Positions 1 through 35,657 of a DNA stretch of 35,657 nt are shown here, one piece after another (positions within the stretch are counted from its first letter, which is position 1; each line of letters begins with the position of its first letter). Both the position numbers and the translations under genes were made by a program. The DNA lies in NCBI GenBank assembly GCA_946623125.1, contig CAMOQR010000014.1:1-35657 (forward strand), read 5' to 3'. The stretch comes from an uncultured Caryophanales bacterium. GTDB lineage: Bacteria > Bacillota_I > Bacilli_A > RF39 > UBA660. The notes under the pieces were generated by a model. It was not told the origin of the DNA, searched no databases, and saw nothing but the letters and a program-made list of their open reading frames with translations.

Positions 1-1396
1 AGTCTCCATGACTAATAATTAGATAGTGAATTTTAGATATTCCATTTTTTCGTAAATTTGGTTGGAGATTTTTGTAAAAAATATTCTTTGATTGGATTCC
101 TCCGGTATCTAGTAATATATTTATATGATTAATCTGTATTAGAATAGAGTCTCCTTGTGATACATTCATTATTTCTATCATTTTCGTATTATCTATTTTA
201 GGTATCAGAAAATGAAATATTAGAATTATTAGAAAAATATATATTATTTCTTTTTTTTGAATTATTAAATATAAAAAAATGATTACTCCGTATCCTACAT
301 ATAATAATAAATGGGATTTTTTAAATGGGATTTTTCCAAAGTTTATTTGACTTAAGAATAGAGAGCTTTTTTCTAAGATTATTATTAAAAAATTATAAAT
401 TGGATATAAAGGTTTTATGATAAAAACAATTAAAGTGAAGGGAAAAAGAATTATACTAACGTATGGAACATAAAATAAATTATAAAAGATACTTAAAAGA
501 TTTATTTGACTAAAATGGTATAAACTTATAGGAATACTTACTAGAAATGATGCAATAGATGTTTTTAAGAGAGAAATAACATAGTTTTTACTTTTTAATT
601 GTTCTGTTAATCTAAGTAATGAAAAAGAAATCAAATAAGAATATTGAAATCCTACTTCCCATAGATAATTTGGATTTACCATTAGAGAGATTGATATTAT
701 TATTAAGAATATATTTTCTTTTTTGATGTAGAAATAATAGATTTGATTGATTCTAAAAAATATATAAAATAGAACTCCTCTTAAAATAGATGGAGATAAT
801 CCTACTAAAAATAAATAACCTAATAAAACTGTAGTGATCATGTAAAATGTTTTTTCTTCTCCTATTCTTTTTTTTAATATTTTTTCTAATATAGAAGATA
901 ATAGTGTTATATGCATACCACTTATGGCAAATAAATGACTAATTCCATTTTCTTGATAAGAATATATTACTTTATATTCTATTAATGATTTATCTCCTAA
1001 TAAAAAGGTAGATAGATAAGGTTTATTATTTATATTATTTTTTATTAGTTGTTTCATTTTATATAAAATATTTTTATTTTTTTTTATAATTTTTATATGA
1101 TTCGTTTTTATTATGACTATTGAATTCATTATTTCTTTTGATCCTTTTATTTGTATTTTATCTCCTATGTCATAAGAATTCTTTTTTTTAGAGTAGTCAT
1201 ATATTACTAGTTTTTTATTTTCCTTTATTTCTATTTTTTTTATATTTTCATATTCCGTTATATTAATAATAATTCCTTCCTTTGGCGTTTGATATTTATT
1301 ATTAAGTCCTAGTCTTATTATAGTAATTAGGAGTGATATTATAAAAATAAGATAGAAGATAGAATCAATTAATAATGCTTTCCTTAATTTGATCAT
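1..1396 (-). CDS. comEC: ComEC-type DNA uptake channel protein (partial, C-terminus beyond window)
   Basis: This gene encodes the membrane channel that passes single-stranded DNA into the cytoplasm during natural transformation. It is open to the left edge, giving 465 residues without a stop. Residues about 8-30 form a membrane helix, followed by a small soluble domain. The ComEC competence core starts near residue 151 with GISHLFAISGMHI, close to the family's GLSHLxAISGxH. Many hydrophobic helices follow. The last visible part enters the metallo-beta-lactamase-like domain (LLDTGG, then SHGD at the edge, the start of an HxDxDH-type motif). The proposed ATG at 1394-1396 lies inside comEA, so the two genes overlap by 32 bases and are probably translationally coupled. 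The N-terminal soluble part is short for the family. Identification is firm; the state of the C-terminal nuclease-like domain cannot be seen. Confidence 0.9.
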   Translation of the reverse strand, partial: MIKLRKALLIDSIFYLIFIISLLITIIRLGLNNKYQTPKEGIIINITEYENIKKIEIKENKKLVIYDYSKKKNSYDIGDKIQIKGSKEIMNSIVIIKTNHIKIIKKNKNILYKMKQLIKNNINNKPYLSTFLLGDKSLIEYKVIYSYQENGISHLFAISGMHITLLSSILEKILKKRIGEEKTFYMITTVLLGYLFLVGLSPSILRGVLFYIFFRINQIYYFYIKKENIFLIIISISLMVNPNYLWEVGFQYSYLISFSLLRLTEQLKSKNYVISLLKTSIASFLVSIPISLYHFSQINLLSIFYNLFYVPYVSIILFPFTLIVFIIKPLYPIYNFLIIILEKSSLFLSQINFGKIPFKKSHLLLYVGYGVIIFLYLIIQKKEIIYIFLIILIFHFLIPKIDNTKMIEIMNVSQGDSILIQINHINILLDTGGIQSKNIFYKNLQPNLRKNGISKIHYLIISHGD

Positions 1397-2024
1397 AAAT
1401 ATTATCACCTATTCCAGGTACTTTTTTTAAATCTTCTATTGATTGGAATAATCCATTTTTTTCTCTGTAGTCTATGATATCTTTTGCTTTACTTTCTCCT
1501 ATTCCTGGAAGAGTCATTAATTGTTCTTTAGATGCAGTATTAATATTGATTTTGTTTGTTTCTGATGTGTTTTCAATACATGCATCATTTTGTAATGTTT
1601 TCTCTGTTCCTTCTATACACTTTTCATGTACTCTTTCTTCTATTTCTTTTGTTTTTTTAAAGTCATTTACTTCTTCTTTACTATAGATAATAATTACCAT
1701 TTCATCTTTAATTTTTTTGCTTAGATTTATCATAGTTGTGTCTGCATTTTCTGTGAGGCCTCCGGCCATTTCGATAGCATCCATTATTCTAGAGTTTTCT
1801 TCTAAAGAATAAATACCTGGAATATTAATTTCTCCTTTTATATCAACTTTTAAATATACTTTATCATTTTGTTTTACTTGTTTTTCTTCTAATTTTTCTT
1901 CTACAATAGGTTCTTTTATCTCTTTTTTATTATGAATGATGAAAAATACTATTAGTGCTATTGTTCCAGTTATTATTATGATTCCTAATAGTATTTCTTT
2001 TCGGTGTCTATATTGAAATGTCAT
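1365..2024 (-). CDS. comEA: ComEA-type DNA-binding competence protein
   Basis: ComEA binds incoming double-stranded DNA outside the membrane and hands it to ComEC. The 219-residue protein has an N-terminal anchor (about 11-30), an SLBB-type domain (about 56-116, with VDIKGEINIPGIYSL and AGGLTENAD), a polar linker with two Cys, and a C-terminal double helix-hairpin-helix domain (about 157-219) showing NINTASKEQLMTLPGIG and VPGIGDNIYDQI. This order and length are typical of Gram-positive ComEA. The start is supported by TTAGGAGG eight bases upstream of the ATG. It ends in TGA inside the comEC start region, so both are likely read as one unit. A terminator for the preceding gene lies just upstream, so a promoter should sit in the roughly 25 bases after it, but no clear one is visible. 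Confidence 0.93.
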   Translation of the reverse strand: MTFQYRHRKEILLGIIIITGTIALIVFFIIHNKKEIKEPIVEEKLEEKQVKQNDKVYLKVDIKGEINIPGIYSLEENSRIMDAIEMAGGLTENADTTMINLSKKIKDEMVIIIYSKEEVNDFKKTKEIEERVHEKCIEGTEKTLQNDACIENTSETNKININTASKEQLMTLPGIGESKAKDIIDYREKNGLFQSIEDLKKVPGIGDNIYDQIKESIIN

Positions 2025-2049
2025 AATAATTCCTCCTAATGTATTATTC

Positions 2050-2080
2050 GAAAAAAAAGAAAAGATTTTCTAATCTTTTC
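2050..2080 (-). terminator. Rho-independent terminator after the DHH phosphodiesterase gene
   Basis: A 9-bp stem (GAAAAGATT / AATCTTTTC, loop TTCT) is followed on the minus strand by eight U residues (plus-strand A run 2051-2058). It overlaps the last codons of the DHH gene and separates it from comEA. Confidence 0.85.
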
Positions 2081-3161
2081 TCATTTTATTTATTTGTTTT
2101 ACTTTTATTACTTGTGGTTCTTCTGCAATATTTTCATCTTCTGATAAACCGATTGGAACTTTTTTCATTAATTCTTCTTCTACTTTAAAAATATCATCTG
2201 TTTTAATTCTACCACCTGCCGTTTGATGAGTTCCTCCTCCATTCATTTCTGATAGAATGGCTCCAACATTCACTCTTTTTCCACTTCTTGCGGATATATG
2301 AACGATTCCTGGTTCTATAAAACCAATGGTGAATGCTGCATCAATTCCACTGAATTTCATCATTCTGTCTGCTGCTTTTGCATAATCTTCTTTTAAATAG
2401 ACCTCACATGGATGATTACGATTTAAAGTAAATGATACCTGGATGGGATCTAATAATGATTCACTGTATTTTTTTATAATTGTTCCATTAATTATTAAAT
2501 TACTAATTCTACAAAAGCTTTCAAATTCTTCTAAAAATAGACGATTCACATAATCTATGTCTGCTCCATTATTGATTAATTTTTCTGCAACATCATGAGT
2601 ATGTGATGTTGTATTTTGTTTAAAACGTTTTGTGTCTAATGAGATACCTGCCAAAAGATAATTGGCAATTTCTGGATTATATCGAACACGATTACCGTTT
2701 AATACTCTACTTACAATTTCACAAGCACTTGATGCTGCTTCTGATATATACTTGTCTTCTGTTTGAATAGATGTTGGTCCTTCTGAATGATGATCAATTA
2801 CGATTACTTTTTTAAATAGGTCTAAGCAATCACCTACTGATATCATTTCTTGCTTATTGGTATCGGCTACAATTAAAAGGGAATTACTATCCACTTTACT
2901 TAAGAATTGATTTTTGTTTATAATATGATATTTTTCTCTGTTAATGTCAATAATTTTTTTGACACCTGGTTCTATTTTAGAATCTTCATCATTTATGATA
3001 ATATAGCATTCTTTTCCATACTCCATGGCTAATACGGATAAGCCTAAGCATGAACCTATGGCATCAAAATCAGGACTATTATGGCCTATTATAAATATCT
3101 TACTACTTTTTAGCATATTTCTTTCTAAATGTGCTCGTAATTCTTTTATGCTAGATATCAT
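2070..3161 (-). CDS. Stand-alone DHH/DHHA1 phosphodiesterase, GdpP/NrnA-like
   Basis: This is probably a Mn-dependent cytosolic phosphodiesterase acting on cyclic-di-AMP, pApA or nano-RNA. The 363-residue protein carries the DHH motifs in order: GHNSPDFDAIGS (H27, D31, D33), VADTNK (D100), IDHH (123-125) and LLAGISLDTKRF (D176). A DHHA1 domain follows, with ARSGKRVNVG and GGGTHQTAGG near 308-317. Several stretches (EAASSACEIV; LAGISLDTKRFKQNTTS) resemble the catalytic half of GdpP/YybT more than NrnA from memory, but GdpP's membrane helices, PAS and GGDEF parts are absent. A longer frame begins at 3269, but a strong promoter lies at 3190-3218 and GAGGGG precedes the ATG at 3161, so the short start is right. 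The C-terminal tail (about 340-363) is charged. Substrate is unproven. Confidence 0.85.
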   Translation of the reverse strand: MISSIKELRAHLERNMLKSSKIFIIGHNSPDFDAIGSCLGLSVLAMEYGKECYIIINDEDSKIEPGVKKIIDINREKYHIINKNQFLSKVDSNSLLIVADTNKQEMISVGDCLDLFKKVIVIDHHSEGPTSIQTEDKYISEAASSACEIVSRVLNGNRVRYNPEIANYLLAGISLDTKRFKQNTTSHTHDVAEKLINNGADIDYVNRLFLEEFESFCRISNLIINGTIIKKYSESLLDPIQVSFTLNRNHPCEVYLKEDYAKAADRMMKFSGIDAAFTIGFIEPGIVHISARSGKRVNVGAILSEMNGGGTHQTAGGRIKTDDIFKVEEELMKKVPIGLSEDENIAEEPQVIKVKQINKMRKD

Positions 3162-3189
3162 ATTTTCCCCTCTTTCGTAATTAGTCCAT

Positions 3190-3218
3190 ATTATAACATT
3201 TTTATTCTTTTTTTTCAA
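3190..3218 (-). promoter_or_regulatory. Sigma-A type promoter for the DHH phosphodiesterase
   Basis: TTGAAA (3213-3218) is separated by 17 bases from TATAAT (3190-3195), reading on the minus strand. Transcription would begin near 3183, which excludes the longer open frame that starts at 3269. Confidence 0.85.
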
Positions 3219-3227
3219 CAAATATAT

Positions 3228-3258
3228 GTAAAAAGCAAATTCAAATTGAATTTGCTTT
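3228..3258 (-). terminator. Terminator of the ftsW/phospholipase-like operon
   Basis: An 11-bp perfect stem (AAAGCAAATTC / GAATTTGCTTT, loop of five) is followed by a U run on the minus strand. It overlaps the last codons of the phospholipase-C-like gene. Confidence 0.85.
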
Positions 3259-3825
3259 ATATTCTTCATATACTTTTTCTTCTAATAAAGGAATTACTTT
3301 GTTCATGTATATACTTTGATTTTGTTCTTTTACTTCTTTCATCTTTTTTACTTTCCATATTTGCATCATTTCTTTTGTAATATTTAAAATATCATAAGTA
3401 ATTTCTTCTTTTAATAATATGTTTTTTATTTGGTTTAATTCTGAAAAAGAATATTTTTCCATATCTTTTCTCATTTCTGAATGAGCATTTTCTAATGAAA
3501 TATTATTCTTCATGATATTCTCTCTTATCTCTAAGTAGTAATATTCATCATAAATGATATCTGTTAAAACATGGATATAGTATCCAATTAAAAAGTCTTT
3601 TTGATACTCTTTTTTTGCTTTTGCTATATAATCTTTAATTGATTTTCTCCATTCTTGATAATCTTTTTTTCTTTGGTGCGCCATCCAGCGGACCTCTTTT
3701 GGAGCAAGTCCATCTATATTAGGAGAATCTGGGGCGATAAGGCCTAAATAATAATCATATGATGTAATACCCATTTTTTTACCACAGTACTCGCCAACTT
3801 TTAAATGAATTGTCGTGCTTGGCAT
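3241..3825 (-). CDS. Zinc-dependent phospholipase C-like protein
   Basis: The 194-residue protein resembles the zinc-dependent phospholipase C / S1-P1 nuclease fold (Pfam PF00882 as I recall it). Candidate metal ligands appear in the expected order: H7 in STTIH, D33 in GLIAPDSPN, H50 in WMAHQ, and H85/D89 in YYIHVLTD. The rest is mainly charged helix. There is no signal peptide, unlike secreted phospholipases, so a cytosolic hydrolase is more likely and the substrate is unknown. The start has AAAGAGGATG just upstream. It begins four bases after the ftsW-like stop and shares that gene's terminator, so the two form an operon, though this does not by itself reveal a function. Fold-level confidence is good; a specific activity is not claimed. 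Confidence 0.7.
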   Translation of the reverse strand: MPSTTIHLKVGEYCGKKMGITSYDYYLGLIAPDSPNIDGLAPKEVRWMAHQRKKDYQEWRKSIKDYIAKAKKEYQKDFLIGYYIHVLTDIIYDEYYYLEIRENIMKNNISLENAHSEMRKDMEKYSFSELNQIKNILLKEEITYDILNITKEMMQIWKVKKMKEVKEQNQSIYMNKVIPLLEEKVYEEYKANSI

Positions 3826-3829
3826 ACTC

Positions 3830-4963
3830 TCATCCTCTTTCCATTGCTATATGGTTTTCAATATTTACTTTTTGTACAATAGTTAATGCAGCAATTAAAC
3901 AGATTGTATAACTTCCTCCATAACTCATAAATGGAAGTGGTACTCCTGTCATGGGAATTAGTCCCATAATACCTAGTAAATTTACCGCTATATGAATAAA
4001 TATATAGGTTGCTACTCCATAGCAAAGAATTGCTCCTCTGTTTGTGGGAGATTGCCTTCCAATTATTAGTATTCTTAATAATACGATCATATACATGATG
4101 AGTAAGAATATTCCGGTTATAACACCTAATTCTTCTACAATAATTGCGAAAATAAAGTCTGTATATGGTTCTGGTAGGTATAAATATTTTTGAGTTGAGT
4201 TTCCTAAGCCTACTCCTGTTAATCCCCCATTATTGATGGCAATATAACAATTGCATACCTGATTTCCATCCTTTAGAATTCGATCGCATGGATTGGATAT
4301 ATCGAATCTTTCTAATTGTCTTTCTTGTAATAATTGTTTTCCCATACCTAATATAGCAATACTTCCTAGTGCTATTATTGATAAGCCAATAAATAGTATT
4401 TTATATTTTATTTCTTTTGCAATAGGAATTGAAAAGAAAATTACGGCAACTGTTACAGCATAAATAATTGTTGTTCCTAAATCTGGTTGAACAAATATTA
4501 AGCCAGCTATAATAATACAAATTCCTATCGGAAATAGGCTCTTCCACCAACTGTTTAGTTTCTTTTGATTTTTCTCATAGTATTCAGCTAAAAAAACAAT
4601 AGTAATTACTTTTGCAAATTCTGATGGTTGAATACTAAATGGTCCTATTTCAAACCAACTGATTGCTTGATTTTTCGCATTACCATATATTAATAATGAT
4701 ACTAAGGCTGCTATACATCCTATTAGTAGTAATTTTGATGCTTTCCCATAGACACTTGTTGGAAATAGTATCATGATAAGAAAAAGAACACTTCCAACTA
4801 GCAAAAAAAATGCTTGTCTCATAAAATAATTATATGGACTTACAGCATGTGACATATATGCTGTAACATTTGATGCTGAAAAGACCATAATGAGTCCCAT
4901 GATAAATAATAATACTGTTATTATTAATAAAGTTTTATCTATGTATTTTATTTTTTTTACCAT
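3830..4963 (-). CDS. ftsW: SEDS-family peptidoglycan polymerase, FtsW/SpoVE-like
   Basis: SEDS proteins polymerise lipid II into glycan strands at the septum together with a class B PBP. The 377-residue protein has about ten membrane helices and the family signatures: IQPSEFAK (111-118), VQPDLGTT (158-165), GLGNSTQKYLYLPEPYTDF (252-270) followed by FAIIVEELG, and GLIPMTGVPLPFMSYGG (334-350). The wording of the third motif fits FtsW/SpoVE better than RodA. The start is the ATG preceded by AGAAGGGAG; a longer frame from 5002 lacks a ribosome site. One oddity is the extracytoplasmic loop around 222-245, which carries three cysteines (226, 236, 238) in place of the usual G-YQ segment. No clear promoter is visible upstream. 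The phospholipase-like gene follows after four bases. Confidence 0.9.
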   Translation of the reverse strand: MVKKIKYIDKTLLIITVLLFIMGLIMVFSASNVTAYMSHAVSPYNYFMRQAFFLLVGSVLFLIMILFPTSVYGKASKLLLIGCIAALVSLLIYGNAKNQAISWFEIGPFSIQPSEFAKVITIVFLAEYYEKNQKKLNSWWKSLFPIGICIIIAGLIFVQPDLGTTIIYAVTVAVIFFSIPIAKEIKYKILFIGLSIIALGSIAILGMGKQLLQERQLERFDISNPCDRILKDGNQVCNCYIAINNGGLTGVGLGNSTQKYLYLPEPYTDFIFAIIVEELGVITGIFLLIMYMIVLLRILIIGRQSPTNRGAILCYGVATYIFIHIAVNLLGIMGLIPMTGVPLPFMSYGGSYTICLIAALTIVQKVNIENHIAMERG

Positions 4964-5034
4964 GATATTCTCCCTTCTACTATAAATATACCATATATCC
5001 ATTCTATTTTATCATTTTTAGAAATAAAAAGCGC

Positions 5035-5061
5035 ACAATTTTTGTCAATTAACATAGCATA
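5035..5061 (+). promoter_or_regulatory. Possible sigma-K-like promoter for the tiny YjcZ-like gene
   Basis: AC (5035-5036) is followed after 16 bases by CATAGCATA (5053-5061). This fits the Bacillus sigma-K consensus AC-N16/17-CATANNNTA. No convincing sigma-A pair is seen. The site is only about ten bases before the Shine-Dalgarno sequence, so the untranslated leader would be very short. This is a consensus match only. Confidence 0.35.
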
Positions 5062-5081
5062 TATTAGTAAAGGAGGATGCT

Positions 5082-5234
5082 ATGTATTACTATGGTAATG
5101 GAGGAGCATGTTGTCCAAATACTACTGCTTCGTATGCTTATCCTGTTAGTTGCTGCTCTGGGAATAATTATGCTATTATTTTAGTATTATTTATTTTATT
5201 AGTTATTATATTAGGTTGCAGAAATGGTAACTAA
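5082..5234 (+). CDS. Tiny YjcZ-like single-span membrane peptide (50 aa)
   Basis: This short gene starts at an ATG with AAAGGAGG five bases upstream and ends at TAA after 50 codons. The N-terminal half is Tyr/Gly/Cys-rich (MYYYGNGGACCPN, then PVSCCSGNN). The second half is one hydrophobic span, YAIILVLFILLVIILG, ending in CRNGN. This span closely resembles the FALIVVLFILLIIVG segment of the tiny YjcZ sporulation-associated family in Bacillus. Five cysteines (10, 11, 24, 25, 46) are unusual for a peptide of this size. It is monocistronic, with a terminator directly downstream. Membrane insertion is clear from sequence; a role in spores is inferred from family resemblance and a sigma-K-like upstream site. 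Confidence 0.75.
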   Translation: MYYYGNGGACCPNTTASYAYPVSCCSGNNYAIILVLFILLVIILGCRNGN

Positions 5235-5237
5235 TTT

Positions 5238-5260
5238 AGAACTCTTAGGAGTTCTTTTTT
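5238..5260 (+). terminator. Terminator after the tiny YjcZ-like gene
   Basis: The stem GAACTC / GAGTTC with loop TTAG is followed by six T residues. It begins four bases after the stop codon. Confidence 0.85.
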
Positions 5261-5333
5261 ATTCTCTTTCCTATATTTTTCTTTTCTTTTTCCTGTTTTT
5301 TTGTTAAAATATATGTTGTTGAGGTGGTTACTG

Positions 5334-5882
5334 GTGTTAAAAACGAAAGATTTTTTAGATGAAAAGGATAAGAGACTACGTCTTGTTAGTAAAGAAGTTA
5401 GTTTTCCTTTAACAAAAAAAGATAAAGAATTGATTTCTCAAATGATTCAGTATTTACATGATAGTCAAATTGAGGAATTATCTGAAAAATATGATTTACG
5501 TCCTGGAATGGGGCTTTCTGCTATACAGTTAGGAGTTGCAAAACGTTTTTTCGTTGTTGTTTATGAGTATGAAGAAGGAAAGTTTGAAACTTATGTTTTA
5601 GTTAATCCAAAGATTATTAGTAATTCCATGGAAAAGATATACGTAGAAGAAGGCGAAGGATGTCTTTCTGTTAATCGACCTGTTGAAGGAATTGTTCCTC
5701 GCTATGCTAGAGTTACTATGGAAGCATATGATATTGATGGAAATAAAATTCATGTTCGTGCTAGAGAAGATTTATCTATTTGTTTTCAACATGAACTTGA
5801 TCATTTAAATGGAATTTTATTTATTGATCATATTGATCCAAAGAATCCATATAAAGGAAAAGACCAGATGCGTCCCATCTAG
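5334..5882 (+). CDS. def: Peptide deformylase, type 2
   Basis: The enzyme removes the formyl group from the N-terminal Met of new proteins using a bound metal. All three motifs are visible: motif 1 as GMGLSAIQLG (usually GxGLAAPQ), motif 2 EGCLSV (metal Cys) and motif 3 QHELDHLNG (two metal His and the catalytic Glu). The insert preceding motif 1 (EELSEKYDLRPG) and the overall layout match the Gram-positive type 2 class. I chose the GTG at 5334 because GAGGTGG lies seven bases upstream; TTG 5301 or ATG 5313 would give 11 or 7 more residues but have no ribosome site, and TAAAAT at 5305-5310 could be a -10 box. The protein is then 182 residues, normal for the class. The Pro of motif 1 is replaced by Ile; the conserved Gln is kept. 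It is monocistronic. Confidence 0.93.
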   Translation: MLKTKDFLDEKDKRLRLVSKEVSFPLTKKDKELISQMIQYLHDSQIEELSEKYDLRPGMGLSAIQLGVAKRFFVVVYEYEEGKFETYVLVNPKIISNSMEKIYVEEGEGCLSVNRPVEGIVPRYARVTMEAYDIDGNKIHVRAREDLSICFQHELDHLNGILFIDHIDPKNPYKGKDQMRPI

Positions 5883-5892
5883 TCTTTTTTTT
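5858..5892 (+). terminator. Terminator of def
   Basis: AAAAGAC-C-AGATG pairs with CATCT-A-GTCTTTT (one C/A mismatch, loop CGTCC), followed by a T run. The stop codon TAG lies in the 3' arm. The A-rich 5' side means it could also act for smc on the minus strand. Confidence 0.75.
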
Positions 5893-5909
5893 ATTCCTAT
5901 ATAAAATCT

Positions 5910-8864
5910 TTATATAAATTCTTCATGATCTTCTAATCTTACACTTACTAGTTTCGAAACACCAGATTCTTGCATTGTTATTCCATATAAAGTATTTGCA
6001 TATTCCATTGTTTTTTTCTTATGTGTAATAATTAGGAATTGTGTCTTATTTTTATAGTGATTTAAATATTTACCAAATTGAGAAACATTTGCTTCATCTA
6101 AGGCTGCTTCTACTTCATCAAATAAGCAGAATGGTACAGTTCTTACATTTAATATGGCAAATAATAAACTGATTGCAGTTAGAGTTTTTTCTCCTCCTGA
6201 TAGAAGAGAAATTGTTGTTAATTTTTTTCCTGGAGGGGATGCAACAATTTCTATACCTGTTGTTAGTAAATCATCAGGATCTGTTAGTTTTAAATCAGCA
6301 TTTCCTCCGCTAAATAATTCTTTAAATACTTTTTTGAATTCTTCTTTAATTTTTTCAAATGTTGTTTGGAACTCTTCTTTCATGACCTCATCCATCTCTC
6401 TCATAATTTCAAGTAACGTATCTTCTGCATTTTTTAGGTCATTTTTTTGTTTTTGTAAATATTCATATCTAGTATTTACTCTTTCGTATTCTTCAATAGA
6501 GTCTAGATTTACCATTCCTATTCTTTTCATATTCTCTCTATATACTAAAACTTTTTTTCTAGCCTCTTCTGGTTCTATATCTAAAATAAAATCACTTTTT
6601 GCTCTTTCAAAAGTACATTCATGATCTGTTGATAAGACATTTAACATATTATCTAATTTTACATCTGCTCGATTTATTTTTATATCTAAATCCTTTGATT
6701 CTTTTTCTAATAATCTTAGATGCTGATTTTTCATTTTTTCTTCTGCTTGACTATCTTCTATTTTTTGTTTCAATCGACTTATCTCATTATTAATACTTTG
6801 AATTTTGATTTCTAATTCTTCTTTTCTTGTGGTTTTTTCATGGTATTTTCGAATAAGTTCTTCTTCTTTATCACTAATTGTGTTTGCTTTAATTGCATCC
6901 ATTGCTTCTAGATTTCTTTGTACTAATAATTGTTCTTCCATCTTTTGTCTAGATTCTTTTTGCTTATTTTCTATTGTCTCTTTTTTGTCAACTAATTCTT
7001 TTGATTTTTGGAATAGTTTTGATTCTAATTGACTCATTTCTTTGGCGTTTTCTTGCAATTCTAACTGAATCTCTTCTTCTTCTTTCTTTAAAAGATTTTT
7101 TCTTTCTTCTAGACGTTTCCACTCTTGCTTTAGTAAAATTGTACTTTTTACTTTTACTTCTGATCCTCCAGTTAGAGAGCCTCCTACGTTTACTACGTCT
7201 CCTTCTAAAGTAACAATTTTATACCTTGCTCCTATTATATGGGAAATTCTTGTTGCAGCATCTATATTTGTTACAACCAATACATTTCCTAATTGGTTTT
7301 TCATAATAGAATCATATTCTTGATTATAGTAAGATAGGTCTGACATAATACCTAAAAAATCTGAACTATTATTTATCATATTCAAAGTATTATTATCTAC
7401 ATATCTTGGTTTTATAATCGATAAAGGAAAAAAAGTTGCTCTGCCTAAGTGATTCTCCTTTAGATATTGAATGGCTTTTTTTGAACTATCTTCGTCTTTT
7501 GTAATAATAAAGTTTTTACAACTTTGTATTGCGGTATTTAGGGCTTTTACAAATTTATCATCGCATGATAATAGATTCGCAATTGTATTATAAATTCCTG
7601 TTAACTCTTTATTATTTAATACTTTTTTTATACTATTTGGAATATCAGTACCTTGTTCTATTTCTAATTGTAAATTATTCATTTGATGATTAATGGAAAT
7701 TAATTCTTGATTATGCTTAGAATAATCATTCATCCACATTTCTTTTTTTGCTTGGCAATCTGCTATTTTCTTTTCTAATAGGTTCGTTTCTTCTTTTTTT
7801 ATTTCATATTCATTTGATAATGCTTTTATTTCTGCTTCCATTATTGTAATTGATGAGGCATTTTTTTCTTTTTCTTCCATTAATTTACGAATTTCTTCTA
7901 TTACTTTTTCTTCTTCTGTTTCATTCTTACTTTTTTCTTTTAGTAGTTCTTTTTCTCCTTCAATTCTTGTTTTTTCTTCTATTACTATTAATAATTCTCT
8001 TTGATAGTCTTTCGTTTCTTTTTCTAATTTTTCTAATCTATTATTATCTTCTAATGATTTTACATCTGTTGCGTTTGATTCATTAGAAAGAAGTATTATT
8101 TCATTATCTATTTTTTCTTTTCTTTCTCTATTTTGTTCTAATTCGTGATTGATATTTTCAATATCATAGGCTAATAAGGCAACTTCATATTTATCTAGAC
8201 CTTTTTTGTTTTCTAAATATTCCTTGGCTTTTTCACTTTGTATTTTTAATGGTCCAACTTGATTTTCTAATTCTATAATAATATCATTTACACGATCCAT
8301 ATTATTATGTGTTTTTTCTAGTTTCCTTAGGGCTTCTTCTTTTCTTTTTTTATATTTTAGAATTCCTGATGCTTCTTCAAATATTACTCTTCTATCTTGG
8401 GATGAATTTGATAAAATTTTATCTACTTCTCCTTGTGAAATAATATTATAGGATTCTTTTCCCATTCCTGTATCTAGTAATAAATTTGTAATATCTTTTA
8501 ATCGGCATTTTTCATTATTTAAGTAATATTCATTTTCTCCGCTTCGATATACTTTTCTTTTAATTGATATTTCTGTATATGGGATATTTAAATAGTGATC
8601 TGTATTATCAAAGATTAATTCTACGCTTGCAACATTTAGGGGATTTCTTGATTTGGAACCAGAAAATATAACTTCTGACATGGAACCTTCTCCACGTAAT
8701 GATTTAACGGATTGTTCACCAAGTACCCATCTTACTGCATCTACTATATTACTTTTCCCAGATCCATTTGGTCCTACAATACAAGTTATTTTATCATCTA
8801 ATTTTAATTCTATCTTATCTGCAAAAGATTTAAATCCACTTGTTACAATTCCTTTTAAATACAT
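5910..8864 (-). CDS. smc: Chromosome condensation ATPase Smc, short-armed
   Basis: Smc dimers with ScpA/ScpB extrude DNA loops and help segregate chromosomes. The 984-residue protein shows the Walker A GPNGSGKSN (31-39), a coiled-coil arm (about 170-405), a hinge (about 407-568 with GDVVNVGGSLTGGS), a returning arm, the ABC signature LLSGGEKTL (887-895), Walker B CLFDEVEAALDEAN and a final ITHKK switch. Both head halves and the hinge are intact, so this is a complete Smc. It is about 200 residues shorter than B. subtilis Smc (1186), and the loss falls in the arms. The ATG at 8864 follows AGGGTGAAG and gives the usual MYLKxIxxxGFKSF start; the longer frame from 8912 begins in the promoter. scpA and scpB are not in this window. 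It is transcribed alone from its own promoter. Confidence 0.95.
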   Translation of the reverse strand: MYLKGIVTSGFKSFADKIELKLDDKITCIVGPNGSGKSNIVDAVRWVLGEQSVKSLRGEGSMSEVIFSGSKSRNPLNVASVELIFDNTDHYLNIPYTEISIKRKVYRSGENEYYLNNEKCRLKDITNLLLDTGMGKESYNIISQGEVDKILSNSSQDRRVIFEEASGILKYKKRKEEALRKLEKTHNNMDRVNDIIIELENQVGPLKIQSEKAKEYLENKKGLDKYEVALLAYDIENINHELEQNRERKEKIDNEIILLSNESNATDVKSLEDNNRLEKLEKETKDYQRELLIVIEEKTRIEGEKELLKEKSKNETEEEKVIEEIRKLMEEKEKNASSITIMEAEIKALSNEYEIKKEETNLLEKKIADCQAKKEMWMNDYSKHNQELISINHQMNNLQLEIEQGTDIPNSIKKVLNNKELTGIYNTIANLLSCDDKFVKALNTAIQSCKNFIITKDEDSSKKAIQYLKENHLGRATFFPLSIIKPRYVDNNTLNMINNSSDFLGIMSDLSYYNQEYDSIMKNQLGNVLVVTNIDAATRISHIIGARYKIVTLEGDVVNVGGSLTGGSEVKVKSTILLKQEWKRLEERKNLLKKEEEEIQLELQENAKEMSQLESKLFQKSKELVDKKETIENKQKESRQKMEEQLLVQRNLEAMDAIKANTISDKEEELIRKYHEKTTRKEELEIKIQSINNEISRLKQKIEDSQAEEKMKNQHLRLLEKESKDLDIKINRADVKLDNMLNVLSTDHECTFERAKSDFILDIEPEEARKKVLVYRENMKRIGMVNLDSIEEYERVNTRYEYLQKQKNDLKNAEDTLLEIMREMDEVMKEEFQTTFEKIKEEFKKVFKELFSGGNADLKLTDPDDLLTTGIEIVASPPGKKLTTISLLSGGEKTLTAISLLFAILNVRTVPFCLFDEVEAALDEANVSQFGKYLNHYKNKTQFLIITHKKKTMEYANTLYGITMQESGVSKLVSVRLEDHEEFI

Positions 8865-8883
8865 AATCTTCACCCTATTTATG

Positions 8884-8912
8884 ATTATACAATAAAATAT
8901 AGGGTTTCTCAA
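8884..8912 (-). promoter_or_regulatory. Sigma-A type promoter for smc
   Basis: TTGAGA (8907-8912), 17 bases, then TATAAT (8884-8889) on the minus strand. The leader to the smc ATG is short and carries AGGGTGAAG. Confidence 0.85.
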
Positions 8913-8921
8913 ATGTTTTCC

Positions 8922-9755
8922 TTAATCTTCTTTTAATAATTCTTCTAGTGTCACTAACTGATATCCTTTTTTCTTTATATAGTCAATTGTTATTTGTAAT
9001 TCTTCTTCCATATAATTGTCTATGGCAATTATCATGGCATTTTCTAGATGATTCTTTACTTCTTGATATAAATTTTTCTTAGTTATACTCTTTTTTATTG
9101 TATGATATTTTTCTTTTTTACAAAAATCTAATAGTTTTTTATTTTCATATTCTGTAAAACAAAATTTAGATGGTTGATTTGTAATGGTATTTAAATAGGA
9201 TATTGATGTTTTTAAAAATATTTCTTCATAGTTATTTTCATAACTTAATATTTCTAGTTCATATTCTTTTAATTGTTTAATCCAATTATAATTGTTTTCT
9301 AGTAAGGATCCATCTATAAAAAAAGTTGCTTTTGAATTTGTTTTTTCTAATATATGAAGAGTTTTTTGATAATCTTTTTTTTCAGATGTAATAAAAATGA
9401 TAGATATTTGTTTTTTATTTGGATTTCCTTTTGTTATATATTTATCATAGTTATCTTCTATAGAGATTGTTGGTTTTACATTATTTATAATGGTATAAAG
9501 TTCATTATAAGATCCATTTTTTTTCATTTCATGATAGGTTTTTTCGTAATTAATACTTTTTCCATAAATACCAGGTATCATTTCGTTTTCTGTTATTTTG
9601 GCATCTACTGGATCTATGGCATATTTTTTTTCACTATCTTTTATTTGTTGCATGATTGGATCTTTTTCTCTTAGTATTAATAAAGACTTATTTGTATAAT
9701 ACATGGAGATCATCATAAACAGTATGATTCCTGCTATTTTTGATACTTTTCTCAT
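8922..9755 (-). CDS. Membrane-anchored polysaccharide-deacetylase-like protein, probably inactive
   Basis: The 277-residue protein has one N-terminal membrane anchor (about 7-22), so the rest is expected outside the cell. The C-terminal part (about 115-277) follows a NodB/carbohydrate-esterase-4 pattern: a beta strand QISIIFIT, then SKATFFIDG (141-149), which is the classic ATFF strand, and an ending YQLVTLEELL as in many deacetylases. However, the TFDDG metal Asp pair is replaced by FITSEK and no HxxxH metal motif is seen where expected (SYENNYEE). Catalytic deacetylation is therefore unlikely, and a glycan-binding or scaffold role is possible. The segment before it (about 45-110, with IPGIYGKSINYEKTY) looks like a small separate domain. 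It lies just upstream of the smc promoter. Fold confidence is moderate to good. Confidence 0.65.
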   Translation of the reverse strand: MRKVSKIAGIILFMMISMYYTNKSLLILREKDPIMQQIKDSEKKYAIDPVDAKITENEMIPGIYGKSINYEKTYHEMKKNGSYNELYTIINNVKPTISIEDNYDKYITKGNPNKKQISIIFITSEKKDYQKTLHILEKTNSKATFFIDGSLLENNYNWIKQLKEYELEILSYENNYEEIFLKTSISYLNTITNQPSKFCFTEYENKKLLDFCKKEKYHTIKKSITKKNLYQEVKNHLENAMIIAIDNYMEEELQITIDYIKKKGYQLVTLEELLKED

Positions 9756-9775
9756 TCAATCACCTATTTATTTAT

Positions 9776-9806
9776 ATGAAAAAAAAGATTCACTCATGAA
9801 TCTTTT
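9776..9806 (-). terminator. Terminator after the small Asn/Thr-rich membrane gene
   Basis: A 10-bp stem AAAAGATTCA / TGAATCTTTT with loop CTCA is followed by a U run on the minus strand. It overlaps the last codon of the gene at 9805. Confidence 0.85.
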
Positions 9807-10140
9807 ATGCATTATTTGCTCTTTTATAAATATAAGTTGTCCCTGCTGTTAAAAGTATGATTCCTATTATGATACTTTTACTTCCAAAACTTGAAGTATC
9901 TTGTACAACTACTGATTGTTCTTGATTATTATATGTTGTCGTATTATTAGTTGTTGTTTCCGTATTTTCTTCTGTATTATAGTTTCTTGTATTATTGTTA
10001 TTATCAATTGTTTTTACTTCTAAATTATTGTTATTATTTGGATTTGTTGTTTGATTTGCTCTTTTACCAATATTTGATAATAAAATAATAATGATAATGA
10101 TTAAGATTGCAATAAAAATCCATTTTAATAATCCTTTCAT
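9805..10140 (-). CDS. Small two-span membrane protein with Asn/Thr-rich linker
   Basis: I do not recognise this 111-residue protein. It has a strong N-terminal hydrophobic span (about 6-24, many Ile), a low-complexity polar middle dominated by Asn and Thr (about 28-75, with runs such as NPNNNNN and NNTTTYNN), the segment VVVQDTSSFGS, then a second hydrophobic span (IIIGIILLTAGTTYIY) and a KRANNA tail. The C-terminal layout (short motif, hydrophobic span, basic residues) recalls cell-wall sorting signals, but there is no LPXTG and it equally fits a plain two-helix membrane protein with an extracellular loop. The start has GGGAGG nine bases upstream. It has its own extended -10 promoter and terminator and is therefore monocistronic. 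Confidence 0.65.
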   Translation of the reverse strand: MKGLLKWIFIAILIIIIIILLSNIGKRANQTTNPNNNNNLEVKTIDNNNNTRNYNTEENTETTTNNTTTYNNQEQSVVVQDTSSFGSKSIIIGIILLTAGTTYIYKRANNA

Positions 10141-10167
10141 ACGCTTTTCCTCCCTTTATAGTTTTTT

Positions 10168-10176
10168 ATTATAACA
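10168..10176 (-). promoter_or_regulatory. Extended -10 promoter for the small membrane gene
   Basis: TGTTATAAT reads on the minus strand: TATAAT at 10168-10173 preceded by TGN. There is no good -35 because the upstream bases belong to the pnp terminator. Confidence 0.6.
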
Positions 10177-10206
10177 TAAAAAAACAGGAATTGTTCCTGT
10201 TTTTTT
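10177..10206 (-). terminator. Terminator of the rpsO-pnp operon
   Basis: A 7-bp stem ACAGGAA / TTCCTGT with loop TTG is flanked by a U run on both strands. It starts right after the pnp stop. Confidence 0.85.
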
Positions 10207-10207
10207 C

Positions 10208-12403
10208 TTATTCTTCTATTTTTGTTTCTTTTTCAGTTGGTTCTTCTTTTACTTCCTTTTTCTTTGGTTTTGGAAGGGCATCGCGTCTTGAAAAGTTTTG
10301 TCTACCTTTTTTATCTGTTCCTAAGGCTTTTACCATGATTTCATCTCCAACAGAAACTACATCCCCTGCTTTTTCTACTCTTTCATGAGCAAGTTGAGAT
10401 ACATGAACAAGACCTTCGCATCCTGGCCATAATTGAACAAAGCATCCAAAGTCTTCTACTTTTACAACTTTTGCATCATATATTTTTCCAACTTCTACTT
10501 CTCTTACGATTTCTTCAATCATTTGTTTTGTTTTTTCAATGATTTCTTTGTCACTATGATAAATAATAACTCTTCCATCATCTTCTAGTTCAACTTTTAC
10601 CGCATTAATATTGGTTACTTCTGTTACATTTGATGCTTCACAAATAATTTTCGTAATCGTTTCTCCGCCTTTACCAATTACGTCTTTAATCTTTGCTGGG
10701 TTAATCATAAATGTTTCCATCTTAGGAGCATATTTTGATACTTCTTTTCTAGGTTCTTTAATTTGTTTTTGAATTACTTTTAGTATTTCCATTCTGGCTT
10801 TTTTTGCTTGAGCAAGTGCTTCTTTTAGTATTTCTTTTGTAATTCCACTAATTTTAATATCCATTTGAAGGGCGGTAATTCCATTTTCTGTTCCTGCTAC
10901 CTTAAAGTCCATATCTCCTAAATGATCTTCCATTCCTTGTATATCTGTTAATATTGTATAGTCATCTTCATGTGTAATTAGACCCATAGCAATTCCAGCA
11001 ACTGGTGCCTTAATTGGAACTCCTGCTGCCATAAGTGACATACAACCTGCACAAATACTTGCTTGAGAGGAACTTCCATTTGATTCTAGAATTTCTGATA
11101 CGACACGGATTGTGTATGGGAATTCTTCTTCACTTGGTATTACTTGAGCAAGTGCTTTTTCGCCTAAGGCTCCATGTCCTATCTCACGTCTTCCTGGTGC
11201 GCCATATCTTCCTGTTTCTCCAACAGAGAATTGTGGGAAGTTATAATGTAGCATAAATCTTTTTTGATCTTCCATAGAAAGTCCATCTATAATTTGATGT
11301 TCATTTAATGCTCCTAGAGTTGTAATGGATAAACTTTGTGTCTCTCCTCTTGTAAATAAGGCTGATCCATGGGTTCTTGGAAGAAGATCAATATCAGTAG
11401 ATAATGGTCTAATTTCATCCATTTTTCTTCCATCTGCACGTAATCCTTCTTTAACAACGATACTTCTAAATAAATTGTATTCTATTTCTTGTACAACCAT
11501 TTCCCCTTTAACAAGAAGTTCTTTTAGTTCTTCTTCTTTCATATGGTCTTCATTTTCTTTTGTAAGTAATTCTTTTACTTCTTCTTTTAATGCGTCGATT
11601 GCAGCATATTTTTCTAATTTTTCTTTTATTCTTAGGGCTTTATCCATTCTTTCTGAAATAAGATTTGTTATTCTTTCCTTTAACTCTGGTTCTGGTACTA
11701 GAGTTTCATATTCCATTTTTTCTTCCCCAATATCTGCAATGATTTTTTCTTCAAATGCAATAAGCTCTTTTACTGCTTCATGTCCAAACATTAATGCATC
11801 AAGCATTACATCTTCTGATACTTGTTTTGCACTTGATTCTACCATATTAATAGCGTCTTTTGTTCCAGCAACTGTTAACTCAAGTTCTGATATTTCACAT
11901 TGTTCTGGTGTTGGATTTATTACAAATTCTCCATTTACTCTTCCAACTTTTACCCCAGCAATTGGTCCATTAAATGGTATTTTTGAAATAGATACCGCAA
12001 GTGATGATGCAAGCATTGCTGTTAATTCTGGAGAACAATCTTGATCAACAGATAAAACTGTTGAAATAATTTGTACTTCATTTTTAAATCCTTCAGGGAA
12101 TAGTGGTCTCATAGGACGATCAATCATTCTTGCAGCAAGAGTTGCGGCCTCACTTGGTCTTCCTTCTCTTTTGATAAATCCTCCAGGAATTTTTCCAACA
12201 GAATATAATTTTTCTTGATAATTAACAGTTAACGGAAAAAAATCACTTAAAAGATTTACGTTTTTTGATACTACAGCAGCAGTTAATATAACAGTATCAT
12301 TATATCTTACTAATACTGCTCCATCTGCTTGTTTTGCTAATTCTCCGTGTTCTACAATAATTTTTCTTCCATGAAAATCTAATTCATATGTTTTCTTATT
12401 CAT
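10208..12403 (-). CDS. pnp: Polyribonucleotide nucleotidyltransferase (PNPase)
   Basis: PNPase degrades RNA 3' to 5' by phosphorolysis and can also add nucleotides. The 731-residue protein has the standard order: first RNase PH domain (with [12 protein letters not shown]), an all-helical linker, the second RNase PH domain ([37 protein letters not shown]), a KH domain (VIGKGGETI) and an S1 domain ([18 protein letters not shown]), then a Lys/Glu-rich tail. Length is normal. The start used is the ATG behind GGAAAAGAGG; a frame ten codons longer starts inside the rpsO terminator stem region. It follows rpsO, as in many bacteria, with a terminator-like hairpin between them. Identification is firm. 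Confidence 0.97.
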
Positions 12404-12418
12404 TTTTACCTCTTTTCC

Positions 12419-12449
12419 AAAAAAAATAGACACTGAAAAAATGTGTCTA
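12419..12449 (-). terminator. Intergenic terminator-like hairpin between rpsO and pnp
   Basis: TAGACAC / GTGTCTA (7 bp, loop of nine) is followed on the minus strand by eight U residues. It sits between the rpsO stop and the pnp ribosome site, so only part of the transcripts would be expected to continue into pnp. Confidence 0.75.
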
Positions 12450-12716
12450 CTTTCTTAATCCCAATTTTTTAATTACTTCACGATAACTTTGAATATCTCT
12501 TTTTGCTAAGTATTGTAACATATTTCTACGTTGACCTACTTTCTTTAAAAGACCTCTACGTGAATGATAATCATGAGTATGAACTTTTAAATGTTCTGTT
12601 AAATCATCAATTTCTTTTGAAAGAATTGCGATTTGAACTTCTGCAGAACCTGTATCATTCTCATTTTTGGCAAATTCTTTAATTAATTTTTGTTTTTCTT
12701 CTTTTGTTAATGCCAT
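12447..12716 (-). CDS. rpsO: 30S ribosomal protein S15
   Basis: S15 binds a junction in 16S rRNA and helps to assemble the platform of the small subunit. The 89-residue length is the family norm. Typical stretches are visible: [26 protein letters not shown] and [11 protein letters not shown], the helices that contact rRNA. The start MALTKEEK follows AAAGGAAGTG; the open frame runs nine codons further but has no ribosome site there. It has a strong promoter immediately upstream, a structured leader that could be the feedback target of S15 itself, and a terminator-like hairpin before pnp. Identification is firm. Confidence 0.97.
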
Positions 12717-12741
12717 ATTTACACTTCCTTTCTTTGCATTC

Positions 12742-12792
12742 ACCTAAACCAAGTAAATAGTCGGAAATTCTATAAACCTCGTTTGGGTAGGT
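12742..12792 (-). promoter_or_regulatory. Structured 5' leader of rpsO, candidate S15 autoregulation site
   Basis: Read on the minus strand, ACCTA..CCAA (5' end) pairs with TTGG..TAGGT near 12742-12752, enclosing a second stem GTTTATAG / CTATTTAC with two U-U mismatches. The leader precedes the rpsO ribosome site. Known rpsO leaders in several bacteria bind S15, but their structures differ. The pairing is seen; the regulatory role is inferred. Confidence 0.45.
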
Positions 12793-12798
12793 ATTTGT

Positions 12799-12827
12799 AT
12801 TATACTATGCTTTTCTTATGAATGCAA
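12799..12827 (-). promoter_or_regulatory. Sigma-A type promoter for rpsO-pnp
   Basis: TTGCAT (12822-12827), 17 bases, TATAAT (12799-12804) on the minus strand. The -35 box lies directly after the stop of the upstream large gene. Confidence 0.85.
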
Positions 12828-12828
12828 G

Positions 12829-15800
12829 TTATTTTGCCTTTGGATGTTCAATTTCTCCAAAAATACTTTCATAATAATTTTCTAGATAAGTTACATATTC
12901 TTCGTCTGATTCATTATTTTCTCTTACTCTAGGTTTTTTAAAATTTGTCCCAGGAATATATTCATTATCTAATAAATCTTCTGCTTTTTCTTGTCGATTT
13001 TTGTCTTTAAATTCTATTTCTTTATACTCAATCTTATATGGAGAATATGGGTTATTGGCATTTCCAATAATATATTCTAAGTCACCTGGATCTAAAATAT
13101 AATAGTTTTCTCCATTTATTTGTACCTCTTCTACCGTTGATGATAATCGGAATTGATTAAAAATATCTTTTTTTACAAATACAATTCCTTTATCTTCATT
13201 TGTTTTATATAATGTAATCGTTTTTCTTGCATTTTCATTTTCTGCAGGTTTCATTTTCCTTACATTAATTTTAATATCTTCATATTCCACTTTATATGGT
13301 TTTTTGTTTCTATTTGCTTTAGATATTATTTCTGTTAAATCTCTATTATCTATTACATAATAAGATTCTCCATCTATTATTACTTCTTCTACATCTGCTT
13401 TAATTTGTAATTTATCAAAATCTTCTTTTTTAATATATAGTTTTTCTGTATTCAATTCATTACGATAAATCTTTAGAGTTCTTTTTGCTTTTTCATTCTC
13501 AGCAGGTTTCATATTCTCGGAGTTTAGATAGATATCTTTATATACGATTTTATATGGATGATAACGATTATTGGCATTTCCAATGATATATTCTAAATCT
13601 CCTGGATCAATTACGTAATATATTTCATTATTTATTTCTACTTTTTCTACTGTTGCTTGAAGACTAAAGTGCTTGAAGATATCTTTTTTTACAAAGAATA
13701 CATCTGGTTGTTTACTATTTTTAAATATTTCTATTTCTTCTGTTGCTTCTTCATTTTTTGCTGGTCTCATATTTATTGAGTCCATTGGAATATCTTTAAA
13801 TACTACCTTATAAGGTGCATATTTATTATTGGCATTTCCAACAATATATGCTAAGTCTTTTTCATCAATGACATAGCATGGTAATCCACTTATTAATACC
13901 TCTTCTACACTAGTATTGAGGTTAAATTTTTCAAATAAATCTTTTCTAACATACCATTTTTCTGTATCTTTTTCATTTCGATATATTGTAAAGACTTCTG
14001 TTGCTTTATCATTTTTAGCAACTTTCATGTTTCTGGCATTTATTTCTACATCTTTATATGTTACCTCATATGGAATATCTGATTTTTCTGCCATTCCTAG
14101 AAGGTAAGATAAATCTCCTCTATCAATTACATAACAGGAAATTCCACTGATAATTACTTCTTCCACATCTAAATCTAGATTTAAATCTTCATATACTTTT
14201 CTACGGATATATAACATATCAGGTTGTAATTTATTTCGATAGATAATTAATTTTTTCTTTTCTATTAATTCATCTGTTTTGGCAAGCGTTATTTCTCCAT
14301 CATATAATAGATCATTTTCATTTAATTTGATATCTCTATAAAAAATAACATATGGATCATCATCATTATTTGCTCCATTTAATATATCAATAACATCGGA
14401 TGTTTTCATTTCATAAATGTTTTTACCATTATCCATTTCAATTACATATTTAGGTACGGGAACATGAAACTTTTTAAATACTTTTTTTGTTGTAAAAATT
14501 CTTCCTGTATCATTAATATCTCTATAGAAGACTACCTCATCAACTTTTTTATCATCTATAACATATTCTTCTATCTTCTCGGTATCTTTCATAGTATCAG
14601 TTTTCCTTTCTTCTATTACTTCTTCTTTCATCTCTTCAAAATGGGTATCAAAAGTATTTGTTTCATACATATTGTACAAATTTACATCTTTACTTGCTTC
14701 CTCAGAGTCTAGTAATTTAATTGCAGGGGCCACATAATAATCATTTCCTCTAGTTTGAAGGTTTTTTATTATTTCTTTTCGTTCTTTTTCTGTTACTTCT
14801 TTTCCTTCTTTATTTCTTACTTCGTTAATTGCTTCTGCAATTGTTTCGTATGATATTTCATCAATATATGTTGAATTTGCTAGAGCATTTTTATAAAATT
14901 CAATTTCTGCTTCTTTTGTTTTTAATTCTCTTTTTCCTGCACCTAATCCCATTTTTTGTAATAGTTTTATAGCCTCCATTAGAGGATCTGTAATTCTTCC
15001 AGGATTGCTGTTTTCTACATTTTCATAATAGTCATTTGTTGACATAATTAATGATGTTGGGATACTGATTACTTCTGGTGAGTGAGCATAAATATCGTTT
15101 TCAATTGGAACTAAGAATGAATTGAAACAATTTCTTGTATTTCCATTTCCTATATCAGTGGCGATATCAATTAAAGCAATATTATCGATATCATATCTTG
15201 AATCTTTTATTCTTAGAATATTCTTTTGCTGTTTTCCATTGGAATAGGTAAAACAGTCAATTCCTGCTTTTCTTAAAACAATGGAATAAAAATTAGATAA
15301 TTCTTCGCAACTTTTTTTATTTTTATTGTAAATTTTATTTAGTTGTGATTCTTCTATTACTGGTTCCTTATTATTTTTGGTATTTAAAATTAAATCTTTT
15401 AAATACTCTTCTACATATACAATTCTTTCTAATGGAGAATAATCATATTCATCCATATGCTTTATTAACTCATCGATTTCTGTTAATTGTTTTACATAAT
15501 CATTTAATTCTTGTTCTTCACATACTTCTGTATCTGAATAATAATTTACTCCTTCTGTATATGGTTCTCTTTGATATTGACTTAGTATTTCATTACTAGT
15601 TGTATATTTTACTTTGATTGGATTATTTATTATGTTTTGTAGTCTTTCAAAATCTGTCTTTTGATCTATAACTGGATTTCCTAGTAATTCTATTTCAATT
15701 TCATCTGATACGTCGTTTTCTTTTAATTGTTGGAATAATTCTGCATAATAATCTGTATCATAATAGTCAATATATAATTTATCATATTTATTTTCTTGTA

Positions 15801-16377
15801 ATAGTTGTGTTAAGGTTTTTACTTCATCTTTTGTTAATTTATGATTAATGTGAATATTATAATGATCAACGGACTCTATTTTTGTTCCTTTATTTTTTTC
15901 TAGTTTTATGTGTTCCATTACACCTACATTCTTTTGACATCTTACATCTATATCATTTGATGATATATCTATTTCAGGATCTACTTTGTCTGCTGCTATT
16001 AAAAAGCCCGGTACATCTTTTTTGGTAAATTTATCAAATATATCTTTCGTTAATTCTGCATTTTCTGGTATTAGGCGTATTCCAAGTAATAAGCCATAAT
16101 GGTAAGCATTACATATGATATCAATTATGGAATCATTTAATAGGCGATAATCTATTGCTATTGTTTTTCCATCCATATTTCCTTGCAAATTAATCCATTC
16201 TTTGAATTTTCTAATATCATTTTCATTTTCTGGGTTAATACTTGCATTTGCAATATATCTTTCAGACTCATCAAAATATGAATTTCCTATTCTATAATCT
16301 TCTATTTTTCCTTCTTCTTCTGTAAAATTATAATTAAAAATATCTACTTTGTAATAATCATTTATCTTAGCTTCCAT
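12829..16377 (-). CDS. Large protein with transglutaminase-like domain and six tandem ~86-residue repeats
   Basis: I do not recognise this 1182-residue protein as a named family. No signal peptide or membrane span is visible, so it is probably cytosolic. Residues 1-290 are a mixed alpha/beta region without motifs. Residues about 315-410 look transglutaminase-like: a helix, then KSCEELSNFYSIVLRKAGID around Cys357, then strands ending LIDIATD (Asp404/408). The expected His position reads KNILRIKD, so the triad may be broken. After a charged linker come tandem repeats: 612-674 (divergent), 675-768, 769-854, 855-940, 941-1026 and 1027-1112, the last four exactly 86 residues. Each contains PYKVxYKDI, MKPAxNE, IYRN, KKDIF, VEEV, YYVID and DLEYIIGNANN. 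The C-terminus is acidic. It has its own promoter and AAGGAG ribosome site. Binding or scaffold work by the repeats is a guess. Confidence 0.75.
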   Translation of the reverse strand: MEAKINDYYKVDIFNYNFTEEEGKIEDYRIGNSYFDESERYIANASINPENENDIRKFKEWINLQGNMDGKTIAIDYRLLNDSIIDIICNAYHYGLLLGIRLIPENAELTKDIFDKFTKKDVPGFLIAADKVDPEIDISSNDIDVRCQKNVGVMEHIKLEKNKGTKIESVDHYNIHINHKLTKDEVKTLTQLLQENKYDKLYIDYYDTDYYAELFQQLKENDVSDEIEIELLGNPVIDQKTDFERLQNIINNPIKVKYTTSNEILSQYQREPYTEGVNYYSDTEVCEEQELNDYVKQLTEIDELIKHMDEYDYSPLERIVYVEEYLKDLILNTKNNKEPVIEESQLNKIYNKNKKSCEELSNFYSIVLRKAGIDCFTYSNGKQQKNILRIKDSRYDIDNIALIDIATDIGNGNTRNCFNSFLVPIENDIYAHSPEVISIPTSLIMSTNDYYENVENSNPGRITDPLMEAIKLLQKMGLGAGKRELKTKEAEIEFYKNALANSTYIDEISYETIAEAINEVRNKEGKEVTEKERKEIIKNLQTRGNDYYVAPAIKLLDSEEASKDVNLYNMYETNTFDTHFEEMKEEVIEERKTDTMKDTEKIEEYVIDDKKVDEVVFYRDINDTGRIFTTKKVFKKFHVPVPKYVIEMDNGKNIYEMKTSDVIDILNGANNDDDPYVIFYRDIKLNENDLLYDGEITLAKTDELIEKKKLIIYRNKLQPDMLYIRRKVYEDLNLDLDVEEVIISGISCYVIDRGDLSYLLGMAEKSDIPYEVTYKDVEINARNMKVAKNDKATEVFTIYRNEKDTEKWYVRKDLFEKFNLNTSVEEVLISGLPCYVIDEKDLAYIVGNANNKYAPYKVVFKDIPMDSINMRPAKNEEATEEIEIFKNSKQPDVFFVKKDIFKHFSLQATVEKVEINNEIYYVIDPGDLEYIIGNANNRYHPYKIVYKDIYLNSENMKPAENEKAKRTLKIYRNELNTEKLYIKKEDFDKLQIKADVEEVIIDGESYYVIDNRDLTEIISKANRNKKPYKVEYEDIKINVRKMKPAENENARKTITLYKTNEDKGIVFVKKDIFNQFRLSSTVEEVQINGENYYILDPGDLEYIIGNANNPYSPYKIEYKEIEFKDKNRQEKAEDLLDNEYIPGTNFKKPRVRENNESDEEYVTYLENYYESIFGEIEHPKAK
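13042..14544 (-). repeat. Six tandem protein-coding repeats (~258 bp unit)
   Basis: Units lie at 13042-13299, 13300-13557, 13558-13815, 13816-14073, 14074-14355 (282 bp) and 14356-14544 (divergent, shorter). The four C-terminal units have exactly the same length. They are similar in protein but diverged in DNA, so this is an old duplication and not a recent tandem array. Confidence 0.9.
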
Positions 16378-16409
16378 TTTGACCCACTCCTTGTACCCTA
16401 TCTAATATG

Positions 16410-16438
16410 ATTTTATTATAAATATGAAAAAAAATCAA
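16410..16438 (-). promoter_or_regulatory. Promoter for the large repeat protein
   Basis: TTGATT (16433-16438), 17 bases, TAAAAT (16410-16415) on the minus strand, followed by ACAAGGAG before the ATG at 16377. Confidence 0.7.
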
Positions 16439-16531
16439 TTATTGTTTTATGATTAGACAGTTATTCTTTTCTTTTCTAAAATAATTGTTTTCATGAATGA
16501 AAAATTATGATATCTTTATTTTGGTGATTTC

Positions 16532-17227
16532 ATGAAAAATATTTGTTTTAAAAAAATACCTAAAAGTTTACTGGTTATTTTAATCTTTTATCATTCCTAT
16601 CTTTTACAATATATTCCTTTATTATTATTTTCTATTTCTAAAGAACAGGTCTCTAATCAACCTAAAATTGCGGTTTTATTTTTAACTTTTTCGAGTTTTT
16701 GTGTATTCCTCTTTTTATTATTTTTTTACCGGAAAGATTTGATTCAAGAGATGAAAATATATCGAAAGAATTTTTTTAAGAATATAGATATAGGGCTTGC
16801 TTCTTGGATTGTTGGTTTGATAATTATGGTTATTGCAAATCTTATTTTGACATTTGTATTTCATTCTAGTGCCAATAATGAAAATGCTGTACAAGATTAT
16901 ATCAAAGTATTCCCATGGGTTATGGGAATCAATGTATGTTTTTTGGCTCCCTTTAATGAGGAAATCGTTTTTCGTAAGAGTTTAAAAGATGTTTTTAAAA
17001 ATCCTTTTTTATTTGTTATTTCTTCCTTTTTATTTTTTGGAATTGCTCATGTTTCTGGAATGGCTACCAGTTTCGTGGATTGGTTATATTTTATTCCTTA
17101 TGGAGCCTTAGGTGGGGCATTTGCTTTTGCATATTATAAAACAGATACTGTTTTTACATCTATGACATTTCATATGATTCATAATACGCTTATCTTTTTG
17201 ATTTCAGTTAGTGCATTTTTGGCATAA
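16532..17227 (+). CDS. CPBP-family intramembrane metalloprotease (CAAX protease / bacteriocin-processing type)
   Basis: This 231-residue membrane protein has about six to seven hydrophobic spans and the motifs of the CPBP/Abi family: EEIVFRK (E143, E144, R148), FFGIAHVSG (H173) and HMIHN (H214, N218). These residues form the metal-dependent active site in the membrane. In Bacillota such proteins process or modify small peptides or confer immunity to bacteriocins, but no peptide or bacteriocin gene lies next to it, so the substrate is unknown. The start is ATG with GGTGA six bases upstream. It is a single plus-strand gene between minus-strand units and converges on the YhhQ-like gene. Only a weak promoter (TTGTTT, 17 bases, TGATAT) can be proposed upstream. 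Confidence 0.85.
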   Translation: MKNICFKKIPKSLLVILIFYHSYLLQYIPLLLFSISKEQVSNQPKIAVLFLTFSSFCVFLFLLFFYRKDLIQEMKIYRKNFFKNIDIGLASWIVGLIIMVIANLILTFVFHSSANNENAVQDYIKVFPWVMGINVCFLAPFNEEIVFRKSLKDVFKNPFLFVISSFLFFGIAHVSGMATSFVDWLYFIPYGALGGAFAFAYYKTDTVFTSMTFHMIHNTLIFLISVSAFLA

Positions 17228-17228
17228 T

Positions 17229-17260
17229 AAAAAGAGGTTATATTCCTCTTTTTATTTTTT
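17229..17260. terminator. Bidirectional terminator between CPBP protease and YhhQ-like genes
   Basis: A 9-bp stem AAAAAGAGG / CCTCTTTTT with a seven-base loop serves the convergent genes. T runs are present on both strands, and the minus-strand gene ends inside the hairpin. Confidence 0.85.
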
Positions 17261-17825
17261 TATCTAAGTATGTTATTGGTAGACAGATAGCAAATTCTAT
17301 TCCTATTGTTATAAAATATTGATTCCAGAATCCATCTAATAATACCATATTCAAATAGATTAATGTGTAAATCATGAAATATACTATAATGGAAAATAGA
17401 TAAGTCAAGAATACTAATATAAATGGAGAATTGGTATTGTTTAATAAGAATTCATAGATCATTAAATTTACAAATTGACTTGCAACATAAGCAAAGAAAT
17501 ATCCACATACATTGGTTAAAATCATATTTCCTCCTAATGCAAAGGATATCATTGCGACAAAACATACGGAAATAACTCCTGATATGGCTACTCCTGCAAT
17601 GGCTTTTTTATAATCATATTTTTTCATAATATAGTTTGAGATAAAATATACTCCTGGAAGTAATAATACTCCATAACTAATATCTGAGCCTTGAATGGAG
17701 AATTTATAATTTTTCATTGATTCTATTAAAATGGCAAGTGTTGTCAATAATAAAATATAAATCCAACAATCTTCATATTGTTCTTCTATTTCTTTTTTGT
17801 TTTTAGGTTTTGGCATAAACTTCAC
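17238..17825 (-). CDS. VUT/YhhQ-family-like membrane transporter (possible queuosine-precursor uptake)
   Basis: The 195-residue integral membrane protein has about six spans. The pattern fits the VUT (YhhQ) family: LLPGVYFISNYIMKKYDYKKA resembles the segment after the second span, and AYVASQFVNLMIYEFL matches the family's SQxxDxxIY helix. YhhQ imports precursors for queuosine in tRNA. Here the usual Asp in that helix is Asn (QFVNLMIYE) and no queuosine genes are nearby, so the substrate is uncertain. The N-terminus is charged (KPKNKKEIEEQ). The start has AAGAGGTGAAG upstream and a perfect TTGACA/TATAAT promoter, so expression is probably strong and independent of the infB operon. Confidence 0.6.
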   Translation of the reverse strand: MKFMPKPKNKKEIEEQYEDCWIYILLLTTLAILIESMKNYKFSIQGSDISYGVLLLPGVYFISNYIMKKYDYKKAIAGVAISGVISVCFVAMISFALGGNMILTNVCGYFFAYVASQFVNLMIYEFLLNNTNSPFILVFLTYLFSIIVYFMIYTLIYLNMVLLDGFWNQYFITIGIEFAICLPITYLDKKIKRGI

Positions 17826-17847
17826 CTCTTATTTTCTTTTCTACTAT

Positions 17848-17875
17848 ATTATATCATAAATCATTATGATGTCAA
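17848..17875 (-). promoter_or_regulatory. Consensus sigma-A promoter for the YhhQ-like gene
   Basis: TTGACA (17870-17875), 16 bases, TATAAT (17848-17853, preceded by TGA) on the minus strand. The -35 box overlaps the U run of the rbfA terminator. Confidence 0.88.
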
Positions 17876-17901
17876 AAAAAGGACTTATTTGTCCTTTTTT
17901 T
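17874..17901 (-). terminator. Terminator of the rimP-rbfA operon
   Basis: An 11-bp stem AAAAAAAGGAC / GTCCTTTTTTT with a six-base loop ends in a U run on the minus strand. It overlaps the rbfA C-terminus. Confidence 0.85.
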
Positions 17902-18235
17902 CATTAATTTTATCAATTATTTTTTCAATATGTTCTCCATAGGCTATTGATGTATCATAAATAAATTTTAATTCTGGAGTATGTCTAACATTAACACTTT
18001 CTGCTAGTTTTGTACGAATAAAAGGGGATGCTTTTTCTAATGCTTTAGCAGTCGTCTCTTTCTTTTCTTCATCTAATACCGTGTAGTAAATTTTTGCAAA
18101 ACTTAAATCCGATGTAATATCAACTCCTGTTATTGTTACAAATTTAATTTCTTCATCTTTTACCTCTCTCATTAATATTGTGCTAATTACTTCTTGATAG
18201 GTATGATTTAGTCTTTCAATTTTTATATTTGCCAT
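17885..18235 (-). CDS. rbfA: Ribosome-binding factor A
   Basis: RbfA binds the 30S subunit during late 16S rRNA maturation and is important in the cold. The 116-residue protein has the single KH-like domain of the family: RLNHTYQEVISTIL at the start, FVTITGVDITSDLSFAKIYYTVL in the middle and VRHTPELKFIYDTS towards the end, with a Lys-rich C-terminal helix. Length is normal. It is the last gene of the rimP-nusA-ylxR-infB operon, five bases after the preceding unknown gene, and carries the operon terminator in its 3' end. truB, which often follows rbfA, is instead located upstream of the operon here. Confidence 0.95.
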   Translation of the reverse strand: MANIKIERLNHTYQEVISTILMREVKDEEIKFVTITGVDITSDLSFAKIYYTVLDEEKKETTAKALEKASPFIRTKLAESVNVRHTPELKFIYDTSIAYGEHIEKIIDKINEKKDK

Positions 18236-18239
18236 ATTT

Positions 18240-18626
18240 TTAGCCTTCTTTCTTATAGGTTAATCTTTTATTTAATTTTGGCTTTTCAAAAAACAATTGA
18301 TAGGCAACATCAAGAAAATCTCCTACTTCACTAGAATGTTCTTCTATTAAATATAGATTCTTTAGTGTATATTCATCATCTACTTTTGAAAATACTGCAA
18401 TTGCACTAGAATCTTCATTTTTTTTAATTAAATTATCAATTTCTTGTTCATAGTCCTGTTTCTTAATCTTTGCGATAAAATGTTCCTTTATGGAACCATT
18501 CTCAATAAATCTTACGGTAATCAAAATATCATTTTCCTCTTCTATATGTTCTAGAAGAGTATTTTCATCTAGATATTCTTGTTTGATTACTTTTCTTTCG
18601 ATGTCTTCTTTAATGTTTTTTTTCAT
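18240..18626 (-). CDS. Unknown 128-residue protein between infB and rbfA
   Basis: I do not recognise this protein. It is soluble and charged, with a Lys/Glu-rich N-terminal helix (1-30), a run of beta strands (DILITVRFIENGSIKEHFIAKI; SSAIAVFSKVDDEYTLKNLYLI), and a C-terminal helix DFLDVAYQLFF followed by a basic tail. The layout could be a small alpha/beta domain. In many Bacillota this position holds ylxP (DUF503), but the sequence does not show that family's pattern. It is tightly packed in the operon (nine bases after infB, four before rbfA), so co-expression with translation factors is likely. Function is unknown. Confidence 0.7.
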   Translation of the reverse strand: MKKNIKEDIERKVIKQEYLDENTLLEHIEEENDILITVRFIENGSIKEHFIAKIKKQDYEQEIDNLIKKNEDSSAIAVFSKVDDEYTLKNLYLIEEHSSEVGDFLDVAYQLFFEKPKLNKRLTYKKEG

Positions 18627-18635
18627 AGCATCTTA

Positions 18636-20774
18636 TTATCTTTTGATTTCTATTAATTCATAGACTTCGATAATATCTCCTTCTTTGTAATCTTGACAAT
18701 TTTCTAAAGTTATACCACAGTCCATATCCTTTTTTACTTCTTTTACTTGGTCTTTTTCATGTTGTAATGTGTTTACTGCACCATTATACACAATAATATC
18801 ATCACGAATAATACGTGCTTTTAAATTATTTTTGATCACACCACTTGTTACGTGACATCCTGCAATTAATCCTATTTTTGAGAACTTGAAGATTTGTCTT
18901 ATTTCAGCTGTTCCTATTACTTTTTCTTCAAATTCTGGATCTAACATACCCTTCATAGCTTTTTCAATGTCTTCTACCACTTTATAGATGATATCATAGG
19001 TTTTAATATCAATTCCATATTGTTTTGCAGTATCCATAGTAGAGTTATTTCCTCTTACATTAAATCCAATGATGATTGCATGAGAAGCACTTGCTAGGAC
19101 AACATCACTTTCTGTAATGGCTCCTACTCCACCACGAATCACATTAACTCTAACACCCTCTACTTCTATCTTTTCAAGAGCATTTCTTACTGCTTCTAAT
19201 GATCCGTTTACATCTGCTTTTAATACAACATTAATTTCTTTTTGTCCTTCTTTTATTCTTCCAAATAAATCTTCTAGAGTCATTCCACTGAAGTTTGTTG
19301 CTTCTTCTTTATTTCTTAATTGTCTTGAATGAGCAATTTCTTTTGCTTTCTTTTCTGATTCAAATGCCATGAATTTATCTCCTGCACTTGGTACTTCAGA
19401 TATACCTGTTACTTCAACTGGCATAGATGGAGTTGCTTCAATAATATTGTTTCCTTTATCATCTTTTAAAGTTCTTACTTTTCCATAGTAGTTTCCAATT
19501 ACAATTGGATCTCCTAGTCGTAGGGTTCCATTTTGGATTAATAAAGTTACAATTGATCCTACTTTATTATCTTTCTTTGATTCAATTACTGCTCCTGTTG
19601 CATATCGATTTGGATTTGCTTTATATTCTTGCATTTCTGCAACTAACAAGATATTTTCTAGTAGTTCATCAATTCCTTGACCTGTTTTTGCAGAAATCTT
19701 ATTTACAATAATATTTCCTCCCCATTCTTCTGGAGTTAATCCATTTTCAACTAAAGATGTCATAATTCTTTCAACGTTTGCTTCTGGTTTGTCAATTTTA
19801 TTAATAGCAACTATAATTGGAACGTTTGCTGCCTTTGCATGATCTATTGCTTCTACTGTTTGTGGCATTATTCCATCATCTGCTGCTACAATGATAATAA
19901 CAATATCTGTGATAGATGCTCCTCTTGCTCTCATTTCTGTGAATGCTGCATGTCCTGGAGTATCAATAAAGGTAATGTTTTTTCCATTACATTTTACAGA
20001 ATATGCACCGATTGCTTGGGTAATACCTCCGGCTTCATTGGAAACAACATCTGTATTTCTTATGGCATCTAGTAATGTTGTTTTACCATGATCTACATGT
20101 CCCATAATTGTTACTACTGGTGGTCGCTCTATTAAATCCTCAGGATTATCTTCTATTTCATAGTTTTCAAAATTTGAAATATCTTGTGTTTCTTCTTTTT
20201 TTAGTGTTTTGTTATATTCTGATGCAATTACTTCTGCAGAATCATAGTCTACAGATTGATTAATACCAGCCATTACTCCTAAACTCATAAGTTTTTTTAC
20301 GATTTCAATTGGAGTTGCTCCTAATTCTTCTGCTAGATTAGTAACAGTCATTCCTTGTTTATATAAAATAACATTCTCATCTTGTTTTACTTCATTACTT
20401 TGTAGTTTTTCTCTATGTTTATATATTTTTTTTCTTTCTTTTAGAAAGTCTTTTTTTGTATTTTCTACTTTTGCTGATTTTTTTGGTTTAACTTTGGTGA
20501 ATGATGTTGAATTATCTAAATCTATTTTTGTATTGAATGCTAGTTCTTCTGCTTTATCTTCTACTTCTTCTTCCATTCTTTTTTCTTCAAGGTCCTCTAT
20601 ATCTCCATCAATATAGTCTTCCTTATCTTGCAATTCATTATCTAATAGGGTAATACTAATGTCATCTAATAATGTACTTTCATCCTCATAAGATATTCCT
20701 ACTTTGTTACATAATTCTTTTATTTCTTCAACTGTTAATCCAACATCTAATGCATAATCTTCTAAAGTCATCAT
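18636..20774 (-). CDS. infB: Translation initiation factor IF-2
   Basis: IF-2 is the GTPase that brings initiator tRNA to the 30S subunit and promotes subunit joining. The 712-residue protein has a degenerate acidic/basic N-terminal region, an IF2-N domain (about 138-190, [20 protein letters not shown]), and the G domain from about 218 with GHVDHGKTT (G1, 225-233), the TQAIG switch, DTPGHAAF (G3) and NKID (G4). Domains II, III and the tRNA-binding C-terminal beta barrels follow ([20 protein letters not shown] near the end). It has two adjacent ATG codons; GAGGTGAG fits the first. It follows ylxR by 11 bases; the ylxQ gene (L7Ae family) that usually lies between is absent. Confidence 0.97.
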
Positions 20775-20785
20775 TATGACTCACC

Positions 20786-21049
20786 TCACTTTTCTATTAT
20801 TTTTTTTATTTCTTCATAGACACTATCCTCTATCTTAACTTCTAGTTTTTTTTCAAGTATTTTACTTTTTTTTGCTTTTTCTAATACTTCTAAATCTTTT
20901 TTGATATAGGCTCCTCTACCATTTTTCTTTCCCGTCTCATCCACAACAACTGTCATTTCTGGTGTTCTAACAATTCTTATTAATTCTTGTTTTGGTAATG
21001 ATTCTTTTGTTATTACACATGTTCTTAATGGAATTTTTTTTATTTTCAT
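20786..21049 (-). CDS. ylxR: YlxR/RnpM-family RNA-binding protein
   Basis: The 87-residue basic protein is the YlxR (RnpM) family member always found between nusA and infB; in B. subtilis it binds RNase P RNA and modulates its activity. Family stretches are visible: IPLRTCVITKESLPKQELIRIVR at the N-terminus and VVDETGKKNGRGAYI, with the conserved GRGAY. The C-terminal helices are Lys/Glu-rich. Length and position are normal. It starts eight bases after nusA. A role in translation or RNA metabolism follows from family and operon. Confidence 0.93.
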   Translation of the reverse strand: MKIKKIPLRTCVITKESLPKQELIRIVRTPEMTVVVDETGKKNGRGAYIKKDLEVLEKAKKSKILEKKLEVKIEDSVYEEIKKIIEK

Positions 21050-21057
21050 AAAAACCT

Positions 21058-22257
21058 CTATCTGAAATTAATTCCTGCTTCTCTTGCTTGTTCTGTTGTT
21101 TTAATATCAATTTTCTTAAATTTTGTTAGACGAGTTGCTAGACGAGCATTTTGTCCTTTTTTACCAATGGCTAATGAGAAATTATCTCCATCTGCAATTA
21201 CCATTGCTTCTAATTTCTTTGGATCTGTTATAGCAACGGTTAAATCTTTTGCTGGAGATAAAGCATTTTCTATAAATACTGCTGGGTCAGAATCATATTT
21301 AATGACATCTAATTTCTCTCCATGTAATTCTTCTATAATTCTTGCAATTCTTGAGCCTTTTTCTCCAATACATGCTCCAATTGGGTCTACATTTGGATTT
21401 TCTGAGTAAACTGCTACTTTACTTCTGTTTCCTGGGTCTCTTGCAACACTATAAATCATTACTGTTCCATCATTTATTTCTGGAATTTCTAATTCAAATA
21501 ATCTTTTAACAAATCCATAATGTGTTCTACTTAATAATATCAATAAGTTCTTACCATTATTGTCAACTTTTGAAACATAAACTTTAATTTGAGATCCCAT
21601 TTCGATTTTTTCTCCTGGAATACAATCTTTTTTAGGTAGGATTCCATTGGTTCTTCCTAAATCAATGAAATAGTTATCTGTATCCTCTAAAGCAACTGTT
21701 CCAATTAACAATTCATCTTGTTTATCTCCAAAATCATCCATGATACTTTTTCTTTCGGCTTCTCTTATTTTTTGTACAACGACTTGTTTTGCAGTTGCAG
21801 TTGCTACTCTACCAAAGTCTTTTGGAGTTACTTCTGTATCAATGGTATCTCCTATTTCTAATTGTTTATCAATTTTTTTAGCATCACTTAATTTGATTTC
21901 TGTTTCTGGATTATAGAATGAAATTTGTTCTTCTTCTGTTTCTTCTTTATCTTCTGTTTCTTCTTCTGTTTCTTCTTTTTTGGTATCTAATTCATCATCG
22001 TCTGCATAACTTTCAAATAGAGCATCCTCGTATTCTTCCTTTGTCATTTTATCATCTGGTACTACTGTTAAATAGGAAAATACTTTAATGTCTCCTGTTT
22101 CTCTATCAAATAATACTTTTACATTTGTTTTTGAATTAAAATTCTTTTTATATGCTGATGTTAATGCAAGCTCCATTGCACTATATACTACCTCTGGGTC
22201 TATATCTTTTTCTTTTACTATATTATCTAGTGCTTTTTTAAACTCTTTTCCGTTCAT
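21058..22257 (-). CDS. nusA: Transcription termination/antitermination factor NusA
   Basis: NusA binds RNA polymerase and affects pausing, termination and coupling to translation. The 399-residue protein has the N-terminal polymerase-binding domain, then ATPKDFGR-like TPKDFGRVATATAKQVV, an S1 domain (GTVALEDTDNYFIDLG), and KH1/KH2 domains (VARDPGNRSKVAVYS, DPIGACIGEKGSRI, LAIGKKGQNARLATRLT). It ends after KH2, as in other Gram-positive NusA. The unusual feature is a long acidic insertion (about 66-116, Glu/Thr/Lys-rich with EETEEETEDKEETEEE) inside the N-terminal domain. It starts four bases after rimP. Identification is firm. Confidence 0.96.
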   Translation of the reverse strand: MNGKEFKKALDNIVKEKDIDPEVVYSAMELALTSAYKKNFNSKTNVKVLFDRETGDIKVFSYLTVVPDDKMTKEEYEDALFESYADDDELDTKKEETEEETEDKEETEEEQISFYNPETEIKLSDAKKIDKQLEIGDTIDTEVTPKDFGRVATATAKQVVVQKIREAERKSIMDDFGDKQDELLIGTVALEDTDNYFIDLGRTNGILPKKDCIPGEKIEMGSQIKVYVSKVDNNGKNLLILLSRTHYGFVKRLFELEIPEINDGTVMIYSVARDPGNRSKVAVYSENPNVDPIGACIGEKGSRIARIIEELHGEKLDVIKYDSDPAVFIENALSPAKDLTVAITDPKKLEAMVIADGDNFSLAIGKKGQNARLATRLTKFKKIDIKTTEQAREAGINFR

Positions 22258-22260
22258 TTT

Positions 22261-22509
22261 TTATTCTCCCTTCTCTTTTGAATATATATCTAATTCATCA
22301 CTATCTTCTAGGATTTCACTATTATTGTCTATGATTTTATTGATTATTCTTGATACTTCTGTAATTTTATTTAAATCAATTGTTTCTTTACTATCAATTA
22401 CAATGTTAAATATTTTCTTTCCTTCTTCTGTTGTAATAAAAGCATCATCTACATAGACATTCAGTGGATCAATGGCATCTTTAACTAATCCTACTACTTT
22501 TTCTTTCAT
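22261..22509 (-). CDS. rimP: Ribosome maturation factor RimP, N-terminal domain only
   Basis: RimP helps 30S assembly. Full-length RimP is about 150 residues, with an N-terminal alpha/beta domain and a C-terminal SH3-like barrel. Here the 82-residue protein contains only the first: the helix VVGLVKDAIDPLN, strands VYVDDAFITTEEGKKIFNIVID, the typical IDLNKITEVSRIINKIID helix and a final strand SDELDIYS. The conserved SSPGLDRPL that leads into the second domain is missing, and the stop is followed after three bases by nusA, so there is no room for a lost second half. Position at the head of the nusA operon supports the call. It has AGGAGGAG upstream of the ATG. Whether it still acts on ribosomes is unknown. 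Confidence 0.85.
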   Translation of the reverse strand: MKEKVVGLVKDAIDPLNVYVDDAFITTEEGKKIFNIVIDSKETIDLNKITEVSRIINKIIDNNSEILEDSDELDIYSKEKGE

Positions 22510-22533
22510 TCTACTCCTCCTAGTAAATAATAA

Positions 22534-22555
22534 GAGTGGGATTTTTTTCCCACTC
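22534..22555 (-). promoter_or_regulatory. Leader hairpin of the rimP-nusA operon
   Basis: An 8-bp perfect stem GAGTGGGA / TCCCACTC with a six-base loop lies between the rimP promoter and the rimP ribosome site, near the predicted 5' end of the transcript. No long U run follows on the minus strand, so a stabilising or regulatory stem fits better than a terminator. Confidence 0.55.
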
Positions 22556-22567
22556 CTTTCTTTTTGT

Positions 22568-22596
22568 ATTATAACACGTTTTTTTTATTTTACCAA
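22568..22596 (-). promoter_or_regulatory. Sigma-A type promoter of the rimP-nusA-ylxR-infB-orf-rbfA operon
   Basis: TTGGTA (22591-22596), 17 bases, TATAAT (22568-22573) on the minus strand, just downstream of the J-domain/LysM gene's stop. Confidence 0.8.
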
Positions 22597-22604
22597 GTAT
22601 TTTC

Positions 22605-23876
22605 TTAATAGCTCTTTGTATTTTGTGTTTTTATAGTATCAACTTCACTTCTTGATGGGAATTTTGGTACTATAATCGTATCACTTAAAATGATATAGAC
22701 TCCTTTTACTTCTTGAATAGATTCTTTGTTTAGTTCATATAATGTATCTATATCTGTTTCATATTCTTTTGCTAAATCATATAATGATTTTTCATTCGTT
22801 TGAATTACTTGACTATAATACTGTAAATCTTCTTTTTTTACTTTATATGGCATTTTAATGATATCTCCCATGTATATCATATCGCTTGACAATTCATTTA
22901 TCCATTTTAATTCTCGAACTGTATTATATGAGTCTTCTGCTAAATTTGATAAGGTATCTCCATTTTTGATTCTATAATTTCGAATTAATGTAATATTTGA
23001 GTTTTCTTCTTCAACTGTTTGAATAAGTGTTACATCATTTTGATTTTCAGTTTGAATAATCGGATTTACTGGATCAGGATTATCCTTTCCTCCAAATGAT
23101 ATTATCATTCCTGTTAACGTCGCAGCAAGAATTAATTTACGATTTCTGATTATAAATTTTGGTACTGTATCTTTACCAATATAAGATAATTTTTCAAGTT
23201 GGAAAAGTGTTTCTCCTACAACATGTACTACACCATTTTTCAAATAGAATACTACCACATCTTTTGGAGTTTCAATTTCAGATTCGTAATTTCTTTCAAA
23301 TATTCTATTGATTCTTCTATGTCTCTTTCTAAAAGAATGTTTCTGTTCTTCTTTTCTTATTTCCTTATATGATTTTTTTAAATCTCCCAGTATTGTTTCA
23401 TCATCTTCTGGATGTTCTCTATAATATCTTGCTCTTTCTTTTTCTTCTTCTCCATATGGGTTTCTTCTTGTATCTTCAAAATGTGTCTTATATTCTTCTT
23501 GATATTGTGTTTTTTTCTTTTCTTGTTCTTTTTGTCTTTCTTCTTCTCTTTGTCTTTCTTGTTCTCTTTTTCTTTCTTCTTCTCTTTGTCTTTCTTCTTC
23601 TCTTTTCAACTCTTCTTGTTTCTTTTGTTTTCTAGCATAATACTCTTTATCATATTCTTTTCTTAATTCTGGTGTTCGTAGTATTTGATAGACTTCGTTT
23701 GCTCGAGTAAAACAAACTCTCATTTCTTCTAATTCGCTTTCGGTAAATTTTCTATCAGGATAATAATCTGGGTGCAATATTTTAGCAAGTCTATGATATG
23801 CTTGTTTTATTTGTTCTGGTGTTGCTGTTGGCTCTATCTCAAAAAATTTATAATAATCATAAAAATCTTGACTCAT
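22605..23876 (-). CDS. J-domain / transmembrane / LysM protein
   Basis: The 423-residue protein joins domains rarely seen together. Residues 1-80 are a DnaJ J domain with the HPD tripeptide at 35-37, which stimulates Hsp70 ATPase. Residues 84-122 are a highly charged Arg/Glu/Gln helix or coiled coil, followed by more charged sequence and a predicted small strand-rich segment (about 205-235). Residues about 247-262 are the single membrane span. The rest lies outside and has two LysM-like domains: 300-345 (YRIKNGDTLSNLAEDSY, the clear one) and about 355-405 (LYDLAKEYETDIDTLYELN). LysM binds peptidoglycan, so the protein could tether chaperone activity to the envelope. There is no signal peptide; type II topology is expected. 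It has a consensus promoter and GGGGGG ribosome site. Domain calls are good; function is inferred. Confidence 0.85.
   Translation of the reverse strand: MSQDFYDYYKFFEIEPTATPEQIKQAYHRLAKILHPDYYPDRKFTESELEEMRVCFTRANEVYQILRTPELRKEYDKEYYARKQKKQEELKREEERQREEERKREQERQREEERQKEQEKKKTQYQEEYKTHFEDTRRNPYGEEEKERARYYREHPEDDETILGDLKKSYKEIRKEEQKHSFRKRHRRINRIFERNYESEIETPKDVVVFYLKNGVVHVVGETLFQLEKLSYIGKDTVPKFIIRNRKLILAATLTGMIISFGGKDNPDPVNPIIQTENQNDVTLIQTVEEENSNITLIRNYRIKNGDTLSNLAEDSYNTVRELKWINELSSDMIYMGDIIKMPYKVKKEDLQYYSQVIQTNEKSLYDLAKEYETDIDTLYELNKESIQEVKGVYIILSDTIIVPKFPSRSEVDTIKTQNTKSY
23520..23625 (-). repeat. Low-complexity coding repeat (Arg/Glu/Gln helix)
   Basis: Imperfect repeats of about 18-24 bp (plus-strand TCTTTCTTCTTCTCTTTG-like units) encode EERQREEERKREQERQ-type sequence in the J-domain/LysM protein. 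Such tracts can vary in length between strains. Confidence 0.75.
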
Positions 23877-23918
23877 TTTATGTCCCCCCTATACTCTTCC
23901 CACAAAATATGTACGCAT

Positions 23919-23947
23919 ATTATACCATATTTTGTTAATTATGTCAA
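23919..23947 (-). promoter_or_regulatory. Perfect consensus sigma-A promoter for the J-domain/LysM gene
   Basis: TTGACA (23942-23947), 17 bases, TATAAT (23919-23924) on the minus strand. The -35 box overlaps the truB stop. Confidence 0.9.
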
Positions 23948-24807
23948 TTTTTGAAGTTCTTCCAAACCTTTAGTATATCGTTTTCTTTTTGATAAATTCC
24001 TAGTAACTTATTTTCTTTATTTTTAAATAGCACCTTTGTCTCTATGTTCCACTGATTTTTAATTTTTACACCATTTTTAATTTGTTTTTCTAGTAATCCT
24101 TCTACTTTTACTATTGGATAAATAGATGCCAAAACATCTTCTATTGATATCATTTTATAATGATTGTTTTTTATATCTTGTAATGTGTATGATTCTTTAA
24201 TTGATATTCTTCCTTGTTTTGTTCTTATTAAAGATGTCATTGTTGCACCTGTTCCTAGTTTTATTCCTATATCATTGATTAAACTTCTTATGTAGCATCC
24301 TTTTGTTACTTGACATCTAAATTTAAACTTATTCTCATTCCAGTCAAGAAGTTCTATTTCTTTTATTGTCACTTCTTTTTTTGGTAGTTCTACTTCTTCT
24401 TTATTTCTTGCATATTCATAAAGTTTTTTTCCATTTACTTTTACTGCAGAATATATTGGAACTTCCTGTAAATATGTTTTTTGAAAAGAAGATAATACTT
24501 TTTTTAATTCAATATTTTTTGGTACTTCTTTTGTCTCTATTACCTTTCCTTCTATATCATATGTATCCGTTTTTATTCCTAGTACTGCTTCCGCAATATA
24601 TTCTTTGTCATGGGCAGTTATTAGTTCGGCAATTTTAGTTGCCTCTCCAACACATACAATTAATACTCCTTCTGCCATTGGGTCTAAAGTTCCTGTATGT
24701 CCCACTTTTCTTGTTCCTAATTGTTTACTTATTTCTTTTACAACATCATAGGATGTCATATTCTTTTCTTTATTTACGATTATTATTCCTGATAAGTTTT
24801 CTTGCAT
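23944..24807 (-). CDS. truB: tRNA pseudouridine-55 synthase TruB
   Basis: TruB makes pseudouridine 55 in the T loop of tRNA. The 287-residue protein shows the catalytic motif GHTGTLDPMAEGVL with Asp42, plus DKEYIAEAVLGIKTDTYD, IYSAVKVNGKKLYEYAR and the TKGCYIRSLINDIG segment, all typical of the family. Length is normal; the C-terminal part (about 235-287) resembles a small PUA-like end. It starts with GGTGAT just before the ATG, behind an extended -10 promoter, giving a very short leader. It is separated from rbfA, its common partner, by the whole rimP operon and the J-domain gene. Confidence 0.95.
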   Translation of the reverse strand: MQENLSGIIIVNKEKNMTSYDVVKEISKQLGTRKVGHTGTLDPMAEGVLIVCVGEATKIAELITAHDKEYIAEAVLGIKTDTYDIEGKVIETKEVPKNIELKKVLSSFQKTYLQEVPIYSAVKVNGKKLYEYARNKEEVELPKKEVTIKEIELLDWNENKFKFRCQVTKGCYIRSLINDIGIKLGTGATMTSLIRTKQGRISIKESYTLQDIKNNHYKMISIEDVLASIYPIVKVEGLLEKQIKNGVKIKNQWNIETKVLFKNKENKLLGIYQKENDILKVWKNFKN

Positions 24808-24822
24808 AAAATCACCACTGAT

Positions 24823-24831
24823 ATTATATCA
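24823..24831 (-). promoter_or_regulatory. Extended -10 promoter for truB
   Basis: TGATATAAT reads on the minus strand (TATAAT at 24823-24828). No good -35 is seen because the upstream terminator ends there. Transcription would start about nine bases before the ATG. Confidence 0.65.
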
Positions 24832-24845
24832 TATCTTTTTCTCAC

Positions 24846-24872
24846 AAAAAAAAGGAACTATTTTTCCTTTTT
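24846..24872 (-). terminator. Terminator of the TasA-like/signal peptidase/DUF5305 operon
   Basis: A 9-bp stem AAAAAGGAA / TTCCTTTTT with a six-base loop is followed by a U run on the minus strand and overlaps the end of the DUF5305-like gene. Confidence 0.85.
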
Positions 24873-25994
24873 ATTTGATATTTTAATTACTTTTCCTGTT
24901 TCTTTTTTTAACTTTTTTAGTTCTCTTTTAATATCTTTTATCCGAATACTATAGACATATAATATTTTTGTTTGACTTGGAACGATAAAGAATGTCCCTT
25001 TTCCATTTGGATCACTTGCCATTAAAATTGGTTCTGATATTGTTTCTCTTATTTCTAATAAATCAGTAAATTCATTTACATATAATACTTGATAATCACT
25101 AAATACAAAATCATTATTAATTTTTTGAATATAAGAATGATAATTATTTAGAATCTTTTTTAATTGTTGTTCATAAATATTTTGTACTGATCTTGTATTT
25201 ATTGCATATTTAAGTAGTTTAATAATCATTATTATTTCTATTATTATCATTATAATTGTTGTGAAAATTAAGAATAAATTATTTTCTGATTTACACTTAA
25301 TTGTATTGTTATTATCTTGTAAAATATTAGAACTAATATCAATTGCTACTGTTTTTGTGGTTAAAGGTATATCAATTGATACCACTGATTCATTTGTATT
25401 ATCAACGATTTTTTCTCCACTTCCAGAAACATTTACAATCATTTTTATAGATAAAACACTTTCAATATTATCTAAATCATATACATCTACAAATTTTTGA
25501 ATTAAACTATTATATTTATTATAATCAATCTTTACATTATCTGTTATTTTTACTATGTTATTCTTATTATCTTCAAAACTTTTTTCTGGAATAATTGTTT
25601 CATCATAAGTAAATAATGGTTTTGAACTGTTTTTTTCTTTTACATTAACATTTGCATCTATTCTATATTTGTAATTATAATGAACATTTTTTTCATTCAT
25701 TGATAAATTATAATTAAAATTAGCATCAATATAATCAATTATGTTTGCTATATACTGTTTATCTTTTTCTAGGTATTTTTCTTTGAAAAAATCATTTTCT
25801 TTTAAGTATACTTTATAATTTACAGTACCATTTTCTTGATAAGATGCATATTTTGTTAGACTTGTTTTAATACTAAAATATCCTAACAAAATAATTACGA
25901 TGAGTAAAAATACAATAAAAGAAGTGTAGAAAATGATTTTTTTTCTGCGTTCTTCTTCATCTATAAACATTTCTGCTATCTGACTTCTTTTCAT
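24858..25994 (-). CDS. DUF5305-like two-span membrane protein
   Basis: The 378-residue protein has a charged N-terminus, a membrane span (about 19-42), a large outside domain (about 45-235), a second span (about 240-263) and a cytosolic tail of about 115 residues (with FFIVPSQTKILYVYS). The outside domain, with YKVYLKENDFF, YIDANFNYNLS and HYNYKYRIDANVNV, resembles DUF5305, a family I associate with signal peptidase neighbours in archaea and Bacillota. The function of that family is unknown. It is the last gene of a three-gene unit after a TasA-like protein and a SipW-type signal peptidase, 15 bases after the latter, so it may assist export, processing or anchoring of the fibre protein. The family call is from memory of pattern, not a search. 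Confidence 0.65.
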   Translation of the reverse strand: MKRSQIAEMFIDEEERRKKIIFYTSFIVFLLIVIILLGYFSIKTSLTKYASYQENGTVNYKVYLKENDFFKEKYLEKDKQYIANIIDYIDANFNYNLSMNEKNVHYNYKYRIDANVNVKEKNSSKPLFTYDETIIPEKSFEDNKNNIVKITDNVKIDYNKYNSLIQKFVDVYDLDNIESVLSIKMIVNVSGSGEKIVDNTNESVVSIDIPLTTKTVAIDISSNILQDNNNTIKCKSENNLFLIFTTIIMIIIEIIMIIKLLKYAINTRSVQNIYEQQLKKILNNYHSYIQKINNDFVFSDYQVLYVNEFTDLLEIRETISEPILMASDPNGKGTFFIVPSQTKILYVYSIRIKDIKRELKKLKKETGKVIKISNKKEK

Positions 25995-26009
25995 GTATTT
26001 TCCCCTTTC

Positions 26010-27131
26010 CTATTTTTTAAATGATTCTCTTAACCATAAAGTTGGGTTTCCTATATATGGTATTTTAAATAACACAATTCCTTTAATACTACTACTTGTT
26101 ATATATCCATTATCTATATCTTTATTGGCATCTCCTTTTGTGTAATACCTTATTGTTCCATTTACATTACTATAATTCACTATTCTATGAACTGTAGTTG
26201 TATTATCTTTTTCATAGATAATAATCGTGCCTTCTTTGATTTGTTGTTTTTTATATTGTTGAAAGATGACTGCATCTCCTTTATTAATAGTACCAGTCAT
26301 TGAGCCCGATCCAATTACTAGAATTCCATATCGAAATCGACATGATATTAAACAGACAATAAAGGTTGTAACTGTTATCATAATTCCAGTTTGCACGGCA
26401 TTCTTTCTTTTATCTTTATAGGATGCTATACTGTTTTGTTTAGAATAAGCATATTCTAATACAAAATATATAAAATATGGATATATAATTCGAAATAAAG
26501 TACGAAAGAATATATAAACATTTGGAATTACAGGAATTATGTAGGAATATAAAATAGTTATTAAATGATATATCATAGATGGTTTATAGCCATAGTTTTT
26601 TGCAAGATAATTGTATAAAATATTTGTTGCGATAGATGCAAATAATACAAATCCCATTTGGGCTAAAAACCCATTTAGTGTTGATGCATCATATATATTT
26701 TTATATATTATTAAATCAATTAATACCATATTTATGATTGTTAATAATTCTTGTTTTTTATCATCTTGCGATAATAATATAAATCTTATTTTTTCACATA
26801 ATATTATGGTTATTGATACTGGTATTATAAATGTTATGAGACTTTTAAAGGTAAGGGTATGATATGTTTTAGTAAATCCAAAATAAATACCAGTTGAATA
26901 AAATAATAAAACATATATGATAGAAAGAATGAATACTAATATACATACTTGTTTATGATATATGGATATTCCTCTTTCTTTTTTTATGATTTTTTTTAGT
27001 AAAACCATATATATCAACAAAAAGGCTGCTATTAAAAATCTTGAAATATTTGTTGATACAAACAGTGCAAAAAGAAGAATTATTCCTAATATGAGTTCAA
27101 GACCATAGATTTTTATTTTGTCTTTTTTCAT
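26010..27131 (-). CDS. SipW/archaeal-type signal peptidase I with long multi-span N-terminus
   Basis: The C-terminal third (about 265-365) is a family S26B signal peptidase: GSGSM with nucleophile Ser277, TTTVHRIV with His315 in the place of the usual bacterial Lys, and YTKGDANKDID with Asp334/Asp338. This Ser-His-Asp type is shared with B. subtilis SipW and the ER/archaeal enzymes. It probably cleaves the signal peptide of the TasA-like protein encoded just upstream. Before it lie about 260 residues with some seven hydrophobic spans, far more than SipW has; the extra part is of unknown role. The 373-residue gene begins 39 bases after the TasA-like stop, with GAGAGGGATG upstream, and is followed by the DUF5305-like gene. 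Confidence 0.88.
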   Translation of the reverse strand: MKKDKIKIYGLELILGIILLFALFVSTNISRFLIAAFLLIYMVLLKKIIKKERGISIYHKQVCILVFILSIIYVLLFYSTGIYFGFTKTYHTLTFKSLITFIIPVSITIILCEKIRFILLSQDDKKQELLTIINMVLIDLIIYKNIYDASTLNGFLAQMGFVLFASIATNILYNYLAKNYGYKPSMIYHLITILYSYIIPVIPNVYIFFRTLFRIIYPYFIYFVLEYAYSKQNSIASYKDKRKNAVQTGIMITVTTFIVCLISCRFRYGILVIGSGSMTGTINKGDAVIFQQYKKQQIKEGTIIIYEKDNTTTVHRIVNYSNVNGTIRYYTKGDANKDIDNGYITSSSIKGIVLFKIPYIGNPTLWLRESFKK

Positions 27132-27170
27132 ATTCTACATCCCTCTCTTTGCCTAATTTCTACTAACAAA

Positions 27171-27704
27171 TTATGGTGTTGTTTTTTCTGCTGGGTCTGC
27201 AGCAAATGTTACTTCTATTGTTGTTGTTTTATCTTCAAGTGGTAGTTTTTTTAACTTAACAGTTACTGTTACTGTTGTTGTCTCTGCTGGTTGTAATGTA
27301 ACAGTTGAAGCACTTCCTGCTAATGCAGCAGTTACATCAAAATATTCTGATTCTGTATTTGATGATACTGTTACATTTTTGATAATTGCAGCAAGTTCTT
27401 CACTATTGTTTAATACTGTATAAGTTGCAGTTACTTCTTCATCTACTTTTGTCATGCCTGTTACGTTGATACTTGCAGTTGTATCATTTGTAATCGCTGG
27501 TGTTACTGTAGCAGTAGAACCAGATGATTTTGTACTAGTTGGTGTACCAGTAAATTTAACATCAAAACCTTCTTCTGCTCCTGTTGCAGTTGCAGATCCA
27601 CTAATTCTTAAATTGATTGTTGATACGGCAGCATAACCGATTCCAAGTGCTAGTATTGCAACTAATACCGCAAGTAGTGTAAATGATTTTTTCTTTTTGC
27701 TCAT
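27171..27704 (-). CDS. TasA/camelysin-like exported protein (SipW-type signal peptide)
   Basis: The 177-residue protein starts with KKKKSF, a hydrophobic core (LLAVLVAILALGIGYAA) and then VSTINLRISGSATATG. This layout, with a signal peptide cut near an Ala and a following strand, is that of SipW-dependent proteins such as TasA and CalY. The mature part is Thr/Ser/Val-rich and looks all-beta (TATVTPAITNDTTASINVTG; TTTVTVTVKL), with no cysteine and no sorting signal. TasA forms extracellular fibres in biofilms; here fibre formation is inferred. It is short compared with TasA (about 260 residues). It heads the unit with its own promoter, has AGGAGGG upstream, and precedes the signal peptidase that should process it. 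Confidence 0.78.
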   Translation of the reverse strand: MSKKKKSFTLLAVLVAILALGIGYAAVSTINLRISGSATATGAEEGFDVKFTGTPTSTKSSGSTATVTPAITNDTTASINVTGMTKVDEEVTATYTVLNNSEELAAIIKNVTVSSNTESEYFDVTAALAGSASTVTLQPAETTTVTVTVKLKKLPLEDKTTTIEVTFAADPAEKTTP

Positions 27705-27739
27705 CTTTTTCCCTCCTATTTTTTATTCTACTCTCTTTT

Positions 27740-27768
27740 ATTTTACAATAATCGACTCTTTTTGTAAA
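27740..27768 (-). promoter_or_regulatory. Promoter of the TasA-like/signal peptidase/DUF5305 operon
   Basis: TTTACA (27763-27768), 17 bases, TAAAAT (27740-27745) on the minus strand. No repressor-type operator is obvious. Confidence 0.75.
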
Positions 27769-27795
27769 GAAAAAAGGAGAATATATTCTCCTTTT
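27766..27795 (-). terminator. Terminator of polC
   Basis: A 24-base perfect palindrome (AAAAGGAGAATA and its complement, 27772-27795) is followed by a U run on the minus strand. It overlaps the polC stop and the next promoter's -35. Confidence 0.85.
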
Positions 27796-30700
27796 AAAAT
27801 AAAGATAATTGATTTGATTCTGGAAGATCTTTTAAAATGTTCATCTCTTTCATTCGATCCATTAAGGTTGATGAGACTTTTGCTCTTTTTTGAATATCTT
27901 CCATACTAATAAATTTACCTTTTTCACGTTCTGCGACAATGTTTTTAGCAACTGTATCTCCTAGTCCATCAATGGCATTAAAGGGAGGATATATTTCTGT
28001 ATCGCTTTTTACAACCCATACGGTTGCATCACTTTCATACAAATCTACATTCAAAAATTTGATACCTCTTGCAGTTGCTTCTAAGGCTACTTTTAGACTT
28101 TCAGCCTGTCCATTTTCTTTATTTGTTGCCTCATATCCTTTTGATTGAATATCTTCAAGTCTTGCTTTTATGGACGAGTATCCTTTTATCATATTTTCAA
28201 CATCAACATCTGTTGCCTTTGATGAATACCATGATGCATAAAAATATACTGGCATATGAACTTTATACCATGCAATACGAAAGGCAGATATAACATAGGC
28301 TGCAGCATGCGCTTTTGGGAACATGTATTTTATTTTTGCACAAGATCCTATAAACCATTCTGGGATATTTGCTTCTTGCATTGTTTTTACATGTTCTTGC
28401 CAAGTTTCGGGGTCTTTTGATGCTTTTCCTTTACGAACAAATTCCATTATTTTAAAGGCTTTAATTGGTTTTACTCCATGGTACATTAAATATACCATGA
28501 TATCATCACGACATCCTATTGTTTCCTTAAATGGTACAACATTATTGGCAATTAATTCTTGAGCATTTCCAAGCCATACATCGGTTCCATGTGAAAGACC
28601 TGATATTTTAATCAATTCTGCAAATGTTGTTGGTTTGGTATCTTCCACTAGAGAAATTGTGAAAGGGGTACCAAACTCTGGAATTCCAAGTGTTCCTGTA
28701 TTACACATAATTTGTTCTTTTGTTACTCCTAAGGCATCTGTTGACGTGAAGATTGACATTGTTGCTTTATCATCTAGTGGAACTTTTAATATATCTGTTT
28801 TTGATTGATTTTGAATTAATCTTAATTGTGTTGGATCACTATGTCCTAAGATATCTAGTTTTAATAAGCATTGATCAATTGAATGGTAATCAAAGTGTGT
28901 TGTTCGCCACTCTGCCGTTGCATCCTCTGCAGGAAATTGGTATGGGGTAAAGTCTGATACTTCCATGTAATCTGGTATAACAACAATTCCTCCTGGATGT
29001 TGTCCTGTTGTTCTTTTTACTCCTGTACATCCTATTGCAAGACGCTCAATCTCAGCAGTTCTTACATCTGTAATTTCTTTATCTTCAAAATATCCTTTTA
29101 CAAATCCAAATGCTGTTTTATCTGCAACAGTTCCAATTGTTCCGGCACGGTAAACATTATCTTCTCCAAATAATACCTTTGTATAGGCATGAGCAGATGC
29201 TTGGTTTAAATCAGAAAAGTTTAAGTCAATATCTGGTACTTTATCGGCATTAAATCCTAAGAATGTTGCGAAAGGCATATCTTGTCCATCTTTGATCATT
29301 GGTATATGACAGTTTGGACATTCTTTGTCTGGAAGATCAAATCCTGATGAGTACTCTGCCCCTAATTGATTTCCTTCATCATCTTCAAAGATTGATTTTT
29401 TACATTTCGAACAGCGATAGTGTGCTGCAAGCGGATTTACTTCCGTAATTCCCATCATAGTTGCAACGAAACTAGAACCAACAGAGCCACGAGATCCTAC
29501 TAGATAGCCTTCATCGTTGGAGTGTTTTACAAGTCTTTGTGCAATCAGATAAATAGGATCAAATCCTCCTCCAATTACTCCTCCTAGTGTTTTTTTCACT
29601 TTTTTTGCTAGGGCTTTCTCATCTAATTCTTCTTCTGTTGTTTTTTTAACGTAATCTGTTACCATTGATTTTATATTTTCTGATCCTTTTAGGATTTCAT
29701 CATGTAACTCTTTATGAACTATTCTCTGATATTCTTCTTCCTCTAGACCATCATCTTTATGTTTTTCCGTAATAATTTTAAAGACAATATCACCATATAA
29801 TTCAGTTGCAATTCTTTCTTCTATCATATATGGGAGTGGTTCTCCATACCAGTCTTTTGCTTTTGTATATACTAAATCTGTTACAACGACTGGACAGTCT
29901 AAATAACTTTTTCCATCATCACTTTTTACTCTAGGAGAAAATGGAATTCCTCCTGTATCAATTATTACTTCTACGATTTCACACATATCGGCAATTTTAT
30001 TTGTGTTTTCTACAACTATTTCATATGCTAAATTTTGATCTAAAAATTTAAAATTATCTAACATTTCATCTGTTGTTCTAAAATGATTGGATGGTATTTC
30101 TGTTATCCCATTTTTAGCAAGGGGATGTCGTCCTCCTCCTGGTACTTTTTGATTTACAATAATTTCACGATAGATTTTATCTTCTGGATTAATATGGTGA
30201 ACATCTCCTGTTGCGACAATCAGTTTTCCTGCTTCTTTTGTTACGCGAATAATTTTTTCAATATTGGCTAATAACTCAGCTTGAGATGCAAAATCGTTTG
30301 TTTGAAGCATATGAGAGTAACATTCTGGTGGTTGAACTTCTACATAATCATAGAAACGAATTATATTGGATAATTCATCATCACTTTTTGATTTTGCAAG
30401 TTGGAAAACCTCACTTTCATAACAGCCACTTCCTACTAGTAGTCCTTCTCTATGTTCTTCTATGACACTTCTAAGTATTCTTGGTGTTTTATATAAATAA
30501 GTGGTATTAGCAAGGGATATAATTTTAAATAAATTTTTTAATCCTGTTTTGTTTTTTACTAAGAGATTAATGTGATGTGCACTACCATATTTATAAATTT
30601 CATCTTTTTCTACTAATTTATCGATATCACACATTTTTTCAATATTGTTGTTGTATAATTTCTTTAACATTTTATGAAATACTAGGGCAGTTCCTTCGGC

Positions 30701-32419
30701 ATCATAGTCTCCTCTATGATGAGCTGTTTCGTCCCATGGTACATCATATCTTTTAACAAGTGCTGATAGTGAGTGTCTTGAATACATATTATCCATGGTT
30801 CTTGATAATTCTAAAGTATCTATTACAGGGTTTTTGAATGTACCTAAATTATATTTTTTATAAGCCATTTCTAAGAATGATACATCAAATTTTGCATTAT
30901 GAGCAACCATTGGACAATCTCCAAACCACTCTATAAATCTTTTTACGGCATTTTCTTCTGTATCTTTATCTTCTAGCATTTCATCTGTTATATTCGTTAA
31001 TTCCATTATTTTTGATGGGAGTTTTCTTCCTGGATTAATTAATTCATCATATCTTTCTAGTATTGCTCCATCTTTTATTTTTACAGCACCAATTTCAATG
31101 ATAGAATCAGCACCTCCGGCGTTAAATCCTGTTGTTTCAAAATCGAATACAACAAATGTCTGATCAAGCAGTTTTTCTTCATTCGGTCTTGTTACAATAT
31201 CTACTGAATCATCAATCATGGTTAATTCTGCTCCATATATTGCCTTAAATGGTTCTTCTCCTTCTTTTAGATTTTTATTATGGTCTGTTACCATATTAAA
31301 AACATGAGGAAATCCTTGAACCCCATTATGATCGGTAATTGCTACTGCTTTCATCCCAAACTTCATGGCTTGTTTTACAATATCCGTTTCATCTGCAACT
31401 CCATCCATTTGTGACATTTTCGTATGACAATGTAATTCTACTCTTTTCGTTTGGGCAAGATCTTTTCTTGTAGAATCTTTTGATTCTATTTTTAAGATAT
31501 CTCGTGCATTTATAACAAGTTCCTTCGAATATTTATCATTTACTGATGCTCCTCTTATTTTTAACCAGGAACAATTTTTTAATTCTTTACATATTCTTTT
31601 ATATTCTTCTTCTTCTCTTACGAATATTTTACAGTATATACTATCCGAATAGTCTGTCACTTTTAACGTTATGATTTTAAAGTCTGTTTTGGCTGATTCA
31701 AAGAAATCTGTTCCAAATATTTTTCCTTCAATTACAACATCGTTGTATTCTCCAACAATTGTTTTTATTTTTATGGGATCTTCTTTAATTCCTCTTCCTA
31801 TAATGTTGTTTTCTTCTTTGGCTTCTCTTCGATATATTTTTTTCTCAGGCTGTTCTACTTTTAGATTTTCTTTTTTCTCTTTTGTAGGTAGTTCTACATT
31901 TTTAATTTCTTGATCTAATTCCTTTTGAATTTCTTCTAATATATGACTGTCTTCTCTTATTTCAATAGGAACTTTGTTTGTATATCCTAACTGTTTTAAT
32001 TTTTTTTCAATTGTTGATTGAGCAGATTCTAATCTTTCTTTTTCTAATTCATTTGTTGTCAATAAAACAAGTTTTTCATTTTCAATTTGTAAAGAATCTT
32101 TATATAATTCTTTTATATTTAATTCATCTATTGTATCTAATATGTATTCAGAGTAATATGTTTGATACATTTCTAAATCTTGCTCTTTTATACTCCAAAT
32201 AAACTCTATTGCTTTGGCATTTTGATCAAGTTCCTGTTTCTTTTCTTCTAATTCTTTAAAAACATTTATTGGAAGTAATTTATCTTTTTCTATTAGAATA
32301 TTCCAACGTTTTTCTTTTGAATTAATTCGTATTTTAGTTATTGTTGCATCATTAAAATATTGGAAATTTTCTTCTCCAATATTTATTTTTTCTAATAATA
32401 TTTTTATTTTTTCATTCAT
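27794..32419 (-). CDS. polC: DNA polymerase III, PolC-type alpha subunit
   Basis: PolC is the main replicative polymerase of low-GC Gram-positive bacteria, with its own proofreading exonuclease. The 1541-residue protein has an N-terminal domain, an OB domain (about 223-310), a PHP domain split by the exonuclease (HCHTKMSQMDG with H330/H332), and the DEDD exonuclease from about 421 (VVFDFETTG, D426/E428). The C-family polymerase core follows with a Cys4 zinc site (CSKC and CPNC) and the catalytic PDIDLNFSD, then VYRAGTIGTVADKTAFGF and a helix-hairpin-helix end. It is about 100 residues longer than B. subtilis PolC (1437), partly from a linker near 150-215. The start has GGGGGAAG upstream. It follows an unknown gene by 20 bases and probably shares its promoter. 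Confidence 0.97.
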   Translation of the reverse strand: MNEKIKILLEKINIGEENFQYFNDATITKIRINSKEKRWNILIEKDKLLPINVFKELEEKKQELDQNAKAIEFIWSIKEQDLEMYQTYYSEYILDTIDELNIKELYKDSLQIENEKLVLLTTNELEKERLESAQSTIEKKLKQLGYTNKVPIEIREDSHILEEIQKELDQEIKNVELPTKEKKENLKVEQPEKKIYRREAKEENNIIGRGIKEDPIKIKTIVGEYNDVVIEGKIFGTDFFESAKTDFKIITLKVTDYSDSIYCKIFVREEEEYKRICKELKNCSWLKIRGASVNDKYSKELVINARDILKIESKDSTRKDLAQTKRVELHCHTKMSQMDGVADETDIVKQAMKFGMKAVAITDHNGVQGFPHVFNMVTDHNKNLKEGEEPFKAIYGAELTMIDDSVDIVTRPNEEKLLDQTFVVFDFETTGFNAGGADSIIEIGAVKIKDGAILERYDELINPGRKLPSKIMELTNITDEMLEDKDTEENAVKRFIEWFGDCPMVAHNAKFDVSFLEMAYKKYNLGTFKNPVIDTLELSRTMDNMYSRHSLSALVKRYDVPWDETAHHRGDYDAEGTALVFHKMLKKLYNNNIEKMCDIDKLVEKDEIYKYGSAHHINLLVKNKTGLKNLFKIISLANTTYLYKTPRILRSVIEEHREGLLVGSGCYESEVFQLAKSKSDDELSNIIRFYDYVEVQPPECYSHMLQTNDFASQAELLANIEKIIRVTKEAGKLIVATGDVHHINPEDKIYREIIVNQKVPGGGRHPLAKNGITEIPSNHFRTTDEMLDNFKFLDQNLAYEIVVENTNKIADMCEIVEVIIDTGGIPFSPRVKSDDGKSYLDCPVVVTDLVYTKAKDWYGEPLPYMIEERIATELYGDIVFKIITEKHKDDGLEEEEYQRIVHKELHDEILKGSENIKSMVTDYVKKTTEEELDEKALAKKVKKTLGGVIGGGFDPIYLIAQRLVKHSNDEGYLVGSRGSVGSSFVATMMGITEVNPLAAHYRCSKCKKSIFEDDEGNQLGAEYSSGFDLPDKECPNCHIPMIKDGQDMPFATFLGFNADKVPDIDLNFSDLNQASAHAYTKVLFGEDNVYRAGTIGTVADKTAFGFVKGYFEDKEITDVRTAEIERLAIGCTGVKRTTGQHPGGIVVIPDYMEVSDFTPYQFPAEDATAEWRTTHFDYHSIDQCLLKLDILGHSDPTQLRLIQNQSKTDILKVPLDDKATMSIFTSTDALGVTKEQIMCNTGTLGIPEFGTPFTISLVEDTKPTTFAELIKISGLSHGTDVWLGNAQELIANNVVPFKETIGCRDDIMVYLMYHGVKPIKAFKIMEFVRKGKASKDPETWQEHVKTMQEANIPEWFIGSCAKIKYMFPKAHAAAYVISAFRIAWYKVHMPVYFYASWYSSKATDVDVENMIKGYSSIKARLEDIQSKGYEATNKENGQAESLKVALEATARGIKFLNVDLYESDATVWVVKSDTEIYPPFNAIDGLGDTVAKNIVAEREKGKFISMEDIQKRAKVSSTLMDRMKEMNILKDLPESNQLSLF

Positions 32420-32439
32420 ACTTCCCCCTGCTTTCTGCT

Positions 32440-33255
32440 CTATAATCGATTGTCTCTTATTATGTATCTTTTATTTCGAATACAAAAATCAATAAATTCT
32501 TCTAGATTCATCTTCTTTAATTCTTTTTCATATGCATATTTATCCGCATCAAAAGCAATTTTATCTCTCATCATGTACTCCATAAACTGTTCTTTTGGAA
32601 CTCCTAAATACATAAGCCAGTATGGATATAACCATCTTTTTAAAGATAATAATTCTGGATTTCCGCTTAAATAAAAACTTCTTTTATTTAGACGTGTTGC
32701 ATATTCATTTAGAACTGCTAACTCGACAATTGCTACTTTAAACTTTTTATCTTCTCCATTATAGATTTTAATATTATTCATAATCATATTAAGAGTTATT
32801 TCATATAAAATATTTAATGGCCTTTTCGGATCAATTGCTTTTCCAATAATCATTTTTCCATTAATTACATGTTCCATAATTCCAAATTCTTTATTTACAA
32901 TAAAAAAAGTATATTCTGGCATGTCTTTTCGAATTATTTTATCCATTAAATAAGTCGTTTCTTTTTTATTCTTATCCCATAGTCTCATGATATCTAATCT
33001 ATATTTTTCTACTTGTTTTTTTATTTTATCATAGTATTTGTTTTCTAAAACAATATTATATATCGTATCATCATTTGGAATAAAGTTTTTATAATCTTTC
33101 ATAATAGCAAGTTTGTCTTTATATGTTTCATTATATTTTACTTTATAGGTTTCCCACATTTTTTGTTTTAATTTATATATATTTTCAGATACAGACGCTT
33201 GAAATAACAACGTCCATATTAAGGCATAATCATTTACTATAAATTTTGTGTTCAA
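32440..33255 (-). CDS. Unknown 271-residue protein upstream of polC
   Basis: I do not recognise this protein. It is soluble, mainly helical, Lys/Tyr/Met-rich and without membrane spans. The middle has strands (YTFFIVNKEFGIMEHVINGKMIIG) followed by helices ILYEITLNMIMNNIK and VELAVLNEYATRL, an arrangement reminiscent of metallopeptidases but without an HExxH motif. The C-terminal half has WLYPYWLMYLGVPKEQFMEYMM. It starts at TTG 33255 with GGTGA ahead; no ATG fits as well. The 20-base gap to polC indicates co-transcription, which is unusual because polC often has its own promoter or follows proS and rasP. Function is unknown. Confidence 0.6.
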   Translation of the reverse strand: MNTKFIVNDYALIWTLLFQASVSENIYKLKQKMWETYKVKYNETYKDKLAIMKDYKNFIPNDDTIYNIVLENKYYDKIKKQVEKYRLDIMRLWDKNKKETTYLMDKIIRKDMPEYTFFIVNKEFGIMEHVINGKMIIGKAIDPKRPLNILYEITLNMIMNNIKIYNGEDKKFKVAIVELAVLNEYATRLNKRSFYLSGNPELLSLKRWLYPYWLMYLGVPKEQFMEYMMRDKIAFDADKYAYEKELKKMNLEEFIDFCIRNKRYIIRDNRL

Positions 33256-33279
33256 TTTTTTTCACCACTCTTTATACTT

Positions 33280-33288
33280 ATCATACCA
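33280..33288 (-). promoter_or_regulatory. Possible extended -10 promoter for the orf-polC unit
   Basis: TGGTATGAT on the minus strand, with TATGAT at 33280-33285. The -35 is poor. A weak A/T-only hairpin (33299-33317) just upstream may end the preceding gene. Confidence 0.4.
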
Positions 33289-33325
33289 AAAAATAAGAAA
33301 AAGTTGTATCCTTTTTCTCATTTCT

Positions 33326-34216
33326 TTATTGGATTTTTTGATAGATAAAATAGATTGCCACTGCAATAATTGCAATTACTAGTAATGCTATTAATATTTT
33401 GATTGGAAGTGGGATTCCTTTATCTTTAAAGTCATTTGCCATTTCAAAGTCTTCTTCTGATAGGTCCATACTTTTCGTATAAAAATCTTTATCCATTTTT
33501 CCAGTTTCTTCTGTTGTATCTAAATCTTTTTGAGCCTCTATTTCTTGTAGAAGATTATTAGATGGCTCATTTTTTTCTAGTTCTTCTTTCTCTTCTTGTT
33601 TTTCATTTTGTTTTTTATCCATATTTTCTGGAGAATCTACTTTATCTAGAATACTAGTTGCCATCAAATCACTTAATAAATCTACTGTTGTTTCTTTATC
33701 TAACTCTCCTGCTAATGTTTTTGATGCAATAGTATCCATTAATTCATGAATACCTTCCTCTTCTGGAGTTGCTTGTCTTTTCTTTTTTTCTTCTCGATAT
33801 TTGGCTAATTCCTCTAAATTGATTCCTGCTAATATATTATAACTTGTGTATTTTAATTTTCTTTTTTCTTCTAATTCATCATTATCTTTTCTATTTTTAC
33901 GTGCTTCCTCTAAAACACTATTAATATCATATATTTTCTTTTCATCTTTATGGTATAGATGGTTAAATTCTTCCAATTCTTTTTTTACTTTTGGTACATT
34001 TTCAATTCCTTGATACTTTACCCTTTGTTGGTATTGTTCTCTGGATGCTTTTCCATTATATGTTTCGGAATTTATCTCATAAGCATTTGCATGGGTTACA
34101 TCTGTTATATTGGCATATTTAGGATTATTGGCAACATCTTGATATAATTCTTGATTTTTAGTTGATCTTGTTTCTTTTGGTGTTATATCTTCTTTATATC
34201 GGTCCATTCTTCTCAT
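33326..34216 (-). CDS. Unknown tail-anchored protein (296 aa)
   Basis: I do not recognise this protein. It is hydrophilic and mostly helical, with a single C-terminal membrane span (about 272-292, IKILIALLVIAIIAVAIYFIY) and a four-residue tail, so it is anchored at its C-terminus with the bulk in the cytosol. The N-terminal part (MRRMDRYKEDITPKETRSTKN) is basic; a middle acidic region (about 205-245) is Glu/Lys-rich and likely disordered. The stretch KYTSYNILAGINLEELAKYR around 125 looks like a conserved short helix motif. The start is ATG 34216 with AGGGAG eight bases upstream; a GTG three codons earlier overlaps that site. It has an extended -10 promoter and is probably monocistronic. Function unknown. 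Confidence 0.65.
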   Translation of the reverse strand: MRRMDRYKEDITPKETRSTKNQELYQDVANNPKYANITDVTHANAYEINSETYNGKASREQYQQRVKYQGIENVPKVKKELEEFNHLYHKDEKKIYDINSVLEEARKNRKDNDELEEKRKLKYTSYNILAGINLEELAKYREEKKKRQATPEEEGIHELMDTIASKTLAGELDKETTVDLLSDLMATSILDKVDSPENMDKKQNEKQEEKEELEKNEPSNNLLQEIEAQKDLDTTEETGKMDKDFYTKSMDLSEEDFEMANDFKDKGIPLPIKILIALLVIAIIAVAIYFIYQKIQ

Positions 34217-34236
34217 AAGACTCACTCCCTATTTTC

Positions 34237-34245
34237 ATTTTAGCA
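34237..34245 (-). promoter_or_regulatory. Extended -10 promoter for the tail-anchored protein
   Basis: TGCTAAAAT on the minus strand (TAAAAT at 34237-34242). The upstream sequence is T-rich with no clear -35. Confidence 0.55.
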
Positions 34246-34322
34246 TAACTATTCTCAAAACAAAAGATTATTTCTTTCTTGTTTACGTTTTCTTTTCGTT
34301 TTGTCAAGTATATTTTTTCTTC

Positions 34323-34351
34323 TTTACTTGGTTTTAGTTTTTCGTTATAAT
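34323..34351 (+). promoter_or_regulatory. Promoter for the ferredoxin gene
   Basis: TTTACT (34323-34328), 17 bases, TATAAT (34346-34351), followed by GAAAGGAAG and the ATG at 34375. Confidence 0.8.
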
Positions 34352-34374
34352 ATTTTTGAAAGGAAGTTGTTTTT

Positions 34375-34563
34375 ATGAAAATTAAAGTTAATAAAGATGC
34401 TTGTATCGGATGTGGAGCATGTGCATCTATCGCAGAAGATCTTTTTGAAATTACAGACGAAGGATTATCTCATGCAAAAGTAGAAGTAGTTCCTGCTGAT
34501 AAAGAGGATGCTGCTAAAGAGGCAATTGAATCTTGCCCAACAAGTGCTATTGAAGGAGAATAA
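34375..34563 (+). CDS. Single-cluster [4Fe-4S] ferredoxin
   Basis: This 62-residue acidic protein carries one four-iron cluster site: CIGCGAC gives Cys10, Cys13 and Cys16, and ESCPTSAI gives Cys54. The wide gap between third and fourth cysteines, with ITDEGLSHAKVEVVP in between, is that of the monocluster Fer-type ferredoxins of Bacillota. It passes single electrons between redox enzymes in the cytosol; its partner is not in this window. The start has GAAAGGAAG eight bases upstream. It has its own promoter and a terminator shared with the convergent rluB. Confidence 0.93.
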   Translation: MKIKVNKDACIGCGACASIAEDLFEITDEGLSHAKVEVVPADKEDAAKEAIESCPTSAIEGE

Positions 34564-34592
34564 AAAAAAGACTAATTATTTAGTCTTTTTTA
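34562..34592. terminator. Bidirectional terminator between ferredoxin and rluB
   Basis: An 11-bp stem AAAAAAGACTA / TAGTCTTTTTT with a six-base loop lies between two convergent genes, with T runs on both strands. Confidence 0.88.
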
Positions 34593-35306
34593 TTATTTTT
34601 TTAGGCTATATACGATTGCTACTTCTTTAGGAGTTAATTTACGATATTCTCCTGATTTTAAATCTTGAATATTAAAAATTCCAATTCTTTCTCTCGTTAG
34701 TTTTTCTACTGGAAAACCTACACTTTCAAACATTCTTTTTACTTGATGGTTACGTCCCTCATGAATTGTTATTTCTACCATACTTGTATTTTTTTCTGGA
34801 TTCACTTTTTTTAATTTTACACGACTTGCTTGTAATTTTTCATTATCAACAATAACGCCGGCTTTTAATTTTTCGATTTGTTCTCCTTTTATGATTCCCT
34901 TTATTTTTGCAAGATAGACTTTGTCTATTTTATTTTTTGGATGCATCATAATATTAGAAAACTCACCATCATTTGTTAATAAAAGTGCTCCTGTTGTATC
35001 ATAATCTAGTCGACCTACTGGATAAATTCTAGATTCTGTTTGAATTAATTCTGTTATAATCTTTCTATTTTTATCATCTGATGTTGATGTAATTACCCCT
35101 CTTGGTTTATTGATTAGATAATATTCTTTTTCTTCTTTATAGATTAATTTATCATTTACTTCTATTGCATCTTTCTCATTTACTTTTGTTCCAAGTTCTG
35201 TTACTATTTTTCCATTTACTTTTACTTTTCCATCTTTTATTAACTCTTCTGCCTTTCTTCTAGATGTTATTCCAGATTGAGCAATTACTTTTTGTAGTCT
35301 TTCCAT
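34593..35306 (-). CDS. rluB: rRNA pseudouridine synthase, RluB/RsuA family
   Basis: The enzyme makes pseudouridine in 23S rRNA helix 89-93 region (RluB type) or 16S rRNA (RsuA type). The 237-residue protein has an S4 RNA-binding domain at the N-terminus (MERLQKVIAQSGITSRRKAE, then GKVKVNG), followed by the catalytic domain: YLINKPRGVITS, GRLDYDTTGALLLTNDG with catalytic Asp101, and EGRNHQVKRMFESVG. The pattern favours RluB; the exact target base cannot be read from sequence. Length is normal. GAGGGGAT precedes the ATG. It has a probable own promoter, divergent from the coat-like gene that follows. Confidence 0.93.
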   Translation of the reverse strand: MERLQKVIAQSGITSRRKAEELIKDGKVKVNGKIVTELGTKVNEKDAIEVNDKLIYKEEKEYYLINKPRGVITSTSDDKNRKIITELIQTESRIYPVGRLDYDTTGALLLTNDGEFSNIMMHPKNKIDKVYLAKIKGIIKGEQIEKLKAGVIVDNEKLQASRVKLKKVNPEKNTSMVEITIHEGRNHQVKRMFESVGFPVEKLTRERIGIFNIQDLKSGEYRKLTPKEVAIVYSLKK

Positions 35307-35334
35307 ATAGATCCCCTCTTTTTTGTTTTTTCCT

Positions 35335-35363
35335 ATTATATCTTATTTTTTTAGGAATTGCTA
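35335..35363 (-). promoter_or_regulatory. Promoter for rluB
   Basis: TATAAT (35335-35340) on the minus strand with a weak -35 TAGCAA (35358-35363) at 17 bases. Confidence 0.55.
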
Positions 35364-35372
35364 GTCGTAAGT

Positions 35373-35400
35373 ACCAATTTCTTTTTTCTTTCATACAATA
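35373..35400 (+). promoter_or_regulatory. Possible sigma-K-like promoter for the coat-like gene
   Basis: AC (35373-35374), 17 bases, CATACAATA (35392-35400), fitting AC-N16/17-CATANNNTA. There is no sigma-A -35 at the right distance from TACAAT. The Shine-Dalgarno sequence begins only about five bases downstream, which is tight. This is a consensus match only. Confidence 0.35.
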
Positions 35401-35416
35401 GATTAAGGAGGTTTAT

Positions 35417-35629
35417 ATGTATAATAATTATCCTGTTTCCTATGGAAATCCTGATGATGAAAGATTTTTATTTGCACCATTCTTATTAGGTGGCCTTGCT
35501 GGTACTGCTTTGGGATATGGTATTGCAAATAATAATCAAAATCCTACTTATTATCCTGTCTATCCAATGTATCCACCATATCCTTATCCTACTTGTCCTA
35601 ATTGTCCTACTAATAATTATTATTTTTAA
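35417..35629 (+). CDS. Small Tyr/Pro/Asn-rich protein, spore-coat-like
   Basis: The 70-residue protein starts with MYNNYPVSYGNPDDERF, has a short hydrophobic Gly-rich segment (about 18-40, LFAPFLLGGLAGTALGYGIA) and a C-terminal region of Tyr, Pro and Asn (YYPVYPMYPPYPYP) with two cysteines in CPNC and a YYF end. Similar composition is seen in small spore-coat and spore-associated proteins of Bacillus and clostridia, but I cannot name a family. The AAGGAGG ribosome site is strong. It is monocistronic, with a terminator beginning eight bases after the stop, and has a sigma-K-like site upstream. A structural surface or coat role is inferred. Confidence 0.7.
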   Translation: MYNNYPVSYGNPDDERFLFAPFLLGGLAGTALGYGIANNNQNPTYYPVYPMYPPYPYPTCPNCPTNNYYF

Positions 35630-35637
35630 GCAAAAAT

Positions 35638-35657
35638 AAAATGACTTTTTGTCATTT
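35638..35657 (+). terminator. Terminator after the coat-like gene (cut by window end)
   Basis: The stem AAATGAC / GTCATTT with loop TTTTT runs to the last base of the window, so the expected T run is only partly visible. Confidence 0.7.

Follow-up and report, generated by a model that had tools for sequence, protein, structure and literature searches.

Does a single protein of an uncultured gut bacterium physically join the Hsp70 machinery of the cytosol to the cell wall? The question is raised by a gene in the window (the whole stretch of DNA analysed, 35,657 nucleotides), whose product was originally predicted to carry a J domain inside the cell, one membrane span and LysM domains outside. 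Domain models, conservation and the pattern of charges all support this predicted layout, and the coordinates first given for its parts proved correct to within a residue or two (Table 1). J-proteins decide where Hsp70 works, and one that grips the wall would tether DnaK physically to the envelope. We favour, with a probability of about 0.55, a reading in which the J-LysM protein is a membrane-anchored class C J co-chaperone that is held at peptidoglycan by LysM and draws DnaK to the inner side of the membrane.

Table 1 Features of the J-LysM locus, numbered along the window
Feature	Position	Strand	Basis
Neighbour rimP, short form, 82 aa	22261..22509	-	Pfam RimP_N only
Strong hairpin GTGGGA...TCCCAC, T-rich tail, in the gene-rimP interval	22532..22557	-	Sequence
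J-LysM gene	22605..23876	-	Open frame, 423 aa
LysM 2 (divergent), residues about 355-407	22656..22814	-	Profile comparison, phmmer, model fold
LysM 1, residues 301-343	22848..22976	-	Pfam PF01476, fold
Predicted single membrane span, residues 248-263	23088..23135	-	Charge pattern, longest apolar-run test
Juxtamembrane helical module, residues about 162-246, ending in invariant RNR (244-246)	23139..23393	-	Alignment, model
Charged helical spacer, residues about 78-135	23472..23645	-	Model helix 69-135, 15% mean identity, alignment
J domain, residues 7-76	23649..23858	-	Pfam PF00226 at 52.7 bits, whole-genome search
HPD motif, residues 35-37	23766..23774	-	Sequence; kept in 17 of 20 J-bearing homologs
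Promoter-like site TTGACA-17-TATAAT, TG before second hexamer	23919..23947	-	Sequence
Neighbour truB	23944..24807	-	Pfam TruB_N

Pfam reports only DnaJ and LysM in the chain, and both models are matched by all 11 members of the family alignment. The J domain, expected at residues 1-80 with an HPD motif, was recovered at residues 7-76 well above the Pfam cut-off (52.7 against 27.8 bits) with HPD at 35-37; the zinc-finger and C-terminal substrate domains of DnaJ are absent, so the protein would be classed, by domain content, as a class C J-domain protein. The first LysM unit likewise exceeds its curated cut-off (39.9 against 20.9 bits for residues 301-343) and has the LysM fold, its model superposing on 4xcm at 0.7 Å over 45 residues. 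The second unit is weak by sequence, but profile comparison links it to the first (E 8.8e-6), and phmmer matches residues 300-392, spanning both units, to the two-LysM structure 4uz2. Modelled with a pLDDT of 88, the ectodomain forms two beta-alpha-alpha-beta units that match the tandem LysM of a Thermus thermophilus NlpC/P60 endopeptidase and the LysM units of MltD. The prediction of two C-terminal LysM-like domains was therefore borne out, one by Pfam and the other by profile and fold, and the search that might have given these domains another identity gave LysM. Searches of PHROGs and NCBIfam matched the J domain, LysM or the charged region in part, with no NCBIfam model at cut-off; no phage match to the protein was found, and plasmid matches were restricted to the J domain. 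Since about twenty independent assemblies carry this chain, we rejected an assembly chimera.

Between these two ends lie three further segments. In the predicted model, a single helix (residues 69-135) continues out of the J domain into a charged region that we read as a spacer, since some relatives have almost none of it and its mean identity is 15%; its length differs among relatives in the alignment. It is followed by a juxtamembrane module that the original prediction did not contain, modelled as helical with moderate confidence. The module carries conserved G215, H218, E222, Q226, D236 and K240 and an invariant R244-N245-R246 at the membrane edge, and its mean pairwise identity is 32%, against 37% for the J domain and 39% for LysM. 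No Pfam relative was found for it, and the best match of a PDB profile search (E 0.15) is no relative; the structure search used the full model, in which J and LysM matches filled the results, so that the module may have a known fold.

The predicted membrane span follows directly as 16 apolar residues. Its predicted place, residues 247-262, agrees with an apolar run at 248-263 that is conserved across the family; what weakens the claim is that the run is short and moderately hydrophobic in the window protein. The longest run without D, E, K, R, N, Q or H sits at this position in 23 of 23 homologs and exceeds shuffles at p<0.05 in 18 of the 23. Most members have a net positive charge before the span and a negative or neutral charge after it, and this flanking charge, together with the conserved position, favours an N-in/C-out topology in most members. 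The LysM pair would accordingly lie outside the cell and, as its domain family suggests, would bind glycan strands. A close pair of HPD-less homologs (L013 and L015) have, unlike the rest of the family, a cysteine at the span end in a lipobox-like setting (MASC, VGSC).

The same domain order recurs in 20 J-bearing homologs, all within one family of uncultured gut Bacilli, with overall identities of 28-39% among J-LysM members. In the window's genus, 39 genomes yielded 12 J-bearing homologs and three homologs without a J domain, and the remaining genomes had separate LysM or DnaJ matches only, or none; further members occur in other genera of the family. The juxtamembrane-module profile alone finds 17 of 386 genomes and 9 of 150 genera of the family, and nothing convincing beyond it where order, class and phylum were sampled. 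The distribution is thus narrow and patchy, and many close relatives have no J-LysM gene. In the collection with named records, the relatives come from metagenome assemblies that bear the labels uncultured bacterium, Bacilli, Bacillales, Firmicutes or Erysipelotrichaceae; for several, the titles point to the gut of goat, yak or deer. They were recovered by a contig scan with an alignment of six closer sequences, a 14-row alignment being too diverse; a scan with the single window protein as query returned zero relatives. Weak matches of the juxtamembrane profile outside the family were dropped (G794 runs through stop codons and G709 is a 68-aa frame), and two matches of the contig scan, L078 and L079, cover only query residues 3-71 and 2-34, within the J domain, and do not count as relatives.

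Variation among the homologs separates a constant part from a dispensable one. The HPD motif is lost in three of the 20 J-bearing homologs, and the three homologs without the whole J domain retain the span and LysM, which indicates that J function is not obligatory. In a tree with most deep forks unresolved and an arbitrary root, the J-less forms make up one clade and the HPD-less forms fall in two places, and loss of the J domain is the simpler reading because it is present in other genera. What stays constant is therefore the wall-side part, and the J domain is a cytosolic arm that most members retain and some have lost. Because span and LysM stay where the arm is missing, this LysM-membrane core probably does something in its own right, and the J arm would probably serve that role. 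The lineage thus offers a natural experiment, with close relatives that have HPD, lack HPD, lack the J domain or lack the gene.

Most J-LysM homologs adjoin truB and/or rimP. Among nine relatives with long flanks examined, truB precedes the gene in all nine, directly in seven; an open frame separates the two genes in L068, and a reverse-strand frame does so in L072. Downstream, six of the nine have rimP and nusA immediately after the gene, and the other three have a putative antiporter gene there. In genus members without the gene, truB adjoins rimP, or other genes lie in between. The J-less forms also follow truB and are therefore probably orthologs; genes that resemble those for ribosomal protein L19 and a signal peptidase, as named from sequence, come after them. 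Exceptions are L042 (after an ftsW-like gene), L044 (followed by rimP and preceded by a different gene), L045 (ahead of truB) and the distant L048, which is located elsewhere. No linked regulator gene was found in the flanks examined.

In the window, the promoter-like site is a perfect match and overlaps the end of truB. Of 25 orthologous loci, 18 have an 11- or 12-of-12 sigma-A match in the upstream 130 bases, where shuffles would give 0.15. Because this near-consensus site recurs, the gene is probably transcribed as a separate unit during growth, as judged from these sequence patterns. The hairpin downstream of the gene is possibly a terminator or a rimP leader. Just upstream of it lies a second promoter-like site (22568-22596), and no Rfam family was found near the gene, hairpin included.

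Other observations concern the surrounding genes. The short form of RimP (82-98 aa) also occurs in relatives, and the RimP of the window matches the N-terminal domain only. In many relatives, the TruB beside the J-LysM gene has an in-frame N-terminal VanY-type D,D-carboxypeptidase domain, which puts a wall peptidase and a tRNA pseudouridine synthase into one chain; a signal peptide is not evident. Pfam gives VanY 122 bits and TruB_N 174 bits for one such fusion (L069:6501-7895); by eye, L068, L023, L024, L025 and L045 have it too, as do genus members without J-LysM (L117 and L124), and the TruB of the window is without VanY. Elsewhere in the window, a cluster at 24858-27704, with Pfam matches below cut-off, encodes a DUF5305-like membrane protein, a SipW-like signal peptidase with extra membrane segments and a third, small secreted protein with a TasA/SipW-type leader. 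Pfam gives no match for a 1182-aa protein at 12829-16377, in which a unit of ~70-75 residues (YRDI...YVIDxxDL type) is repeated about six times.

How, then, might the protein work? Its genome carries DnaK and canonical DnaJ on one contig and also has Mur-ligase family genes, and the window encodes FtsW; Hsp70 is therefore present, and peptidoglycan probably so. The genome may belong to RF39 or a neighbouring order, judging by its style. For RF39, Field et al. predict that most species have a peptidoglycan wall and that the wall of this order is thin (PMC10868615). Because DnaK and wall-synthesis genes share the genome, a DnaK-wall link is a reasonable inference. In the model that we favour, the N terminus would lie in the cytosol and the LysM pair outside would grip glycan strands and so keep the protein at the wall; we consider it very probable that this topology and the binding by LysM are correct. 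The J domain, on its helical spacer of variable length, would recruit ATP-bound DnaK to the inner membrane face, a step we rate slightly above an even bet. The juxtamembrane module would bind a client or partner, bringing clients to DnaK, and our guess is that the clients are envelope or wall-synthesis proteins; no specific pointer to secretion sites or wall growth was found in this analysis. A stronger version of the model, in which LysM-peptidoglycan contact positions or switches the J domain through the previously undescribed juxtamembrane module to make a wall-gated Hsp70 recruiter, is unlikely; if true, it would provide a direct physical line from the wall to DnaK in these gut bacteria.

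The evidence on the J domain cuts both ways. HPD is retained in 17 of the 20 J-bearing members despite an overall identity of 28-39%, which speaks for a working co-chaperone, whereas its loss in three homologs and the absence of J in three others indicate that Hsp70 work is not always needed. These losses give substance to a rather less probable reading, in which the protein is mainly a wall-membrane tether or a scaffold at growth or division sites whose juxtamembrane module binds a partner inside. The J-less homologs beside truB that retain span and LysM, the disappearance of HPD at two places of the tree and the conserved module would all fit. On this account the J domain would be a protein contact only, or drifting to loss, without real Hsp70 work, which we also think somewhat unlikely: drift would predict neither the retention of HPD nor a J domain as conserved as LysM (37% against 39%).

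Recruitment of DnaK could also be subordinate to signalling, with LysM-peptidoglycan contact acting by way of the juxtamembrane module to alter the J domain's state and thereby tune DnaK or a DnaK-controlled regulator. Outside binding domains and a cytosolic J domain in one chain, with invariant residues at the membrane edge, would suit such a transmembrane wall sensor, and a comparable transmembrane signal has been proposed for SflA (PMC7226244). The lack of a linked regulator gene in the locus makes this reading quite improbable, as does a short single span with a variable spacer, which would fit a plain anchor equally well. LysM domains are also common in spore proteins, and a weak SafA-type NCBIfam match (12.1 bits against a cut-off of 67.85) could hint at a spore-envelope protein like several LysM proteins of spore formers. 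A spore role is, however, very improbable because a promoter-like site close to the consensus of the housekeeping sigma factor turns up repeatedly in the family; the neighbours, moreover, are translation genes.

The open literature, to which the search was confined, yielded no description of a membrane protein that combines J and LysM. The favoured co-chaperone reading can nevertheless be set beside known proteins that share parts of its layout. DjlA is a membrane-anchored J-protein with a cytosolic J domain; it differs in having an N-terminal span, a C-terminal J domain and no LysM, and its model reaches 13 bits here against a cut-off of 162. The small YneA/SosA division inhibitors of Bacilli share the N-in single span followed by LysM outside, but they have neither a J domain nor the juxtamembrane module, and the YneA model (NCBIfam NF010723) scores 20.6 bits against a cut-off of 60. 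TopJ of Mycoplasma, in wider relatives of the lineage, likewise has an N-terminal J domain on a long non-DnaJ protein, but it has no LysM and there is no wall; the match is confined to the J domain (29 bits against a cut-off of 300). SflA of Vibrio, which is located by HubP, crosses the membrane once, with its DnaJ domain in the cytosol and a binding domain outside (PMC7226244), the same three elements as in J-LysM. Its order is different, however: SflA is N-out, with TPR/Sel1-like repeats outside, then the span and a C-terminal J domain, and has no LysM, whereas here J is N-terminal and LysM C-terminal. HubP/FimV is anchored to peptidoglycan through a periplasmic LysM, has a single span and recruits cytosolic proteins (PMC7226244), a likeness in how outside LysM holds a recruiting protein; it differs in its opposite orientation, with LysM at the N terminus and a long cytosolic repeat region without J, whereas LysM follows the span here. 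By analogy, the J-LysM protein would work most like a mixture of SflA and HubP, and it belongs to neither.
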